In this document: positions 1 through 64,000 of the stretch, piece after piece | Numbering within the stretch: position 1 is the first letter of the stretch | Layout of the letters: each line of letters begins with the position of its first letter | Assembly: GCF_013388255.1 (NCBI RefSeq) | Contig: NZ_CP058215.1 | Location: forward strand, 1,488,001-1,552,000 | Origin: Methanolobus zinderi | GTDB lineage: Archaea; Halobacteriota; Methanosarcinia; Methanosarcinales; Methanosarcinaceae | Direction of reading: 5' to 3' | DNA: 64,000 bases | Program-made: the position numbers and the translations under genes | Notes under the pieces: generated by a model | Seen by the model: only the letters and a program-made list of their open reading frames with translations | The model's database searches: none | Told to the model about the DNA's origin: nothing

Positions 1-366
1 CGGCAATACGCCCTTAAGTGTCTGATTATCCCTTTCGATGGCTGTCATGGCATCATCAACAAGCTTGCCAATGGTGGGGCGCTTGGCGTTCTTCTCAATG
101 TATTCCCAGCGGGCTTCAGGTGGCACCCAGAAGATATTCTCTGCAAGATACTCATCCGGGTCCTCGGAATCGGAATACTCATCCTCTAGCAGTTCATTGA
201 ACTTCTCTTCAAAAGCATCGGAAATATATTTCAGAAAAATAAGACCCAGAACCACATGTTTGTACTCGGCGGCATCCATATTGTTTCTGAGCTTATCAGC
301 CGCCTGCCACATCTTTTCTTCAAAACCAAGGTTCGCACCATTAGAAGCTTTTTTATCCTTAGCCAT
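1..366 (-). CDS. hsdM: Type I restriction-modification methyltransferase subunit HsdM, N-terminal part (runs off window)
   Basis: The minus strand reads open from an ATG at 366 to the window edge, giving 122 codons that begin [10 protein letters not shown]. The segment contains the hallmark N-terminal helical domain of HsdM: a [19 protein letters not shown]-like stretch followed by [11 protein letters not shown]. In type I systems this domain contacts HsdS and precedes the SAM-dependent adenine methyltransferase domain, which lies outside the window. It differs clearly from the second HsdM at 10791-12239, which starts with another N-terminal subfamily, so the two belong to separate type I systems. 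The catalytic motifs cannot be checked here. Confidence in the family is high; whether the gene is complete is unknown. Confidence 0.88.
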
Positions 367-974
367 CGTATCAACTACCCTTAACAGTGGTTTAAACAAG
401 AAAAAACTTTCTTCCATTATCATAATATCCTGAGATATGTCTGCTGGCAGACCGGATTACAACATACGTAAAAAATAATTGTTCGTAAGTCAGCGATTGA
501 ATTTACAAAGCCATTGGAATATACAACAGCCCCTGTAATTCAGCAGGGTTTAGGTTAAATAAAAATATGCTCTACTAGCTATTGCGGGTTAGGGAAAAGC
601 CGCGGGTTAGCAACCATATATCCGGAATATCGGGGAATGTCCGGATTTGCAACGAGAGGCACCAGAAGCGTGGTGGTTTATCGGTGCCTCATCTTACCTT
701 ATTATTGATTATTATTGTGCTTTAGATGTGAATCCAGTTACTAGGTCCCAATTCCTGATACCAATTCCATTGCACTCATGAACCAGACTTCTTAATGTAA
801 TCCCAGTACAAAAGTGTTCCGATTTTAATTTTTAATACTAAATTTTATTCAGTATCTCTGATATAACTTGTTATCTCAGACCCATGACTCTGAAAGATTT
901 ACATATCCTTCCCGACAAAGGATACATAAAAAGTATATCTTACCAAATGTAAATTAATACAGAGATGGGAGTAC
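367..974. other. Intergenic region with an ATCCGGA inverted repeat
   Basis: About 600 bases lie between the divergent hsdM and the YihY gene, and I see no convincing coding region in them. The stretch holds a short inverted repeat, ATCCGGA at 620-626 and TCCGGAT at 640-646. The sequence GGAATGTCCGG at 634-644 recurs in part around 2375-2400 and 2760-2771. It must also contain the promoters of both flanking genes; the AT-rich sequence around 830-960 is the likely YihY promoter side. Confidence 0.4.
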
Positions 975-1805
975 ATGAGTAAAATCAAAGATCTGGCTAC
1001 GCAGACGTTTAAACGCTGGAGTGACTATGACGGCATAACCGACAGTGCAGCTCTTGCATTTATCTTCTTAATGAGTCTGCCTGCTCTTCTGTTATTTACC
1101 ATATCACTTGGAAGCATATTTGTAAAAGATGTGACACTGCAGCAAAGAATCATCAGCTATGCTTCAAATATTGCGGACCAGACCACCCTGAACTTGCTGA
1201 ATTCCCTGTTTCAGCAAATTCCGGACACAAATACGTTAACTATGGGCTTGATCATCAGTATTCTGCTTTTTCTCTGGACAGCCGGGAACCTCTTCAGGCA
1301 GCTTCAAAAAACAATTAACGGAATGTGGGATGTAGGATATCAGCCAGGTGCGTGGTATGAAGAATCCCTGAGAAAAAGGTTCTCAGCCATGCTTGCAGTA
1401 TTTGTTTTTGTGCTGCTCCTTGTGGCATCTACATTTCTGGAAGTGATCCTCCTGAACATATCCCAGAGCTTCCAGAATATACTCCCCTTGCCTCTTAACG
1501 TGATACAATACAGCACCTCGGTCATCAACCTGATAATACTGCTATTGCTGTTCATTTACCTTTACAGGGTCCTTCCGGAAACAAAGCTGGATATGAAGTA
1601 CGTCCTTACAGGATCCTTCCTTACGGTATTGTTTATCCTGATAGGAAAATATGCTTTCAGTCTCTATCTTCTGTTCGGAAATCCAAGAAGCGCCTACGGG
1701 AGCATCGGCTCCCTGATAGCAATGTTCCTGTGGATATACATCTCCGCGATCATAATTACCGTTATGGCCGAATTTACCAAGGTCTATGCTGATTATGACA
1801 GTTAA
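975..1805 (+). CDS. YihY/BrkB family membrane protein
   Basis: The product has 276 residues with about six hydrophobic membrane segments, the usual size and layout of the YihY/BrkB (formerly 'ribonuclease BN') family. The N-terminal SALAFIFLMSLPALLLF segment, the central LWTAGNLFRQLQKTIN motif and the late GSIGSLIAMFLWIYISA segment match the family's conserved blocks. The role is uncertain: members are inner-membrane proteins suspected of transport, and the old RNase assignment is wrong. The ATG at 975 follows a GATGGGAGT ribosome site. The gene stands alone, with its own AT-rich upstream region. Confidence 0.85.
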   Translation: MSKIKDLATQTFKRWSDYDGITDSAALAFIFLMSLPALLLFTISLGSIFVKDVTLQQRIISYASNIADQTTLNLLNSLFQQIPDTNTLTMGLIISILLFLWTAGNLFRQLQKTINGMWDVGYQPGAWYEESLRKRFSAMLAVFVFVLLLVASTFLEVILLNISQSFQNILPLPLNVIQYSTSVINLIILLLLFIYLYRVLPETKLDMKYVLTGSFLTVLFILIGKYAFSLYLLFGNPRSAYGSIGSLIAMFLWIYISAIIITVMAEFTKVYADYDS

Positions 1806-1903
1806 GAATATGGCTGGAGCTGACAGCGGATCTGCAAAGCATATTTAAAGCACCGTCGACTAAATATTGAACGTTAAGACATTCAAGTATCAGGGGGTTC
1901 AAA

Positions 1904-2344
1904 ATGTCTGAAGAAACCAGAAAGAAAATATCCAGCTACCTTTCAAGCCACGACTGGCTTAATCTTGGAACAGTTGATGAAGATGGCAAACCCATGGTCC
2001 ATACAATGGCCTATGCGTCCGAGGGACCTGAGGTATACTTTACAACCAGAAAGCATACCCATAAGGTCTCACACATAATGAACAATCCTAATGTTGCTTT
2101 CACTGTTGACGAAGATAATGTGCAGGTAATGGAAATAAAAGGTGTCCAGATGGAAGGCAGGGCATCCATGATAACTGATGATCAGGAAGCTCAAAAAGCA
2201 ATGGATCTGATGTTAAAAAAGTATCCCTTCATGTCCAGCATGCCTCCAAGTGATGATTATGTCCAGTTCAAAGTCGAGCCTGTGAAAGCATATTTCCTTG
2301 ATTATACAAAGGGATTCGGTCACAGGGATGAAGAGATCTATTAA
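1904..2344 (+). CDS. Pyridoxamine 5'-phosphate oxidase-like flavin-binding protein
   Basis: This 146-residue protein has the FMN-binding split-barrel pattern: a short helix (EETRKKISSYLSSHDWLN), then LGTVDEDGKPMVHTMAYA, then VYFTTRKHTHKVSHIMNNP, which is the flavin-contacting region of the small PNPOx-like family. Such proteins bind FMN or F420 and are often general redox or stress proteins, so the substrate cannot be named. A strong GGGGGTTC ribosome site precedes the ATG. The gene is monocistronic and is followed at 2377 by a stem-loop with a T-run. Confidence 0.85.
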   Translation: MSEETRKKISSYLSSHDWLNLGTVDEDGKPMVHTMAYASEGPEVYFTTRKHTHKVSHIMNNPNVAFTVDEDNVQVMEIKGVQMEGRASMITDDQEAQKAMDLMLKKYPFMSSMPPSDDYVQFKVEPVKAYFLDYTKGFGHRDEEIY

Positions 2345-2376
2345 AGTAGATCATAAAAGAATTATTGTGTCCCCGG

Positions 2377-2411
2377 AATGTCCGATAACCGGACATTTCT
2401 GCATTTTTTAA
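2377..2411 (+). terminator. Stem-loop plus T-run terminator-like element
   Basis: AATGTCCG (2377-2384) and CGGACATT (2390-2397) are perfect inverted arms around a five-base loop, and a T-rich run ends near 2411. It lies about 30 bases after the stop of the flavin-protein gene. Archaeal termination depends mainly on the T-run, so the hairpin may have another role; its core sequence recurs nearby at 634 and 2760. Confidence 0.5.
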
Positions 2412-2548
2412 AATAAATCATCCGTTAGTTAGTAATTCATTAGTTAAAATAAAAAAATTTAAAAAAAGGAACAAATGAAGATAGTATTCATTTGTCCGCT
2501 TATTTAGTCACCAACCCTAACCCGCCCGTTTTTGTGGTACAGAGAATA

Positions 2549-2662
2549 TTATAAGACGCCGTGATAGCTCAGGTATGAGTAGTACACGAACAGTGAAACC
2601 AATAGAGATATTATCAGCGTTGCAAAGTTGGAAGCACTGTGGTCGACGTGATATTCTGTCAT
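2549..2662 (-). CDS. Putative 37-residue single-span membrane protein
   Basis: On the minus strand an ATG at 2662 opens a 37-codon frame starting MTEYHVDHSASN and then running ATLIISLLVSLFVYYSYLSY before the stop at 2549. The pattern is a short polar N-terminus, one strongly hydrophobic helix and a tiny polar tail, as in many small archaeal membrane peptides. A weak TGATC ribosome site lies seven bases upstream. It occupies an otherwise empty 770-base gap between the flavin protein and the thioesterase. I do not recognise a family. Non-random composition is the only evidence, so this is tentative. Confidence 0.4.
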   Translation of the reverse strand: MTEYHVDHSASNFATLIISLLVSLFVYYSYLSYHGVL

Positions 2663-3111
2663 GTTTGATCATGACACTATAAGATTCAATAGTATTTATA
2701 GTTTTTTAGTATTTATCACGATTAATCATTCTATTCTATGGTATACGAACAAACTCGATCCGGACATTTCTAGTTTACAAAGGACAGATAAAAAAATAAA
2801 TCAACATCAATAGAGCATATATCAATATCATATTAAATTGAAATGAATCATTTCCTCACCCTGAGAAAGTAGTTAAGATTTACCTGAAATGAAAATTGCA
2901 GGACTGAAAACCTCAATAGTCTATCATGTATTATCATTATGTTACAAAACTAAACGAGTCTAATTTGCAATCTATCACTATTAAATATAAAGATACTGAG
3001 TTGAAAATAACGTTTGCATCATATCCGGCCAAAGACTACGACTGATGAACATAAATACATGGAAAATTATCTCCATATAGATTTCGAGTATATTCCGCAG
3101 AGAGGCTGATC
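2663..3111. other. AT-rich intergenic region upstream of the thioesterase gene
   Basis: I see no gene in this stretch. It is AT-rich, contains a copy of CCGGACATTTCT at 2760-2771 that also occurs at 2389-2400, and must hold the promoters of the small membrane-protein gene on its left and the thioesterase gene on its right. Confidence 0.35.
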
Positions 3112-3516
3112 ATGGACAGAATCAAAAAATATTTCCAGCAGGAGAATTTCGGACAAAACTCAGGCATGAAGCTGACAGAGGTTTCCGAAGGGTACGCCAA
3201 GGTTGAAATGGACATTGAGAAAAGACATCTCAACGTTCTCGGAACCGTGCACGGTGGTGCGATATTCACCCTTGCGGACATGGCCTTTGCAGCAGCATCA
3301 AATTCTTACGGAACTGTTGCAGTTGCAATAAACTGTGATATCTCTTATGTAAAAGCAGTAAGTGAAGGCCGCCTCACAGCAGAGGCAAAGGAAACCTCCA
3401 TCAACCCGAAGATCTCCACCTATGTTGTGGACGTTACCAACGAAAAAGGAGAAATAATTGCGATATTCAACGGCATGGCTTACCGGAAGAAATACGAACT
3501 GCAATTTCCCGAATGA
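3112..3516 (+). CDS. PaaI-type hotdog-fold thioesterase
   Basis: The 134-residue product is the normal length for a PaaI-family acyl-CoA thioesterase. It carries the diagnostic NVLGTVHGGAIFTLADMAF motif, in which the HGG loop and the following Asp build the active site at the dimer interface. The family hydrolyses aromatic or short-chain acyl-CoA esters. Because a phenylacetate-CoA ligase lies at 4617-5918, a link to aryl-CoA turnover is possible, but the genes are on opposite strands and separated. A GAGGCTGATC ribosome site precedes the ATG. Confidence 0.88.
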   Translation: MDRIKKYFQQENFGQNSGMKLTEVSEGYAKVEMDIEKRHLNVLGTVHGGAIFTLADMAFAAASNSYGTVAVAINCDISYVKAVSEGRLTAEAKETSINPKISTYVVDVTNEKGEIIAIFNGMAYRKKYELQFPE

Positions 3517-3729
3517 TACCTGAATCATCAAATGGTATCACTTGCTTTTTAGTGTCCCGTACCACCAACGTTCAACCAAAATTTATTTCTTTGATGCGAT
3601 AAGATTATTCTCTAACTAAATTACCTGAAAGTTTATAGGCGCTGTGACTATCTTTATTATAGAAAACAGCGGCCCAGAAAGCTCTATGAACAATTTAAGT
3701 ATCAACTTTATTTGGGGGTGTAAGAAGAC

Positions 3730-3810
3730 ATGAGTATCAAGAGAATGATTGCTGCAGCCATAGCCAGTGTGCTTGCTTCCAAGCTGATCAAAAAAATAAA
3801 AGGCAAATAA
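3730..3810 (+). CDS. Putative 26-residue basic peptide
   Basis: An ATG at 3730 opens a 26-codon frame, MSIKRMIAAAIASVLASKL followed by IKKIKGK and a TAA. It is a short amphipathic or hydrophobic helix with basic ends. A TTTGGGGGTG purine-rich ribosome site lies about ten bases upstream, and a T-rich tract follows the stop directly at 3811-3840, as expected for an archaeal transcription end. The leader from about 3600 has no other gene. Composition and signals argue that it is expressed; I do not recognise the function. A membrane-active or toxin-like peptide is possible but unproven. Confidence 0.5.
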   Translation: MSIKRMIAAAIASVLASKLIKKIKGK

Positions 3811-3828
3811 CTTTTTACTTTTTTATTT

Positions 3829-4365
3829 TTATTCTTTTTTGATATGTTTTTCTAAACTTCCTTGCTTAGGAAGTTCTCTTTCATAATTCACTTTACTGAT
3901 TACAGAAAGACGTCCATCTGTTTCCAGAATGACAGCGTCCACATTTTTATCACTCAGAAATCCCTGACCTCTGATGGATTGTTCAATTTCCTCCCGGACT
4001 ATTCTGACTTTTTTCATATTGTCTTTAAGGTAGTCACCCTTATAGTAGAGTAATTCAGGCTCGTTTTTGACCGCTTTTTTTATGAAGTCAGACCTCACTG
4101 TCAAAAAGCTCACCAAAAGCTGCAAACCCACCAGTGAACCCAGAGCAGTTATACCATCTATTATAGTTGTGTTGCTGGAAAGTATAAAGGATGCAAGAGT
4201 AGATCCAATTGCAATTGTAATTATAAAATCAAAAGCATTTAATTTTGCAAGTGTTCGCTGGCCTGTTGTCCTCAGAATGATCACAAGTGCAAAGTATCCA
4301 CATATAGTAAAGAGTACTATCCTGAATAGTGTATCCCAGCTACTAAATAAAATATCAATAACCAT
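3829..4365 (-). CDS. DUF421 (YetF-like) membrane protein
   Basis: About 178 residues with three N-terminal membrane helices (FRIVLFTICGYFALVIIL, FDFIITIAIGSTLASFIL and a third) followed by a soluble domain. LRTTGQRTLAKLNAFDFI and the later LLYYKGDYLKDNMKK are typical of the DUF421/YetF family. Family members are implicated in envelope or spore stress in bacteria; no role is established in archaea. An in-frame GTG at 4374 is possible, but the ATG at 4365 is preferred for its spacing from GTGGGG. Confidence 0.8.
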   Translation of the reverse strand: MVIDILFSSWDTLFRIVLFTICGYFALVIILRTTGQRTLAKLNAFDFIITIAIGSTLASFILSSNTTIIDGITALGSLVGLQLLVSFLTVRSDFIKKAVKNEPELLYYKGDYLKDNMKKVRIVREEIEQSIRGQGFLSDKNVDAVILETDGRLSVISKVNYERELPKQGSLEKHIKKE

Positions 4366-4397
4366 CAACCCCACATATTTTCAAATTCCCCTTACTT

Positions 4398-4439
4398 TCC
4401 TAAACAGGAAATTTCCTGATAATGCTAAACAGGAGATTT
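4398..4439. repeat. Short tandem direct repeat CTAAACAGGARATTT
   Basis: CTAAACAGGAAATTT is repeated 25 bases later as CTAAACAGGAGATTT, with one mismatch, just upstream of the DUF421 gene on its promoter side. It may be a regulator binding pair. Nothing else supports a function. Confidence 0.35.
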
Positions 4440-4616
4440 TGAGCTGATAGTATAAGATATCTACTTGTTTCAATCAATTAGGATAATATAGGAGACATTT
4501 ATACCCTCATTTTCAGGTCTTTTGCAAAGAACCGGACTGAGTTAAATAAGGTGGCCTGATCAAAATGTCAGACCGATTAAACTGAATGAGTAGGTTCAAA
4601 AAAAATTATTTATATG

Positions 4617-5918
4617 TTACAGTGCATTCCTTCGGTCAATTACCTTTTTGGACTTGCCTTCTGTTCTTGGAATGGTTCCCTTCTCAACCAGATCTACGTT
4701 GGTGCGGATATTCAGAACACTTTTCAGCTCGTTCTCAACATGTCTTTTTACAGCAGCCAGATCTTTTAACTCACCGGTGAATGCATTTTCCTCCAGCTCG
4801 ACCTTCACTGTCAGCTCGTCAAGCATTTTCTGGTTCCTGTCAAGTATGACCTGGAAATGTTCTGTTACTTCAGGCACCCTTGCAATAACATTCTCGATCT
4901 GTGAGGGAAATACGTTGATACCCCTTACAATCAGCATGTCATCCGCACGTCCTAGCAGTCTGGAGATACGTGTGGTGGTACGCCCGCAGGAGCATTCACT
5001 CTCAAGAAGCCTTGTAATATCCCCTGTACGATACCTGATTATCGGCAGCGCTTCCTTTGTAAGGGATGTCAGTACAAGTTCTCCCTTCTCACCTTCTGCA
5101 ACCTGCTCTCCTTCTTCATCAAGCACTTCAACAAGGAAATGATCACACCACAGGTGCAGACCATCCTGGCACTCACATTCAAACGCCACACCAGGGCCCA
5201 TAAGCTCAGAGAGCCCGTAGGAGTCGTATGCCTTAAGATCGAGAGCGTTTTCAAGCTGTTTCCGTGTGTTGGCAGACCAGGGTTCCGCACCGAAACATCC
5301 CACTTTAAGGGATAGTTTATCAACGATATCCATCTCCTGCGCAGTCTCAGCAAGATAGAGTGCATATGAGGGAGTGCAGTGGATCGCCGTTACTCCGAAA
5401 TCCATCATCATCTCAAGCTGGCGGACAGTATTGCCCGTACCGCTTGGAACAGCCACAGCGCCAATTCTCTCGACACCATAATGGAAACCCAGACCACCTG
5501 TGAACAGACCGTAATTCACAGCATTCTGGAAAACATCCTCTTCACCGAGTCCGACCATCGTAAGGTTGCGGGCCATAAGATCGGACCATGTTTCAATGTC
5601 CTGCCTGGTATAACCGACAACAGTTGCCTTCCCGCTCGTACCCGAAGATGCATGGATCCGCACAATATCTTTTCTTGGAACAGCAAAAAGTCCGAAAGGA
5701 TAATTATCGCGAAGATCCGTTTTCCGGGTTGTGGGGAGTTTGCTGATGTCCGCGGCGGATTTGATATCTTCCGGTTTTATTCCAAGCTGCTTGAATTTCT
5801 CTCTGTAAAAGGGAACGTTATTATAAACTGATGCAGCCGTCTTTTTCAACCGTTTTGATTGTAATGCTGCCAGTTCGTCTTTTTTCATTGTTTCATACTT
5901 TGGCTGCCAGTATTTCAT
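4617..5918 (-). CDS. paaK: Phenylacetate-CoA ligase family protein
   Basis: This 433-residue protein has the size and motifs of PaaK-type adenylate-forming ligases: the P-loop-like ASSGTSGKATVVGYT, the CFGAEPWSANTRKQLE block, AYDSYGLSELMGPGVAFEC, and the RTGDITRL and GRADDMLIVRGINVFPSQIE segments near the hinge. The enzyme activates an aryl acid with ATP to the acyl adenylate and then transfers it to CoA. Methanogens often carry several paralogues, used for reassimilating arylacetates to aromatic amino acids or for unknown acids. The ATG at 5918 is well placed before MKYWQPKYE, the usual N-terminus. It appears monocistronic. Confidence 0.92.
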   Translation of the reverse strand: MKYWQPKYETMKKDELAALQSKRLKKTAASVYNNVPFYREKFKQLGIKPEDIKSAADISKLPTTRKTDLRDNYPFGLFAVPRKDIVRIHASSGTSGKATVVGYTRQDIETWSDLMARNLTMVGLGEEDVFQNAVNYGLFTGGLGFHYGVERIGAVAVPSGTGNTVRQLEMMMDFGVTAIHCTPSYALYLAETAQEMDIVDKLSLKVGCFGAEPWSANTRKQLENALDLKAYDSYGLSELMGPGVAFECECQDGLHLWCDHFLVEVLDEEGEQVAEGEKGELVLTSLTKEALPIIRYRTGDITRLLESECSCGRTTTRISRLLGRADDMLIVRGINVFPSQIENVIARVPEVTEHFQVILDRNQKMLDELTVKVELEENAFTGELKDLAAVKRHVENELKSVLNIRTNVDLVEKGTIPRTEGKSKKVIDRRNAL

Positions 5919-6171
5919 GAGAGTATCTCCACTTGCATCCAGAATAGAACTTCCTATTTAAATGATTTACTCCTAAAAACAATGGATACATCATTAATAA
6001 AGCAAAAAATGAACATATCAAGGATATTTTTATACACAAATTTATAATTTTATACATAATTAAGTATTGTATGTACATAAACTGCAGAACCATGTACACA
6101 TTTTATTATATTTTGCCATAATATATTAAATACTGTTCAGTAAATCGTTCTTTCATAAGTGTGTGAAAGAA

Positions 6172-7473
6172 ATGAACAGGAATCTAAGTGGGAAGTACAT
6201 TTTAATTTTAGTACTCATCAGTCTTGCATTCATGCCATTTGTAATGGCAGGCAGCAATAGTAGTACTGCTGAAGACAACACCATAACTGAAATAAATTCA
6301 CACTATAAGGTCCTACCTGAAAAAGAGACCGTTCACGTTACAAAACAGATAACTTTTGTGAACAACAATCCCGGCACCAGTTACTGGAGAGGTTATTACT
6401 CAGACTATAATTATTACCTCCCTGAAACCGCCGGAAATATCAGCTCATATGACGATGAAGAAAGCTTAAGCTACTACAGGGACGGGGAAGGCTACTATGT
6501 ATTCGAGTTCAACAGAAAGGTGTGGTATAAAGAGAGCTATACTTTCTATCTGGAATATGACCTGGAAATAAACAGGAATACCGCTGTTTTCCACCTGAGC
6601 GAATATGGTGACAATACAGCCGTAAGTCTGGAAGTCCCGTCTGATTTTCATACATATCTCGCAAGAGAAGACTACGCACTTGAAGAAAAGAAATATTCCA
6701 ATATCTACAGGTTCGAAAAAGGACAGCAGTGGTCTGGTTCATGCCTTGTTAATTCGGTCAGATCAACCGGATATGACATCCTCGAAGATACTGTCAGTTT
6801 GCGGGAACAGGATGTTGCCATCAGGATAAGATACTGGGAAGGAGAAGAAGAGTGGGCAAGAGAGATGATGGAAACAACAAGGACATATCTTCCGATAATG
6901 GAAGATAGCTGGGGTGTCCCATATCCTGCCTCTTATGACATAACGATAACACAGGCCAATATTACAGAGACCGGAGGATACGGAGGGTACAATGAAGGTA
7001 GTAAAGGTATCTGGCTGCTGCACACATCAAGTAATGAAATTCTTATTCATGAACTCGCACACTACTGGACTCGTGCCTGCAACTTTGAGCAACTCTGGAT
7101 GGATGAAGGATATGCTGACCTTTATACGTATATTGTTCTGAATCAGACTACGCCTGAAAAAGCTGAAAAAAGGAAAGACCGGTTCCTGGAAAAATACGAG
7201 AGCTTAAAAACAGAATATGAAGTGCCACTTGAGAAGTGGAGCACTCCTGAAAGTCTTGATTCAATGAGCCAGAAAGAGGTTGATTTTGGATATAAAAAAG
7301 CCTTCTTTACAACATATATGCTTTATGAAGAGATCGGCCCCGAAGCTATGAGAGCTTCAAATGAGGAATTCATATACTCAAATACGCGGGTCGATGAAGA
7401 GATGTTCATAACCATGATGGACTCATCTTCAGGAGCTTATCAGGAACAAATACAAAAATTAATATACATGTAA
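6172..7473 (+). CDS. Exported M1-like (gluzincin) metallopeptidase
   Basis: 433 residues from the ATG at 6172, beginning with a signal peptide or anchor (KYILILVLISLAFMPFVMA). The catalytic zinc motif HELAH is at residues 293-297, and LWMDEGYADLY at 308-318 supplies the third ligand Glu312. This parallels the HELAH...LWLNEGFA arrangement of M1 aminopeptidases, with a shorter connecting loop. The large N-terminal beta-rich region resembles the extended ectodomain seen in other archaeal exported gluzincins. It probably cleaves peptides outside the membrane. A GTG at 6163 is an alternative start. The AT-rich upstream region contains repeated ATGTACA-like words. Confidence 0.8.
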   Translation: MNRNLSGKYILILVLISLAFMPFVMAGSNSSTAEDNTITEINSHYKVLPEKETVHVTKQITFVNNNPGTSYWRGYYSDYNYYLPETAGNISSYDDEESLSYYRDGEGYYVFEFNRKVWYKESYTFYLEYDLEINRNTAVFHLSEYGDNTAVSLEVPSDFHTYLAREDYALEEKKYSNIYRFEKGQQWSGSCLVNSVRSTGYDILEDTVSLREQDVAIRIRYWEGEEEWAREMMETTRTYLPIMEDSWGVPYPASYDITITQANITETGGYGGYNEGSKGIWLLHTSSNEILIHELAHYWTRACNFEQLWMDEGYADLYTYIVLNQTTPEKAEKRKDRFLEKYESLKTEYEVPLEKWSTPESLDSMSQKEVDFGYKKAFFTTYMLYEEIGPEAMRASNEEFIYSNTRVDEEMFITMMDSSSGAYQEQIQKLIYM

Positions 7474-7647
7474 AAGCTATCAAACATAGTAAATAAGCTG
7501 CTAAAATTAATTAAATATTTATAAATGTATGTTTAAGCTCAATAGATATAATGTAACAGTTTATTGAATCTTCTGAAAAATGATCTGGCTGCGAAGGGGG
7601 ATGATCGCGGATAGGGAAGATATCGAATATGTGGGAGTGAAGGGACC

Positions 7648-10600
7648 ATGGAAGCTCATTGCATAAAGAAAGACAATCATGATTATCCATTCTTTGAAAT
7701 AATGGAGTTGTATCAGGCACCCGGCTCACCTGATATGATACTTAAAAGAGCTGTTGATGAGATACCCGGAATTTTCCTGGCTCACGGAAAAGTTTCATCA
7801 AGAATTATCTGGAAGAACAGGTTCTTTGATTCACCTGATTTTGACAAGAAGGGCAGAAGGCTAACAAGTGAGATTGTGGTCAACGGAAATCGGGATGGAG
7901 TAATAGAGGTCTATTTCAATAAAGTTCAGACAGAGATCGGTAAATGGGATATGCCATCTTTCCCTTCCAGAAACAGTAACTTATTGCTGGACAGGATATC
8001 AAAATTTATAGGGAGCTTGCTTGAAAAGGATTCTCTCATAAATCTTTTGACAGAATCCGAAGCAAATATGAGAAATATTCTGGACAGACTCCAGGAACAT
8101 ATTTTTGTACTGGACAGCAGAGGTAATATCCTGGACTGCAACAGATCTTCAATGGATTGTCTTAATTTCGGATGTAACCAGATAGCTGGATTCAGGCTTG
8201 CAGATACGGGGTTTCTTGATCCACAAACTATCGACGAGATTATTGAGAACACATTGCTTTCAGGCAGGTTCAGCCTTGAGATTGAGTGCCATTGTCCTGA
8301 TGAGACTACCACAGTATGGATCGATTCCTGTTGTATGGATTACAACAAAGAACAAGCAGTCCTGTGTATAATCCGGGACATCTCAAAATCAAGAGAATAT
8401 GAGGACGAACTGAAAAAACAGGCAGAAGACTTAAAGAGTTCCGGGGAACTCAAAGAACTTTTCATCGATATTATCCGCCACGACCTGCTGACACCTGCCG
8501 GAATCATCAAAGGGTTTACAGAGGAGCTTTTATTAGGCCCCTCGGAAGAAGAAAAATATATGGCTATCCGGAAAATATACGAGAATACAAACCGCCTGAT
8601 AGAACTGTTGGACTCGGCCACAAAATTGAGCAAACTACAAAAAGTTGAAGAGATACCGTTCCAGAGTATGGATTTAGTGCCTTTCTTTTTGATGGTGGCC
8701 GAAAGTCTCCAGATCCAGGCACAGGAAAGAAGGCAGCAGGCTCTTGAATATACACACATGATGGACCTGCCATTTGCTTTTAGCTCCAATGGTGATGCTT
8801 TTCTTTTTCATGACCGCTCGGGAAATTCCACTAACGTAGAGAAGGAACTTTCCTTGGACAGTTTTCCAACTCCTGATGAGTTATGGGAGTCATATTGTAA
8901 ATGGAAAGGTATAGACACTGCTAAGCCAAGTCTGGTAGATCAGGACTATTATACAGACTTTACAGGAAAGGCTCCGCGTTATTACCAGTTGAATGCTATA
9001 AATAAAACAATAGAAGCAATAGCCAAAGGACAGAACCGTATACTGCTTGTGATGGCCACTGGCACTGGTAAAACATATACTGCTTTTCAGATCATATGGC
9101 GGTTGTGGAAATCAAAAGCAAAAAAGAGAATTCTTTTCCTGGCTGACAGAAACATCCTTGTGGATCAGGCAAAAACCAATGACTTCAAACCGTTTGAAGG
9201 TGCAATGACAAAGATCCAGAATCGTCAGGTGGATAAGTCTTATGAGATCTATCTATCGCTGTACCAGGCAGTAAGTGGTTCAGAGGAAGAGAAGAACATC
9301 TATAAGCAGTTCTCAAGAGACTTCTTTGACCTTGTTGTCGTTGATGAGTGTCACAGAGGAAGTGCTGATGAAAATTCGGCTTGGAGGGATATTCTGGAAT
9401 ACTTCGATTCTGCAACTCAAATAGGTATGACAGCCACTCCGAAGGAGACTAAGGATGTTTCAAATATCGAGTACTTTGGAGATCCAATTTACACATACTC
9501 ATTGAAGCAGGGTATAGAAGACGGTTTTCTTGCACCTTACAAGGTTATTCGTATCGATCTTGACAAGGACCTGCAGGGATGGAGGCCTGAGAAGGGACAG
9601 CTTGACAGATACGGCAGGGAGATAGAAGACCGTATTTATAACCAGAAGGATTTTGATCGTGAGGTTGTGCTGGAAAAGAGAACAGAGATTGTTGCCAAGA
9701 AGGTTACGGAATTCCTAAAAGCCACCAATCGCTATGATAAGACCATTGTTTTCTGTGAAAATATCGATCATGCTGAGAGAATGAGGCAGGCCATAGCAAA
9801 CGAGAATCCCGATCTTGCTGCTGATAGTAAATATGTGATGAGGATTACTGGTGATGAGCAGGAAGGTAAGGCTGAGCTTGACAATTTCATTATGCCTGAT
9901 AGCCGATATCCTGTAATTGCTACAACATCTAAACTGCTAAGCACGGGAGTCGATGTTCAGACTTGCAAACTCATTGTGCTTGACAAAAGAATTAAATCGA
10001 TGACTGAGTTCAAGCAGATAATCGGACGTGGAACCCGTATTAACGAAGAGTTTGACAAACTGTTTTTCACAATTATTGATTTTAAGAAGGCTACCGAATT
10101 GTTTGCTGATCCTGACTTTGATGGAGAACCAGTGGATGTATATGAAGGCAAGGGCTCTATCAAGTTAAAACCCAACCTGCCACGGCAGAAGATCAAGCCC
10201 TATAGAGTTTCTGATGTGGGAGTGTCAATTGTTGCTGAGAGGGTGCAGTATTACGGAGCTGACGGCAAATTAATCACTGAATCGATCAAGGATTACACCC
10301 GTAAGACTTTGCTGGACGAATTTGACTCCCTTGACCTGTTCCTGCAGTACTGGAGTGAACACGGCAAAAAGACGGCTATTGTGCAGGAGCTGGAAGATAA
10401 GGGACTGTTGTTGGATGCTCTTGCTGAGGAAGTGGGTCGTGAGTATGATCCATTTGATCTAATCTGTCATGTGGTGTTTGACCAGCCGCCACTTAGCCGC
10501 AGAGAAAGGGCTAACAACGTCAGAAAGAATGGCTATTTTGAAAAATATGGGGATAAAGCCCGTGCTGTTTTGGATGCATTGCTTGAAAAGTATGCAGACG

Positions 10601-10758
10601 AGGGCATAAGAAACCTTGAAGACCTTGATATTCTTCGAGTTAAACCTCTGAGTGAAATTGGAACTCCCATGGAGATCATCAAGCTCTTTGGTGGAAAACA
10701 GAAGTTCATGGATGCTGTTAATGAGATAGAAACACAGTTATACATGGCTGAAGCTTAA
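7648..10758 (+). CDS. Chimera: sensor kinase N-terminus (GAF-like/PAS/HisKA) fused to HsdR translocase lacking its nuclease domain
   Basis: Residues about 1-360 are a cytoplasmic methanogen sensor kinase: a GAF-like region also seen in the kinase at 43519, a PAS domain (about 150-250) and a HisKA helix with His278 in [11 protein letters not shown]. Near residues 360-366 (8725-8745) the sequence changes abruptly to HsdR. QQALEY and [14 protein letters not shown] are the HsdR segment that normally follows the PD-(D/E)XK nuclease core. The helicase part is intact: Walker A MATGTGKT (469-476), DECH (566-569), MTATP, and QIIGRGTR (790-797). The kinase HATPase domain and the HsdR nuclease Asp and ExK residues are therefore both missing. 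The frame is unbroken. It could be a real recombination product or an assembly join; restriction activity is not expected. Confidence 0.85.
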
Positions 10759-10790
10759 GGTAGCAGAGATTCTTGGATGAGGCTAAAACG

Positions 10791-12239
10791 ATGTCAATTA
10801 GTACTACTATTAAGGGCATACAGGACATAATGCGAAAAGATGCTGGTGTGGACGGAGACGCACAGCGCATCAGTCAGCTTGTATGGATGGTGTTCCTCAA
10901 GATATTCGATGACAGGGAAGAAGAGTATGAGCTTATGGAGGACGACTATGTATCTCCTATCCCTGAACGTTTGAGGTGGAGAAACTGGGCGAAAGATCCG
11001 GAGGGAATTACCGGTGAAGAACTGCTTGATTTTGTGAATAACGACCTTTTCAAGACTCTCAAGGAACTGCAGTTCAATCCTGACTCAGATCCCCGTGGAT
11101 TTGTAGTAAGGGACGTTTTTGAGGATTCCTATAACTATATGAAGAACGGCACTCTGATTCGCCAGGTCATCAACAAGATCAATGAGATTGACTTTAATTC
11201 CAAGAAGGATAAACATCTTTTCGGGGATGTGTATGAGAAAATTCTCAAGGACCTTCAAAGTGCAGGAAATGCAGGAGAATTCTACACTCCCCGAGCAGTT
11301 ACTGATTTTATGGTTCAGATGGTAAATCCCAAGATTGGAGAGAGTTTGCTTGACCCTGCGTGTGGTACAGGAGGTTTCCTTGCATCTTCTATTGAACACC
11401 TGAGAAAACAGGCCAGCAGTGTTGAGGATGAGGAGAATCTTCAGAAATCCATCCATGGGATTGAGAAAAAGCCGTTGCCTCATCTGTTATGTGTTACCAA
11501 TATGATGCTGCATGGCATTGATAATCCGTCACAGATACGCAGGGATAATTCCCTGGCAAGACCTCTGAGGGATTACAAGCCGTCAGATAAGCTGGATGTT
11601 ATCATCACCAATCCTCCGTTTGGAGGTACGGAAGAAGATGGTATAGAAACTGGCTTCCCTGCATCCTACCAGACAAGAGAGACAGCCGATCTTTTCCTTG
11701 TGCTTATCGTTCATCTGCTCAAGGACGGTGGACGAGGTGCTATAGTCCTTCCTGATGGTACACTGTTTGGTGAGGGTGTAAAGACACGTATTAAAGAGAA
11801 ACTGCTTGAAGAATGCAATCTGCACACTATTGTACGTCTTCCAAACGGTGTCTTCAACCCATATACAGGCATCAAGACCAACCTGCTCTTTTTCGAAAAA
11901 GGTGAGTCTACCAAGGAGATCTGGTACTACGAGCATCCGTATCCAGATGGCTATAAGTCCTATTCCAAGACAAAGCCCATGCGTATTGAGGAGTATGAAC
12001 CTGAAAAGGCATGGTGGAACAAGCGTGAGGAAAATGAGTTTGCCTGGAAGGTCAGCATAGATGAGATCAGGGCTAACAACTACAACCTTGATATTAAAAA
12101 TCCACATGTGGAGGACATCGATCACGGAGATCCTGAGGAACTTCTTGAGGACTACAAGGCCCTTCTCTCAGATATCGAAGATACTCGCAATACTCTGAAA
12201 GCAGAACTCATGGCAGCTCTTGAGGGTAAAAGCACATGA
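10791..12239 (+). CDS. hsdM: Type I DNA adenine methyltransferase subunit HsdM
   Basis: 482 residues from the ATG at 10791; a TTG at 10773 is an alternative. The N-terminal helical domain is followed by the N6-adenine methyltransferase domain with GEFYTPRAVTDFMV, the SAM motif LLDPACGTGGFL and catalytic motif IV ITNPPFGG. It methylates the hemi-methylated target chosen by HsdS and is needed for both modification and restriction complexes. It starts about 30 bases after the chimeric hsdR stop and overlaps hsdS by four bases (ATGA), so hsdR-hsdM-hsdS is one transcription unit. All catalytic motifs look intact, so this enzyme may act as a solitary methyltransferase now that HsdR lacks its nuclease. 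Confidence 0.95.
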   Translation: MSISTTIKGIQDIMRKDAGVDGDAQRISQLVWMVFLKIFDDREEEYELMEDDYVSPIPERLRWRNWAKDPEGITGEELLDFVNNDLFKTLKELQFNPDSDPRGFVVRDVFEDSYNYMKNGTLIRQVINKINEIDFNSKKDKHLFGDVYEKILKDLQSAGNAGEFYTPRAVTDFMVQMVNPKIGESLLDPACGTGGFLASSIEHLRKQASSVEDEENLQKSIHGIEKKPLPHLLCVTNMMLHGIDNPSQIRRDNSLARPLRDYKPSDKLDVIITNPPFGGTEEDGIETGFPASYQTRETADLFLVLIVHLLKDGGRGAIVLPDGTLFGEGVKTRIKEKLLEECNLHTIVRLPNGVFNPYTGIKTNLLFFEKGESTKEIWYYEHPYPDGYKSYSKTKPMRIEEYEPEKAWWNKREENEFAWKVSIDEIRANNYNLDIKNPHVEDIDHGDPEELLEDYKALLSDIEDTRNTLKAELMAALEGKST

Positions 12240-13939
12240 ATGCTGTAACTTTTTTTGAGAACTTCTCCCTTCTCTCTGAATCACCTAATGGAATTCAGAA
12301 GTTACGTGAGATGATCCTACAGATGGCGGTACAAGGTAAGCTTGTACCACAGGATCCTAATGATGAGCCTGCTGAAGTATTGTTGGGGAAGATTAAAAAC
12401 GAGAAGGAAAAGTTAGTGAAGGAAGGTAAGATAAGGAAATCTAAGAAATTACCACAAATCGAAGAAGATGAAATTCCTTTTAAAATACCAGACAGTTGGA
12501 TCTGGACTCGTCTTAATGAAATATATGATGTAAGAGATGGAACTCACGACAGTCCAAAATATCAAAAAGAAGGCGTACCTCTCGTTACAAGCAAAAATAT
12601 ATCCAGTGGAAAGCTTGACTTATCAAATGTAAAATTTATATCTGAGGAAGATCACCTTAAAATTTCACAAAGATCAAAAGTGGACAAACATGACATTCTG
12701 TTTGCAATGATTGGAAGCATTGGAAACCCGTTAATAGTAGATGTGAATACAGAATTTAGCATCAAAAACGTTGCTCTTTTTAAATATTATTCATGTGAAT
12801 ATTCAAGTCCTTGGTACTTATACTATTTTCTAACTTACGCAGCTAATACTATGCGTTCAAAAGCAGCAGGTGGTGTTCAATCATTTGTGTCACTGGGATT
12901 TTTGAGAAAATATTTAATTCCACTCCCACCTCTCGAAGAACAAAAGCGCATAGTCGCTAAAGTTGACCAACTCATGGAACTCTGCGACCATCTTGAATCC
13001 CTGCAACAGAAAAAACAGGAAAGCCACATTCACCTAAACAATGCTGCCCTCAACAAGATGCTCGACGCAAGCAGTCCAGAGGAATTTGAAGAAAACTGGC
13101 GACTTGTATGTGAGAACTTCGGGTTGTTGTATGATAACCTCGAAAATGTGGAGAAGCTCAAGCAGTCTATTTTACAGCTTGCGGTGATGGGAAAGCTTGT
13201 TGAACAGGATGCTAGTGATGAGCCTGCTGAGGTGATGTTGGAGAAAATTAAGACTGAAAAGGAACAGCTTCAAAGTATTGTAAATATAAGAAACTCCAAG
13301 TCACTTCAACCTGTTGAAGCAAATGAATACCCGTTTGAAATACCAGAAGGATGGCTTTTTTCACGAATAGGCAATTTGTTCTTAATTTCAAGTGGAACTA
13401 CCCCTAGCCGAACAAAACACCATTATTATGAAGATGGGACGGAAAACTGGGTAAAAACTACAGATTTGAATAACAGCTTAGTTTTATCTTGTGAAGAAAA
13501 AATTACTTTACAAGCAGTTGATGACTGCAACCTCAAATATTATCCAAAAGGTACTGTTTGTGTAGCTATGTACGGTGGTGCAGGAACTATAGGGAAATCT
13601 GGAATTCTTGGAATAAAATCTACAATAAATCAATCAGTATGCGCAATAGTCCCAAGCAGTTTTGTAGACTCAAGTTTCTTGCACTATTATCTCAAATCAA
13701 TCCGTTCAGATTGGATGAAATTTGCAGCAGGTTTGAGAAAGGCACCAAATATAAATGCTAAGATTGTCCGAAACATGATTTTCCCTCTTCCACCCCTCGA
13801 AGAACAGAAACGTATTGTAGCCAAGGTCGATCAGCTGATGGAACTTTGTGACAGGCTTGAAGCTGGCATAAGGCAGGCTCAGGAAGATGGTGAGAAGTTG
13901 ATGGAAGTTATGGTTCATGAGCTTTTAACACAAACATGA
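12236..13939 (+). CDS. hsdS: Type I specificity subunit HsdS
   Basis: 567 residues with the expected two-fold plan. The conserved helical segment LREMILQMAVQGKLV near the start recurs as LKQSILQLAVMGKLV in the middle, and PPLEEQKRIVAKVDQLMELC occurs after each target-recognition domain. The two variable domains, roughly residues 80-230 and 360-520, are more AT-rich than the conserved parts, which is usual for exchanged DNA-recognition modules. The protein sets the bipartite DNA target for HsdM and HsdR. The start codon overlaps the hsdM stop. No sign of truncation or of duplicate silent hsdS cassettes in this window. Confidence 0.95.
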   Translation: MNAVTFFENFSLLSESPNGIQKLREMILQMAVQGKLVPQDPNDEPAEVLLGKIKNEKEKLVKEGKIRKSKKLPQIEEDEIPFKIPDSWIWTRLNEIYDVRDGTHDSPKYQKEGVPLVTSKNISSGKLDLSNVKFISEEDHLKISQRSKVDKHDILFAMIGSIGNPLIVDVNTEFSIKNVALFKYYSCEYSSPWYLYYFLTYAANTMRSKAAGGVQSFVSLGFLRKYLIPLPPLEEQKRIVAKVDQLMELCDHLESLQQKKQESHIHLNNAALNKMLDASSPEEFEENWRLVCENFGLLYDNLENVEKLKQSILQLAVMGKLVEQDASDEPAEVMLEKIKTEKEQLQSIVNIRNSKSLQPVEANEYPFEIPEGWLFSRIGNLFLISSGTTPSRTKHHYYEDGTENWVKTTDLNNSLVLSCEEKITLQAVDDCNLKYYPKGTVCVAMYGGAGTIGKSGILGIKSTINQSVCAIVPSSFVDSSFLHYYLKSIRSDWMKFAAGLRKAPNINAKIVRNMIFPLPPLEEQKRIVAKVDQLMELCDRLEAGIRQAQEDGEKLMEVMVHELLTQT

Positions 13940-13988
13940 TAATTCTATGGACAAAAACTAGCAAGATTATACTTTCTACAGTGATAAC

Positions 13989-14627
13989 ATGGACAATAAA
14001 GAAAGAATAGATACAATTGAGTTTTTCATAGATAGTTCAAAATATCACTATAATAATCTCAAACAGAAATTATCAGATTCAAACAAACCTGTAGTTGATG
14101 AAAAAGGGCTTCGGAATGTAACTGGAAAAGGCAGGGTTGAAGTTAGAATTCCTGTCGAATTCTCATACCAAAAAGGTTTTGCTACGGAGTTGTATGAATT
14201 CTACTCTTTTATCAGTTCTGTAATGGCTTCAATTAATGGTATGGTTGATTTAAAATGCAGAATTGTTGATGGTTATACTTCTGAGCGTTCTTTTTCTTTT
14301 GGTGAGTATATGAGTAAAAAAGGTAGAAAAAAATTACCTGATTTTAAAGATTCGAAGATTCATGAATTAATTTTTCAAAATTCGGAGTGGATTGATGAAA
14401 TACGAGTAATGAGAAACATAATTCAGCATAAACCGATACAAACTTTTTTCCAGGCAAATTTGGTTTTTAAAGCACAAATTGAAGGTCAAGAACAATTTAA
14501 TGATGAAAGTCATGTGAAAATGTTTGTCCCTCTAATGCATGAAGAACCAAAAGAAGTTACTCAGTTTTGCGATGAAGTATTAATTAATCTAGAAACTTTA
14601 TGGGAATTAATTAAACAAGAAATTTAG
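13989..14627 (+). CDS. Unknown 212-residue protein with a HEPN-like Rx4H motif
   Basis: I do not recognise the family with certainty. The protein is mostly helical in appearance, markedly AT-rich, and carries RNIIQHKP with Arg142 and His147. This fits the Rx4-6H signature, with a polar residue after Arg, of HEPN ribonucleases or HEPN-like helical bundles found in defence islands. It starts 49 bases after hsdS on the same strand and could be cotranscribed with the type I genes. No membrane segment or signal peptide is visible. Alternatives are a non-catalytic HEPN protein or an unrelated helical protein with a chance motif. Confidence 0.6.
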   Translation: MDNKERIDTIEFFIDSSKYHYNNLKQKLSDSNKPVVDEKGLRNVTGKGRVEVRIPVEFSYQKGFATELYEFYSFISSVMASINGMVDLKCRIVDGYTSERSFSFGEYMSKKGRKKLPDFKDSKIHELIFQNSEWIDEIRVMRNIIQHKPIQTFFQANLVFKAQIEGQEQFNDESHVKMFVPLMHEEPKEVTQFCDEVLINLETLWELIKQEI

Positions 14628-14668
14628 GATTAGTAGTATTTTTACACTAAATTATCTGTACTCTGTAA

Positions 14669-16663
14669 TTAGAGACCTAATTTGTCAAAAAAGGCACGGT
14701 GTTTCTTGTTAGCACTACTTATCAATTTGTCATAGGACAATATTTCAACGTAAGCATTGAACTTCCCATGATATAGATAATATCCCATCCCATCTTTTAA
14801 TGGATGAAATTGCCTTTCTTCTGCATCCTTTTTTACAGAATCATTTATGTCACAAATAGCAAAACAATAAAACTTAGTTGAGTCATTTATGTTAATGTCT
14901 CTTCCATTTTCCTGTTTTATTTTCTTATTTTTTATGTCTTCTAGTATTTCGTACATCTGAACTACAGGAGATTTATCATAATCTTTTCTTTGAGGACGTT
15001 TTAACTCGATAACGGAAACTGCATTAGCTATTTTATCATCATTTACATCTTCAAAAATAATCATATCGGGACGTAGATCACTATCAGAATCAGAAAAATC
15101 TCTTAATGGTTTGTCTGATGCTGCATATTGGTGATATGATAATACGTCATCAATTATCCATAGATTATGATCTTCGTATGACATGTGATTTGTTTCAGTT
15201 CTCCTTGGGAACAAGATGTCATGGATTATTGATTCCAGTTCATACTTTCCATCTTCTCGGAGTTCTAGCTTTTTCTCAAAAACTTCAAGTATCTTTTTCC
15301 TTTTGATTAGGTACTGAGCCAAATCATCTTTTTGAAAGTCATGGAGTTTGTTGCATAACTGCTTGCAATCATCCTCAATATCAGAAACACTGTCATATTG
15401 GGTCTTAAGTAACTTTTCCGTATCATTCCTGATATTGAATTCTGCTACACCTTTATGTTTAAACAGTGCTTCATTTATTTTTGCATCCGAAGCATTTACA
15501 TCGATTTCGTCAAGAACCTCAGGGCAGTAATGAGGAACAGATTTTAATGAGGGAGTACTTGCAACATAATTCGCTATTCTTTCTTTTTTAATCTCATTAA
15601 CACGAGTAAGATAGCTTTCTAAATATTCCTTTGATTTCTCTATTACATGATCGCGAATTATATTCAACGGATATGTTTTTTTGTTATCGAGAGATACCTG
15701 AATCCCATTTTTAGGTAGTTCGAAGCCTCTTCGGGATGAGTTCACATATTTATCTAAATAACTTCCCGAAACATAAACAGAATACACAAACTTATTGTCA
15801 TCATCATCTAACTGCGATGGAGTTCCCAGGTACTTATCTAATTTGTCACCATCAACATCTCTATTGTGGGCACAGTATACTATTTTATGTGCTTTTTGAT
15901 ATGTGTTATAGAGCTTAAGATGTGAGATTCTGTAAGTATCGTCATATATTCTGATGTCTTCAGAAACTATATTATTTTTAATTTTAAGGAACATCATGTT
16001 AAGATCAAAACTATCATCGTCATCTTTGACAATAATCCTTGGAGCTATGTCGTTGATATAGTATACCAAACAATGTTCCAAAATCCTTTGTGCAATCTTT
16101 TCAGTTGTTTTATAGGCACTTGGTTCAGTCCTATAGCTTTCTTTGAACCCCTTTAAAAGAACTGTAGTTTTGTGTTCTGCATTTGCATCTGCAGATTTCT
16201 TAAAGTGATTGCTAATAAAATTATCAATTGTAAAATCAAAACTTCTAAATTGTTTTTGTTTTTGCTTGTCTAGATAAACACTTGTGATTTTAACGTTATC
16301 GAACGCTTTTAACCAAGTGAATCTTCCGACACCTTTGCCACCTTTTTGTAGTTTGTAAGTGCTGTCAGAAGTGAGAAAAGAGCTATAGTTTTCTTCTGTA
16401 AACCCAATTCCATTGTCTGTTATCCCAAATGCTTTAATTATTTTTTCCTCTTTGAGGGTATCTGAATCACTTAGTCGTACTTGAACAACATTGTCTCGGA
16501 CAACTTTGACAGTTATCAATCCATCATGGATATCATTGTTATCTTCTATCGAATGGATCGAGTTTACAACCGCTTCAAATACGGGCAATAAAGCTTCCGA
16601 TTTGAAATCACCTAAATTTCGGATTTTACCTTTGAGATCAGCTCTTAAATACTCCTCAGTCAT
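14669..16663 (-). CDS. GHKL (HSP90-like) ATPase with C-terminal PD-(D/E)XK-type nuclease domain
   Basis: 664 residues. The N-terminus has the full Bergerat ATP fold: N-box Glu30...Asn34 in FEAVVNS, G1 DNGIGF at 83-88 and G2 GGKGVGRF at 108-115. A long middle region looks like a transducer plus coiled helices. Near the C-terminus RPDMIIFE (Asp533) and VIELKRP (Glu553, Lys555) form the Asp/Glu-x-Lys constellation of a PD-(D/E)XK nuclease. This combination suggests an ATP-gated DNA-cleaving defence protein; the precise system name is not known to me. It is transcribed opposite to its neighbours, is AT-rich, and has a 10-bp inverted repeat just upstream. Confidence 0.72.
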   Translation of the reverse strand: MTEEYLRADLKGKIRNLGDFKSEALLPVFEAVVNSIHSIEDNNDIHDGLITVKVVRDNVVQVRLSDSDTLKEEKIIKAFGITDNGIGFTEENYSSFLTSDSTYKLQKGGKGVGRFTWLKAFDNVKITSVYLDKQKQKQFRSFDFTIDNFISNHFKKSADANAEHKTTVLLKGFKESYRTEPSAYKTTEKIAQRILEHCLVYYINDIAPRIIVKDDDDSFDLNMMFLKIKNNIVSEDIRIYDDTYRISHLKLYNTYQKAHKIVYCAHNRDVDGDKLDKYLGTPSQLDDDDNKFVYSVYVSGSYLDKYVNSSRRGFELPKNGIQVSLDNKKTYPLNIIRDHVIEKSKEYLESYLTRVNEIKKERIANYVASTPSLKSVPHYCPEVLDEIDVNASDAKINEALFKHKGVAEFNIRNDTEKLLKTQYDSVSDIEDDCKQLCNKLHDFQKDDLAQYLIKRKKILEVFEKKLELREDGKYELESIIHDILFPRRTETNHMSYEDHNLWIIDDVLSYHQYAASDKPLRDFSDSDSDLRPDMIIFEDVNDDKIANAVSVIELKRPQRKDYDKSPVVQMYEILEDIKNKKIKQENGRDININDSTKFYCFAICDINDSVKKDAEERQFHPLKDGMGYYLYHGKFNAYVEILSYDKLISSANKKHRAFFDKLGL

Positions 16664-16688
16664 CTGTCTTGATAATATGCATAGGTGT

Positions 16689-16727
16689 TTGAAATAATTT
16701 ACTAAATAGTCCCTTGGATTATTTCAA
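16689..16727 (-). promoter_or_regulatory. 10-bp perfect inverted repeat upstream of the GHKL-nuclease gene
   Basis: TTGAAATAAT at 16689-16698 pairs perfectly with ATTATTTCAA at 16718-16727 across a 19-base spacer. It sits 26 bases before the ATG of the minus-strand GHKL-nuclease gene in the divergent promoter region shared with the RES gene. It could be an operator or a 5' leader hairpin. Confidence 0.5.
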
Positions 16728-16941
16728 GTATATTTCTCTGCATTATCACGGCAATGTCTCCGTACTACATCTATCAGCGTTCATACCAATGCCAAACTTT
16801 ACCCGCAACTAGTATTTCATATCTGGTTTGATGAAGTTAATGTGTTTAACTCAATTTGTTTAATTATCAGCTAGACAAAGCGGAAATATTATAATATATT
16901 TTAATCATTATCTTTATATTCTCTAAAAGTTGTGTGAACCT

Positions 16942-18048
16942 ATGTGTGGAGACTGTGAAAAAGATTTAGATAGTTTAATTGAACGAGATTCTTATAGCGA
17001 TCTTTCTGATGAACAATTGGCTGAGTTGAGTCGCGAAAGTCATTTGCCTAGTTTTAAAAAAAGTTTTCTTACAGAACTATCAAAACTTTTTAAAACAAGT
17101 TCGTTTTTATGTAATCATTGTATTGATGATTTTTTAAAAAAATGGGATGGTTTTGCTATAATAAATTCAGAATTTAAGGAAAGTGAGATATCATTATCCT
17201 CTTTTTATTACCAATCATCGTTGTATGAACTTTACAAAGAAGATGATTTTGATATTTTTGTTGATATGATGGGTTGTTCCCGTTGTGAAAATGGAGATAT
17301 CACTTCTATTTGGCCTTATCCAAATAATTTAGATGTACTGTTCGATTTATACGATGATGAACTGAAAGCAGTTGCAAAACTTGCTGAAAAGTGTCCATTT
17401 GCCATATTAACGGATGATTTTGCTTCCAAAATTTATAGTATGCTCAAGCAACTGTCTGAGAAATCAACAAATCTATGCTTAGACTTTAAGTTCTATAGGT
17501 GTAGAAATTTAGACGATGAAGCCGTATTATTTTCTCGTCAGGATATGGGTCCTGTACCTGATGAAAAAGCACAAGAAAACAGATTTAACCATACTGGTTA
17601 TGGTTATTTATATTTAGCAACAACTGAAGATGTTAGCTTTGGTGAAGTGACGTATTCCTCCAACGGACCAAGAAAAAAACAAGTTTGTATGGCTGAAATA
17701 AGGTTACTAAAAAGCCTTAAAATATTAGATTTGACAGATGTTCAGGGTAACAATCATAAAGATGACACCTATCAAATGTTAATCTGCTCACCATTAGTAT
17801 ATAACCATCCAGATAATAAAAACAAATTTCAAAATAAAATGTATGCTACTAAAGAATATATATTTACAAGGTTCATCGCAGACTGTGCTCTTTCTTTGGG
17901 ATTTGATGGAATAAAATACGCGAGTAGATTTGGTAGAAGTGGTGACAATTTCGTAATATTTAAAGACAAAACAAATAAACAATTTAAATGGGATGAAATT
18001 TTCATAATTGATGATATTTATAGATATCCAAAAAACGATGATGATTGA
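16942..18048 (+). CDS. RES-domain protein with cysteine-rich N-terminal domain (NAD-degrading toxin family)
   Basis: 368 residues from the ATG at 16942; an in-frame TTG at 16930 is possible. The C-terminal half matches RES: FYRCRNL, then RFNHTGYGYLYLATTEDV with Arg214 and Glu235, then DGIKYASRFGR with Ser328, the Arg-Glu-Ser trio that names the family. RES toxins such as MbcT degrade NAD by phosphorolysis. The N-terminal half has CxxC pairs (MCGDC, LCNHC, CSRC) suggesting a zinc-binding domain, as in HEPN/RES N-terminal domain proteins. Free RES toxins are usually half this length and paired with an Xre-type antitoxin. No Xre gene is seen here; the downstream gene at 18131 could take that role. 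Confidence 0.75.
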   Translation: MCGDCEKDLDSLIERDSYSDLSDEQLAELSRESHLPSFKKSFLTELSKLFKTSSFLCNHCIDDFLKKWDGFAIINSEFKESEISLSSFYYQSSLYELYKEDDFDIFVDMMGCSRCENGDITSIWPYPNNLDVLFDLYDDELKAVAKLAEKCPFAILTDDFASKIYSMLKQLSEKSTNLCLDFKFYRCRNLDDEAVLFSRQDMGPVPDEKAQENRFNHTGYGYLYLATTEDVSFGEVTYSSNGPRKKQVCMAEIRLLKSLKILDLTDVQGNNHKDDTYQMLICSPLVYNHPDNKNKFQNKMYATKEYIFTRFIADCALSLGFDGIKYASRFGRSGDNFVIFKDKTNKQFKWDEIFIIDDIYRYPKNDDD

Positions 18049-18130
18049 TGTAGAAATATACGAACAAGTAGTTTTCTTGCCATTTGATATGTAGTAATTG
18101 TACAATGCTTCTCAAGCTAGGATGGTTATC

Positions 18131-18721
18131 ATGCTTCCAGATTATCCTGAGATTAAAAAGATTATCCAAACAAAATTTGAACGATTAATAAATGAAGAAT
18201 CAAAAAAAGGTTCATTTCTATCGGTGATTCGTGAAAAAAGAATCTATGAAGGTGATTTTTTGGAATCAACTTCAATCGACGGATATCTGGATAAAAGGGA
18301 ATATGCTGAAATCTCTGAAACTTTTAGTGTAACGAAAGAAGAAATAATCGAGAAAGGCTTTGATGCATATTTTGAACAAATACCTGAAATAGCTCAAAAA
18401 ATAAAAAACAGTAAAGAGAAGCAAATTATAGATAAAATAGATGAAGTTACAGATAGAGTTGGTAATGTTATAAATGGTAAATCAAAATCTTTCGCTGAAA
18501 ATTATCTAGAAGTATTAGAGAAAATGTCTATTTCTTTTGATGAATATGGATTTCCTATAATTCCCACATTAATTGTTAGTCCTGAATTTTACGAAAAATC
18601 TAAAGATGAAATCTCCGCATTCGATGAAGATCCTGTTATGAAAAAGAAGTTTAAAGATATAATCTACAAGAAAAAAGGTGAGTGGCTTGATAAAGAGGAT
18701 AATAGAAAACTGGTTGACTAA
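18131..18721 (+). CDS. Unknown 196-residue protein between RES and nuclease genes
   Basis: Not recognised. The sequence is acidic and lysine-rich, helical in appearance, and has no membrane segment. The ATG at 18131 is chosen because TAGGATGGTTATC gives it a ribosome site; an ATG at 18122 and a TTG at 18098 are in frame. It begins about 80 bases after the RES gene and its 3' end overlaps the next gene by 44 bases, so the three genes probably form one operon. From position alone it could be an antitoxin or immunity partner for the RES protein, or an accessory subunit of the following nuclease. Confidence 0.6.
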   Translation: MLPDYPEIKKIIQTKFERLINEESKKGSFLSVIREKRIYEGDFLESTSIDGYLDKREYAEISETFSVTKEEIIEKGFDAYFEQIPEIAQKIKNSKEKQIIDKIDEVTDRVGNVINGKSKSFAENYLEVLEKMSISFDEYGFPIIPTLIVSPEFYEKSKDEISAFDEDPVMKKKFKDIIYKKKGEWLDKEDNRKLVD

Positions 18722-20270
18722 AACTAATGAAAAAGGTTATCAAATTCCTTTTTGTCAATATCTTATTTCACAAAAGCATACAATTGTTTATATTTCACCG
18801 CATGGACCTATGGAACAAGGAAAAGATATTATTTCCATTGATAATAATGGGGAAGTCTATGCATTTCAGCTAAAAGGTGGAAACATTAACTTAACTGAAT
18901 GGAGAAAAATAGAAGGAGAAATAAGTGAGTTAATAGAAGTTCCTGTAAAGCATCCTTCCATAGATTATTCCGTATTCCATAAACCATTTCTAGTCACTAA
19001 CGGAGAGATTTCGGACCCTGTAAGAGTTAATATCGTTGATAAAAATAGACGTTATGAACAATTAAATTTACCGAAACTAGAAGTGATTACAGTTTCTCAG
19101 TTAGTGAGCAAATTTGTTGATGTACATGGCTCATTTTTACCAGTTCAACCATCTGATTTTCGTGTTTTTTTGGAACTCTTTCTTTCGGAAGGTACTGGAC
19201 CTTTAAAAGCTGAGTTATATGTAGATTTTTTAAAATCAATTCTTGTAATTGAAAATGCAAAAAAAATAGAGCTTCAAAGAAGAATTGCTAGTAGCATTCT
19301 ATTAACACAATATGCATTGCAACCCTATGAAACAAAGAATAATTATGTTTCAGCAATAGAAGGATGGACAATACTTTGCAGCTATATTTTCCGGCTCGTT
19401 GATGAGTTTCAAATAGAAGAGAAGTATTGGAAGAATTCATATGAGATTATACTAAGTAAAATTAATGATTTGTTAAATCTTCTTAAGAGTGAGTTTCTTG
19501 GAAGAGATAATTACATAGAAGGTTCATCTTTGGGTGATGGTGGATTATTATACAAATCAAGATTAACTATTGTTCTTGGTTGGTTGTCTGCGTTTGAACT
19601 ATTTAATAAAGTGGTAAAGGACGACTATCAAATTGATAATAGGGTTTATGATAGCATAAAGGCGCTTTATCCCAATAATACTTGGTTCTGGGGCGAGTCA
19701 GCAACACCATTTTTTGTCATGATGAGTTTTTTGTCATGGGAAGTTGAAGATAAACAACTTGCTAATGGAATAATTAGTAATTTGATATTGGATATAACCT
19801 ATGGGAATGCTTATGACGGCATAGGTACTCCTGATCCATATATTTCTTTAGAAAAAATACTTGCAGTAAATTATAATGTTTCTGAACTTGATTTTGATTT
19901 TAAGTCATTTATTGGTTCATCATACCATTTAGAGGCACTCGTGGATATCCTAGTTCGAAGAAATAAAAGAGAACAACTAGATATTTTATGGAAAGATATT
20001 TCATTTATCCAAAAAAGCAAATTTATTCCAGAACACATATGGGATTTTTTCTTGTGGAGATGTAGCAAAGGTTCTCAAGTTGACTCGTTCTATGAAAATC
20101 CTCAGAGCTATTCCAAATTAGCTTTAGAAGCTAATAATTCAGATGATCAAGTACCAATGATTTTGAGACACAACTTTTCTTTATTGTATTATTTGCTTAT
20201 GTGCTTTCCACATAGACTTAATCACCATTCTCTCAAATATATTGACGTGAATTTTGAAAACAAAGCATAG
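18678..20270 (+). CDS. Mrr-like PD-(D/E)XK nuclease-domain protein
   Basis: 530 residues from GTG 18678; a TTG at 18687 preceded by AGGTGA is an equally good start. The N-terminal domain has the restriction-endonuclease pattern GKDIISI (Asp50) followed by YAFQLKGG (Gln64, Lys66), the D...QxK form used by Mrr-like nucleases. The remaining 400 residues are helical and unrecognised, possibly a sensor or oligomerisation region. The 44-base overlap with the previous gene implies translational coupling. Composition is strongly AT-rich, and the context is a defence island. Likely substrate is foreign or modified DNA; this is inference. Confidence 0.7.
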   Translation: MSGLIKRIIENWLTKTNEKGYQIPFCQYLISQKHTIVYISPHGPMEQGKDIISIDNNGEVYAFQLKGGNINLTEWRKIEGEISELIEVPVKHPSIDYSVFHKPFLVTNGEISDPVRVNIVDKNRRYEQLNLPKLEVITVSQLVSKFVDVHGSFLPVQPSDFRVFLELFLSEGTGPLKAELYVDFLKSILVIENAKKIELQRRIASSILLTQYALQPYETKNNYVSAIEGWTILCSYIFRLVDEFQIEEKYWKNSYEIILSKINDLLNLLKSEFLGRDNYIEGSSLGDGGLLYKSRLTIVLGWLSAFELFNKVVKDDYQIDNRVYDSIKALYPNNTWFWGESATPFFVMMSFLSWEVEDKQLANGIISNLILDITYGNAYDGIGTPDPYISLEKILAVNYNVSELDFDFKSFIGSSYHLEALVDILVRRNKREQLDILWKDISFIQKSKFIPEHIWDFFLWRCSKGSQVDSFYENPQSYSKLALEANNSDDQVPMILRHNFSLLYYLLMCFPHRLNHHSLKYIDVNFENKA

Positions 20271-20413
20271 AATAAGGATGTCACAGTTGCAGTAAGTGAG
20301 CGTATTTTGTAAGTGGAAAATATTCATACATATCTATTCTGAAAAACCAATTTAACTCAGCTTCCTAGTATTCGTTTTTACTATTTCATCGACTAATCTA
20401 TTGATTTTAGATT

Positions 20414-20611
20414 CTATAAATGATGAAAAACAATATTAGAATCTGTTACTTGATTATGATTTATGGAAGTCTCGTATTCAGAAATCACTCCATTAGCTTT
20501 TAGAATAGCATCATCGATCTCTCTACCAGATGGATGTACATAGACACTCATGTTAGAAACCTGTACCCATCCGAAATATAAATTCATTTGAGTCATATTG
20601 TAACACAACAT
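20414..20611 (-). pseudogene. Remnant of a tyrosine recombinase/integrase C-terminus
   Basis: A 65-codon minus-strand frame contains YFGWVQVSNMSVYVHPSGRE followed by IDDAILKANGV. This matches the C-terminal tail of archaeal phage-type integrases, normally a GWVxGSxMxxxYVHLSGRDVDxAILK pattern in which the Tyr is the catalytic nucleophile. Everything upstream (core-binding domain, Arg and His-x-x-Arg residues) is absent, so this is a decayed fragment. A second, different recombinase fragment lies immediately upstream at 20615-20839. Confidence 0.6.
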
Positions 20612-20614
20612 ACA

Positions 20615-20839
20615 TTAAAATAATACATCGATTAAAACAGGTCTCACTTTCTTATAACCCTCCTTTGAGTTATTGAGCTTATCCAAGTAGTTAGTCATCA
20701 ACACTGAACCATTTGAGTGTCCCACCATATACTTGATAAGAGATTCTTGGACATCTGCTTTTACACATTTGTCAATGAAGTAGTTACGACCATATTTCAG
20801 CCCAAGTCCACGAGTCCTGAAGTATCTGCGTGAAGCTTT
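20615..20839 (-). pseudogene. Second tyrosine recombinase-like remnant
   Basis: Between an in-frame stop at 20840-20842 and the TAA at 20615 the minus strand encodes 74 residues without a start codon near the front: RRYFRTRGLGLKYGRN, then SLIKYMVGHSNGSVLMTNYL and a basic tail. LIxYxxGH...YL is the box II end of integrase-like tyrosine recombinases, where GH and the Tyr are active-site residues. The fragment is not in frame with the remnant at 20414 and shows another subfamily, so two integrases decayed here. Together they mark an old integration end near tRNA-Val. Confidence 0.5.
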
Positions 20840-21181
20840 TTAGATAGAATGGTGCTTTCGTATATGTGTTAAGGGCAATTGTTGATTGTTTTTGGCTTTA
20901 GGTTATGAGTCTTTATCTGAGCTGTACTGCTAGTAATAAAGAATACTGTTTCTAATATGTGCTAACTGAATTATAGAGTTAAGGCTTCTTGTTACTCTTA
21001 CACCCTGAATCTCCTAGTCATTTAGTTGTAAATAAATTAGCTGTATTGATCATCAGTTGATTTCGTTTAAACTGTGACCTTAGCACTTGCAGAAAACTAA
21101 CCTTACATCCTGTATGACAAATCATGAAGCAGTAGTTATACAACTGTTGTACAACTATTTCTTATTAAGAGGTAATAGCTA
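20840..21181. other. AT-rich non-coding stretch between integrase remnants and a small gene
   Basis: No intact gene is visible on either strand. Several short frames are broken by stops, as expected of decayed element DNA. The stretch ends with the inverted repeat at 21134-21156 and the ribosome site of the 21182 gene. Confidence 0.4.
21134..21156 (+). promoter_or_regulatory. 23-bp near-perfect palindrome upstream of the 21182 gene
   Basis: AGTTATACAAC at 21134-21144, one centre base, then GTTGTACAACT at 21146-21156 form an 11+1+11 inverted repeat with one mismatch. It ends 25 bases before the ATG of the small gene at 21182. The position between a presumed promoter and the start fits an operator, perhaps bound by the small protein itself or by a lost element regulator. 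Confidence 0.5.
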
Positions 21182-21532
21182 ATGATATCTGTTGGGAAAT
21201 CGAAAATAAGCAGGCATAAGCCTAAAAAAGACATAATTTATCCATTGGTGCGTTTACCACAATCATGCGCAGAATTTATTGGAAAGACGACTCACATCCA
21301 TAAAACAGAGTGCGAAGGCAAAACTTTGTTTGTCCTCTCGTTTGATGAGAATTTTGAAGGCGAACTGCAAGTTGTACAACCCAGCAGCAACTCAGACCTC
21401 GAATCAAGAGTAGAAACACTAGAAAAACAGCTCACACTCTTACAAGAATCAATATCAGCAGAAAAGAAGAATTGTGGTGGGCCCGATGAGATTCGAACTC
21501 ATGACCCCCGCCGTGTAAAGGCGATGTCATAA
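21182..21532 (+). CDS. Small tRNA-adjacent protein with C-terminal coiled coil, reading antisense into tRNA-Val
   Basis: 116 residues. MISVGKSKISRHKPKKDII and PLVRLPQSCAEFIGKTTHIH form a compact N-terminal domain that recalls AbrB-like beta strands in archaeal small regulators. Residues about 75-97 are a heptad-like leucine coiled coil. The last 18 codons are simply the antisense of tRNA-Val (DEIRTHDPRR is the T-arm in translation). GAGGTAAT six bases before the ATG is a strong ribosome site. Similar ORFs beside tRNAs are typical of integrated elements in Methanosarcinales, where integration supplied the tRNA end. It may be an element-borne DNA-binding protein; the family is not certain. Confidence 0.6.
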   Translation: MISVGKSKISRHKPKKDIIYPLVRLPQSCAEFIGKTTHIHKTECEGKTLFVLSFDENFEGELQVVQPSSNSDLESRVETLEKQLTLLQESISAEKKNCGGPDEIRTHDPRRVKAMS

Positions 21533-21551
21533 CCGGCTAGACCACGGGCCC
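21475..21551 (-). tRNA. tRNA-Val (anticodon TAC)
   Basis: Read on the minus strand, GGGCCCG (from 21551) pairs with CGGGCCC, followed by discriminator A and an encoded CCA at 21477-21475. The D-arm, the anticodon stem CGCC/GGCG with loop TTTACAC (anticodon TAC, valine GTA codons), and the T-arm containing GTTCGAATC all fold as a cloverleaf. A TATA-like ATTATATATC lies upstream near 21620-21630. The 3' end faces the defence island, so the gene is a plausible integration target. The 3' 58 bases are overlapped antisense by the 21182 gene. Confidence 0.93.
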
Positions 21552-21747
21552 ATTTTGCGAATAATATTAGTTACCCGGTGACGCTTTCGTCTTCGAGCAC
21601 CTCCATAATGTAACTAGTGATATATAATCCTTTTTGGTGAAAACAGGCAGTATATAAGTAAATTCATTCATTTTGTGCGGGTTGTCTTGATGGAGATTGC
21701 TACCTTTATATAGTCTCCAGACAAATTCTTGTTCAGGAGTGGATATT

Positions 21748-22515
21748 GTGACAATAGCAGAAGACCTGAAGGATCTGTACAGCCTCATCAGGGAAGAAAA
21801 TACCGAAAAACTGCTTTCCATGTTTGTGGGAGAGCCCGTGATAGACACGCCTCTTGAAGGAAGGGTTACAGGCGAAGATGCATTTCTTGAATTTGTTGAC
21901 CATCAGCACCAGTGGCTCAAGGGTCACGATGTGGGACAGCAATTCGTGGAGATTACCGCAAACCCAAAGCGCATCTGTGTCGAGTTGCTTCTCTATCTAC
22001 GGCATGATACGAGGAACCTGGATCTTCTGGTTGCCATAGTTGCTGACCTCGACGGTGACAGAGTATCCGAGATCAGGATATACCACAGTATGTGGCCACT
22101 GACAGGCAAACACAAGTTAAGAGAGCCAATCCTGAAACCGGTGGACGGACTTGAAGAACCCGATTTTGTAAAACAATACATGCAGGCACTGGGAAACGGC
22201 GATTATGAAGCAGTGACGAGTCTTTTCGAAGATGAAGGGTATGCCCGTGAACCCGCCAGCTCAGCTTTCACACATTCAGGAAAAGCAGGGCTGAAGGACT
22301 TCTATTCAAAGATATTGAGGGACGGCGGGATAATTCTGAAACACTGTACGGTCACCTTTGATGGAAAGCGTGCGGTGATCGAGTATAACGCCGATTCATG
22401 GGGTGAAACAAAACTGCCACCACAGACCGGTGTGGCAGTCTATGAGCTTGGAAAGAACTGGAAAATGCACGCTGCAAGGATATATGATGATGTGACACCA
22501 CCCGGAGAACAATAA
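21748..22515 (+). CDS. Tandem NTF2-like (SnoaL-type) domain protein
   Basis: 255 residues from the GTG at 21748, which follows CAGGAGTGG; an upstream in-frame ATG at 21697 lacks a ribosome site. Two NTF2-like cone-fold domains follow each other, roughly 1-130 and 145-250. Each starts with a helix pair such as DLYSLIREENTEKLLSMF or YMQALGNGDYEAVTSLF, followed by strands with the SEIRIYHSMW and KMHAARIYDD pattern. Such domains bind small hydrophobic ligands or act as ketosteroid-isomerase-like enzymes; no activity can be assigned. It converges on the NAD(P)H oxidoreductase pseudogene. Confidence 0.75.
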   Translation: MTIAEDLKDLYSLIREENTEKLLSMFVGEPVIDTPLEGRVTGEDAFLEFVDHQHQWLKGHDVGQQFVEITANPKRICVELLLYLRHDTRNLDLLVAIVADLDGDRVSEIRIYHSMWPLTGKHKLREPILKPVDGLEEPDFVKQYMQALGNGDYEAVTSLFEDEGYAREPASSAFTHSGKAGLKDFYSKILRDGGIILKHCTVTFDGKRAVIEYNADSWGETKLPPQTGVAVYELGKNWKMHAARIYDDVTPPGEQ

Positions 22516-23122
22516 TCACCTTTCTTTGCCGGGAAAGTGTTCACAGACCATATCCATGACTTCATCCAGCCATGCCTGTCTCTGCTCAGACGTGCTCCCG
22601 GCTATGGTCCTGAACATCCTGCGGTGAAAATTGCTCACACCGCAGAAATCAAAGATACAGTCCTTCCATATTCTTTCCAGTGGGTCACCGAAAACAGTAT
22701 TTTCCCTTTCCTCAGGAGTGTTTGAGGTATTGAACACAAGTGCAACCCTTGCTTTCAAAAGGCCGATTGGAAGACCTGAGCCATCATCATCCTCTGGGAA
22801 CCTGTACGCCACATTTTCCCGCAGCACCCTGTCAACCCATCCCTTGAGTATAGCTGGTGGCTGACCCCACCAGTTGGGATGAATGATGACTATGCCATCG
22901 GCTTCTTTTATTTCATTCCAGTGGATCTGGACCAGCTCATCATCCGATCTGTCAGACACAAGCTCCTCGCCCATAAGGATCGGGTCAAAACCTTCTGCAC
23001 AAAGGTCATGGAAGCTGACTTCATGTCCGCTCTCTTTTAGAGTGGATACAGTCACATCAGCAATGGCATGGTTAAAGCTCTTGCCATACGGATGGATGTC
23101 CGAGTATGACCGAAACCTTCAT
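22516..23122 (-). pseudogene. NAD(P)H oxidoreductase (flavodoxin-like, quinone reductase family) broken by a 4-base duplication
   Basis: The body from 23055 to 22516 encodes EVSFHDLCAEGFDPIL, HPNWWGQPPAILKGWVDRV and later blocks of the MdaB/KefF-type FMN reductases, which reduce quinones with NAD(P)H. The true start is the ATG at 23122 (MKVSVILGHP), but the frame shifts at a tandem GGATGGAT at 23090-23097. Removing one four-base unit restores MKVSVILGHPYGKSFNHAIA joined to DVTVSTLKESG. In the present sequence only an N-terminally shortened product from GTG 23055 could be made, and it lacks the first beta strand and flavin-phosphate loop. The gene is therefore inactive, or switched by slippage, or affected by a sequencing error. 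Confidence 0.8.
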
Positions 23123-23160
23123 ATTAACACCACAGGGGTAAGATAATAAGAAAGCTCTTT

Positions 23161-23463
23161 TCAAACAATATAATCCACAACTGCCCTTTCATTTACTATT
23201 TTGCCAACAAAATCGGCAACCTTGACATGTTCAGGATGCTTCTGGTAGGAGACAAGTGCTTCCTCATCCCTGAATTCAGAGTACAGGGTCACATCGAAAG
23301 CAGCGTCTGACTGATTGATATTGATACCTACCTCGATAATCTCTATTTCAGATATCATTTCTTGGAGATTTTCAAGCTTTTCTTTCATGAGTTTGGCGTT
23401 CTCCTGCTTTGTCCTGCCTTCGGCACTGGCTTTTAATTTCCACATGACAATATGTTTTAACAT
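23161..23463 (-). CDS. Dabb (stress-responsive alpha/beta barrel) domain protein
   Basis: 100 residues starting MLKHIVMWKLKASAEG, the standard opening of Dabb proteins, which are dimeric ferredoxin-like barrels. The conserved AAFDVTLYSEFRDEEALVSY and the HPEHVKVADFV ending are present, so it is full length. Function in archaea is unknown; bacterial and plant members are stress-related or act on small hydrophobic substrates. It lies just upstream of the broken oxidoreductase on the same strand and may be cotranscribed with it. Confidence 0.88.
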   Translation of the reverse strand: MLKHIVMWKLKASAEGRTKQENAKLMKEKLENLQEMISEIEIIEVGININQSDAAFDVTLYSEFRDEEALVSYQKHPEHVKVADFVGKIVNERAVVDYIV

Positions 23464-23586
23464 TGGTCTCTCTTCCTCGATATAATAAACATAGTTTACT
23501 GTTACTTATCAGGTAAAACTTATAAAACTAGTGTCATAGGATTGGTAATACCTATTTAAATAATAAAAAAGCGAAATAAGGGGCAT

Positions 23587-24210
23587 ATGCCTCACGATAC
23601 TCATTACCAGGAAGATGATGAGGAAGACGAGTTTGCAGAAGCCTATCTCGGAGATTATGCAAGCATCAGGTCAATCGTAGGTGAGGCTCTGCCTTTCCAG
23701 CTGGTAGCAACATTTGGAGGTGTTGCATCAGGCATCGTTCTCTCGGGAATGACAGATGAACTGCAGATGATACCGGGACTAATTGTCATAGCTCCTGCAG
23801 TGCTGGGCATGCGTGGAAATATCTCATCAACCCTGGGATCCAGGCTTGGCAGTGCTATTCATATGGGACTTATAACCAAAATAGAAAGGAACCCGGAGCT
23901 GATGAACAATGTTAACGGATCACTTTTGCTCAGTGCCTTAATGTCATTTATACTCGGACTGCTGGGGCATTTTATCACAGTGGCACTGGGAATGCAGAGT
24001 GCGGGTCCTCTCACACTGACCCTTATAGCCGTTCTTGCAGGTGTTTCGTCCGGTCTGATACTCTCAGTAGTTGCTGTTTTCCTTGCTCTGGGTATGTTCC
24101 GTTTCGGTTTTGATCCTGACAATGTTGTCACCCCCGCGATAGCAACCGTTGGGGATATCGTTTCAATGATAATGATCTTCCTTTCCGCAAGGGTGGTGCT
24201 CTTACTATGA
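23587..24210 (+). CDS. MgtE-type divalent cation transporter, first half
   Basis: 207 residues: an acidic N-terminal tail, then about five membrane helices of the MgtE/SLC41 channel domain. The repeated signature PAVLGMRGNISSTLGSRLGS and the later FGFDPDNVVTPAIATVGD are the conserved pore and cation-site segments. Bacterial MgtE has CBS and N-domains that are missing here, and the protein carries one channel unit. It overlaps the next gene by four bases, which encodes a second unit, so the two probably form a heteromeric Mg2+ (or other divalent metal) transporter with the PhoU-type protein that follows. Confidence 0.85.
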   Translation: MPHDTHYQEDDEEDEFAEAYLGDYASIRSIVGEALPFQLVATFGGVASGIVLSGMTDELQMIPGLIVIAPAVLGMRGNISSTLGSRLGSAIHMGLITKIERNPELMNNVNGSLLLSALMSFILGLLGHFITVALGMQSAGPLTLTLIAVLAGVSSGLILSVVAVFLALGMFRFGFDPDNVVTPAIATVGDIVSMIMIFLSARVVLLL

Positions 24211-24764
24211 CCTACTACACCGTGCGCGGAATCGTGGGAAGGAGTTTTCCTATAATCCTTTTCACATCAGTGATAGGGATACTGACAGGACAGATACTCA
24301 ACGTAGAGCTTGAGAACCTTGTTTCCATGCCTATCATCCTCATTCTCATCCCCGCACTGATCAAGATCGGAGGGGATACCGGAAGTATGCTTGGCGCACG
24401 CCTCTCATCAGCCCTTCACATGGGTCTTGGTGGAAACATCTTTCGCAACCCTGTGGTACGTAACAGCGTACTGTCGGCTTTTATCGTGGGCATGTGTGCC
24501 TTTACCTTTTTAGGCGTGGTTGTATGGATCACCGGTATAGTACTCGATATGGAAATGGCATTTGAAACGCTTATGGCTCTGTGTCTTGTATCAGGCACCT
24601 TCGAACTTCTGGCCGTCTATTCGGCTACCCTTCTAATTGCATTTGCTTCACACCGTTTCGGTGTGGATCCCGATGATACCGTAATTCCCATCATAGCCAC
24701 ACTCGGAGACCTAATCGGTGTGATTGGAATATTTGTAACCATGAATTTGTTGAATATCATCTAG
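24207..24764 (+). CDS. MgtE-type divalent cation transporter, second half
   Basis: 185 residues with the same five-helix MgtE/SLC41 unit as its neighbour: LIPALIKIGGDTGSMLGARL parallels the first gene's pore block, and FGVDPDDTVIPIIATLGDLI parallels its cation-site block. There is no cytosolic regulatory domain. The ATG overlaps the stop of the preceding gene (ATGA), so the two are made together and likely pair. Eukaryotic SLC41 proteins contain two such units in one chain; here they are separate. Confidence 0.85.
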   Translation: MTYYTVRGIVGRSFPIILFTSVIGILTGQILNVELENLVSMPIILILIPALIKIGGDTGSMLGARLSSALHMGLGGNIFRNPVVRNSVLSAFIVGMCAFTFLGVVVWITGIVLDMEMAFETLMALCLVSGTFELLAVYSATLLIAFASHRFGVDPDDTVIPIIATLGDLIGVIGIFVTMNLLNII

Positions 24765-24817
24765 AACAGAATTAAAAAGAAATAAAAAACATGAAAGGAT
24801 AAACTGGTAGAAAGATC

Positions 24818-26041
24818 ATGACCCCCAAGGAAATAAAGTACGTTCCGCACAATCTCAAAGACCTCCTGATAGCAACCAAGGATACATCAGAACTCATGAT
24901 TGATCTTGCATATTCTGCAATGATCTACGATGACGAGGACATTGCCGAAGAGGTAATCAACCTGGAAGAGAAGATGGATACCCTTGACTATCATATGAAA
25001 ATCGCTGCTATGATGAGTGCAAGGCGTGTTGATGAGGCTGAAGAGATGTCCGGTGTGTTGCAGGTTGCACGTGCATCTGAAAATATATCCAATGCAGCAG
25101 GGGATATTGCAAAGATAGTTCTCATGGACATGGGTATACCCACAGAACTCAAGCTGGCTATGAGAGAGGCAGAAGAGACTATCACAAGGGCAACTGTAAG
25201 TGAAGATTCACCAATAGCAGGGCGCACGCTTGGTGACATTGAACTGGACACCGAGACTGGGATGTGGATCATCGCCATACGCCGGAACAATGAGTGGATC
25301 TACAACCCGAACCATGCATCCAGGATACGTCCGGACGACGTGCTCTTTGCACGCGGGCATGACGAAGGTGTTCCTATCTTCATGGAGCTTGTGACAGCAA
25401 GGAAATATGTGCCAAGGGAAGTCCCGCATGAACGCTTCCTCATTGACCTTGAAAGAGCCGTGGATATCATTGTCGAAATGAAGAACATGGGAGAACTATC
25501 AGTGGGACTTGCATACTCTGCACTTCTGTTCGACAACGAGGATATAGCATATGAAGTAAAGGCACTTGAAGCTGAGATGGACACTATGAAATATGAACTC
25601 CAGCACTGGGTTCTTGAAACCGCAAAACATGTGCCCGACGTAAACCAGCTAAGAGGTCTGCTCCATCTTGCCAACGCAGCCGAGGCAGTCTCGGACGCAG
25701 CATATACCATCGCCGACACTGTCCTGAGGGATATAGAACTCCATCCGGTTATAACACTGGCTGTCAGACAGTCGGATGAGGTTATTACAAAACTCATGGT
25801 CCAGCAGTGTTCACCCATTGTAGGAAAGACATTTGGTCATCTGAAGCTGGAAACTGAGACAGGTGTGCACATAATGGCAATCAAAAGGGACGATAAATGG
25901 GTATACCGCCCAAACAAAAGAACCACAATCCAGGGAGGAGACATACTCATAGCAAGGGGTTCCAGAATGGGAGAAGATGCCCTCTTTGAGATGTGTGCAT
26001 GTCCTTTTGAAGCAGAAGATGAAAATAAAGAAGATTCCTGA
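24818..26041 (+). CDS. Tandem PhoU / TrkA_C regulatory protein
   Basis: 407 residues built as a duplication: PhoU-like helices (ELMIDLAYSAMIYDDEDIAE), a TrkA_C/RCK_C domain (SPIAGRTLGDIELDTETGMW and IRPDDVLFARG), then a second PhoU-like unit (ELSVGLAYSALLFDNEDIAY) and a second TrkA_C domain (SPIVGKTFGHLKLETETGVH). Proteins of this type accompany MgtE-like transporters in archaea and are thought to sense ligand or ion and gate the channel. The gene follows the two MgtE halves by about 50 bases and completes the operon. Confidence 0.88.
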   Translation: MTPKEIKYVPHNLKDLLIATKDTSELMIDLAYSAMIYDDEDIAEEVINLEEKMDTLDYHMKIAAMMSARRVDEAEEMSGVLQVARASENISNAAGDIAKIVLMDMGIPTELKLAMREAEETITRATVSEDSPIAGRTLGDIELDTETGMWIIAIRRNNEWIYNPNHASRIRPDDVLFARGHDEGVPIFMELVTARKYVPREVPHERFLIDLERAVDIIVEMKNMGELSVGLAYSALLFDNEDIAYEVKALEAEMDTMKYELQHWVLETAKHVPDVNQLRGLLHLANAAEAVSDAAYTIADTVLRDIELHPVITLAVRQSDEVITKLMVQQCSPIVGKTFGHLKLETETGVHIMAIKRDDKWVYRPNKRTTIQGGDILIARGSRMGEDALFEMCACPFEAEDENKEDS

Positions 26042-26056
26042 TCAAGGATCAGGATC

Positions 26057-26749
26057 TTAAGATAATTTCTGGACTGAGCCATCCTTTTTACCGATGTATA
26101 CCTCATCGACATTGGTGAATATACCATGTTCGACGATACCGGCAGCCTGTGAAAGAAGGGCAGATGTTACCACAGGGTTATCTATAACACCGAAACTTGC
26201 GTCAATAATGAAATTACCATTGTCGGATATTACCGGACCATCCTTTTTTGATGCAAGGCGCAGTACCGGCTCCCCGCCAAGTTTCCTTACATGCTTTGAA
26301 ACAAGTTCCTTTGCATACGGAAGTACTTCCAGTGGTACATAGTGATCCAGTTGTTCGCTGTATTTGGATTCGTCTGCGACTATCACAAAACGCTCGGCAG
26401 AACGGGACACCACCTTCTCACGGGTGTGTGCAGCCCCTCCTCCTTTGATCACGTTCAGGGCCGAGTTGATCTGATCCGCTCCATCTATGGCAATATCCAG
26501 TTCCGGATGCTCGGCTAGACTTGTCAGGGTAATGCCGGCCTCTATGGCAAGCATCTCTGACTGGTATGATGTTACAACTGCAATGATGTCAAGACCTTCA
26601 TCAACACGCCTTCCCAGTTCGGCTATTGTGTAAGCGGTAGTTGAGCCGGTACCAAGACCGACCACCATACCATCCTGCACAAGCTCAGCAGCTGCAATCC
26701 CTGCAGCTTTCTTTTCAGGGCTTTCCCCGCTTGGGTTCCTTTCTTTCAT
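26057..26749 (-). CDS. rpiA: Ribose-5-phosphate isomerase A
   Basis: 230 residues, standard length. [10 protein letters not shown] near residue 35 binds the phosphate, [13 protein letters not shown] carries the catalytic region, and [14 protein letters not shown] is the active-site block with the Glu/Lys pair. It interconverts ribose-5-phosphate and ribulose-5-phosphate, which in methanogens links ribulose monophosphate-derived pentose synthesis to nucleotides. It lies 22 bases downstream of aspS and is probably in the same minus-strand operon. It converges on the PhoU/TrkA_C gene. Confidence 0.95.
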
Positions 26750-26771
26750 CAGAATTCAACCTGTTGTTTCA

Positions 26772-28103
26772 TTATGGAGAAAGTCTGCGCCTGTCCCTTG
26801 GGAAGAGTACGACATCACGAATATTTTCAGTACCAAGCATGGTCATGACAAGCCTTTCACAACCGATACCCCATCCTGCATGAGGTGGCATACCATATCT
26901 GAAAGCCTTGAGATAGAACTCGAAACCTTCGGGGTCAAGTCCCTGTGACTCGATCCTCTCGATCAGAAGCTCAGGGATGTGGATACGCTGTGCACCGGAT
27001 GAGAGTTCCATTGTCCTGTGCATCATGTCGAATCCCTTGGAAAGGACCGGGTTGTCCTCGTATGGCATTGCATAGAATGGCTTTATCTCAGTTGGCCAGT
27101 CAATGATGAAGTAGTGTGATTCACCTGTTTCCTTGAAGACGTACTCACCAATTGCATGCTCTGAAGAGGTTCCAAGGTCATCTCCCCAGTTGAGCATCTC
27201 ATCGGTGTTTGCATTGACAATCTCAATTGCCTCATCGTAGGTGACTCTCTTGAACGGAACCTTGGGAACCTTCAACTCTACACCGAGAACCTCAAGCGAA
27301 TCGGAAGCATTCTCGATCACCTGTTCGTAGATGTATGCAACCATGTTCTCAAGCACTTCCATTACATCGAAGTGGTCACAGAAACTTGCCTCGATATCGA
27401 TGGAAGTAGCTTCGTTGAGGTGTCTGCGGGTGTCGTGCTCCTCTGCCCTGAAGATTGGGCCGATCTCAAATACCCTGTCCATACCACCGGACATCAGTAT
27501 CTGTTTGAAGAGCTGAGGGCTCTGGTTCAGGAAGGCTTCCCTGTCAAAGTATGTGATCGGGAATAGGGAGGTTCCACCTTCTGTTGCCGTTGCGACCACC
27601 TTCGGGCTGGATGTCTCGATAAATCCCTTATCTGTAAGGAAATCCCTGACAGCCCTGAGCACTTCGTGCCTTATCCTGAAGATAGCTGTGGTCTTCTCCC
27701 TTCTGAGGTCGATAAACCTTGAATCCAGACGTGTGTCAAGTTCTGCTTCAACTTTTCCTGTTGTGTCCATTGGAAGCGGAGACTCTGCTTCGTTGAGAAG
27801 TGTGATCTCATCGGGAATCACTTCGTAACCATTCGGTGCTTTGCCTTCAGGCTTGACACTTCCTGTGACCGAAACCACGGATTCTCTGACAAGCTTTCTT
27901 GCCCTGTCAAGAAGTTCGGGGTCTGTCTTCTTTTTCACCAGTGTGACCTGGGATCTTCCTGTACGGTCCCTGATCACAACAAAACAAATTCCTCCGAGGT
28001 CACGGACCTCATGTACCCAGCCTGCGACGCTTACTTTCTCATCGCCAAGCTCTTCGGGTTTGATCTCTGATGCATAATGTGTCCTAAGATCTGCTAATGA
28101 CAT
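26772..28103 (-). CDS. aspS: Aspartyl-tRNA synthetase (archaeal type)
   Basis: 443 residues with an N-terminal OB-fold anticodon-binding domain ([30 protein letters not shown]) and class II catalytic motifs: [15 protein letters not shown], motif 2 [17 protein letters not shown] and motif 3 [28 protein letters not shown] is the aspartate pocket loop of archaeal enzymes. The product is Asp-tRNA(Asp); many archaeal forms are non-discriminating and also charge tRNA(Asn) for GatCAB transamidation, which cannot be decided from the sequence by eye. gatD, another indirect-aminoacylation gene, is the upstream neighbour. Confidence 0.96.
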
Positions 28104-28189
28104 TAAATCACCTGATTTGTAAGAGTGATGTTAAATTTTAAATTTGTACAACTCTGGCACCAATACTTGCTACTTTATTATAAACCTAA

Positions 28190-29467
28190 TTATTCATGGC
28201 ATTCACAGGCTGCAACAAGACTTCTTTCAGATATCTCGCCCACGGTGTCCTTTTTCATGATCTCTGCAATAGTGCCCATATTATCGGACTGACCCAGTGC
28301 CCACATGAGCTTCACAAGTGCGACCTCGGGAAGCATATCCTCACCCTCAATTGCACCTGCTTTGAGTATGTCCCTGCCGGTATCGTAAACCCTGTCACAT
28401 ACCCTGCCATAAAGACACTGGGATGTCACTACAACAGGAATACCAGAGCCGACAGCCCTCTCGACCTGCGGGATCCACTCGGTGGAAACATGTCCGAGTC
28501 CGGTACCTTCTATAACCAGGCCTTTGTAGCCCGCATCAATGAAGTAGGAAAGAATATCAGGGCTTGCACCGGGTGTGAACTTCAAGAGTGCGCATTTTGG
28601 CTCAAGGGAATCGTTCAGTCTGAGCTCTTTTTCGCCTTTTTTGATGTAAGCGGTCGTAGTATTTAACTTGCGGCTACTATAATCCACATAGGCTATCGGA
28701 TCTGCATTGACGGATTGGAAAGCGTCCCTTCTGGATGTGTGCATTTTCCTGACCTTGGTTCCGCGGTGAACTGCACATCGTCCATCGGATTCACCTTCAT
28801 GCATAACAACCGTGACTTCTGCAATATCACTGGTAGCAACAACAGCAGCACATATGGCGTTCACAGCATTGTCACTGCTCGGTCTGTCGGCACTGCGCTG
28901 TGAACCCACAAAAACTATGGGCACAGGGGTTTCTATCATAAAAGACAGAGCCGCAGCAGAGTACATCATGGTGTCAGTACCATGGGCTACGATTATACCG
29001 TCGGCACCTTTATCGATCTCCTCAGCTATCGCCTTTGCCAGAGCCTGCCAGTAATCTGCTTTCATGTTCTCAGAGAGTATATTGTAGATTGCACGGCCGC
29101 TGAAATCTGCAATTTCCTTCAGTTCAGGGATAGCTTCCAGGATATCGTCTGCCGAGAAACTGGCTGTCACCGCACCTGTCCTGTAATCGATCTTACTCGC
29201 GATGGTACCGCCTGTGGAAAGGATCGAGACCTTTGGCAGGGAAGCTTTCTCTTTAACTTTAATATCAGGGCTTCTTGGAGGAAGCAGTGTGTCCTTTGGT
29301 GTCTTTTTCTCCATAACCGTAACAGTGGCATTCTCAGGGTCGATTCCCGCATTGTATCCGCTGTTCATCTTAATGACAATATGCTTTGTGGTGCTCGGCA
29401 TGACGATGCCTTCGTATTCCACACCATCCTTTTCGATTTTTACCCTGTCGCCTTCTTCAAATTCCAT
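28190..29467 (-). CDS. gatD: Glutamyl-tRNA(Gln) amidotransferase subunit D
   Basis: 425 residues. An archaeal GatD N-terminal domain (about 1-75) precedes an L-asparaginase-like domain with [19 protein letters not shown] containing the catalytic Thr, [18 protein letters not shown], and [11 protein letters not shown]. GatD releases ammonia from glutamine or asparagine for GatE, which converts Glu-tRNA(Gln) to Gln-tRNA(Gln), a hallmark of archaea. gatE is not in this window. The gene lies 86 bases upstream of aspS on the same strand, with argH behind it. Confidence 0.96.
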
Positions 29468-29514
29468 GATAATCCCTTGTTAAATATATCGTAATAGATC
29501 AGTATTAATCAGAG

Positions 29515-30999
29515 TTACTCTGGACCTTCATCAATACAGCTTTCTACCGTCTCGAGAAGGATCTTCAACGAATCCTCAATGCTTTTGTTCATTTCCGCTA
29601 TTGAGGATATCTCAGTTTCCAGCTCACTGGAGCGAGCCCTTATAGCTCTGTCAGTTTCATCAGGTGAAGGAGCGCCTGTGATATTGCGCTTGCGGATATT
29701 GGACAGGGGGTCAAGTGCCTCTTTCAGCATTTCCTGGCTCATTCCCCGATCACTCAGCTTTTCACCAAGTACATCCATGGCCACTGAATCAATATCCTCC
29801 AGCGTCGGGTCTCCGTTTCCGCGTGCCAGTACTCCCACGATCTGGTGGGCTGTCCTGAAGGGAATACCCGCAGCCCTGACCATCGTATCGGCAAGCTCTG
29901 TTGCAGTGGTAAAGCCCATAACTGACTGCAACGCCATTGAGTCTGTATTTATATTTATCGTATCAAAGATTCCTGCCATAACCCTGACGGCACCCCTTGT
30001 TGTTTCAACAGCACGCCAGAGGTTAGGTGTAGCTTCCTGCAGGTCCCGGTTATAACTTAACGGGAGTGCCTTGCAAATGGAGATCAATCCCATGAGAGAA
30101 CCGATTACCGTACCTGATTTGCCACGGATCAGCTCGGCGGTGTCGGGGTTCTTTTTCTGGGGCATGATGGAAGATGTGGATGAATAGCTGTCATGAAGTT
30201 CTACAAAATTAAATTCCGAACTTGACCAGACGATAAGCTCCTCTGCCATCTTGCTCAAGTTCACCATGATATTCACAAGCACTGACGCGGACTCGATCAT
30301 GAAATCACGGCTGCTCACCGCATCCATGGAGTTTTCCATCATAGCTTCAAACCCAAGCAGAGACCGGGTCCTTTCCCTGTCAAGATCAAAACCCGTGGAA
30401 GCAAAGGCAGCAGCTCCAAGAGGACATTCGTTTACCCTGGAAAAAGCATCCATCAGACGCTGCGTATCCCTTGCCAGCGCACCGGAGTGTGCAAGAATAT
30501 GGTGAGCGAATGTTGTTGGCTGCGCATGCTGCAGGTGAGTAAATCCCGGCATCAGGGTATCCCTGTTCTCCGAAGCCCTTGCAAGCAGGTTCTTCCGGAG
30601 CTGTGCCAGCTCTTCCATAAGAGAGATCAGTTCATCCCTCAGACGTATCCTGATACAGGTTACAACCTCATCGTTACGTGAGCGACCGGAGTGCATCCTG
30701 CCTCCGACATCCTCACCAACCATGTCGATGAGCCTTGATTCAAGCGAGATATGTATATCCTCATAGGAGTGGTCAAGTTTCTCGATTCCCTCTTCCCTGA
30801 TCCTTAGAAGACCCTGCAGGATCCTACTGCAATCCTCTTTCCGGATAATTCCCTGTTCTTTCAGCATTACCGTATGTGCCAGGTCCACGAGTATATCTGC
30901 CTCGAAGATCCATTTATCAGCTGACATGGATGAAGTGAAATTCAAAATATCTTCATCTGGAGTTGAAGACAGGCGTCCCCTGCGTAAAATATCGCTCAT
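29515..30999 (-). CDS. argH: Argininosuccinate lyase
   Basis: 494 residues from the ATG at 30999 (MSDILRRGRL). A longer in-frame extension to 31131 is unlike the family and is rejected. The conserved blocks are DVGGRMHSGRSRNDEVVT, the TXXQ region FTHLQHAQPTTFAHH, and the superfamily signature SSIMPQKKNPDTAELIRGK that holds the catalytic Ser. It cleaves argininosuccinate to arginine and fumarate; the fumarate can feed the fumarase/TfrAB operon nearby. It has a C-terminal extension of helices after SNIRKRNITGAPSP. It is 47 bases upstream of gatD. Confidence 0.95.
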   Translation of the reverse strand: MSDILRRGRLSSTPDEDILNFTSSMSADKWIFEADILVDLAHTVMLKEQGIIRKEDCSRILQGLLRIREEGIEKLDHSYEDIHISLESRLIDMVGEDVGGRMHSGRSRNDEVVTCIRIRLRDELISLMEELAQLRKNLLARASENRDTLMPGFTHLQHAQPTTFAHHILAHSGALARDTQRLMDAFSRVNECPLGAAAFASTGFDLDRERTRSLLGFEAMMENSMDAVSSRDFMIESASVLVNIMVNLSKMAEELIVWSSSEFNFVELHDSYSSTSSIMPQKKNPDTAELIRGKSGTVIGSLMGLISICKALPLSYNRDLQEATPNLWRAVETTRGAVRVMAGIFDTININTDSMALQSVMGFTTATELADTMVRAAGIPFRTAHQIVGVLARGNGDPTLEDIDSVAMDVLGEKLSDRGMSQEMLKEALDPLSNIRKRNITGAPSPDETDRAIRARSSELETEISSIAEMNKSIEDSLKILLETVESCIDEGPE

Positions 31000-31144
31000 G
31001 TGAATCCTCGCTTGATTAAATATAATATTAAAAGTGACCTTGATTTTGTAGCGTGGTACGGCCTGAATACATAAATAAGAATCGGTTTTGGAAGTGATGG
31101 TTTTTTGAAATAGACACTGGTTTAATATCAAAACTAAAGGCTGT

Positions 31145-31753
31145 TTATTTCTCCTTCATCCTGCAGGAATTGCTGCACATCGACCTCACATGCTCAGATA
31201 CTTCGTTATAATTATCCTCTGTGCAAAACACAATACTCTTTTCTCCGTATCCGGTTGACAATGTTATGGTATTACTGGCAGGATAGAATGTTGCCTTTTT
31301 GACATTATTCCATTTCATGATCTGATCCTGACGGGAGTTTGCAAGAAAACCTGTGCCTGTTGCCGCCAGATTCCTCGTAAGCAGACCAATGATTATCAGG
31401 AGAAAATTCAATTTACTGTTCCTGCTGCGTTGTTCTGTCCTGCTCATGGTGCTGACCGTATTTTTATCCAGACTATAGGAAAGCATGTACCTGTTCCCAT
31501 AGTATGCGAATATGAATAATACTGTAAATACAAATAAAAGTCCAATCAGAATAAGTGCATACTTTATATCACGCAGATTGCTGCTGCTTCCGGTAAAGTC
31601 TCCACCGAGCATGGAGGGAAGCATTATTAATAAAACGATGAATGCTGTGAGCAAAGTTGCAATCCCAAGGACTTTCAGCAGTTCCCTCCGGATGAATTTG
31701 TTATTTAATATTGAAACATCAATATCCCATTCTATTACATCGTTCATGTTCAT
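31145..31753 (-). CDS. Unknown membrane protein with PH-like C-terminal domain
   Basis: 202 residues with two strong membrane helices (LLKVLGIATLLTAFIVLLIM and LILIGLLFVFTVLFIFAYY). The cytosolic part has GEKSIVFCTEDNYNEVSEHV and the repeated strands of a PH-like (bacterial PH or YdbT-type) domain. Function is unknown. It is the first gene read leftward from the divergent promoter shared with the fumarase gene at 31931, and it lies upstream of argH on the same strand. AGGGTGTGTAA precedes the ATG. Confidence 0.65.
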   Translation of the reverse strand: MNMNDVIEWDIDVSILNNKFIRRELLKVLGIATLLTAFIVLLIMLPSMLGGDFTGSSSNLRDIKYALILIGLLFVFTVLFIFAYYGNRYMLSYSLDKNTVSTMSRTEQRSRNSKLNFLLIIIGLLTRNLAATGTGFLANSRQDQIMKWNNVKKATFYPASNTITLSTGYGEKSIVFCTEDNYNEVSEHVRSMCSNSCRMKEK

Positions 31754-31930
31754 TTACACACCCTATTAAAATTTAAACATTATTGGCATCTTATCAGTCT
31801 TCTAATCTCAACTACAATCAATTTAGGCCGAGCGAGATAAGACTCCCGAGAATAGACTTATTAGATAAAAAATTCAATCTTTACTGGGAGTTAGCAGATA
31901 TCCGGGTCTGACTATTACCCGGCTGATTTT

Positions 31931-33319
31931 ATGGTACGTTTGGAGAAAGATACCTTAGGGGAAGTGAAAGTTCCCGACAATGTGTATTACGGACCTCAGA
32001 CAGCAAGGGCTGTAGAGAATTTCAGGGTCAGCGGTGAAAGACTGCCTGCATCTTTCATAAGAGCCCAAGCAGCCATCAAGACCGCCTCTGCCAGGGCGAA
32101 TATGCAAAGCGGGAGACTTGATCAAAAAATAGGTGAAGCCATAGTTCAGGCTGCAACAGAGATCAGGGGAGGAAAATTCGACAAGCAGTTCGTGGTGGAT
32201 GCTTTCCAGTCAGGGGCGGGTACTTCGCAGAACATGAATGCAAACGAGGTTATAGCAAACCGTGCCCTTGAGATAATGGGATACGGGAAAGGACGATATG
32301 ACATCATCCATCCTAATGATCACGTCAACATGTCGCAGTCATCAAATGATACAACACACACTGCAATACATATCTCTGCCATGGAATCCCTGAAAAAGGA
32401 TCTGCTTCCCGTTGTCATCGAACTGAATGAACTGTTACTGAACAGGGCAGCTGAATTCATGGAGATAGTAAAACCCGGAAGAACACATCTACAGGATGCG
32501 GTTCCTATCACCCTGGGACAGGAATTCAGTGGCTATGCAAGAACTGTTGAACTTGGAGTTGAACGTCTCTTTCGGGCAATGAATGATCTCGAAGAGTTAA
32601 ATATGGGTGGAACTGCTGTTGGTACCGGCCTGAACACACCGACAGGATTCGGGGCCATTGCGATCAAAGAGATGAACAGCTTAACAGGGATCGACTTCAG
32701 GCTTGCGGAAAATGCATTCGAAGCCACCCAGGGAGCAGATGCGATTCTCAATACTTCTGCTGCACTTCGAAACCTTGCAGCCAGTCTCATAAAGATCGCA
32801 AACGACCTGAGATTGCTTTCAAGTGGCCCGAGAGCCAGCCTGGGAGAGATCAAACTGCCTGCTGTACAGCCCGGTTCATCGATCATGCCCGGAAAGGTCA
32901 ATCCCGTTATGGCTGAAATGCTCAACATGGCATGTTTCCAGGTTATCGGGAATGATACTGCAATAATGATGGCTGCACAGGCCGGACAGCTTGAACTCAA
33001 TGTCTTCACCCCGGTTCTGGCCTACAACCTGCTCAAATCCATACATATACTCAGCGGAGCCATTGATTCATTCAACAGGAACTGCCTGAACGGGATTACA
33101 GCCAACAGAGAAAGATGTGCTAAACTGGCAGAATCCAGCCTGGCAATTGCCACATCCCTTGCCCCTGAAATCGGTTATGAGAAAGCGGCAGAAGTGTCTT
33201 ATCGGGCCCATCGCGAAAACCGGACAATAAGAGAGATTGTTGACGAGATGGGAATCCTGACAGAGGAAGAAAAGCAGGAACTCCTGGACCCCATGAAACT
33301 TACTGGAGTAAAGAAATGA
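31931..33319 (+). CDS. Class II fumarate hydratase / aspartate ammonia-lyase family protein
   Basis: 462 residues of the fumarase/aspartase superfamily. MVRLEKDTLGEVKVPDNVYY is the common N-terminus, TGFNQNDTTH-type text appears here as NMSQSSNDTTHTAIHIS, and GSSIMPGKVNPVMAEMLNM is the catalytic signature loop. Class II fumarase and aspartase cannot be separated safely by eye; either would make fumarate, from malate or from aspartate. The stop overlaps the start of tfrA by four bases, giving a direct route to succinate. Many methanogens use class I fumarase, so this may be a substitute or an aspartase. Confidence 0.85.
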   Translation: MVRLEKDTLGEVKVPDNVYYGPQTARAVENFRVSGERLPASFIRAQAAIKTASARANMQSGRLDQKIGEAIVQAATEIRGGKFDKQFVVDAFQSGAGTSQNMNANEVIANRALEIMGYGKGRYDIIHPNDHVNMSQSSNDTTHTAIHISAMESLKKDLLPVVIELNELLLNRAAEFMEIVKPGRTHLQDAVPITLGQEFSGYARTVELGVERLFRAMNDLEELNMGGTAVGTGLNTPTGFGAIAIKEMNSLTGIDFRLAENAFEATQGADAILNTSAALRNLAASLIKIANDLRLLSSGPRASLGEIKLPAVQPGSSIMPGKVNPVMAEMLNMACFQVIGNDTAIMMAAQAGQLELNVFTPVLAYNLLKSIHILSGAIDSFNRNCLNGITANRERCAKLAESSLAIATSLAPEIGYEKAAEVSYRAHRENRTIREIVDEMGILTEEEKQELLDPMKLTGVKK

Positions 33320-34992
33320 TAGATCATGATGTGCTGGTAATAGGCGGCGGACTCTCGGGGCTCAGGGCAGCACTTGAAGCAAAATTCAGTGGTGCTGATG
33401 TTGCGATAATCTCAAAGGTATATCCAATACGCAGCCACTCAGGAGCAGCACAGGGAGGAATCAATGCATCCCTTGGTTCCGATGATAGCTGGAAGGCACA
33501 TGCCCTTGATACTGTGAAAGGTAGTGACTACCTTGCTGACCAGGATACGGTTGAGATACTCTGCAGGGAAGCACCAGAGAGAGTGATCGAGATGGAGAAC
33601 TGGGGAACGAATTTCTCCAGGAAGGATGACGGTACCATAGCACAGCGCCCGTTCGGAGGTGCAGGCTTCCCTAGGACATGTTATGCAGGTGACCGAACAG
33701 GACACAATCTCCTTCACACTCTCTATGAACAGGTTCTGAAGAATAAGATCAAGGTCTACAGCGAATGGCTGGTCACAAAACTGCTGGTCGAGAACGGGAA
33801 ATGCGCCGGGTCTGTGGCCCTGAACACTGCGAATTCGGAAATGGATGCATTCAGAGCTAAAGCTACAATACTTGCCACCGGAGGATACGGAAGGATATAC
33901 CAGCGCTCCACCAACGCCATCATCAACCGGGGATCTGGCATTGCTCTTGCCTACATGGCAGGTGTTCCACTGCAGGACATGGAGTTCGTACAGTTCCACC
34001 CAACGACGCTCTGGGATACGAACATACTGATTACCGAAGGTGCAAGAGGCGAGGGAGGCTACCTCTACAATAAGGACCACGAACGCTTCATGGCAAACTA
34101 CGCTGCAGATGCCATGGAGCTGGCACCAAGGGATATTGTGGCAAGAGCGATACAGACAGAGATCGATGAAAGAAGAGGATTCCCGGGAGGATACGTTCAA
34201 CTCGACATTACCCACCTGGGAAAAGAAAAGATCAACAAAAGACTTCCCGGCATAAGGCAGATATCCATTGATTTTGCAGGCATCGACCCTGTTCAGGAGC
34301 CCATACCGGTGCAGCCAGGTCAGCATTACTCAATGGGAGGTGTCAGCTCCAATAAGGATGGCGAGACTCCGTTGCCGGGATTATATGCTGTCGGGGAATG
34401 TGCATGCATCAGCGTACACGGTGCCAACCGGCTTGGCGGGAACTCGTTGCTTGACACGGTTGTCTTTGGAAAAAGAGCCGGAGGTGCTGCTGCGGAATAC
34501 GTGAAGACGGTAGAGAATCAAGCTGACGAAATTCTCATCGATGCTTTAAAAAATGAGCAGCAAAGGATTGAAGAAATGATGGGTGAAGGTGGAGAAAACT
34601 TTGCAGAGCTCAGGGATGAGTTGCGAGCGATCATGCAGGAATATGTCGGCGTGTTCAGGAACAGGGAAAAACTCGAGCATGCTGTTGAAGCTATCCGTGA
34701 GCTGAAGGAAAGGGGAAAAGAGCTAAGAGTGAAGAATAATTCCAGTGTTTTTAATTTCGAGCTTATGAACGCCATCGAGCTTAAGGGCATGCTGGAGCTC
34801 GGGCATGTAATTGCTCTTGGTGCACTTGTGAGGGAAGAGAGCCGGGGAGCACACTACCGGACTGATTTTCCGGAGAGGGATGATGAGAACTGGCTCAAGC
34901 ATACACTGGCATGTTTCAAACCCAAAGGACCAGAACTCGATTACAGGGAAGTGACCATAGACCGCTTCCAGCCAGAGAGGAGGGCGTACTGA
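33316..34992 (+). CDS. tfrA: Fumarate reductase (TfrA-like) flavoprotein subunit
   Basis: 558 residues. The N-terminal dinucleotide fold VLVIGGGLSGLRAALEAK is followed by RSHSGAAQGGINASLGSDD with His41 at the covalent FAD position, then the active-site blocks FVQFHPTTLWD, LITEGARGEGGYLYN, LAPRDIVARAIQTEI and GANRLGGNSLLDTVVFG. The C-terminal FAD-binding helical domain is complete. It reduces fumarate to succinate (or the reverse) with electrons from the iron-sulfur subunit encoded next. In Methanothermobacter TfrAB oxidises coenzymes M and B, giving CoM-S-S-CoB. It overlaps both flanking genes. Confidence 0.93.
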   Translation: MIDHDVLVIGGGLSGLRAALEAKFSGADVAIISKVYPIRSHSGAAQGGINASLGSDDSWKAHALDTVKGSDYLADQDTVEILCREAPERVIEMENWGTNFSRKDDGTIAQRPFGGAGFPRTCYAGDRTGHNLLHTLYEQVLKNKIKVYSEWLVTKLLVENGKCAGSVALNTANSEMDAFRAKATILATGGYGRIYQRSTNAIINRGSGIALAYMAGVPLQDMEFVQFHPTTLWDTNILITEGARGEGGYLYNKDHERFMANYAADAMELAPRDIVARAIQTEIDERRGFPGGYVQLDITHLGKEKINKRLPGIRQISIDFAGIDPVQEPIPVQPGQHYSMGGVSSNKDGETPLPGLYAVGECACISVHGANRLGGNSLLDTVVFGKRAGGAAAEYVKTVENQADEILIDALKNEQQRIEEMMGEGGENFAELRDELRAIMQEYVGVFRNREKLEHAVEAIRELKERGKELRVKNNSSVFNFELMNAIELKGMLELGHVIALGALVREESRGAHYRTDFPERDDENWLKHTLACFKPKGPELDYREVTIDRFQPERRAY

Positions 34993-35741
34993 TGGTCACT
35001 CTCAAAATCAAAAGACAGGACGGAGACAGGACATGGTTCGATCATTTTGAGGTTGAGGAAAAAACAGGAATGACTGTACTTGAAGCCCTTTTCCACGTAC
35101 AGGAAAGACAGGATGGCAGCCTGTGTTTCAGATACTCATGCAGAGGTGCGGTCTGTGGTAGCTGTGCCATGCTGATAAACAAGGTACCAAGACTAGCATG
35201 CAGGACACAGGTGGCTAATGTAAAGGATGAGGCTGACGATGAGCCGAAAGATGGCGTAGCAGCGGTGAAACAGTCCGAGAAAGATGAGGACAAGAACGAG
35301 ATACTCATCGAACCGCTTCCCAATCAGAAGGTCATCAGGGACCTCATTGTGGACATGGATCATTTCTACAGTCTTGTGGACTCCGTCAGACCCTGGATAG
35401 ATTCACAGGACAGGGAGCCGGAGAAAGTAACACTCATGGAGCCATCCACGCAGGAGCAGCTTGAAAGGTATACCAATTGCATACTCTGCGCCACATGCCA
35501 CGGAGCCTGCCCGGCTGCTGCCAGGGATGGAAATTATCTGGGACCCGCAGCCCTTGCAAAAGCCTGGAGGTTCTACCTGGACCCAAGAAGCCGTGACAAA
35601 GACAGGGATGAACTTCTGGAACTTCTCGATTCCGAATCTGGTGTCTGGGGCTGCGATGTGGTTTACAAGTGCGTGGCTGTGTGTCCGAAGAAGGTTACTC
35701 CTACACCTGCTATTCTTGAGTTGAGGAAGAAGATGGAGTAG
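34992..35741 (+). CDS. tfrB: Fumarate reductase iron-sulfur subunit (short, lacks CCG domains)
   Basis: 249 residues from the ATG at 34992, which overlaps the tfrA stop by one base. The [2Fe-2S] domain has SCRGAVCGSCAMLINKVP and a following Cys; an acidic low-complexity insert follows (residues about 78-105). The two [4Fe-4S]/[3Fe-4S] motifs are CILCATCHGACP and CVAVCPKKVTP. Methanothermobacter TfrB, about twice as long, adds heterodisulfide-reductase-like CCG domains where CoM and CoB thiols react; these are absent here. The protein is the size of SdhB/FrdB instead. No membrane anchor genes follow, so the electron donor is unknown. Confidence 0.9.
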   Translation: MVTLKIKRQDGDRTWFDHFEVEEKTGMTVLEALFHVQERQDGSLCFRYSCRGAVCGSCAMLINKVPRLACRTQVANVKDEADDEPKDGVAAVKQSEKDEDKNEILIEPLPNQKVIRDLIVDMDHFYSLVDSVRPWIDSQDREPEKVTLMEPSTQEQLERYTNCILCATCHGACPAAARDGNYLGPAALAKAWRFYLDPRSRDKDRDELLELLDSESGVWGCDVVYKCVAVCPKKVTPTPAILELRKKME

Positions 35742-35859
35742 ATAGTAGAAAAGGAACTTATGAGTTAAGGTTCAAATCATACTCTCAGTACAGCCATTAT
35801 GGGTAATAGTAATAACCAAAAAATGCAACGGTAATAAATACAAGACACTGATAATTTTT

Positions 35860-37125
35860 CTAGAGTAAACCATCTTTTCTCATTTGAATTACAGCTTCCA
35901 AAACTTCTTTGAAATAAATCCCGTCTGGTCTTTTGAATAAAATCCAGAGTAAATAATCCAAATCATTTTTGTAAACATATTCCAGACTTTTGCCTTCGTG
36001 CTTACCATGCCAAAACATTACTTCTTTCATTAAAATTTCACTATCATTTAATTCAACCCATTTTCCATTTTTAAAAGTCTTCATATACTTCCCACCACTA
36101 TCTGAGAAGCAATAAGCAAACCGTTCATATTCAAAAAAATCCAATGCTGGGCGATATTTGTCTATTTTTTCCTTAAATTCGATACAATTTACATTCTCGC
36201 GGTGTCTCTTGCCAGATTTGTAATATTTATCAAACTTAAAAATCGTTGGTGTAAGATGCTTATCCCATTCACAAAAAACATTTTTTTTGGCAAGAGGGTT
36301 TTTACATAAAATAAGGGTAGGATTCACTTTTGTATGAAAATACTTGCAAGTATTGCATGGTAAGATTTCATCATCAATTTTTCCTCTAAAGTCATGATTA
36401 AAGGTAAAATCATCAACGCCAGTCCAGCCAGAAGATTCAGATGATTCATCATTATTTTCATAACCAAAACAAGGGAATATATTTTTGAGATCTGGATAAT
36501 AAGTTACAGGTACGTTATTTTTACAGTAATCTAATGTATCAATACCTTCAATCTCGACATCTTCTGATAACTCCAATAATTCCAAAGTATTTGTTATGTA
36601 TCTCTGCAACAAGGCAGAATACAAGTGGGAAGTTGCTTTTATCGTTAAATATGGTATTTCATGTTTTTTTAAGTAAGATGAAGCTTCAGATTCCAAATCA
36701 TGAGTTACTATAATTTCAAGTGCCATTTTAAATTTATTTTCGCTATATAGAGATATATCTGGACGGTATATTTTAGTTACCTGTTTTTCTACATAGACAT
36801 CTGTAATATGTTCAAGTAGGTTTATTGAATGTGTTTCTGAACAGGAGCACTTGAATTGAACAAAGGTAGGAGTTTCATTTATAGCAGAATTTTGAAGAAA
36901 ATCAAACAACAGAATTTTCGTGTTATAGTGAAGAGGTGTTTCTCCTCCATGATCATATTCAACATGCTTATGAGCAAAATGAGGACGACGTATTTCCCCT
37001 TTTTTCAAAATCATTTCACCGTTACAATTTGGATTTGCACAAGTAAATTTTTCACCTTTTTCAGCTTTAGTAACGTGAACTATTTTCCCTGAACTTGTTT
37101 TTGCAAATTCAAATTGTACTGTCAT
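35860..37125 (-). CDS. CoiA-like protein with zinc and DUF3820-like domains
   Basis: 421 residues, AT-rich, not part of the core genome. The N-terminal Cys29/Cys34 pair and RRPHFAHKH (His49, His52) form the zinc site typical of CoiA-type proteins. YRPDISLY and KMALEIIVTHDLE follow, like the CoiA nuclease core. A middle cysteine cluster (CNTCKYF, ILCKNPL, FCEW) suggests another zinc site. The C-terminal GKHEGKSLEYVYKNDLDYLL resembles the GK(Y/H)KGK..I..DP.YLLW motif of DUF3820 or exonuclease-associated domains. CoiA relatives are linked to DNA uptake and mobile DNA; here a nuclease acting on foreign DNA is a guess. A divergent 57-residue gene lies at 37225. Confidence 0.6.
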   Translation of the reverse strand: MTVQFEFAKTSSGKIVHVTKAEKGEKFTCANPNCNGEMILKKGEIRRPHFAHKHVEYDHGGETPLHYNTKILLFDFLQNSAINETPTFVQFKCSCSETHSINLLEHITDVYVEKQVTKIYRPDISLYSENKFKMALEIIVTHDLESEASSYLKKHEIPYLTIKATSHLYSALLQRYITNTLELLELSEDVEIEGIDTLDYCKNNVPVTYYPDLKNIFPCFGYENNDESSESSGWTGVDDFTFNHDFRGKIDDEILPCNTCKYFHTKVNPTLILCKNPLAKKNVFCEWDKHLTPTIFKFDKYYKSGKRHRENVNCIEFKEKIDKYRPALDFFEYERFAYCFSDSGGKYMKTFKNGKWVELNDSEILMKEVMFWHGKHEGKSLEYVYKNDLDYLLWILFKRPDGIYFKEVLEAVIQMRKDGLL

Positions 37126-37224
37126 AATAACACTAGTTCCTAAAATCTATAATCTAAAAATAATAATATATTAATAGTATATGAGTATTTTTTATACACA
37201 CAATATACAATAAATGGTGATAAT

Positions 37225-37398
37225 ATGTTTTATGTTGATGATGATTTTTTTATTAACGTAGACAAACTTGAAAATGGATTTTATCGAATTAAAAAAACAT
37301 ATAAAAAAACAAATTCAAAAACGTATATGAGTTTTAATGAATCACAAGCCGATTTTGTTGCTAGACAACTGCGTGAATTGCTGGAAAAAGAAGATTAA
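37225..37398 (+). CDS. 57-residue unknown protein divergent from the CoiA-like gene
   Basis: The ATG at 37225 is preceded by the textbook archaeal ribosome site GGTGAT, and the frame of 57 codons ends in TAA at 37396. The product starts MFYVDDDFFINVDKLENGFY and ends in an amphipathic helix (FVARQLRELLEKED). It is acidic at both ends with a lysine-rich centre and has no membrane segment. It shares a short AT-rich divergent promoter region with the CoiA-like gene and has the same base composition, so the two probably arrived together. Not recognised. Confidence 0.6.
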   Translation: MFYVDDDFFINVDKLENGFYRIKKTYKKTNSKTYMSFNESQADFVARQLRELLEKED

Positions 37399-37699
37399 AA
37401 TGTAAGAATCAAAAGACGCTTACAAGCTTCTTCACCCACTTTGACCCAAATTTTAATTTATCGCTCAATATACTATCCTTCATCCTATTGAGCGCACTAC
37501 TGTGCTTAATTCCATATTTCCTTGCTTTCTTTAGACTTTAGAATCCTTTACACAATATCTTTCAATGGTCATCCCATTATACAAATCTCATTTTTTGTAC
37601 ATTTCAGTGACGATAAGCTATATCTGAATACACTTACAAATCAAAATAACCGGATTAATGTCCTGGCTGAGGGCAGCGGACATGAACATAGGTGAAAGA
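37399..37699. other. Intergenic region with a 9-bp hairpin
   Basis: CGCTCAATA at 37462-37470 pairs perfectly with TATTGAGCG at 37486-37494 over a 15-base loop. On the minus strand a 40-codon open stretch without a start spans it and may be a decayed gene. This marks the right border of the small accessory islet, before the core iron-sulfur flavoprotein gene. Confidence 0.4.
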
Positions 37700-38362
37700 A
37701 TGAAAGTAATAGGAATATCAGGATCACCGATCCCTGACAGCAACACTGACCGGGCACTTAAGGTCGCACTGGATGCAACCGGTTTGGAAACAGAGTTTAT
37801 CAAGCTCAGTGAATATACGATCAAACCATGTCTTGCATGCCTGAAGTGTGTCAACACCAACGTATGTGTCATAGGTGATGACGGCAATGTGATCGCAGAG
37901 AAGATTAAAAATGCCGATGCACTGATCGTTGCAGGCTACACGCCCTACTCTTCCATCGACTCAGGGACAAAGGCAATGCTTGAACGTCTTTATGCCATCA
38001 GGCACAAGAAAGGATACATGCGCGGTAAACCCGGAGGTATCATTATAACTTCAGCCGTCCCATGCATCCCTGAAGCACCCCCTGTTGCAGAGACTGCAGT
38101 CAATGCAGTTGCTGCTTATATGCAGGAAGAGGGGATGGAGGTAATGGGAGATGTGAAAATACTCGGGAATGTACCATGTGTAAAATGCGGCTACGGTGAT
38201 GAGTGTGATATGAGTGGGATCAAAATGGTCTACGGGCCTGATGCAACTGTGGATTCCGTGGGAATAAACAGTTTTGAGGATCAGAAAGTCTCCTTTGAAA
38301 ATGCAAAGAAGCTGGGCAGGAAAATTGCAGAGTATCTTAATTCAGAAGAGGGTCCTGAGTGA
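37700..38362 (+). CDS. Iron-sulfur flavoprotein (NADPH-dependent FMN reductase fold)
   Basis: 220 residues from the ATG at 37700, which has AGGTGA seven bases upstream; an earlier in-frame ATG lacks one. KVIGISGSPIPDSNTDRAL is the flavodoxin-fold FMN-phosphate loop, and KPCLACLKCVNTNVC is the cysteine cluster of archaeal iron-sulfur flavoproteins (Isf) that binds a [4Fe-4S] cluster. Isf proteins of Methanosarcina accept electrons from ferredoxin and reduce O2 or H2O2. A later pair, VPCVKCGYGDEC, adds another cysteine group, which is unusual and may bind metal. Confidence 0.82.
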   Translation: MKVIGISGSPIPDSNTDRALKVALDATGLETEFIKLSEYTIKPCLACLKCVNTNVCVIGDDGNVIAEKIKNADALIVAGYTPYSSIDSGTKAMLERLYAIRHKKGYMRGKPGGIIITSAVPCIPEAPPVAETAVNAVAAYMQEEGMEVMGDVKILGNVPCVKCGYGDECDMSGIKMVYGPDATVDSVGINSFEDQKVSFENAKKLGRKIAEYLNSEEGPE

Positions 38363-38435
38363 TAAATTATCCGTGAAACTGCAAAATGAATCCTTAATTT
38401 TTAGAGATCCTGCTACTATTTCTATCACTTTTTCA

Positions 38436-39449
38436 TCAATCATTGATCGATAGTTCATTGCGATATTTTTCAATATAGCTGGTGATCTGCTCTTCCTCTT
38501 TATATTTGGCAATATGAAAAATAGCATCCCCTTCATGGACCAGTGGGAGATTAGTTTTCCCGATCACTATCCCGTAAACCGGGCTTGTAACCTCAGTCTC
38601 GATCTCGCCCAGAGGATCATTTATGTAGGCCAGAACATCCCCTTCACTGACCCATTTTCCAAGGGGCACTTTGGAGCGCATTATTCCGCTTTCAGGCCCT
38701 CTTACCCATTGGGTCGTTGAAGAAACTACTGTGTTGTTGGGTTTTTTCTTTTTATTTTTTGGCCTCATACCCAGATGGGACATGACCCCAAGTACACCTC
38801 TCACCCCTGCCCGGATGGCCACATCATCAAAACGTAGTGCTTCTCCAGCCTCATATAAGAGGACCGGGATATTGAGCTCTCTTGCTGCCTCACGCAAAGA
38901 TCCGTCACGAAGTTCGGTATTGATGATGACCGGTACTCCGAAGGCCCGGGCCATGGCTTCGGTTTCCTCATCACCTTCAAGACGGGCACGTATCTGGGGC
39001 AGGTTATTGCGCCCGACCGCACCCGTATGAAGGTCGATAATATGACTACACTTATCTACAATCTCCTCCATCAGTATGTTGGCCAGACGGGATGCCATGG
39101 AACCTTTATTAGAGCCCGGGAAGGATCGGTTCAGATCTCTTCTGTCCGGAAGGTAGCGGGACTGGGAAACAAAACCGAATACATTCACGATAGGGATTGT
39201 AATGAGGGTTCCTTTAAGGTTCTTTATGGTCTTATGTGCCAGAACACGGCGAATGATCTCAACACCATTGATCTCATCCCCATGTATTGCAGCACAGACC
39301 AGCAGGCATGGCCCGGGTCTGCGTCCGTGTATAACATGGACCGGCATTGAAGCCGATGTATGAGTGTAAAAACCGGAGATCGGCAATTCAATGGATTTCC
39401 TTGTACCCGGCTGTATCGTCGTACCTGCTATCGTGATCGGGGACTGCAA
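38436..39449 (-). CDS. Succinylglutamate desuccinylase/aspartoacylase-family carboxypeptidase
   Basis: 337 residues of the AstE/AspA family (M14-like zinc carboxypeptidases). The zinc site is seen in AAIHGDEINGVEIIRR (HxxE), RDLNRSFPGS binds substrate carboxylate, and SHIIDLHTGAVGR supplies the third His. A C-terminal beta-rich extension (KVPLGKWVSEGDVLAYI onward) resembles a biotinyl/lipoyl-like hammerhead seen in this family. The start is a TTG at 39449 with AAGGTTAATC before it, three bases beyond the rimK stop. With rimK and the retropepsin-like gene it forms a cluster for adding and removing amino acids on peptides or a cofactor. Confidence 0.85.
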   Translation of the reverse strand: MQSPITIAGTTIQPGTRKSIELPISGFYTHTSASMPVHVIHGRRPGPCLLVCAAIHGDEINGVEIIRRVLAHKTIKNLKGTLITIPIVNVFGFVSQSRYLPDRRDLNRSFPGSNKGSMASRLANILMEEIVDKCSHIIDLHTGAVGRNNLPQIRARLEGDEETEAMARAFGVPVIINTELRDGSLREAARELNIPVLLYEAGEALRFDDVAIRAGVRGVLGVMSHLGMRPKNKKKKPNNTVVSSTTQWVRGPESGIMRSKVPLGKWVSEGDVLAYINDPLGEIETEVTSPVYGIVIGKTNLPLVHEGDAIFHIAKYKEEEQITSYIEKYRNELSIND

Positions 39450-39451
39450 GA

Positions 39452-40357
39452 TTAACCTTTTCCTCTAGTCGCGGTTTTACCGAACTTCTTGTTTTTCTCG
39501 ATATACTCGATAATCAGACCGGCAATGTCCTTTCCGGTGGCTGATTCAATGGCTTCCAGTCCGGGACTGGAATTAACTTCCATCACAACAGGTCCGTGAT
39601 TGGAACGCAGGAGATCAACACCTGCAACGTTGAGTCCCATGATCTTTGCAGCACGCACTGCGGTGGAGCGCTCTTCAGGTGTGATCTTTATTGGAGTCGC
39701 AGAACCTCCCCTGTGTACGTTTGAGCGGAACTCACCTTCTGGCCCCTGTCTCTTCATGGATGCAACAACCTTTCCACCAATAACAAAACAGCGGATATCG
39801 GCTCCTTTGGACTCCTTTATGTATTCCTGTACAAGGATACTTGCATTAATACCCATGAAGCCCTGTATGATACTTTCCGCAGACTTATGTGTTTCAGCAA
39901 GTACAACACCTATACCCTGAGTTCCCTCAAGGAGTTTTATAACAAGTGGTGGTCCGCCGACCATTGCTATCATATCCTTTACATCATCAGGCTTGCTGGC
40001 ATACACTGTAACAGGCAGACCTATGCCTTTACGGGATAGCAACTGCAGGGAACGAAGCTTATCCCTGGAGCGTGTAAGCGCCACGGATTCGTTTAAGGGG
40101 AAGACACCCATCATCTCGAACTGACGCAGTACCGCTGCACCATAAGCGGTTACCGATGCACCGATACGAGGAATAACGGCATCAACATCGTTTATATCCT
40201 CGCCTTTGTAATGAATAGAAGGTTTGTGGGAAGCAATGTTCATGTAAGCCCGCAGCACATCTATTACCTGAACTTCATGTCCTCTTTCTTCTGCTGCTTC
40301 AATTAACCGACGGGATGAATATAGTTTTTTGTTTCTTGACAGTAAAGCGATTTTCAT
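39452..40357 (-). CDS. rimK: RimK-family ATP-grasp glutamate ligase
   Basis: 301 residues, as expected. [40 protein letters not shown], the ATP-grasp loop [17 protein letters not shown] and the metal-binding [18 protein letters not shown] are all present. RimK enzymes ligate glutamate to ribosomal protein S6 in bacteria; archaeal relatives (MptN, CofF) add glutamate to tetrahydrosarcinapterin or F420. Which substrate applies is not visible. Its ATG overlaps the stop of the protease-like gene by four bases, and the peptidase gene follows at once. Confidence 0.92.
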
Positions 40358-40836
40358 TCATTTACCTCTGTTTTTAGACCGTATACCTGTTCTGCGTTCA
40401 CTTTTCCACACAAAAACGATGCCGCCGGATCTACAATGATTCTCTCTTTCAGTGCCTCTCGCCCCAGCAGCATTCGAAAACGCATAGTATCGCGGTCAGT
40501 AAGAGTCAATTCTATAGGGTATGAATATTTGTCAATTACAATAAGTGTTTCGATAACGTAACGCATCTCCCTGTGCCCACCGGAATCGGTCACCTGACGC
40601 TTATCCTTCAGGGGAGCCCTGCATTCGATATAAAAATCCCTGTTCTTCTGTATGGGATGGATCAGAAAACGGAGCATTTCCACACCGTTTTCAGTGTAGT
40701 GCTCAATATCGAAGGCATGCAACGCAGATGTCCTGGCACCTGTATCCACTTTTGCTTTTATGGCATGCAGGTCCAGCCCGGGTAATGCAACCCACTCTCT
40801 CCATCCAACCGTCAGGGTCTGATTTTTTTTTGTCAT
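40354..40836 (-). CDS. RimK-associated retropepsin-like aspartic protease (RimB/COG4067 type)
   Basis: 160 residues from the ATG at 40836; an upstream in-frame ATG is not needed. [14 protein letters not shown] and [17 protein letters not shown] contain the DTGA active-site triad of retropepsin-fold proteases in the COG4067 family, and [19 protein letters not shown] follows. Such proteins are encoded next to RimK ligases in many bacteria and archaea and are predicted to trim glutamate tags. The four-base overlap with rimK supports a shared function. Confidence 0.88.
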
Positions 40837-40969
40837 GAGTATATTCTCACTGCTATTATAGTTACGGTACGATCCAATATTTGTCTTCATAGATAGAAAG
40901 AAATTGTTGTTTTAACTTAACTTCCATACGCTAATCAGCAAACCTGCTCTTAAACTTTATCTTGCCACG

Positions 40970-41743
40970 CTAGAACAAGGAACCAAGAATCACGAATAAT
41001 GTCAGAGAAGCCGTGAAATTAGCGATAATGGATGCTTCAAGTCCTTTTTTCCAGTACAACCAGCCAAAAATAGTACCGGTAACCATACCTAAAGAGACAA
41101 TCCCTAAATCCACTATCAGACCCGGGTCTGTAGGCAAGGATAGGGAGCTAATATAACCAATACCATAAAGAACACTTACCAGAAGTATGGATAACCATAC
41201 TCCCATATCTGTAGGACGATCCTCTGGTGTCCTTTTTATTTTCCAGGTAATCCATACTAAAAGTGTTAACAGGAAAAATCTCAGAACTATCTCTTCAATT
41301 ATACCAGCATAGAATGAATAAAAGAATCTTTGCCAGAGCGGTGGTGATGATAGTAACGGAGTCAGAGGCTCGATGAACATGGAAAAGACAAACCTGTCTG
41401 TAGCAAAGATAAGTGTGCCTGCAAAAGCACCGAGAATAAACGATAATTTCAGGGATTGATAAAAATCAGCTGGCAGACCTTTACCCTCAAACAATGATTC
41501 AAGCACAGGAGTTTTCAGACCGACCTTTTTACCAAGAACTATACCCGTCAGGATTGATAGAATCAAAAGTATTGTTCCTCTTGCAAACTGAGTTGCAAGG
41601 ATCATCGGAGGAGATATACCATATTCATAGATCGCATCACCAGAAATTGACACACCATAGGGTACAGATGCGATCGCCGATAACTCCGCCATTAGGAATA
41701 ATGACCAAAAGATCTTCTGGTCTACAATATTTCTGGCATCCAT
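40970..41743 (-). CDS. CPBP-family intramembrane metalloprotease
   Basis: 257 residues with about seven membrane helices. AGIIEEIVLRFFLLTLLVW is the EExxxR motif of Abi/CPBP (Rce1-like) intramembrane proteases, and the later DLGIVSLGMVTGTIFGWLYW supplies the second conserved segment. CPBP enzymes cleave prenylated or membrane proteins or act in bacteriocin immunity; the substrate here is unknown. It has GGAAATAAGG before the ATG and appears monocistronic. Confidence 0.82.
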   Translation of the reverse strand: MDARNIVDQKIFWSLFLMAELSAIASVPYGVSISGDAIYEYGISPPMILATQFARGTILLILSILTGIVLGKKVGLKTPVLESLFEGKGLPADFYQSLKLSFILGAFAGTLIFATDRFVFSMFIEPLTPLLSSPPLWQRFFYSFYAGIIEEIVLRFFLLTLLVWITWKIKRTPEDRPTDMGVWLSILLVSVLYGIGYISSLSLPTDPGLIVDLGIVSLGMVTGTIFGWLYWKKGLEASIIANFTASLTLFVILGSLF

Positions 41744-41996
41744 CCTTATTTCCTTTTTTAGAACAGCCTGGGTAAAGTTATTTTACGTTTAAGATTACTT
41801 TTATTATAGCTACATAATATATCAGTCCTTTTATTTGTAGCTGACTTATCCTGTATTTAAAGCTCGATATTTATGTTGACAGATCAAGCCTTATGTATCT
41901 CCGATTAGCGAAAGTATATATACAATTTATTATTATATAATTCAAAATATAACATAATGAAATCTTACAGAATCAAATTTTCAGTCGAGGGTCAAT

Positions 41997-42473
41997 ATGG
42001 AAAACGAGGCAAATAATTTTCAGGAACATGTTAATACAGATGATCTGCTCCAGCTTGTTATTTTCAATCTGGGGATGGAAGAGTTCGGCGTTGATATAAT
42101 GAAAGTGCAGGAGATCATCCGGCTTCCTGAAATAACACGTATCCCGAGATCACCGGATTATATCAAAGGTGTCATCAATCTGCGTGGGAAGATCATCGTT
42201 GTAATGGATCTTGATAAGAGATTCGGTCTTCCTTCAAAGGAGATCACCGATGAGACAAGGATCATTGTCGTAGATGTTGAAGGTACAATCATAGGCATGG
42301 TAGTGGACTCCGTAAGCGAAGTTATCAGGCTGCTCAATACGAATGTCGATCCGACACCTGACATTATTAATCAGAAGATCAACGCAGACTACCTCAAGGG
42401 AGTAGGAAAAATCGATGAAAGGCTGCTGATACTCCTGAACCTTGATAGTATTATAAACGAAACAGCTTCTTGA
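41997..42473 (+). CDS. cheW: CheW-like chemotaxis coupling protein
   Basis: 158 residues of the CheW SH3-like fold: LVIFNLGMEEFGVDIMKVQE, ITRIPRSPDYIKGVINLRGK, VMDLDKRFGLP and IGMVVDSVSEVIRL. It links chemoreceptors to the CheA kinase. Neither cheA nor cheY is in the window; the receptor at 48423 is a likely partner but is not adjacent. An AT-rich promoter with TATATATA is near 41910, and GAGGGTCAAT lies before the ATG. Confidence 0.93.
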   Translation: MENEANNFQEHVNTDDLLQLVIFNLGMEEFGVDIMKVQEIIRLPEITRIPRSPDYIKGVINLRGKIIVVMDLDKRFGLPSKEITDETRIIVVDVEGTIIGMVVDSVSEVIRLLNTNVDPTPDIINQKINADYLKGVGKIDERLLILLNLDSIINETAS

Positions 42474-42646
42474 AAACTCTGAAGGCGGACATAATATCCG
42501 CATTCCAAAGAGCACCAGATCAGAGAAACGACATCATTGCTTTACTTTTAGCAGACAGAAATCCTGATCGTGGTTTTCAAATTATTTTGTTTTCTTTGTT
42601 TTATAACTATAATTGACTTTATGCAAAAACCATCTTGGAGATAATC

Positions 42647-43498
42647 ATGAAAAAGAAAATCATTATTCTTACAATCGCTCTGTCACTTATGTTTACAGTG
42701 CTTTCCGGATGCATCGATGAAACTACATCGGACGCCAATGCCCAGAGTAATCCGGAAAAGGAAACTGAAAACTTAGTAGCAAACCAATATGATTCAAACG
42801 ATATACTGTATCAGGTATCCACAATAAACGCACTTCTTGAAGGTGTCTATGACGGTGATACCGAATACGGAACCCTGAAACAGTACGGAGATTTCGGAAT
42901 TGGAACCTTTTCAGGTCTTGATGGTGAGATGATAGAGCTTGATGGTGAAATATATCAAGTCAGAGCCGACGGGGTTGCCTATCCTGTGAATGACACCACG
43001 ACAACACCATTTGCAGCGGTGACATTTTTTGAAGCTGATACCGAAATGCGTATCAGCGAACCCATGAACATGACACTCACCGAAGAGTATCTTTCCGGAA
43101 TGATGCCAAACAAGAACATCATGTACGGTATCAAGATCAACGGTACTTTCGAGTATGTAAAGACAAGAAGTGTTCCAAAGCAGGAAAAACCATATCCAAA
43201 ACTGGTAGAGGTCACAAAGAACCAGCCTACCTTTGAGATGGAACAGGTCAACGGAGTGATAGTAGGTTACTGGCTGCCAGTATATGTGGATGGTATCAAT
43301 GTACCGGGATATCACCTGCACTTCATAAACGAAGACAGGACTGCCGGCGGACATGTACTTGAATTCGACATAATCGAAGGAAAAGTCGAAATTGACAATA
43401 CCTACGATTTCTTCATGGACCTTCCTGAGAGTAACGACTTCCAGGACGTGGACCTTTCCAGTGATAAGACTTCTGAACTGGAGCAGGTAGAAAAGTAA
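42647..43498 (+). CDS. budA: Acetolactate decarboxylase, lipoprotein form
   Basis: 283 residues from the ATG at 42647 (GGAGATAATC upstream). MKKKIIILTIALSLMF and VLSGCIDE form a lipoprotein signal with Cys near residue 23. The mature part matches AlsD/BudA: ILYQVSTINALLEGVYDG, TLKQYGDFGIGTFSGLDGEM, YPKLVEVTKNQPTFE and the zinc site GYHLHFINEDRTAGGHVL (His-x-His plus His). It decarboxylates acetolactate to acetoin. Export to the cell surface as a lipoprotein is unusual for an enzyme whose substrate is made inside the cell. Confidence 0.88.
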   Translation: MKKKIIILTIALSLMFTVLSGCIDETTSDANAQSNPEKETENLVANQYDSNDILYQVSTINALLEGVYDGDTEYGTLKQYGDFGIGTFSGLDGEMIELDGEIYQVRADGVAYPVNDTTTTPFAAVTFFEADTEMRISEPMNMTLTEEYLSGMMPNKNIMYGIKINGTFEYVKTRSVPKQEKPYPKLVEVTKNQPTFEMEQVNGVIVGYWLPVYVDGINVPGYHLHFINEDRTAGGHVLEFDIIEGKVEIDNTYDFFMDLPESNDFQDVDLSSDKTSELEQVEK

Positions 43499-43518
43499 GA
43501 TAAATACAAATATTTTTT

Positions 43519-45408
43519 TTAATTCTGATCAATGGCAGGAAGTGTCACGTGTACCCTGGTACCGGCACCTTCCTCGCTTTCGATCCATATTTTTCCGCCA
43601 TGGTCCTCTACTATAACCTTTGAGATATAGAGTCCAAGGCCGTTGCCACCGTAATTCCTTGTTGATGAGCTGTCTATCTGATAGAATTTCTGGAAAAGCT
43701 TTGGCAGGTTCTCTTCTGCAATTCCTATCCCGTTGTCCTCAATCACCGCATGTACATCCCCGTTCTCCCTGAACGCTGAAAGATTGATCTTCCCTTCCCT
43801 TGGAGTAAACTTAATGGCATTATCGATCAGGTTCACAAAGACCCTGGGAAGATAATCGGCATCTGCTTTTGTCAGAAGTACCTCCGGCGGCTGATCGAAA
43901 TTCAGGGAAATGCTTTTGTCCTTTGCATTCCGGGATACTTCTCCGATTGCAGATTGTAAAGAATCGGACAGCAGCATTTTCTCAAAGTTGTATTTCACCC
44001 GTCCGCCCTGTGAGCTACTGGCGAATAGAAGAGAATCAAGCAGGCTGTGCAGACGTTTGGATTTGTTCACAACTTTATCCACTGCATTTTCCTGTTCGGG
44101 ATTCAAGGGACCGAAAGTGCCTTCCTGAAGCAGTTCACTGTAACCTCTGATTGTGGTAAGAGGGGTATTGAGTTCATGTCGTAGATTTGAAAGGAATTCA
44201 TCCTTGAGCCTGTCAAGGGACCGGAGTTCCTCATATGCACTGGCAAGTTCTTCCGTAGACTGCTGAAGGGCGGTCTCGGTCTGTTTGCGCTCGGTAATGT
44301 CCCGGATGTGTTCCACGGCCATCACGATATCATTGTTCTTGCCGAATACCGGGGATACACGGTACTCCCTTGTCTTTCCGTCAACGGGACTGGTATATTC
44401 GTTTTCGGCAACCTCTCCTGTGGAAAAAACATCTTTCACATGACACGGGTCACAGGGTTCGTCGCGGTGCATGAAGCATTCGTAGCAATGCGGGTGGACT
44501 TTTCTCTTTTCAGGACTGATCAGCTCATCACTCTTCCAGTTACTGGTGACTACGTTCAGTTCTTTGTCCACGACAACTATCAGGTCCTGAAGTGCATTGA
44601 AGGTGCTTGTAAGCAATTCCTTTTGCTGGTGCAGTGCATCCTCTGATTGTTTATTCCTTGTAATATCCGCAATCAGGCATACCCCACCCTCGAGGGTTGT
44701 TCTTGAAGACCTGTGTGGAACGTAGTATGATCGTAAGTGAACCTGTCGGCCTGCTAGTCTGGCAGTGTACTCTGTTTCATAGTAAGGCATAATCTCCTGG
44801 TCGGATCTGAAAAGTACTTTCTCCAGCTTTTCGTCATTTACAAAATCAGTTACCTCGGAGCCGATTACATCTTCACGCGACAGGCCGAATATCTTTAAAA
44901 AACTTCTGTTGCAATGGGTGATTATACCGTTACGGTCTATGAAAATACCAAGAGGAGATGACTCAAAGATAACCCTGTACCTTTTCTCGGAGTCAAGTAA
45001 GGCTTCCTCCACATGCCTTCTCTCAAGAACCTTTCCAAGCCTGGAAACAATAACATCCATCAGTTTTTTCTCTTCGTTGAGAAATGGACCCACATCCAAA
45101 GGCGGACGTTCTTCGATGTAGACAACATCGAGACAGCCCCGAACCTTGCCATGAACGAATATATCGATAGACATCATCCATGGAGTGTCTTCATATTCAG
45201 GAGTCTGGTAGACCTCATCGTCAAGTGTAATACGTGCTGCTGCCAGTTCTGAATGACTGCATGCGGAAGGTATGCGCCTTACTATCCCCTTGAGTAAGGA
45301 CTTAAGAGGGATATGCATATCAAACAGATCTGAGATACTGTATATGCATTCCAGTTCTTTTTCCCTTTTTCTGAGCAGCGCCATATTAGAATCGGTTATA
45401 GAAGACAC
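43519..45408 (-). CDS. PAS-domain sensor histidine kinase
   Basis: 629 residues, with no membrane segment, so it is cytosolic. In order: a GAF-like N-terminal region (about 1-135, shared with the 7648 chimera), one PAS domain (FESSPLGIFIDRNGIITHCN), a second PAS-like domain with CYECFMHRDEPCDPCHV, which may hold a metal or redox site, a HisKA helix with LRHELNTPLTTIRG, and a full HATPase (NLIDNAIKFTP, DNGIGIAEENLP, GGNGLGLYIS). An ATG at 45384 is an alternative start. No response regulator is next to it. It shows what the kinase half of the 7648 chimera should look like. Confidence 0.9.
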   Translation of the reverse strand: MSSITDSNMALLRKREKELECIYSISDLFDMHIPLKSLLKGIVRRIPSACSHSELAAARITLDDEVYQTPEYEDTPWMMSIDIFVHGKVRGCLDVVYIEERPPLDVGPFLNEEKKLMDVIVSRLGKVLERRHVEEALLDSEKRYRVIFESSPLGIFIDRNGIITHCNRSFLKIFGLSREDVIGSEVTDFVNDEKLEKVLFRSDQEIMPYYETEYTARLAGRQVHLRSYYVPHRSSRTTLEGGVCLIADITRNKQSEDALHQQKELLTSTFNALQDLIVVVDKELNVVTSNWKSDELISPEKRKVHPHCYECFMHRDEPCDPCHVKDVFSTGEVAENEYTSPVDGKTREYRVSPVFGKNNDIVMAVEHIRDITERKQTETALQQSTEELASAYEELRSLDRLKDEFLSNLRHELNTPLTTIRGYSELLQEGTFGPLNPEQENAVDKVVNKSKRLHSLLDSLLFASSSQGGRVKYNFEKMLLSDSLQSAIGEVSRNAKDKSISLNFDQPPEVLLTKADADYLPRVFVNLIDNAIKFTPREGKINLSAFRENGDVHAVIEDNGIGIAEENLPKLFQKFYQIDSSSTRNYGGNGLGLYISKVIVEDHGGKIWIESEEGAGTRVHVTLPAIDQN

Positions 45409-45574
45409 CTACTATTTTTATATTAATTATATTTATATTTTAGTTATTAATAGATTTCGTTCATTTCAAAAATCCGATAAAAATATAGCATCTATTTTAT
45501 CAGTAGAACTAAGGAACAGGGGAAGGTATATATGGAATTACCTATTGAAAGAAGTCCAAATATCAGGTGAAATA

Positions 45575-46732
45575 ATGTACTCTGACAGAATAAATGCATT
45601 ACCCCCTTACTTGTTTGCAACCATAGACGAAGCAAAAGCAGAAATAAAGGCAAAAGGCGTGGATGTGATCGATCTCGGAGTCGGTGATCCTGACCAGCCA
45701 ACTCCTGAACACATTGTTGATTCCATGTGTCAGGCAGTTCGCGATCCTTCTACACACAGATATCCTTCCTATACAGGCATGCTTGAGTTCAGGAAGGCTG
45801 CTACCGACTGGTGCAGAGAGAGCAGAGGACTGGACCTCGATCCTGTTTCCGAAACACTTACGCTTATCGGCTCAAAGGAAGGAGTAGCGCACATCCCTCT
45901 TGCATTCATCAACCCTGGAGACGTGGCACTGTGCCCTGACCCTGCATATCCTGTCTATAAGATAGGTACACAGTTTGCAGGCGGAGAAGCCCATATTATG
46001 CCACTCCTTGAGGAAAACGGTTTCCTGCCGGACCTTGATGCCATACCAAAGGACATACTTGGCAGAACAAAGCTGATGTTCCTGAACTACCCTAACAATC
46101 CCACCTCGGCAACAGCCGACAAAAAGTACTTTGAAGAGGTCGTGCAGTTTGCCAGGGACAACGATATTGTAGTTGTACATGACAACGCCTATTCAGAAAT
46201 GACCTATGACGGTTACAAGGCACCAAGCTTCCTGGAAGTCGACGGGGCAATGGAAGTCGGAATGGAGCTTTTCTCCATGTCAAAGACCTATAACATGACA
46301 GGATGGCGCCTTGGATTTGCCGTTGGTAACAAGGACATTATTGCAGGTTTCGGAAAGGCCAAGTCCAATATCGATTCAGGAGCTTTCAATGCAGTACAGA
46401 TGGCAGGAATCACAGCCCTTTCAAGCTCACAGCAGTGTGTTGCTGACATGAACAAGATGTACACTGAAAGGAGAAACGTACTCCTTAAGGGTCTGGATGA
46501 GATGGGCATCGATGTTAAGCCACCAAAGGCCACATTCTACATATGGGCACCAGTGCCAAGCGGATATGATTCCATCGGATTCTCCAAGCTTCTGCTGGAG
46601 AACGCAGGTATCGTAGCAACACCCGGTGTCGGATTCGGAAAGCACGGTGAAGGTTACATACGCTTTGCACTGACACAGTCCGTGGACAGGTTATCCGAAG
46701 CTGTCAGCAGGATGTCAGAACTTAATATCTGA
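45575..46732 (+). CDS. dapL: LL-diaminopimelate aminotransferase
   Basis: 385 residues from ATG 45575, which has a perfect GGTGAAATA ribosome site; a much longer upstream extension is ruled out. It is a fold-type I PLP aminotransferase: MYSDRINALPPYLFATIDEA, IDLGVGDPDQPTP, NYPNNPTSA, HDNAYSEMTYDGYKAPSFLE and the PLP-lysine block MSKTYNMTGWRLGFAVG. DapL makes LL-diaminopimelate from tetrahydrodipicolinate in one step, the lysine route used by many methanogens. Specificity within the family is inferred from overall resemblance. Confidence 0.88.
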   Translation: MYSDRINALPPYLFATIDEAKAEIKAKGVDVIDLGVGDPDQPTPEHIVDSMCQAVRDPSTHRYPSYTGMLEFRKAATDWCRESRGLDLDPVSETLTLIGSKEGVAHIPLAFINPGDVALCPDPAYPVYKIGTQFAGGEAHIMPLLEENGFLPDLDAIPKDILGRTKLMFLNYPNNPTSATADKKYFEEVVQFARDNDIVVVHDNAYSEMTYDGYKAPSFLEVDGAMEVGMELFSMSKTYNMTGWRLGFAVGNKDIIAGFGKAKSNIDSGAFNAVQMAGITALSSSQQCVADMNKMYTERRNVLLKGLDEMGIDVKPPKATFYIWAPVPSGYDSIGFSKLLLENAGIVATPGVGFGKHGEGYIRFALTQSVDRLSEAVSRMSELNI

Positions 46733-46946
46733 GATCAATAACTTTTTAATTGGATGGATATCAGTAAAGATATTCATCATCTCATTCTTTTTATCTGTTC
46801 CAAGCAAGCAATAATTTCTATTTTTCTGTATATCCTGATGTCAATATTTAACATATCTCCTTACTTAGATCCAGTCTGGACCAATCTAATGATATATAAA
46901 TACAAAAACAGATAGAAAATTCAGTAGAGACGTGACAGCTTTCCTG

Positions 46947-48053
46947 TCATTCCCTCTCAGACTTGCGATACTTTTTTGCCGCCTGTGCAAGCCCTTTATA
47001 TTTCTTCTTTTCCAGCCTTTTCAATCCAATCTCAGCCTTATCTTTCTGGAAAGCCAGCTCATCATTCAGCTTATGGTAGCTATCAAACCTTTCTTGCGTG
47101 ATAAGTCCCTCATCCAGTGCTTTCATGACGGCACAGTGTGGCTCGTTCCGATGAGTACAATCCTTGAAACGGCAATTTTGAGCAAGTTCAGCAATGTCGG
47201 AGAACGTCCTGTCGATACCACCAGATGACTCTCCAAGCTGTATCTCACGGATTCCGGGGTTGTCGATGAATATCGTGCCGTTCGGGAGGAGGAAAAGTTG
47301 TCTTACAGTGGTAGTGTGTTTTCCTTTATCATCATCTTCACGTACACCTGATGTCTTCTGGACTTCGTTGCCAAAAAGAGCATTAATGAGGGTGGATTTG
47401 CCAACTCCCGAGGAACCGATGAGTGCTATCGTGTCGTCCGGAATCATAAAAGGGTCCAGTTTTTCCAGGTTTTTACTTGAGAGGGCACTGAGAGTTATCA
47501 CAGGAACATCGCCAGCCATATCCTTTATTTGCTGTATCGTTTGTGATATATCATCTGACAGCTTCTCGGCAAGATCTATCTTGTTAATGAGAATAACAGG
47601 CCTCGCGCCGGAGGAATAAACGATGGTGAGATATCTTTCAAGTCTTCTCAGATTAAGATCATGTCCGACTGCCGTAACAATGAAAATCGTATCAATATTT
47701 GCGGCTATCAACTGTTCTTCACCAGACTCACCCGTGGAACCTCTGGAAAGACAGGAAGTTCGTGGAAGAATGTCCACTATGGTGTATGAATTAATGTCAC
47801 TTTGATCAAGCAGTACAACAAAATCTCCTACAACCGGCTGCTTGCCGACCCTACGCATAGCTCCTGATACTGCTGCCTGTATCTCACCTTTTTCAGTAAG
47901 TATATTGCAGACCGTTTTATGCCGGACTGCAACTCTACCGGGAACGTATGGTCCTTTATAAGCTGAAAATGCAGACTCAAGTGAATTGTTCCAGCCAGGA
48001 ATAAAGAAGTTGTCTGAAGTATTATTCCTTTTGTTCCTGTATTTATTATTCAT
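46947..48053 (-). CDS. rsgA: Ribosome small subunit-dependent GTPase A
   Basis: 368 residues with the circularly permuted GTPase order of RsgA/YjeQ: OB-fold domain, G4 [12 protein letters not shown]1 [17 protein letters not shown]3 [10 protein letters not shown], and a C-terminal zinc domain with [14 protein letters not shown]. It has a short basic N-terminal extension rich in Asn and Arg. RsgA matures the 30S subunit in bacteria; its presence in a methanogen suggests horizontal acquisition and leaves the ribosomal role open. All motifs are intact. It is monocistronic. Confidence 0.92.
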
Positions 48054-48422
48054 ACCATTAATTCAGGATGACATGAAGAATAAGGTTTTTGACAGAGATA
48101 ACTGAGTCCTGAATAGGATATAACTGTAAATGCTTGATTTATTAACTATTTTGTCACTTTTGCACATAATGTCGTTATTTTTCTATCCAAAAGCTAGGTT
48201 AAAATAATTTTAGCGAAATAGCTTTAAACTATTAAACTATCGAAAATAGTAGATAAATATTTGCAGACTCCAAAAAAAGATAACAACTGCAGAATTTTAA
48301 TTCATTATTTTAATATAGTTTATTTTATATTTTAGTTTTTTTATTTGATAATATTATATATTAATCTGCCTTTAATGTTACACAAAATCACATTGTGATA
48401 CAATCGTACAAAAAGGTGGAAG
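48054..48422 (+). promoter_or_regulatory. Promoter region of the chemoreceptor gene with a 13-bp palindrome
   Basis: This 369-base gap is very AT-rich, with TATATTAA-like text near 48355. ATCACA-T-TGTGAT at 48387-48399 is a perfect inverted repeat 23 bases before the receptor ATG, just after the expected transcription start. AAAGGTGGAAG gives the ribosome site. No gene is visible elsewhere in the gap. Confidence 0.55.
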
Positions 48423-50546
48423 ATGAATCTAAAAAATATACCAATCAGTCGTCAGATCATTGCCCTGGCTTTGATACTGGTTATTGTACCCGTTACCCTT
48501 GTAGGATTTTATGCTTATAACCAGACTTCTGACGCAATACAGACTCAGCTCAATGAACGTCTAGATGAACAGGTCCGGATGGAAGAAGATTATGTTGATG
48601 CTGTATTTTCGGTAGCGCAGCAAAATTTACAAACCTATCTTAAAACAGCCAAAGCTGAATTCTATTCATCAGCAAATCCAGAGATAGTTGATGGAGAGAT
48701 GATAGTAGGAGATACTATCCTAAATAATGATAACAAGCTCGTTGATCAGATAGAAAGTAAGATTGACGGAAGTGTCAGTGTATTTCAGGTAAAGGACAGT
48801 TCTGCTGTCCGAATATCCACAACAACAAGAAACGATGATGGAAGCAGAGCCATCGGAACTGCAGTATCCAGAGAAGTTTATAATAAAGTTGTGAGAGACG
48901 GTCAGACATATACGGGCAGGGCAGATGTCCTTGGTGATTGGTATATGACTGCCTATGAGCCAATCAGAAACAGCAATGGCAAGATAATAGGGATACTGGG
49001 AATCGGAGTACCTGAAGAAAAATACAAATCCCAGATAAAAGAGCAGATGGAAACCATAACCTTTGGTGAAACCGGGTATATGTATGTAATAAATTCTGAA
49101 GGCGACCTTATAATCCATCCCACAAGAGAGGGAGATAACCTCTACGAGAACGATTTCGTAAAAGAGATGACAGCCAATAAGGAAGGCGATATCATTTACG
49201 AGTGGGAAGGGCGCGACAAGATGATGAGTTACACATACTACGAGCCCAAAGACTGGATCATTGCTTCCGGAACCTATGTTGATGAATTTGAAGCTGCTTC
49301 TGTAGCTATCAGAAATGGTATTATAACAGCGGTTATGATCTTTATTGTGCTCGGAGCCGCCTTTGCACTGCTCATCAGCAGATCAATATCAGGAGGGATC
49401 CAGAAAATCGTGGATGATTTCGATAATATATCCTCCGATGCCCTGGAAGGCAAGATCAACACACGTGCCAGCACCGATGTTGGTGTTGACTTCACAGCAA
49501 TACCCAGAGGTTTGAACGGTATCCTGGATACACTTACAGATATAATCAGTATGGTCAGTAAGAACGCTAATGACGTTGCTGCAACCGCCCAGGAGATATC
49601 ATCTTCCATAGAAGAGGCAACTGCAGCATCAAATCAGATTTCGCTCACAGTCGGAGAGATATCCCAAGGTGCACAGGATCAGTCTGCCAAGACAGAGGAA
49701 GTCGCACATGCCATGACCGATATGACGGGAAATGTACAGGATATCGCAGCCAATGCACAGCAGGCAGCTGAAACTGCAACTACCACCAGCGAACTTATAG
49801 ACAATGTAGGAAACGAATCCGAGGACATGCTGAAGCAGATGGATGAGATCAAGGCGGCAACAGACCATTCCGCATCCGCTATAACAGAACTTGAAGCAAA
49901 ATCAAGGCAGATAGGTGAGATCGTTAGCCTTATTACGAACATTGCGGACCAGACCAACCTGCTTGCCCTCAACGCAGCAATCGAAGCTGCAAGGGCAGGA
50001 GAACACGGAAGAGGTTTTGCTGTGGTGGCCGATGAGGTCAGAAAACTTGCCGAAGATTCAGGAAACGCAGCTCAGGAAATCGCCCAGTTGATCCATGAAA
50101 TACAGGACGGAACAAGAGATGCGGTCGAGTCCATGGAAAGTGGTACTGAGACTGTCGGTTCAGGAGTAAACGCACTGAATTCAACAGTCCAGGCCGTGCA
50201 GACTATTGTTGCTGAAAGCAGTAAGGTGGCTGATATGGCACAGAATATTGCCGCAGCCGCACAGGAACAATCAGCTTCCATAGAAGAGATCACATCATCC
50301 ATGGACGAGGTAGCAGCAATCTCAGAAGAAGCAGCCGCAGGAACAGAGGAAGCTTCAGCAGGAGTTGAGCAGCAGACCGCCTCCATGAACGAGCTTGCTG
50401 ACAGTGCACACGAGCTTGCCAGTATGGCAGCAGCCATGCAGCAGATGATCTCAAAATACACTTTGAGCGAGCAGCCAGCAACTTTTCAGGAAGATGAAAT
50501 TCCGGTTTCCCGGAAGAAAGAAGCTGAAAGAGAAATTCTGGCCTGA
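48423..50546 (+). CDS. Methyl-accepting chemotaxis protein with extracellular Cache domain
   Basis: 707 residues. The first membrane helix [20 protein letters not shown] is followed by a roughly 270-residue outside domain ending in [16 protein letters not shown] and [13 protein letters not shown], the Cache-type ligand-binding pattern. Then come the second helix, a HAMP-like linker, and the cytoplasmic signalling bundle with the MCP hairpin tip around [20 protein letters not shown]. Ligand classes for Cache receptors include amino acids, acids and methylamines; none can be read here. Glu/Gln-rich flanks give methylation helices. A palindrome lies at 48387. Confidence 0.94.
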
Positions 50547-50608
50547 TGGTCTAATTTCTCCCTACTTTTTTAATTACATTTTCCATTTCTTCCGGTTTTT
50601 ATTGAACT

Positions 50609-51235
50609 TCATTTACAGCCTTTTTCCAGTATTGCCAGTACTTCTTCATCAGAAACATCGTACCAGTTTCTATAGACCTGGGCAACTGCCATGAAGTTAG
50701 CCGGCATTTCGAGCACAACAATATTATCGACCAGATTGCCGATATCCTCGGCGACTTCCTTTCCGGCCACAGGAACTGCAACCACTATCTTTGAAACCTC
50801 TCTTTTCCTGCAGAGCTTGATGGATGCCCTCATTGTAGAACCCATTGCCAGTCCGTCATCAACCAGTATGACCATCCTTCCGGTCATTTCAGGCAAAGGT
50901 TTGCCCTTTCTCAGAACATCTATTCTTCTTCTAATCTCCCCATACTGTGCCTCTACAATCCGATCTATCAGGCTTTCCGAGAGCCACATGGCAGCATCCT
51001 CGAAGATAAAGGTACTGCCATCCTCGGCTATTGCTCCAAATCCTGCCTCCGGGTTGTCGGGAAAAGGAAGTTTTCTGGTAACCAGCAGGTAAAAATCCGC
51101 ATTAAGATGCTTTGCTACCTGGCAAGCGACCTCCACCCCACCCCGGGGGATGGCAAGCACAAGTACACCCGCTTCCCTGTACTTATTCAGTGCCCTTGCA
51201 AGCTTTATGCCTGCATCCCTGCGATCCTCGAACAT
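50609..51235 (-). CDS. Phosphoribosyltransferase-like protein (dimer-type)
   Basis: 208 residues from the ATG at 51235 (GGAAAGATC upstream). FEDRRDAGIKLARALNKY, LVLAIPRGGVEVACQV and the PRPP-binding loop VILVDDGLAMGSTMRASIK are those of the stand-alone phosphoribosyltransferase family common in Archaea and Bacteria. The substrate base is unknown. A clear paralogue with the same layout is at 53570-54220. The gene is convergent with the receptor gene and lies upstream of none of its strand neighbours by less than 40 bases. Confidence 0.82.
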   Translation of the reverse strand: MFEDRRDAGIKLARALNKYREAGVLVLAIPRGGVEVACQVAKHLNADFYLLVTRKLPFPDNPEAGFGAIAEDGSTFIFEDAAMWLSESLIDRIVEAQYGEIRRRIDVLRKGKPLPEMTGRMVILVDDGLAMGSTMRASIKLCRKREVSKIVVAVPVAGKEVAEDIGNLVDNIVVLEMPANFMAVAQVYRNWYDVSDEEVLAILEKGCK

Positions 51236-51277
51236 GTCAGATCTTTCCGTCGATGTTTTCACCCGGAATGGTTCTGA

Positions 51278-51637
51278 TTATCCCACTGTAATGGTGCCTA
51301 CCATGTCAGGATGTATCGTACATCTGTAATCATATGTACCGGTTTGCTCAAATGTGTGAGAGAAAGTCATGCCCGGCTCCAGGCTGGCTGAATCGAACTC
51401 GCCATTGTCGGCAGTAGCGGTATGCGCTACCGAGTCATTATTTGTCCATGTAACTGTGTCGCCGGCCGAAACTCTGATATTCTGAGGCTGGAACTGAAAG
51501 CTTTCAATGGATACTTCAGTGGTCTGAACCTGCTCGGTTTCAGCACTATCTGTTGAACCGTCATCAGTACAACCTGCAGCAAGCACTGCTACAACCACAA
51601 GGATCATAACCAGAAGCCATTTCAATAATCTTTTCAC
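51278..51637 (-). CDS. Lipoprotein cupredoxin (blue copper protein)
   Basis: 119 residues from the GTG at 51637, which follows GGGGAGTGATGTA; a longer frame from upstream is not supported. LLVMILVVVAVLAAGC is a lipoprotein signal with the lipobox Cys near residue 22. The mature domain is cupredoxin-like: VTWTNNDSVAHTATADNG supplies the first His, and GTYDYRCTIHPDMVGTITV supplies Cys, His and Met (CxxHxxM), the type 1 copper site. Such proteins shuttle single electrons at the cell surface. It lies next to a cytochrome P460 gene on the same strand. Confidence 0.88.
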   Translation of the reverse strand: MKRLLKWLLVMILVVVAVLAAGCTDDGSTDSAETEQVQTTEVSIESFQFQPQNIRVSAGDTVTWTNNDSVAHTATADNGEFDSASLEPGMTFSHTFEQTGTYDYRCTIHPDMVGTITVG

Positions 51638-51762
51638 TACATCACTCCCCATAATTACAAAGTGAATAAGACTTAAATCACTAGCGGAAAAAGACGATTT
51701 ATTGAAAAATGCCATTAAAAAGAAGTAAGGAACAATTTTTAGCTTATATAAAAGATAGGATT

Positions 51763-52275
51763 TCAACCCGGATCATTGGTGTAGATGTAATCGCCACCTT
51801 CTGCTCCGGAATGACAGTCATAGCAAACTGAAAGCCTTCCTTCACTAACTACTTCCCCGTCGGCAGAATAGGTAGCCCAGAACCAGTCATTATTTTCCGG
51901 ATCATAACCATCGATCTTCTGCATAATTACTATTTCCTGAAGCTCACCCTCCGAATTGTACCCCTCTTTGAGAACTATACTTCCATCCGGCATTACGCTT
52001 TCATTGTTCTCCAGAGCAGAGAAGGCATCATCGGAAACATACACTGTTATCATTTCACCATGAACACCCTGTCCGGGACTCATTTCTTCTGTCCCCGGCA
52101 TAAGTTCCCATTGGCCGTAGTCATCATCTTCAGTTATCTGTGTATACAATTCAGCAGCATCTGCCTGAGAATCTGTCTCTGAAACCATATCTTCCTCACC
52201 GGAATCACTGGTCGCACAGCCCAGCGCAAGAAAAGCACTTACAATAAGTAGTAAAGCCAGAAATTTTCTTTGCAT
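51763..52275 (-). CDS. Cytochrome P460-family lipoprotein
   Basis: 170 residues from the ATG at 52275 (GGGGTGG before it). FLALLLIVSAFLALGC is a lipoprotein signal. The mature part has the P460 fold pattern with GYNSEGELQEIVIMQKIDG, NNDWFWATYSADGEVVSEG and the c-type haem site VCYDCHSGAEGGDY. P460 cytochromes cross-link a Lys to haem and oxidise hydroxylamine or nitric oxide; whether the Lys is present was not proven, although QKIDG is a candidate region. It is upstream of the cupredoxin gene by 125 bases, so the copper protein may be its electron partner. Confidence 0.82.
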   Translation of the reverse strand: MQRKFLALLLIVSAFLALGCATSDSGEEDMVSETDSQADAAELYTQITEDDDYGQWELMPGTEEMSPGQGVHGEMITVYVSDDAFSALENNESVMPDGSIVLKEGYNSEGELQEIVIMQKIDGYDPENNDWFWATYSADGEVVSEGRLSVCYDCHSGAEGGDYIYTNDPG

Positions 52276-52469
52276 AATAGTCCACCCCATTGAATTTCGA
52301 TATTAACCCGATAAAATATATGAAATACATATTATTAACAAATTTCCAGATAAACCATCGGATACTGGATATTTGTTAAAAAAGAAGTGTTTGAAGCAAA
52401 TAAAGTAAAATACTCAAAGAAAATGTAAAAAAGGATCCTATGACCTGGTTTAGAAAATAGATGTCTGGC

Positions 52470-52649
52470 CTATGTTTCAAGACAGTCGAGTGGTCTCTTG
52501 AAAAAGGCTTTCATCATTCCATTTTCATCAATGTCGCCTGAGAATTTTACCAGTTCCCAGCCATCTACACCAAGTTCGTTCAGGTCCTGCTTTGTGAGAT
52601 CCCATTCACCAAATCTAACTGATCTTATTTCGTATTCCCATGATGTCAT
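52470..52649 (-). CDS. DUF4177-domain protein
   Basis: 59 residues from the ATG at 52649 with a GAGGTAA ribosome site. WEYEIRSVRFGEWDLTKQDL and GVDGWELVKFSGDIDE, then a final strand with FFKRPL, are the DUF4177 pattern (W-E-Y...L...G..GWELV). These are small beta-sheet proteins of unknown function that are widespread in prokaryotes. It is complete and monocistronic, with AT-rich sequence on both sides. Confidence 0.85.
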   Translation of the reverse strand: MTSWEYEIRSVRFGEWDLTKQDLNELGVDGWELVKFSGDIDENGMMKAFFKRPLDCLET

Positions 52650-52816
52650 ATTTTTTACCTCGCAATAGTTCCGATCCACATTTTTCGTGTATAATAGCCT
52701 ATATTCGCGATCTATAAATACTTTTTTAAAAAATGAAATTGCATTGAAAACAAGTCAATTTGAATTATAGAATGGATACTCCGAGAAAATCCCATGAAAT
52801 CCAGGGATGATACTGA

Positions 52817-53407
52817 TCAAATATATGGTGAAAGAAAGAAGAAAAGTTCCACAAAGAAACCTGAAAACACAGGAATAACGAGGTTATCATCGATCTTCAC
52901 AAAGTAGGTTTCTACAAGTGTCGCCACTACAGCCATAAGTATGGCCACAGGCCAGCTGGAAAGGAAGAAAAGACCTATGGCAAGATCGACTATAAACTCG
53001 GCAATTACACCTTCAAGTGACTTACCATTACCGAATATCCTGATCCTGCCAATTCTTTTACCCACAAGTGCCGCACTCGCATCACCGAATGTGGTCATCA
53101 GCAACGCGGCGTAGGCTACATGTTCACTGAATACGGATACGGCAACAAGAGCTCCCAGGGTGAAGTAAACATGTGATCCAAGAGATGAAATTTCCTTTTT
53201 ACGCAGGAGAAAATGAACAACAGGAAGCTTGAAACCTCTATCCAGTCTGAAATGTTCGATAGTCAGGATAATAACAAGATAACTTATAAGCAGGGTAACA
53301 GTTGCCTGTTTTCCCAGAAAGAAATAAACAAGGACTATGAGAATGGATGTGAAGTGAATACCTTTTCTCAGTATCTCGTTCATGAAAGATCTTGAAGCCA
53401 TCGGCAT
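52817..53407 (-). CDS. Dolichol kinase / phytol kinase-like membrane protein
   Basis: 196 residues with six or so membrane helices. NEILRKGIHFTSILIVLVYF at the start and AALLMTTFGDASAALVGKRI with SLEGVIAEFIVDL later are the CTP-dependent polyprenol kinase family blocks (SEC59, VTE5, DGK1). The Asp in FGDASAALVG is the conserved catalytic residue. In archaea such enzymes phosphorylate isoprenoid alcohols for lipid or glycan carriers. It is monocistronic. Substrate not assigned. Confidence 0.82.
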   Translation of the reverse strand: MPMASRSFMNEILRKGIHFTSILIVLVYFFLGKQATVTLLISYLVIILTIEHFRLDRGFKLPVVHFLLRKKEISSLGSHVYFTLGALVAVSVFSEHVAYAALLMTTFGDASAALVGKRIGRIRIFGNGKSLEGVIAEFIVDLAIGLFFLSSWPVAILMAVVATLVETYFVKIDDNLVIPVFSGFFVELFFFLSPYI

Positions 53408-53569
53408 TTAATGTGCTTTTGTTGTATATAAAAGGGTTCATCAAAAATGATAAGATAAGACCCGCTATTTTTGATAGGTAAATGAGATAGCTATGGCCAG
53501 TATTTCCTATTCATAAGCGAATCAATAAAATAGCAGGCCTCAGAAACTACAATGTGGAGTGGAAAGATA

Positions 53570-54220
53570 ATGGTAGTTTTTAAGGACCGAACAGATGCCG
53601 GCAAACGGCTTGCAGAGGAACTGGAAGAATACGCCGGACGCGATGATGTTATTTTACTTGCCCTTCCAAGGGGAGGCGTACCTGTAGCTTTTGAAGTTGC
53701 GAAGGAACTTGACCTTGAACTTGACGTTTTCATTGTAAGGAAACTTGGTGTGCCCGGATATGAGGAACTTGCCATGGGAGCAATTTCAAGTGGTGGTGTT
53801 AAGGTCATGAACATGAGTGTAGTGGATTCCCTGCAGATAAGCGGAGAAGATATCGATTCGGTTGTTGAGGCCGAAAGAAAGGAGCTGGAAAGAAGAGAAG
53901 AACTGTACCGAAAAGGTAAAGCTAAACTGGATGTTACCGGCAGGACTGCGATTCTGATCGATGACGGACTTGCCACGGGTGCTACCATGAAGGCAGCAGT
54001 TCAGGCCTTAAGAGCACAGAAACCTGAAAATATAGTCGTTGCAGTCCCGACTGCTTCAAAAGAAGCCTGCGAGGAATTTGCAGCAGATGTTGACAAAACT
54101 GTCTGCCTTACAACACCAGAGCCATTCTATGGAGTTGGTGCATGGTATGAGGACTTCGCCCAGACCAGTGACCGGGAGGTCTGTGATCTCCTCAAAAAAG
54201 CAGAGGACATGAACAGATAG
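53570..54220 (+). CDS. Phosphoribosyltransferase-like protein
   Basis: 216 residues from ATG 53570 preceded by GGAGTGGAAAG. FKDRTDAGKRLAEELEEYAG, LALPRGGVPVAFEVAKELD and the PRPP loop TAILIDDGLATGATMKAAV match the same family as the protein at 50609. It is directly followed, 17 bases later, by a dienelactone-hydrolase-like gene; in several bacteria these two domains are fused in one protein. That pairing suggests a joint reaction, though neither substrate is known. Confidence 0.85.
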   Translation: MVVFKDRTDAGKRLAEELEEYAGRDDVILLALPRGGVPVAFEVAKELDLELDVFIVRKLGVPGYEELAMGAISSGGVKVMNMSVVDSLQISGEDIDSVVEAERKELERREELYRKGKAKLDVTGRTAILIDDGLATGATMKAAVQALRAQKPENIVVAVPTASKEACEEFAADVDKTVCLTTPEPFYGVGAWYEDFAQTSDREVCDLLKKAEDMNR

Positions 54221-54237
54221 ATACAGGAGATGAGAGC

Positions 54238-54909
54238 ATGAACCAAACTGAAGAAAACCATGTTACCATCAATCTGGAAAAGGTCACCCTTGAAGGAAAC
54301 CTGGATATTCCGGATTCTGCAAAAGGAATTGTGATCTTTGCGCATGGAAGCGGAAGCAGCAGGTTTAGTCCGAGAAACAGGTTCGTGGCCGATTATCTGC
54401 AGAAACAGGGACTTGCAACACTGCTGTTCGACCTGCTGACCCGTGAAGAGGATGAGATCGACCGCCTCACTGCACATCTTCGTTTCAATATAGAATTACT
54501 TGCCGAGCGTCTTGTCGCGGTCACTGACTGGATTAGCATGAACCCTGATACATCTGAACTGGATATAGGTTATTTTGGTGCAAGTACCGGGGCTGCGGCT
54601 GCTCTTTATGCTGCCAGTGAGCGAGCTGAAAGAACAAAGGCCGTGGTTTCCAGGGGAGGAAGACCGGATCTCGCAGACAGGGTACTGGGAGATGTAAAGG
54701 CACCCACTTTACTGATAGTTGGAAGTATGGACAGTGCGGTTATAGATATGAACAAATGGGCTCTGGAGAGACTGAATTCTGAGAAGGAGATGAAACTGGT
54801 CAGTGGAGCCACCCATCTTTTCGAAGAGCCTGGCACACTGGAAGAGGCAGCAAGGCTGGCAGGAGAATGGTTTGTAAAATATATGGGTCGAAATAAACTG
54901 GAAAAATAA
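54238..54909 (+). CDS. Dienelactone hydrolase-like alpha/beta hydrolase
   Basis: 223 residues. GIVIFAHGSGSSRFSPRNRF supplies the oxyanion-hole start, DIGYFGASTGAAAALYAASE contains the nucleophile elbow (GASTG with Ser), PTLLIVGSMDSAVIDMN carries the Asp and VSGATHLFEEPG the catalytic His. It is the standard size and complete. In the phosphoribosyltransferase/DLH pair it is probably an esterase or lactonase. Its ATG follows the upstream stop by 17 bases. Confidence 0.85.
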   Translation: MNQTEENHVTINLEKVTLEGNLDIPDSAKGIVIFAHGSGSSRFSPRNRFVADYLQKQGLATLLFDLLTREEDEIDRLTAHLRFNIELLAERLVAVTDWISMNPDTSELDIGYFGASTGAAAALYAASERAERTKAVVSRGGRPDLADRVLGDVKAPTLLIVGSMDSAVIDMNKWALERLNSEKEMKLVSGATHLFEEPGTLEEAARLAGEWFVKYMGRNKLEK

Positions 54910-54942
54910 AAGTTAGAAACTAAAAAAAGAAAATGCCGGTGA

Positions 54943-55119
54943 TTATTCCAGTGAAATGGCTTCAACCGGGCAAATCTCGACACAGTCACCGCAGTCCACG
55001 CAGGCTTCTGCATCGACTTCGGCAAGGTCCTGGTCATTCATTGAAATTGCTTCAACGGGACATGAATCAACACATGCTCCGCATCCTGTACATAGATCTT
55101 TATCAACAATAGCTGTCAT
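54943..55119 (-). CDS. 2[4Fe-4S] ferredoxin
   Basis: 58 residues, MTAIVDKDLCTGCGACVDSC followed by P, then a second C-x2-C-x2-C-x3-CP motif (ACVDCGDCVEICP). Eight cysteines in two bacterial-type motifs bind two [4Fe-4S] clusters. It is a low-potential electron carrier, the normal partner of methanogen oxidoreductases and flavoproteins. The ATG at 55119 has GGGAGCG upstream. It is a single gene, complete, and converges on the hydrolase gene. Confidence 0.95.
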   Translation of the reverse strand: MTAIVDKDLCTGCGACVDSCPVEAISMNDQDLAEVDAEACVDCGDCVEICPVEAISLE

Positions 55120-55386
55120 TTGAGTATCGCTCCCTTGTTAGATTTTTACTGATTTCATTTTAAGAGATTGCACATCCAAAATCAGGGATTATGAAATAAA
55201 TACCTGTCGTATTCAGTGAACATATCTGAATGTCGAAAGATGAAATCGAAAACTCTCAGAATATCATATATAAATATTATTATATGAGTGGTATAAAGTA
55301 ACTTAATATACTAATTACCACAATAAATTAATTAAACTGTAGACAGGTAGTACAGATTTACAGGTCCATATAGAAAAGAAGAATTC

Positions 55387-56388
55387 ATGCTTGATATTGA
55401 TAATCAGAAGATATCCAAAAGTTTTGCGCACACAGATGTAGTAGTTATACTACTGCTAGGTTTGTGTGTTCTGCTTCTTACAGCTTATCTGGATCTATTT
55501 GAAACTGTCCTGTCCTTTATGCAGACTCACGAGAAATGGGAACTTGATGAGATCTTTATTCTTTCATTATATTTTTCAATAGCTCTGGCCTTTTTTTCTT
55601 TCAGGAGATGGAGGGAAGCAAAAAACGAGATTGGAAAAAGGATAGAACTGGAAAAACAGCTTATACACGCTGTTCATGAGGCTGAACACGCCAACCAGGC
55701 AAAGAGCGAGTTCCTTGCAAACATGAGCCATGAGATTCGCACCCCTCTAAATTCCATAATAGGTTTTTCCGATCTGCTTCTTGAGGAAATATTCGGGAGT
55801 CTCAATGAAGAGCAGACACGTCATGTCAGGAATATCTCTTCAAGCGGAAAACATCTGCTGGAGCTGATAAACCAGATACTTGATATTGCAAAGGTCGAGT
55901 CCGGCCAGATGAAACTGAACCGGGAAACATTCCGTGTAGCAGATACACTGGAAGAGGTTAAGACAGTATTATACCCTCTTGCCTCAAAGAAGAATATAAA
56001 GCTGACATTCACTTCTGATGACGGAGCTACTGAGATAAATGCAGATAAACTGAAACTAAAGCAGATCATTTTCAATCTAGCGAGCAATGCAATCAAGTTC
56101 ACACCTGAGAACGGCCGTGTGGATATCGGAATGATGATATCGGATGGCATGCTTACCGTAATGGTAGCTGATACCGGAATCGGAATAAAGAAATCAGAAC
56201 AGGATGACATCTTCGAACCATTCAAACAGGCCGGTCAGATGAGCAATAAAGAGTATCAGGGCACAGGACTGGGGCTTTCCATTGTCAGGGAATTCGTGGA
56301 GCTGCATAAAGGACGTATCTGGGTGGAAAGTGATCCCGGAATCGGATCCACATTTATTTTTGAGATTCCCGTGCACTCAGAAGAGTGA
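55387..56388 (+). CDS. Membrane sensor histidine kinase
   Basis: 333 residues. Two N-terminal membrane helices (VVVILLLGLCVLLLTAYL and EIFILSLYFSIALAFFSF) flank a short loop, so it has almost no outside sensor. A coiled linker leads to HisKA (FLANMSHEIRTPLNSIIGF with the phospho-acceptor His) and a full HATPase: FNLASNAIKFTPENGRVDI, MVADTGIGIKKSEQDDIFEP, GTGLGLSIVREF. The partner regulator is not in the window. The AT-rich upstream region has TATA-like ATATATAAATATT around 55268. Confidence 0.9.
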   Translation: MLDIDNQKISKSFAHTDVVVILLLGLCVLLLTAYLDLFETVLSFMQTHEKWELDEIFILSLYFSIALAFFSFRRWREAKNEIGKRIELEKQLIHAVHEAEHANQAKSEFLANMSHEIRTPLNSIIGFSDLLLEEIFGSLNEEQTRHVRNISSSGKHLLELINQILDIAKVESGQMKLNRETFRVADTLEEVKTVLYPLASKKNIKLTFTSDDGATEINADKLKLKQIIFNLASNAIKFTPENGRVDIGMMISDGMLTVMVADTGIGIKKSEQDDIFEPFKQAGQMSNKEYQGTGLGLSIVREFVELHKGRIWVESDPGIGSTFIFEIPVHSEE

Positions 56389-56507
56389 TACATAGCACGC
56401 AATAATCTACTTCTTTTCATTGTTAACTGCGTTAAGCATATCCTTATAAGTAATAGTCGATAAAGCAAGAATAATCAAAGGTATTGATATTATCGACAGG
56501 GTCAATC

Positions 56508-56521
56508 AGAACACATGTTCT
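56508..56521 (+). promoter_or_regulatory. AGAACA-CA-TGTTCT inverted repeat upstream of the DUF1638 gene
   Basis: A perfect 6+2+6 inverted repeat sits about 80 bases before the DUF1638 ATG, in the 214-base gap after the kinase gene. It could be an operator for the DUF1638-BCCT operon. The gap also holds an open stretch without a start codon that I do not call a gene. Confidence 0.4.
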
Positions 56522-56602
56522 GTGCAGAATAATGCTGGTGATTATACAGATAATGCTGTTAATATCGACATCTCTGATCCACAAATAATCCAGAGGATTT
56601 AG

Positions 56603-57469
56603 ATGACAGTGATGAATATAACCGGATGCAGGATGTTTGAGGATGAGATAGTTGATACATTATGTAAAGACCCGAAGATCGATGATATAATCATTATTGA
56701 AAACCAGGAGTCTGCCGGCCTGACAGAAAAACTGGAGAAATGCGGTATCTCCTACAGAATGATTTCTCCGGATGAGATCTCAAATTTATACAGCTCAGCA
56801 AACAACAATGAGTATGTCGTTACGGTCAACATCATGCCCCTTTCATTACACGGCGATCCAAAACACCTGAGAGACCAGGTCTACGGTAGTATAAAACGTA
56901 TCGCTGATTTCTCTGATGGCATCTTTTTATTCTACGGCCTCTGCGGGAATGTGCTCAGGAGAATAGAAAAAGATCTTGATCAATTGCCCTGTCCCGTCTC
57001 TATCTTGAAAGACAATGAAGGAAAGATAGTGGACGATTGCATTGGTGCGGCAATTGGCGGTCGCAAGTCCTTTTTGAAGATTGTATCCGGTTTCAACCGA
57101 AAGAGCGCAATAGTAATGACACCCATGTGGGTGAAGAACTGGCAGGAAATGTTCCAGCACAGCGGTTTTATCGAGAACAGGGAAGATATCGAAATGGCCA
57201 GGTTCGTCCTAGATTCCATGGGTTATGAAACTGTCGTGAAAATAGACACCGGCCTGCAGTACACCGATGGCTACCATGAGATGATCGAGGAGTTCGCCGA
57301 CACATTCCAGCTCAATATCCTTGAAATTAAAGGTAAACATGAGATTATCAATGGTTCCTATGCAGTTTTCAGAGACAAGGTAATGGAATCTCAAACTATA
57401 ACAGGCTCCGGGGATGTATTTGCTGAAATCGGAAATGAAATTGAAAGTCCGATGGTTAAAACTGCCTGA
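56603..57469 (+). CDS. DUF1638 protein
   Basis: 288 residues with the DUF1638 marks: MNITGCRMFEDEIVDTL, then FSDGIFLFYGLCGNVLR and DDCIGAAIGGRKSFLK, with conserved cysteines CRM, LCG and DDC. DUF1638 proteins are almost restricted to organisms that use corrinoid methyltransferases, where they lie beside methylamine, methanol or glycine betaine genes; the function is unproven. Here it is upstream of a BCCT betaine transporter in the same direction, with a gap of 140 bases. AGAGGATTT precedes the ATG. Confidence 0.85.
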   Translation: MTVMNITGCRMFEDEIVDTLCKDPKIDDIIIIENQESAGLTEKLEKCGISYRMISPDEISNLYSSANNNEYVVTVNIMPLSLHGDPKHLRDQVYGSIKRIADFSDGIFLFYGLCGNVLRRIEKDLDQLPCPVSILKDNEGKIVDDCIGAAIGGRKSFLKIVSGFNRKSAIVMTPMWVKNWQEMFQHSGFIENREDIEMARFVLDSMGYETVVKIDTGLQYTDGYHEMIEEFADTFQLNILEIKGKHEIINGSYAVFRDKVMESQTITGSGDVFAEIGNEIESPMVKTA

Positions 57470-57609
57470 AACAGAGAAGTTCGATCTATAGCAGAGCTGT
57501 TTTCTGTGATCTTAATTTTTACTTTTTTACAGGACGTACTAATACATAGTCGAAAGTTTTTTGTAATTTGCCCTTTTGCCATTAGTATCTCGTGGCGAGG
57601 AACAAAACA

Positions 57610-59205
57610 ATGGATGGAAGGAGAAATTCCGGATTAAACTCATATGTTTTTTCAGTATCTGCAGCTCTGGTATTGTTCTTCGTTATCATAGGAGTCCTTT
57701 TTACAGAAAGACTGACTGATGCATTCACATCCGTACAGGATCTGATAGTGAGCAATTTCGGCTGGTTCTATATCCTTTCTGTTGCCTTTTTCCTGATATT
57801 TGTAATCTGGCTCTACCTGAGTCCCTACGGCAATATAAGACTGGGAAACAGCTCTGACAGACCGGAGTACAGGGACACTACCTGGTTTGCAATGCTCTTC
57901 AGTGCAGGTATGGGGATAGGTCTGCTTTTTTACAGTGTCGCCGAACCTATAATCCACCTTGCATCTCCAAGGGAAGCTGCACCGGGAACAGTGGAAGCTG
58001 CAGTGGAGGCAATGAATATCACATTCTTCCACTGGGGACTGCACGCATGGGCGATCTATATTATAGTGGGCCTTGCCCTGGCTTATTTCTCATACAGACA
58101 TGACATGCCACTGACCATCAGATCTACAATGTATCCGATATTCGGTGACCGGATATACGGGGTACGCGGTAATATCGTTGAAGTGCTGGCAATCTTCGGT
58201 ACCTTGTTCGGTGTCGCCACATCACTGGGTCTTGGAGTGATGCAGATAAACTCAGGCATGGATTATCTCGGTCTGATGTCGGTATCCGTGAACAACCAGA
58301 TACTTCTCATAGCATTCATAACGCTGGCTGCCACAACTTCAGTGATGTCAGGACTGAACCGCGGTATACGCATACTGAGTCAGATGAATATCATGCTGGG
58401 CCTCATACTTGTTGTCTTTGTTTTCATAGTAGGTCCCTCGGTATTTCTTTTGAGCTCATATGTACAGAGCATAGGTTACTATCTGCAGCACATCGTTTCC
58501 CTGACTTTCCAGACAGATGCCTTTACCGGAATAGAATGGCAGAAGACCTGGACGATGTTCTACTGGGGATGGTGGATATCCTGGTCCCCGTTTGTCGGGA
58601 TGTTCATTGCCCGGATATCCAAAGGTCGTACTATAAGGGAGTTTATCCGGGGAGTACTGCTTGCCCCTGTTCTGGTCACATTCATATGGATCATTGTTTT
58701 CGGAAACACTGCGATACACATGGAAATCTTCGGAAACGGAGGGATTATTCAGGCTGTACAGACCAGCATCCCCACGGCACTCTATGTCCTGCTGGACGGA
58801 CTGCCGGGCTCTCTGCTGAGTTCTGCTCTTGCCACAATTGTAGTCATGACCTTCTTTGTGACCTCCTCAGATTCGGGTTCCCTTGTGATATCCATACTCT
58901 CCTCCGAAGGTAACCCTAAACCCGCAAAACCTCTGAGGCTGTTCTGGTCCCTGCTGCAGGGTGCTGTTGCTGCTGTACTTTTATTGACTGGCGGTCTGGT
59001 GGGGCTACAGACAGCTGCACTTACGACAGCCCTGCCATTCTGTATTGTCCTGATACTTATGTGCTACAGTATATATAAGGGGCTTAAAGCAGAATCAGAC
59101 GGAAAGAGTATCTCAGAACTGGAAAACAGATCACCGGAAGGTACATCTGACAACAAAGCCAAACAGATGATAGGAGAACTTTTAGGGGGTGAAGCAGATG
59201 AGTAG
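57610..59205 (+). CDS. BCCT-family betaine/choline/carnitine transporter
   Basis: 531 residues from the ATG at 57610, which has CGAGGAAC upstream; a GTG at 57592 has none. Twelve membrane helices with the BCCT signatures AGMGIGLLFYSVAEPIIH and MFYWGWWISWSPFVGMFIAR, containing the Trp-rich substrate box. The family imports betaine, choline or carnitine driven by Na+ or H+. In Methanosarcinales, betaine is an osmolyte, and in some Methanolobus it is a methanogenic substrate. The downstream small gene overlaps its end by eight bases. Confidence 0.93.
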   Translation: MDGRRNSGLNSYVFSVSAALVLFFVIIGVLFTERLTDAFTSVQDLIVSNFGWFYILSVAFFLIFVIWLYLSPYGNIRLGNSSDRPEYRDTTWFAMLFSAGMGIGLLFYSVAEPIIHLASPREAAPGTVEAAVEAMNITFFHWGLHAWAIYIIVGLALAYFSYRHDMPLTIRSTMYPIFGDRIYGVRGNIVEVLAIFGTLFGVATSLGLGVMQINSGMDYLGLMSVSVNNQILLIAFITLAATTSVMSGLNRGIRILSQMNIMLGLILVVFVFIVGPSVFLLSSYVQSIGYYLQHIVSLTFQTDAFTGIEWQKTWTMFYWGWWISWSPFVGMFIARISKGRTIREFIRGVLLAPVLVTFIWIIVFGNTAIHMEIFGNGGIIQAVQTSIPTALYVLLDGLPGSLLSSALATIVVMTFFVTSSDSGSLVISILSSEGNPKPAKPLRLFWSLLQGAVAAVLLLTGGLVGLQTAALTTALPFCIVLILMCYSIYKGLKAESDGKSISELENRSPEGTSDNKAKQMIGELLGGEADE

Positions 59206-59677
59206 CTGGAAAAGGAAACTAAGGAATATATTCCGAACAGATAAGGATGATTCGGAAGATCAGACTGTTAAAGAGGCACATACAAAGTTTGCAGAACTCA
59301 ATATGCGGGATTTCTTCAAACACGTAGTGTTCCCTGCTTATGATGATCTGAAAGAGGAGATCGAGAAATACGGGCGAACCGTCGTGATCGATGTTGATGA
59401 AACAGGGCTGATATCCGCAACCCTCACAGTGTATGCACCTTCTGACAAAGATCCAGACGAGATGATCGAAGAGTTCTATTTTGAGATAAGAGGCCGGGTC
59501 TACCAGAAGGGAGAGTTTGCCTTCCCTGCACATGCGGACGAGGAACAGCCACCGGTCACAAAAGTGGAGATGCTGCTTCGAAGTGGAAGCATCCATGAAT
59601 ATGACATAAAAGACCTATCCCAGGATGATATCGTGGAAACTTTTGTCAATGAGTATTCCAAATGGATCAATTATTAA
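59198..59677 (+). CDS. Unknown 159-residue protein coupled to the BCCT gene
   Basis: The ATG at 59198 overlaps the transporter stop by eight bases and has the strong ribosome site AGGGGGTGA, so the two are translationally coupled. The product is soluble, acidic, with strands (RTVVIDVDETGLISATLTVY) flanked by helices. No family is recognised. It may regulate or stabilise the transporter, as BCCT carriers are often controlled by associated domains; this is a position-based guess only. Confidence 0.65.
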   Translation: MSSWKRKLRNIFRTDKDDSEDQTVKEAHTKFAELNMRDFFKHVVFPAYDDLKEEIEKYGRTVVIDVDETGLISATLTVYAPSDKDPDEMIEEFYFEIRGRVYQKGEFAFPAHADEEQPPVTKVEMLLRSGSIHEYDIKDLSQDDIVETFVNEYSKWINY

Positions 59678-59737
59678 GCTGGAAAATGAAAGATGTACAG
59701 GTATCTCTGATTTGCGTCAGTTGAAGAATAAGCTCTT

Positions 59738-60187
59738 TCAAATTTGAATAGCAAAGTAAGCGACTGCTGCGTACCTGAATAATTTTCCCAGAAAAACAAA
59801 AATGACAAACTGAGAAAAACTGTAGTGTAACACACCTCCAGCCACGGCGATGGCATCACCTATTCCCGGTAGCCAGGTAAAAAAAAGAGAGATAGCACCA
59901 TATTTCCCGAAATAGGCTTCTGCACGTTTGAGCTGTTTATCAGATATTTTCATATATTTGCTTATGAGTAAGGTTCTCCCCTTTAATCCGATATAATAAG
60001 AAGTACACGCTCCAAGAAAATTTGCTATTGATGCCACAAGAACAACACTGTGGACATTAAAATTACCAAGGACCATCAACACTAAAAGGCCTTCGGAGCC
60101 AAGTGGCAATATTGTTGAAGCCAGAAAACTTGTTACAAAGAGGCTTATGTAACCATAATCTGTTAGGAGGAGCATTAAATCTACCAT
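59738..60187 (-). CDS. DedA/YqaA-family (SNARE-associated) membrane protein
   Basis: 149 residues with about four membrane helices. GYISLFVTSFLASTILPLGSE at the start, NFLGACTSYYIGLKG in the middle, and YFGKYGAISLFFTWLPGIGD with AGGVLHYSFSQFVIFVFLGK later are the short YqaA-type branch of the DedA/VTT family. The Gly-rich LPGIGD loop is the conserved functional site. DedA/VTT proteins move lipids across membranes. It appears monocistronic and complete. Confidence 0.85.
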   Translation of the reverse strand: MVDLMLLLTDYGYISLFVTSFLASTILPLGSEGLLVLMVLGNFNVHSVVLVASIANFLGACTSYYIGLKGRTLLISKYMKISDKQLKRAEAYFGKYGAISLFFTWLPGIGDAIAVAGGVLHYSFSQFVIFVFLGKLFRYAAVAYFAIQI

Positions 60188-60280
60188 GGAAGTCCCTCAT
60201 CTATTTTGAAAAGTTATATATACATTCTACATATAATTACTTATGCTTAAAAAGTTGCTTAATCGTTGTTAGGGAATTAT

Positions 60281-61768
60281 ATGTTAATAATCAATTTTTT
60301 AAAAACAACATTTCAATTAAACGCAGTGAGAAGTTTATTCTTATTACTGTTTGTTCTTTTGTTAATGTCATCACCGGCATATGCAGGAACACCCATAGTT
60401 GACACTAAAGTGGATTTCACTCCCGGGCTTTATCCTGGAGAATCTGCAACTTTAGCCGTTCAGGTTTCAGAGATTGGAGGTAGCGACTGGGTGAAGGATG
60501 TCACTGTATCGGTCCAGATATCACCAGCCAGCGGAACTGTAGTAGAATCATCATCTCAAGGGACATCAAGAATTGATAAAAGCTCAAGTAAGTCGTTCTA
60601 TTTCCCTGTCGAATTAAGTAAAAGTGCGGCATCAGGAACCCGTACTATTTATGTCACGGTTAAGTACTATGAGATGGATCTGCTTAATATCAACACTTTC
60701 GGGCCATATTACATACAGGATGAACAGTATTTTACCGTTAAGAATCCTTATGGAAAAATTGATGTTACAACTACTCCTTCTGATGTTGATATATATCTTG
60801 ATGGAAAATATACAGGCAAATCGCCAATGACCATTTCCAGCATAATGAAAGGTCAACATAATATATTACTTAAAAAAGATGGCTACAACGACATTAGTAC
60901 CAGTGTAAATGTCGTAGCTGGTTCAATAAGTTCAGTCTCAAAGAAGCTTACACAGAAAACTGGAAGCGTCAGCATATCAACCAATCCAGAAGGCGCTTCT
61001 GTAAATATAGACGGAAAATATGCAGGAACCAGCCCAATGAAGGTGGATTCACTTAAACCGGGTTCTCATACAATCTCATTAAGCATGAATGAGTACAGGG
61101 ATATCTCTGATTCATTTTACATTACAGCCGGAGCTTCAACTACTTATTCAAAGAAAATGGTCAGGGAAAATGGAAACATCGAAATCGATTCCACACCAAC
61201 CGGTGCAAGCGTATATCTTGCAGGCACGTATAAAGGTGTGACACCTCTGTTGCTTAAAGGGATTTCTCCTGAAAAGTATAATGTTCGCCTGACAAAGGAA
61301 GGCTACAAAGATATAGACAGATCCGTTACAGTAAATGATGGAGAAACGACTTCTGTATCAATATCAATGGACAGTCTGAGTTTTACAGAAAAAGTCAGTG
61401 CAACTGTCAGTGGCTCATCTGCAGCAAGTTCGTCTGTTACTTCAAGTAACTCATTAGAAATTAGAATCCTGCTCCCCGGAACTATAATTGTGGGGTTTTT
61501 ACTCCTTATCGTCATGAGTTCCCGTAGGAAAAAGACAAGAAATACAAAACAAAAAGAACAGAATCTGACACCAGATACTGCCAAAAGTCCAGTTATCCAG
61601 AATATACATTACGGTGACAGGATAGAAACACATATACAGGATTCTGTGGTCCAGCGCTCCAATATTGGCTCAAAAATCATCTCATGTCCTTTCTGTGAAA
61701 GTACAATGCCCGGAGATGGAAATTTCTGTATGGCTTGTGGCAAGAGAATCAGATATATCCCAAAGTGA
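60281..61768 (+). CDS. Surface PEGA-domain protein with C-terminal zinc ribbon
   Basis: 495 residues from the ATG at 60281 (TTAGGGAATT upstream). Signal peptide LLLFVLLLMSSPAYA, then an N-terminal beta domain (about 35-165), then three PEGA repeats, each with a SxPxGAxVYxDGxYxGxxP core: TTPSDVDIYLDGKYTGKSPM, STNPEGASVNIDGKYAGTSP and DSTPTGASVYLAGTYKGVTP. A membrane helix (LPGTIIVGFLLLIVMSS) near residue 410 and a cytosolic tail with a CPFCESTMPGDGNFCMACG zinc ribbon end it. PEGA domains are linked to surface layers. The single-pass layout places repeats outside and the ribbon inside. Confidence 0.85.
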   Translation: MLIINFLKTTFQLNAVRSLFLLLFVLLLMSSPAYAGTPIVDTKVDFTPGLYPGESATLAVQVSEIGGSDWVKDVTVSVQISPASGTVVESSSQGTSRIDKSSSKSFYFPVELSKSAASGTRTIYVTVKYYEMDLLNINTFGPYYIQDEQYFTVKNPYGKIDVTTTPSDVDIYLDGKYTGKSPMTISSIMKGQHNILLKKDGYNDISTSVNVVAGSISSVSKKLTQKTGSVSISTNPEGASVNIDGKYAGTSPMKVDSLKPGSHTISLSMNEYRDISDSFYITAGASTTYSKKMVRENGNIEIDSTPTGASVYLAGTYKGVTPLLLKGISPEKYNVRLTKEGYKDIDRSVTVNDGETTSVSISMDSLSFTEKVSATVSGSSAASSSVTSSNSLEIRILLPGTIIVGFLLLIVMSSRRKKTRNTKQKEQNLTPDTAKSPVIQNIHYGDRIETHIQDSVVQRSNIGSKIISCPFCESTMPGDGNFCMACGKRIRYIPK

Positions 61769-61851
61769 TGTTGGCAAGAAAGATAGACAAAGTTATTTTC
61801 ATTACATCCCCATTAACTTGACACTACTTTTCTAAAAAACTGATTAAATAA

Positions 61852-62478
61852 TCACACAATCTCAAGCTCCTCAGAAGTACATACCCTGCCGAATTTCGGG
61901 AAAATAAAATCCAGGGCAAAATCCTGTGCCCCGTCACTTACTGAAGCCACACAGTCACTCAGCACAACACTATCATATCCCCTGTCGAAAGCTCCCCTTA
62001 CCGTGCCTTCGACACAGAGATTCGTGATGGCACCTCCAAATAGCAGTGTATCACGGTTCAAGGACCTTAGTATCCTGTCGAGGTCCGTGTTGTGAAAACC
62101 ATCCATAGTATGGTGTTTGGCGACTATCAGATCTTCGTAATGAGGTGCAAACTCATCGATAACCCTCCCCTGGAATGCTCCTTCCTCGCGGCTTATTTTT
62201 GTAAAATCCAGTTCCTTGATCGGCTTCCAGAAATCGATGTTAGGCAGGTTCGCATTCAATTCCTTTGATATCTGGGGCCGCAGCTCCATATTCACATAGA
62301 TTATGGGTATTCTTTCAGCCCTGAATCTTTCCATGGCTTTGGCCGTACTCTCAATAATCCCCTTTTCCCGTGCGAATTTCCAGGCTTCCCACCGGGCAGC
62401 AGTTCCTTTCTCATGAAGAACGAAGTTCTGTGCATCTACTAAGATGAATGCAGTGCTATCTCTGTTGACTTTTACCAC
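61852..62478 (-). CDS. Isochorismatase-family cysteine hydrolase
   Basis: 208 residues from the GTG at 62478 after GGAGGGGAAAATT. TAFILVDAQNFVLHEKG with the Asp, VAKHHTMDGFHNTDLDRIL with the Lys, and LFGGAITNLCVEGTVRGAFDRG with the nucleophilic Cys form the catalytic triad. The family hydrolyses amides or vinyl ethers, e.g. nicotinamide, ureidoacrylate or isochorismate; the particular substrate is unclear. It is monocistronic and complete. Confidence 0.88.
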   Translation of the reverse strand: MVKVNRDSTAFILVDAQNFVLHEKGTAARWEAWKFAREKGIIESTAKAMERFRAERIPIIYVNMELRPQISKELNANLPNIDFWKPIKELDFTKISREEGAFQGRVIDEFAPHYEDLIVAKHHTMDGFHNTDLDRILRSLNRDTLLFGGAITNLCVEGTVRGAFDRGYDSVVLSDCVASVSDGAQDFALDFIFPKFGRVCTSEELEIV

Positions 62479-62587
62479 AATTTTCCCCTCCGGTAATCCC
62501 TGATTTAGCTTTTTGGTGGAGGGGATATAAGAGTGGTGGTTGAAGATAAATTTTAATCTAAAGTTTGTTTCAGGATAAGGATTTCAG

Positions 62588-62629
62588 ATGTTAAAAATTA
62601 TTGTGAATACAATTATTGTTGAGACAATA
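62588..62629 (+). repeat. 42-bp imperfect direct repeat, first copy (second at 62802-62843)
   Basis: The two copies begin with ATG and share ATTATTGTGA and ACAATTATTGTTG in the same order, differing at about five or six of 42 positions. Both lie at the 5' ends of consecutive open frames and encode M(L/I)xIIVxTIIVxTI. Their spacing is 214 bases. A local duplication of the 5' end of one gene to the other is the simple explanation. Confidence 0.6.
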
Positions 62630-62761
62630 ATCTTGTTGTTGTATGAGAGTTTTAAGGCAACTCTTCAATCATCTCAGAATAGAATAATGATTATTTTTGT
62701 AATCATTATGTTTTTAATCATTTTAATATCAGCAACTGAAACCTGGACTAACACAAATTGA
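62588..62761 (+). CDS. 57-residue membrane protein, unknown
   Basis: An ATG at 62588 preceded by AAGGATTTCAG opens a 57-codon frame ending in TGA at 62759. MLKIIVNTIIVETIILLLYE and IMIIFVIIMFLIILISA are two hydrophobic helices joined by a polar loop. Its first 14 codons are nearly duplicated at the start of the ATPase gene at 62802. No family recognised. Expression is likely from signals, but a small chance ORF cannot be excluded. Confidence 0.45.
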   Translation: MLKIIVNTIIVETIILLLYESFKATLQSSQNRIMIIFVIIMFLIILISATETWTNTN

Positions 62762-62801
62762 GAGTATTAAATAAATGTTGTATTCCTGATAAAGGTCGTA
62801 A

Positions 62802-64000
62802 ATGATAAATATTATTGTGACAACAATTATTGTTGTGACAATAAAGTCTGAATTCATAAATCGTGAGAATGAACTTGGATATATTGAAAATGAATTCTCA
62901 AAGAAAGATTTCCGATTTATTTCTGTTATCGGACGACGAAGACTCGGAAAAACCCGTTTCCTTGAACAATTCCTCAAAGGAAAATCAAAATACTGTTATG
63001 TGCTGGTTCCCGAGCTTAATGATGAAGATACCAGAATGGAGATTGCCAGGGTATTCTATGAAAAACTTGACATAGCTTTTTTGGGATTGCCTTCCTGGGA
63101 CGAGATATTCGAGAAGCTGTTTATAAAGTCTCAGAAAGAGCAAGTCATCGTCCTTTTTGATGAGTTCCAGAGATTATCACGAATCAATAACAGTGTATTC
63201 TCATATTTGCAGAAACATATAGACAAATCAGCTGCAGATTCCAAGCTATTCCTGGTGGTATCAGGCTCTTCCATCGGAATGATGCATCAGATATTCGAAT
63301 ATGCTTCTCCGCTATACGGCAGGAGGACCGGACAGATTCCTTTTGATGCTTTCAGGTTTGATGCACTGAGTAAATGGTTCCCGAATCTGCCTGTAGAAAT
63401 GAGAGTGTACGTCTATACGATCTATGGCGGTACGCCAAAGTATCTGGAAGAAGTCGAGTCTGCCAATTTGCAGGAACTTATAGTTAAAACACTTTCAAGA
63501 ACAAGTGTGTTATACAATGAACCTGAGGTTCTGCTCAAAACCGAACTTAAGGAAAGCAATACCTATTTCAACATATTGAAGAACATAGCCTCCGGCGTTT
63601 CTAAGTCCTCGGAAATTGCAACAGCTTCAGGTATAAAGGCAACTTCCATTGATTACTATCTTAATATTCTGATCAATGATCTCGATCTGGTCAAAAAAGA
63701 AATTCCGGTATGTGACAAACCTTCATCCCGAAAGGCAATCTACCGGATTAACGATAATTTCTTCAGGTTCTGGTTCAGGTTCGTGTATCCATCCTTTTCG
63801 GAACTTGAAATTGGAAATTATGAAAGAGTGCTTGGAAAAATAGAAAACGAACTGGATACCTTTACAGCCCCGATATTTGAAGACATAAGCAAACAGTTCC
63901 TGCTGGAAATGAATAGGCAGGATCGTCTTCCCTTTACCTTCGAGAAGATTGGACTCCAATGGGGCAAGTTCAGGGGCGAGCCCGGAAAGAACAACTACGA
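62802..64000 (+). CDS. P-loop ATPase of the archaeal ATPase_2/DUF234 family (runs off window)
   Basis: The frame is open from the ATG at 62802 to the window end without a stop, about 400 codons. FINRENELGYIENEF and the Walker A VIGRRRLGKTRFLEQF start the ATPase. IVLFDEFQRLSRINNSVFSY is the Walker B region, and a SGSSIGMMHQIFEYASPLYG block is the sensor/Arg finger region. A winged-helix-like segment (KSSEIATASGIKATSIDYY) and a DUF234-like FRFWFRFVYPSFSELE follow. These ATPases are abundant in archaea and their role is unknown. The first 15 residues are not family-like and repeat those of the small gene upstream, so the true start may be internal. Confidence 0.85.
   Translation, partial: MINIIVTTIIVVTIKSEFINRENELGYIENEFSKKDFRFISVIGRRRLGKTRFLEQFLKGKSKYCYVLVPELNDEDTRMEIARVFYEKLDIAFLGLPSWDEIFEKLFIKSQKEQVIVLFDEFQRLSRINNSVFSYLQKHIDKSAADSKLFLVVSGSSIGMMHQIFEYASPLYGRRTGQIPFDAFRFDALSKWFPNLPVEMRVYVYTIYGGTPKYLEEVESANLQELIVKTLSRTSVLYNEPEVLLKTELKESNTYFNILKNIASGVSKSSEIATASGIKATSIDYYLNILINDLDLVKKEIPVCDKPSSRKAIYRINDNFFRFWFRFVYPSFSELEIGNYERVLGKIENELDTFTAPIFEDISKQFLLEMNRQDRLPFTFEKIGLQWGKFRGEPGKNNY

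Follow-up and report, generated by a model that had tools for sequence, protein, structure and literature searches.

A predicted GHKL ATPase-nuclease of the paraMORC3/VcSduA family beside a type I restriction-modification locus in the archaeon Methanolobus zinderi

Introduction

A gene in which an ATPase is joined to a nuclease, found among defence genes of a methane-cycling archaeon, raises two questions: to which system it belongs, and whether its product acts alone. The gene is located in a stretch of 64,000 nucleotides of Methanolobus zinderi, here called the window (contig NZ_CP058215.1, positions 1,488,001 to 1,552,000). The initial annotation had read it as a self-contained defence gene for which no described system could be named.

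Results

An intact reading frame with complete active sites

The open reading frame is present and intact, starts with ATG and encodes 664 amino acids in which, as had been claimed, a GHKL ATPase and a PD-(D/E)XK nuclease are fused. All the motifs on which that reading was built (Glu30/Asn34, DNGIGF, GGKGVGRF, Asp533 and Glu553-x-Lys555) are in place (Table 1), and the gene does lie on the strand opposite to its neighbours. An inverted repeat belonging to the gene, also proposed, found no support: only scattered imperfect pairs of 12-18 nt were detected.

The protein was aligned with relatives 32-48% identical to it, giving 60 sequences in all. The ATP-site residues E30, N34, D83, G85, G87, G108, G111, G113 and R114 are invariant in this alignment, as are E477, H481, E553 and K555 in the nuclease part, D533 being kept in 59 of the 60 sequences. 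With the invariant E477 added to D533, E553 and K555, the E-D-ExK set is complete. Judged from the alignment, conservation of the GHKL and nuclease motifs is far beyond chance.

Table 1. Positions of the GHKL-nuclease gene, its domains and motifs, and neighbouring genes in the window
Feature	Position	Strand	Basis or remark
Whole gene	14669..16663	(-)	664-aa GHKL ATPase + PD-(D/E)XK nuclease, paraMORC3/VcSduA family
GHKL (Bergerat-fold) ATPase domain, residues 1-200 (boundary approximate)	16064..16663	(-)	Invariant motifs; Foldseek Hsp90/GyrB/MutL; weak HATPase_c_3
N box, E30 (catalytic) to N34	16562..16576	(-)	Invariant in 60/60
G1 box, D83-N-G-I-G-F88	16400..16417	(-)	D83, G85, G87 invariant in 60/60
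G2/lid, G108-GKGVGR-F115	16319..16342	(-)	G108, G111, G113, R114 invariant in 60/60
S5-like transducer domain, residues 201-330 (boundary approximate)	15674..16063	(-)	Mixed alpha/beta in model; aligns with two-domain MutL/GyrB fragments
Long helical connector, residues 331-466	15266..15673	(-)	Model helices 333-369 and 393-466
PD-(D/E)XK nuclease domain, residues 467-664	14672..15265	(-)	E477/D533/E553/K555 conservation; Foldseek McrC, MspJI, Can2, HamA
D533 of nuclease motif	15065..15067	(-)	Kept in 59/60 sequences
E553-L-K555 of nuclease motif	14999..15007	(-)	60/60; K555 equivalent to VcSduA K557, by L099/L067 numbering
Fused ORF: PAS-HisKA half of a histidine kinase + HsdR without N-terminal nuclease	7648..10758	(+)	
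HsdM, type I methyltransferase	10773..12239	(+)	
HsdS, two recognition domains	12236..13939	(+)	
RES-domain protein, toxin-like	16930..18048	(+)	PF08808, E 8e-14

Predicted fold

The AlphaFold2 model of the whole protein had a mean pLDDT of 88.7, and Foldseek, proposed in the initial annotation and run against the PDB, found the ATPase part to resemble Hsp90, GyrB, Topo VI-B and MutL. An S5 domain follows the GHKL domain, as seen both in the model and in the Foldseek alignments with two-domain MutL/GyrB fragments, with modest overall TM-scores (about 0.3 by query length). The C-terminal 199 residues were modelled separately (pLDDT 75.6), and the nuclease fold expected there was matched, weakly: McrC, MspJI, Can2 and HamA were retrieved with E-values from 0.02 to about 1, unrelated proteins being interspersed. 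All four are PD-(D/E)XK enzymes. In the AlphaFold2 model, D533 stands just ahead of a predicted strand (534-540) and E553 ends the next one (546-554), a predicted placement that is as the PD-(D/E)XK fold expects.

Membership of the paraMORC3/VcSduA family

A family with this architecture has been described. Iyer, Abhiman and Aravind (2008) defined paraMORC3 by a GHKL domain, an S5 domain without the MORC-specific GhXhhpXXRhl motif and a C-terminal RE-fold carrying E-D-ExK; its members are scattered sporadically over bacteria and archaea and are either RM-linked or standalone (PMC2292703). The window protein likewise has a GHKL, an S5 and a C-terminal RE-fold domain and the E-D-ExK set, and its relatives show the same sporadic, mobile occurrence, RM-linked or standalone. 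The genetic links given there are to type III-like, SWI2/SNF2 and other SFII helicases (PMC2292703); the embedding of relatives in type I hsd operons (see below) differs from these, and neither it nor HsdM/HsdR is mentioned for the family in the accessible text.

The architecture "previously annotated as paraMORC3" is also that of VcSduA of Vibrio cholerae, a single-protein anti-phage nuclease with a GHKL ATPase and a PD-(D/E)xK domain, which Adams et al. (2025) classed as Shedu type I-D (PMC12137116). VcSduA guards E. coli against Drexlerviridae and V. cholerae against vibriophage X29; this protection is abolished by E27A or K557A, and the growth curves indicate direct restriction, with no abortive-infection kinetics (PMC12137116).

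Two relatives, L099 from Vibrio lentus and L067 from Aliagarivorans, have their catalytic residues at exactly E27 and K557, and both can be aligned with the full length of the window protein, at 32-33% identity (L099, 33% over residues 6-664). VcSduA itself was compared by residue numbering and architecture, the Vibrio relative that shares its numbering being about 33% identical to the window protein. In both VcSduA and the window protein a single polypeptide combines an N-terminal GHKL ATPase with a C-terminal PD-(D/E)xK domain in a mobile defence-island context; the catalytic Glu is at position 27 in the former and 30 in the latter, and the Lys at 557 and 555. They differ in that the window protein is archaeal and lies beside a type I RM locus, whereas VcSduA lies beside GrwAB. 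GrwAB was discarded as a candidate partner, the neighbours of L099 being housekeeping genes.

Full-length homology places the window protein, from an archaeon, in the paraMORC3/VcSduA family; the link to VcSduA is drawn from residue numbering, architecture and the Vibrio relative. The initial annotation was thus mistaken in finding no described system: it had taken a match to a named defence family as counting against its proposal, and such a family exists in paraMORC3 (PMC2292703), with VcSduA as a member proven to be anti-phage (PMC12137116). Its reading of the fusion as a defence protein agrees with the proven activity of this homologue.

Only a sub-threshold match to HATPase_c_3 was obtained for the window protein with Pfam, and none with NCBIfam. 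PADLOC, also proposed initially, was run and returned chance matches, naming no defence family; its JukA and Cas11 matches were rejected, occurring in 1 of 18 members and outside the catalytic domains. Current defence-annotation libraries (PADLOC 2023, NCBIfam and Pfam) therefore miss the family, which explains why the system could not be named before.

Relation to classical Shedu nucleases

Classical Shedu proteins (SduA, DUF4263/SduA_C) are likewise PD-(D/E)XK nucleases with the order E-D-ExK-Q, and are also found in type I RM operons (L010, L127). They have a different N-terminal region, and Pfam SduA_C matched none of 18 members examined, the window protein and 17 relatives. Profile comparison with 20 Shedu proteins gave a score of 30.7, with ExK in register, against a maximum of 20.4 in 40 shuffles; the N-terminal part of HsdR, used as control, scored 29.4. 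Because this control is nearly as high, the comparison proves PD-(D/E)XK kinship only, and a Shedu-specific similarity was rejected as inseparable from that to another PD-(D/E)XK family. The Shedu label is the published one.

Classical Shedu nucleases at L010 (6619-7998) and L127 (6001-7398) were observed in the slot of the GHKL-nuclease in type I RM operons, and at L010 the two kinds of gene are adjacent.

Distribution of the family

A single-sequence scan of genome contigs gave no relative; relatives were later found there with a profile from plasmid relatives. The profile, built from 18 relatives, was searched against bacterial and archaeal genomes and yielded at least 552 relatives. A profile search of PDB sequences gave no relative, and matches to ribosomal L18 in the PDB sequence search were dismissed as chance. 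By tblastn, 59 plasmid records were matched, in 51 of which a single place accounts for 80% or more of the query, and one phage was found to carry a relative. Among 150 related genomes, matches were present in 4 besides the window's own, one being merely a fragment. The distribution of the family is patchy and mobile, including carriage on plasmids and a phage.

The phage relative (L008:2485-4509, Phage vB_RanS_PJN03) adjoins a phage integrase; its annotation as N-acetylmuramoyl-L-alanine amidase is apparently an error. In another genus of the archaeon's family a degenerate remnant was detected (L005, G085:C2:215518-215634), with 56% identity over residues 623-661 and one stop; this points to gene loss. 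In the tree, L004 (from a genome belonging to the window's order) and the Candidatus Ethanoperedens protein L071 are identical, which would put the host among methane-cycling or alkane-oxidising archaea of this order.

Linkage of relatives to type I restriction-modification genes

Type I HsdM, HsdS or HsdR genes occur within 8 kb in 33 of the 101 loci of relatives, an approximate fraction, two loci being counted twice at different flank lengths (L002/L124, L003/L125) and many contigs ending early. The GHKL gene is co-directional with them in 30 of these 33 loci, the window gene being one of the 3 exceptions, and is usually the next gene after HsdS, the median distance to the upstream gene being 1.5 bp. 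Gene orders include HsdM-HsdS-GHKL-HsdR (L047) and HsdR-HsdM-HsdS-FRG-GHKL (L125); the hsd identities were confirmed by Pfam in sampled loci. No type I genes were found nearby in 44 of 76 scored loci, unlinked loci being counted only if at least 15 kb long.

Archaeal relatives have about 2-3 HsdM genes per genome, so that proximity by chance would be expected in roughly 2% of 16-kb stretches; this figure comes from archaeal control genomes, while the loci are mostly bacterial. Linked loci recur across the tree, in most major clades, where well-supported branches force at least 16 changes, and the closest archaeal relatives of the window protein (L002/L124, L003/L125, L020) are all linked to type I genes. 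This linkage suggests functional coupling of the GHKL-nuclease with type I RM.

Neighbourhood in the window

The setting is one of defence genes: the GHKL-nuclease gene is flanked by a type I RM locus on one side and by a gene for a RES-domain, toxin-like protein on the other. It is 730 bp from the HsdS gene, on the opposite strand, with a 212-aa open reading frame between them. The reading frame carrying HsdR is an in-frame fusion, whose residues 1-366 match a histidine kinase found undamaged in sister genomes and whose remainder corresponds to HsdR residues 80-772, with 86% identity to an HsdR from the same genus; the HATPase tail of the kinase is missing too. The HsdR segment lost in the fusion contains the nuclease motif ADYVL..IAIVEAK. 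The R subunit thus looks nuclease-dead, and the local type I enzyme is probably unable to cleave on its own, although its HsdM and HsdS seem complete.

The left edge of the window cuts through a second type I HsdM, at 1-321 (-), which continues outside (G000:C1:1487944-1488321), making two type I RM loci within about 11 kb. The RES-domain protein has a Cys-rich N-terminal half, and no obvious Xre-type antitoxin gene stands alongside. At 18678-20270 (+), overlapping the end of a 207-aa reading frame (18098-18721), a 530-aa protein is encoded that contains a stretch resembling restriction endonucleases, EQGKDIISIDNNGEVYAFQLKGG (D...QxK), and for which Pfam gave no convincing match. A tRNA-Val was considered as attachment site of the island and rejected, as neither end of the tRNA recurs in the window over 14 nt or more.

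Discussion

The window protein is very probably a single-gene anti-virus nuclease of the paraMORC3/VcSduA family, cutting invading DNA under the control of ATP. The N-terminal GHKL ATPase and the S5 module would dimerise on ATP binding and might then act as a clamp or sensor on DNA, the nucleotide state presumably licensing the C-terminal PD-(D/E)XK domain to cut invading DNA. The virus would be restricted directly rather than by killing of the cell. By analogy, the archaeal protein would act against viruses as VcSduA does. MutL, GyrB and Topo VI-B likewise combine an ATP-dimerised GHKL domain and a transducer with nuclease or DNA-cleaving activity; they differ in their unrelated nuclease domains and housekeeping role.

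The fold similarity to MutL and Topo VI-B could also mean a MutL-like DNA repair or mismatch nuclease with no defence role, and Iyer et al. raise recruitment to repair for the non-RM versions (PMC2292703). This is highly improbable given the very patchy distribution, the carriage by plasmids and a phage, the defence-gene neighbours and the proven anti-phage homologue VcSduA (PMC12137116). Nearly as improbable is that the gene is a decaying passenger of a damaged island: the neighbouring HsdR is a deletion fusion and a degenerate remnant of the family persists in another genus, but the reading frame of the window is full-length and retains every residue invariant in the family.

The main alternative, a role as accessory subunit or guard of type I RM, acting with HsdRMS or upon viral inhibition of HsdRMS, can be entertained only tentatively. 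Nucleases guarding type I RM have a precedent in PrrC of EcoprrI. Such a role would fit the linkage in 33 of 101 loci against the roughly 2% due to chance, with its co-directional, closely spaced genes and its recurrence in most major clades, as well as the short distance to HsdS in the window. However, both E. coli and V. cholerae are protected by VcSduA on its own (PMC12137116), more than half of the scored loci (44 of 76) have no type I genes nearby, and the window gene has the opposite orientation, an intervening reading frame and a local HsdR without nuclease. It seems somewhat more doubtful still that the GHKL-nuclease is a regular functional partner, as effector or guard, of type I RM in bacteria and archaea, in which case it may be the only active nuclease of the window beside the nuclease-less R subunit. 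The self-contained system proposed initially is plausible in that VcSduA acts alone; the closest archaeal relatives, however, belong to type I RM operons, and with many relatives so embedded, acting alone may not be the normal mode.

On the preferred reading, an anti-virus nuclease of the paraMORC3/VcSduA family, the window protein is genuine and intact, an ordinary representative, from an archaeon, of a defence family whose activity was proven only recently. With its catalytic residues all retained, it brings a methane-cycling archaeon into the range of this anti-phage nuclease family, and the association with type I operons points to a testable link, the part of the finding worth following.

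Follow-up and report, generated by a model that had tools for sequence, protein, structure and literature searches.

BCCT carriers and their C-terminal domains

In the choline transporter BetT (Escherichia coli BetT; solved chains 8ybq and 8ybr) a C-terminal cytoplasmic domain (CTD) is fused onto the core of a BCCT-family carrier, and truncation of this CTD abolishes activation. In BetP of C. glutamicum the C-terminal extension is described as crucial for activation by osmotic stress in the sections of PMC6562126 used here, whose citations at this point include one with osmotically activated E. coli BetT in its title; together with PMC10710835 they describe the C-terminal extensions of osmosensing carriers as regulatory. 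The same sections give GMGIG as the motif typical of glycine betaine carriers and GIGIA/D as that of choline carriers. TmaT (8zw8), a Na+/trimethylamine symporter of the BCCT family, has a GXGXG motif yet shows no betaine binding, and the portion of its description that we draw on mentions no partner protein (PMC11708041). Among methylotrophic methanogens, M. vulcani B1d carries a predicted betaine transporter gene, opuD, directly upstream of mtgB (passage in PMC6855144).

Here we analyse a locus of Methanolobus zinderi in which a betaine-type carrier gene of such a methanogen overlaps a gene for a 159-residue protein; it lies in the window, the whole 64,000-nucleotide stretch of DNA that was analysed. 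The small protein is a stand-alone homologue of the CTD fused onto BetT-type BCCT carriers, and because it is a free-standing BetT tail domain, one importer appears to be split into pore and sensor subunits: unlike in BetT, the CTD is a separate, overlapping gene, and unlike in BetP, the regulatory domain would be a second protein. We consider it likely that positions 57592-59677 are a two-gene operon encoding a split, osmoregulated glycine betaine importer.

Layout of the locus

56603..57469, + strand: DUF1638 protein (PF07796), 288 aa, one of five in the genome
57470..57591, no strand: intergenic gap of 122 bp with T-runs TTTTTACTTTTTTA
57592..59205, + strand: BCCT-family transporter, membrane subunit with a betaine-type core lacking the BetT CTD, 537 aa from GTG
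59198..59677, + strand: stand-alone BetT-type C-terminal cytoplasmic domain (CTD), proposed osmosensory/regulatory subunit, 159 aa
59198..59205, + strand: overlap ATGAGTAG of the BCCT and CTD genes, 8 bases, from the sequence and the start and stop positions of relatives

The carrier gene starts at GTG 57592 (alternative ATG 57610) and stops with the TAG at 59203-59205, whilst the CTD gene starts at ATG 59198, so that the two share eight bases, as a preliminary description of this DNA had stated along with the coordinates; an additional GTG lies 9 nt upstream of the ATG of the CTD gene. Immediately 5' of the overlap, GGGGGTGA is a possible ribosome-binding site, and the two genes are probably translationally coupled through the overlap. 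The gap at 57470-57591 may be a boundary between transcripts, and the BCCT-CTD unit may start within it; a promoter and terminator scan gave no excess over shuffled sequences. The small gene is real, since 23 of the 111 genomes in the archaeal family carry a homologue and purifying selection acts on both its open-reading frame and that of the carrier: compared with UBA118 its dN is 0.008 and dS 0.099, and compared with M. halotolerans its dN is 0.154 and dS 2.1 (a dS near saturation).

The small protein and the BetT C-terminal domain

The NCBIfam BetT model matches the 159-residue protein over model residues 537-658 of 675 (E 2.6e-4), and 18 of the 20 homologues match it in the same C-terminal region, the lowest E value being 7e-14. 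A profile of the archaeal copies (A1, 19 of the 23 archaeal CTD loci) placed BetT first among solved chains (8ybq, residues 544-661, E 0.0023; runner-up E 0.12), and matched the C-terminus of one fused BCCT protein at E 9.3e-18. A wider profile (A2, the window protein and 19 of 20 loci, with L063 left out) gave 33 matching places in a sample of Gammaproteobacteria. Of these, 28 lie within long, BCCT-sized frames; the 26 of these 28 that were examined are confirmed BCCT-CTD fusions, and the remaining two (G818:C3, G729:C6) are termed fused from open-frame length alone. The plasmid search returned eight records, seven annotated 'BCCT family transporter' and one betT. Pairwise BLASTP of the window protein against E. 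coli BetT was not significant in the CTD part (E 0.16), single-sequence phmmer against the PDB returned only Dlp-2 (E 0.49), Pfam offered no family, PHROGs gave a single match (E 0.033, an unannotated family of 667 positions) and the phage search gave no match.

The AlphaFold2 model of the protein (m74dc616e1f0c, pLDDT 79.4) aligned with BetT 8ybr_A residues 539-659 at Z 10.9 (rmsd 2.9, 113 residues), the first of 998 chains aligned. The Mediator chain 7enc_q followed at Z 10.0 (rmsd 7.4) and other chains at Z 9.1-9.5; as 8ybr is less than one Z unit ahead of 7enc_q, formally a tie, the fold alone is not specific to BetT, and plain Foldseek of the model gave no match at E <= 0.001. Further rows at Z 6-10 include Mediator, centromere protein, SycT and CapZ.

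The row of SycT, a type III secretion chaperone (Z 7.7, rmsd 2.4, 86 residues), bears on an alternative that we judge unlikely, namely that the importer is split and BetT-type but its free domain is an assembly or stability factor only and no osmosensor. A Z value of this size may reflect a mere common arrangement; the alternative also gains from solo CTD-like proteins in genomes with no BCCT match and from the lack of a docking segment common to all split carriers. Against it, the closest sequence relative of the small protein is the BetT CTD, the C-terminal extensions of osmosensing carriers are described as regulatory in PMC6562126 and PMC10710835, and archaeal carriers of the other BCCT type have no CTD, even where they adjoin MttB-family genes.

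Pairing with one carrier type in the archaeal family

The CTD gene and one type of BCCT carrier (type A) occur in the same 23 of the 111 genomes, and these searches found neither in the other 88. At 21 of 24 type A places the CTD gene lies directly 3' of the carrier gene, the three unpaired places being Methanohalobium L081, L114 (cut by a contig end) and L112 (TAG-interrupted). Conservation of the pair, a check suggested in the preliminary description, thus holds in 21 archaeal pairs and at 0 of the 17 places of the other BCCT type, which bears out the view that the small protein belongs with the carrier. At L104 (G071:C22) the contig ends ~350 bases past the BCCT, so the absence of the CTD there rests on the whole-genome search; in G009 the profile search gave a 52-residue remnant with two TGA stops, which was counted as no gene. 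In two Methanohalobium genomes the CTD gene is unlinked to the BCCT, and in one of them (G029) the two lie ~143 kb apart on one contig, by coordinates.

In 20 of the 21 archaeal pairs the carrier and CTD genes are read in different frames and either adjoin or share a few bases, an arrangement that would also arise if the split were an artefact of a single gene, either disrupted by a sequencing error or read across a programmed frameshift. We give this almost no credence: relative to the BCCT stop, the CTD start ranges from -29 (or -38) to +36 nt and its frame differs among the pairs, and at L084 it is in the BCCT frame, 36 nt past a TAA. The varied frame relations and the unlinked Methanohalobium copies reject the artefact, and the purifying selection on both frames also speaks against it.

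A C-terminal helix conserved in most of the archaeal carriers is a possible docking site for the CTD; as a general docking motif it finds no support, being missing in Methanohalobium and in the bacterial split carriers.

Split and fused carriers in bacteria

A split BCCT-CTD pair is also present in 5 of 19 genomes of the gammaproteobacterial order of the Natronospiraceae, with carriers 55-63% identical. In the carrier tree, from which BCCT pieces of <440 residues (the interrupted L112) and the contig-cut L114 were excluded, split carriers stand beside those with a fused CTD, and the 17 archaeal carriers that lack a CTD fall outside. L131 and L144, both fused, group beside split rows on branches that are long or weakly supported. 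The 29 'fused' rows include L161_2, the second BCCT of its locus, classed without view of its own tail.

Identity and substrate of the carrier

Assignment of the carrier to the BCCT family, already made in the preliminary description, is secure (PF02028, 641.9 bits, cut-off 27; TIGR00842, 521.9 bits, cut-off 407.55). Its top solved relatives are TmaT, BetT and BetP, with TmaT scoring highest (499 bits). The core is 40% identical to that of E. coli BetT, but the carrier scores 526.1 bits with the NCBIfam BetT model NF007399, under the whole-protein cut-off of 695; the C-terminal part of that model corresponds to the second gene and not to the carrier. Similarly, it scores 605.6 bits with NF047988, the NCBIfam model of glycine betaine uptake BCCTs, under the cut-off of 650, and its match to BetP stops at residue 499 of the window carrier.

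Like the glycine betaine carriers, the window carrier has GMGIG in TM3 and aromatic residues in TM4 and TM8, whereas E. coli BetT has GIGID in TM3. All 21 archaeal split carriers have GMGIG, and the choline-type GIGIA/D is absent from every one of them, the window carrier included. The motif is no marker of the split type, as it is also common among CTD-less archaeal rows (13 of 17) and fused rows (18 of 29), nor are GMGIG and the aromatic residues exclusive to betaine carriers, as TmaT shares the GXGXG motif and aromatic box. The motifs fit glycine betaine, which we infer to be the substrate.

Such a carrier could serve osmoprotection or feed methanogenesis, both of which the preliminary description had raised. 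The check for mttB/mtgB-like genes that it proposed found one MttB-family (MTTB) gene, elsewhere in the genome (its coordinates place it >1.3 Mb away from the BCCT gene) and carrying an in-frame TAG, like pyrrolysine-type MttB. No TAG-free MttB homologue (MtgB) was found in the genome or beside the carrier, unlike in an opuD-mtgB-mtgC module. Among the 23 CTD-bearing genomes every counted MTTB match, all individually listed, has an internal TAG, and one genome (G041) has no match. Across the family, 3 of 41 BCCT places adjoin MttB-family genes; all three are of the other BCCT type, a separate clade without a CTD gene. Betaine methanogenesis is thus rejected for the present genome, and osmoprotection is favoured, since the motifs fit glycine betaine and the only MttB gene has an in-frame TAG.

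It is quite improbable that the carrier instead takes up trimethylamine or betaine to feed methanogenesis and that the small protein controls this catabolic uptake. The trimethylamine carrier TmaT being its best solved relative, the presence of the TAG-containing MttB gene, and the opuD gene of M. vulcani B1d (passage in PMC6855144) all point that way; they are set against the distance and in-frame TAG of the single MTTB gene and the different, CTD-less type of the MttB-adjacent carriers.

The DUF1638 gene

The upstream frame is a DUF1638 gene, as first described (PF07796, 121.5 bits, cut-off 27), with a histidine kinase and the BCCT as its neighbours. The preliminary description took DUF1638 as a marker of methylotrophic corrinoid clusters. 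The genome has five dispersed copies, and at the other four none of 13 neighbouring ORFs within 1.5 kb matches a Pfam methyltransferase or corrinoid family, nor does the window copy have such a neighbour. Of the 21 pairs, 4 have DUF1638 as the immediate neighbour of the type A BCCT (those of the present genome, UBA118, M. bombayensis and the KhS MAG, close relatives), and it lies ~1.7 kb upstream in a fifth genome; it was not found in the ~4-kb flanks of the other 16.

That DUF1638, the carrier and the small protein form one betaine-methylotrophy module, as originally proposed, is therefore very unlikely. Beyond the adjacency in these few genomes, the idea could draw on a DUF1638 protein of R. 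pomeroyi, SPO2162, which the consulted part of PMC12478193 reports as more abundant on N-osmolytes and as predicted to work with RamA in making the reductive recharging of cobalamin possible. The adjacency is not conserved, however, the other copies lack Pfam methyltransferase neighbours, and the 122-bp gap with T-runs means that DUF1638 need not share the BCCT transcript. DUF1638 is probably not part of the transporter unit.

Proposed mechanism of a probable split importer

Five points are established computationally: the small protein is homologous to the BetT CTD, its gene is paired with the carrier gene, it goes with one carrier type and not the other, it is unlinked in Methanohalobium, and the present genome lacks a TAG-free MttB homologue. 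In the proposed mechanism, the BCCT and CTD genes would form one operon and the BCCT protein would be the membrane carrier, probably Na+-driven. The CTD would be a subunit of its own, translated together with the carrier; it would dock on the cytoplasmic side of the carrier and may switch uptake on as cytoplasmic ionic strength rises. The osmosensing role of the free domain is a proposal; the osmosensing literature drawn on here concerns BetP, and the comparison of its extension with the CTD is one of role and not of demonstrated homology. The genome also encodes ablB (350.9 bits), which we count toward an osmotic role because it is another compatible-solute enzyme. The small protein had been suggested to be a new carrier regulator: it probably does regulate the carrier, but it is not wholly new, being a detached relative of the known BetT CTD.

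With the terms searched, the open-licence literature yielded no paper describing a BetT divided in this way or a gene pair of BCCT and CTD. The gating mechanism of osmosensing carriers is hard to study whilst the CTD is fused; a natural split would permit titration, swapping, structural work on the sensor alone and its add-back to a reconstituted carrier. The CTD gene may also serve as a gene-level marker for telling the osmoprotective BCCT carriers of methanogens from the catabolic ones, and a conserved gene without a Pfam family gains an identity.

A bolder version, which we offer tentatively and think rather unlikely, is that the CTD is a dissociable, trans-acting osmosensor, binding the carrier only at certain ionic strengths to gate uptake, acting from an unlinked gene in Methanohalobium and belonging to a wider family of stand-alone sensors that would regulate other targets. 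Four PVC-group genomes hold a stand-alone CTD-like gene and no BCCT match, so the CTD can exist without a BCCT carrier. Stand-alone CTD-type proteins also include an archaeal family of which some genomes carry two paralogues, and in Natronospiraceae a stand-alone CTD-type gene lies beside an AbgT-type carrier.

A free BetT-type C-terminal domain beside a BCCT carrier

The three open-reading frames which the preliminary description had tentatively joined into a betaine-uptake module (a DUF1638 gene, a BCCT carrier and a 159-residue protein proposed as a new carrier regulator) are all present in the window:

56603-57469, DUF1638 open-reading frame
57592-59205, BCCT carrier open-reading frame
59198-59677, open-reading frame of the 159-residue protein (CTD gene)
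59738-60187, strand opposite to the BCCT and CTD genes, VTT domain gene, next gene downstream

The most economical unit is the BCCT gene with the 159-residue gene, because a 122 bp gap with T-runs separates the end of the DUF1638 frame from the BCCT start, and the downstream VTT gene lies on the other strand. The two frames overlap in ATGAGTAG, and GGGGGTGA, upstream of the CTD gene start, is a possible Shine-Dalgarno sequence. The BCCT stop (59203-59205) is TAG (amber), likewise in three close relatives (L115, L116 and L117); reading through it would lengthen the carrier by about a dozen residues, and the MttB gene of the same genome has an in-frame TAG.

A Pfam search returned no family for the 159-residue protein. 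The C-terminal part of the NCBIfam BetT model (residues 537-658 of 675) matches it at E 2.6e-4, and the model is matched by 18 of 20 aligned homologues (best E 7e-14). When a profile of the archaeal homologues (n = 19) was run against all solved chains, the top hit was 8ybq, a BCCT chain (residues 544-661, E 0.0023), and the second hit had E 0.12; 8ybr, the sister entry of 8ybq, bears the title choline transporter BetT. The same profile also recognised the C-terminal end of a BCCT fusion protein from Natronospiraceae (E 9.3e-18). These fused BCCT hits and the NCBIfam model carry the identification: judged by profiles, the protein is a distant relative of the BetT C-terminal domain (CTD). Direct BLASTP against E. 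coli BetT gave a non-significant match in the C-terminal part (E 0.16). The AlphaFold2 model (pLDDT 79.4, pTM 0.68) predicts a short helix, a long helix, five strands and a last helix; plain Foldseek with it found nothing at E <= 0.001. Its best structural alignment is to BetT 8ybr residues 539-659 (Z 10.9, rmsd 2.9, 113 residues), with a Mediator chain (7enc; Z 10.0, rmsd 7.4) less than one Z unit behind, and the fold alone is therefore not specific.

The pair in the archaeal family

Among 111 genomes of the archaeal family, 23 hold the CTD gene and 27 a BCCT gene, the latter at 41 places whose flanks (up to ~4 kb each) were scanned for CTD, MttB and DUF1638. At 21 places a carrier at least 68% identical to that of the window is followed directly, on the same strand, by a CTD gene. 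Three further places with the window's carrier type (type A) have no adjoining CTD gene: in Methanohalobium, L081 (64% identity), L114 (67%), where the contig breaks off, and L112 on a 164-kb second contig (G029:C2; 55%), which is TAG-interrupted and without a CTD gene. Both Methanohalobium genomes carry a CTD gene elsewhere (L118, L119); in the CTD tree these solo proteins fall inside the archaeal split group (82/83), and the unlinked gene is probably a relocated partner of the carrier. The other 17 places (28-47% identity) showed no CTD gene, and at three of them (L083, L086, L088) an MttB-family gene lies directly downstream. These MttB-family genes are of the 570-bit class, in genomes without a CTD gene.

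From these place-by-place counts (21 paired, 3 unpaired type A, 17 CTD-less), 23 genomes have both the CTD gene and type A BCCT, and in the remaining 88 these searches found neither. A CTD gene was probably lost in G009, where a profile search picked up a 52-residue remnant (L132, G009:C73:178-330) that contains two TGA stops and lies close to the end of a contig. By genus, the CTD gene is found in 6/8 Methanohalophilus, 2/2 Methanohalobium, 2/3 Methanosalsum, 9/27 Methanolobus, 3/11 Methanococcoides and 1/4 genus g5 species.

Relative to the end of the BCCT stop codon, CTD genes start anywhere from -29 (or -38) to +36 nt. The offset is -4 in 14 of 21 archaeal pairs, and the CTD frame differs from that of the BCCT in 20 of the 21; both genes are under purifying selection. 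A single gene that was broken or frameshifted was considered: the L084 junction, where the CTD start is in the BCCT frame 36 nt after TAA, speaks against it, as do the unlinked copies. At L115 and L116 (KhS MAG and M. bombayensis) ATA stands at the position of the window's CTD start ATG, the nearest later ATG/GTG/TTG being ~105 nt inward; a non-standard start or altered translation is possible.

Distribution and origin

A scan of bacterial and archaeal genomes gave 20 loci: 15 archaeal, one in Natronospiraceae (Gammaproteobacteria) and four in the PVC group. The Natronospiraceae genome has all three arrangements: a split pair of separate genes, which overlap by 4 bases and whose BCCT shares 55% identity with that of the window; a fused protein; and a solo CTD gene (L076, 3851-4456), divergent from the AbgT-family transporter gene next to it (PF03806, 690 bits). 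Matches occur in 6/19 genomes of its order, with the split pair in 5/19, and in 25 of 369 sampled genomes of its class at 33 places (3 split, 2 solo and 28 fused, the last assigned by frame length, 26 of 28 checked). All four PVC genomes with a CTD-like gene lack a BCCT match; their solo proteins (L077, L078, L079, L080) are ~140 aa with varied gene neighbours. Five of 392 sampled genomes of the same phylum also have weakly matching solo proteins, all from a distant archaeal family (f8; L123-L128), with two paralogues in G251 and G260 and one gene (L128) downstream of an AMP-binding enzyme gene.

The carrier tree resolves the split rows into an archaeal group of 21 (96/66) and a gammaproteobacterial group of five (99/97). 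Both are nested, along with two fused rows and L081, in a larger 99/95 group; archaeal CTD-less rows fall outside it (98/98). The trees suggest transfer of the split pair between halophilic bacteria and methanogens. Since the fused rows L131 and L144 sit on long branches or are weakly supported, one fission, two, or a later fusion would all be compatible with the trees.

Role of the carrier and of the free domain

The TM3 motif GMGIG occurs in 21/21 archaeal split carriers, with pattern-matched aromatic residues in TM4 (20/21) and TM8 (21/21). PMC6562126 gives this motif as characteristic of glycine betaine carriers; it is also present in 13/17 CTD-less archaeal rows and 18/29 fused rows. TmaT, a Na+/trimethylamine symporter and the nearest solved carrier to the window BCCT, has a GXGXG motif and does not bind betaine (PMC11708041). 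Uptake could have served osmoprotection or methanogenesis, as the preliminary description had it, the latter to be sought in mttB/mtgB-like genes. The source genome (one contig, 2.70 Mb) holds a single MttB-family gene, with an in-frame TAG. It also encodes ablB (350.9 bits, cut-off 205.1), an enzyme that makes N-epsilon-acetyl-beta-lysine, and since ablB is present the organism is probably an osmolyte user. Given the split-carrier motifs, the TAG-bearing MttB gene, ablB and the spread by genus, osmoprotection is the best-supported role.

Removing the C-terminal domain of BetT reportedly abolishes activation. By analogy, we infer that the free CTD would dock on the BCCT carrier and, once docked, would act in osmotic activation as the BetP C-terminal extension does. 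That extension is needed for osmotic activation (PMC6562126, PMC10710835), and BCCT C-terminal domains are believed important in osmosensing (PMC7876524). Osmotically activated E. coli BetT is, by its title, the subject of a cited paper by Tondervik and Strom. That the free CTD is instead an assembly factor seems to us rather unlikely. A review (PMC1224877) reports accumulation of external betaine by Methanohalophilus portucalensis, with an ABC transporter named as the importer; a BCCT carrier in these methanogens was not mentioned in the literature passages covered.

The place given to DUF1638 in the module was not supported: it adjoins BCCT directly in 4 of 21 pairs (source genome, UBA118, KhS MAG and M. 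bombayensis), and no methyltransferase occurs among the 13 ORFs checked around the other four DUF1638 genes of the source genome. In G049 it lies 1.7 kb upstream of BCCT. We regard the adjacency as local. Family matches among the 13 ORFs were DUF2099, hydantoinase-like, PspC, acetyltransferase, methionine sulfoxide reductase, histidine-kinase ATPase, NAPRTase, a regulator and CxxCxxCC, the rest having none.
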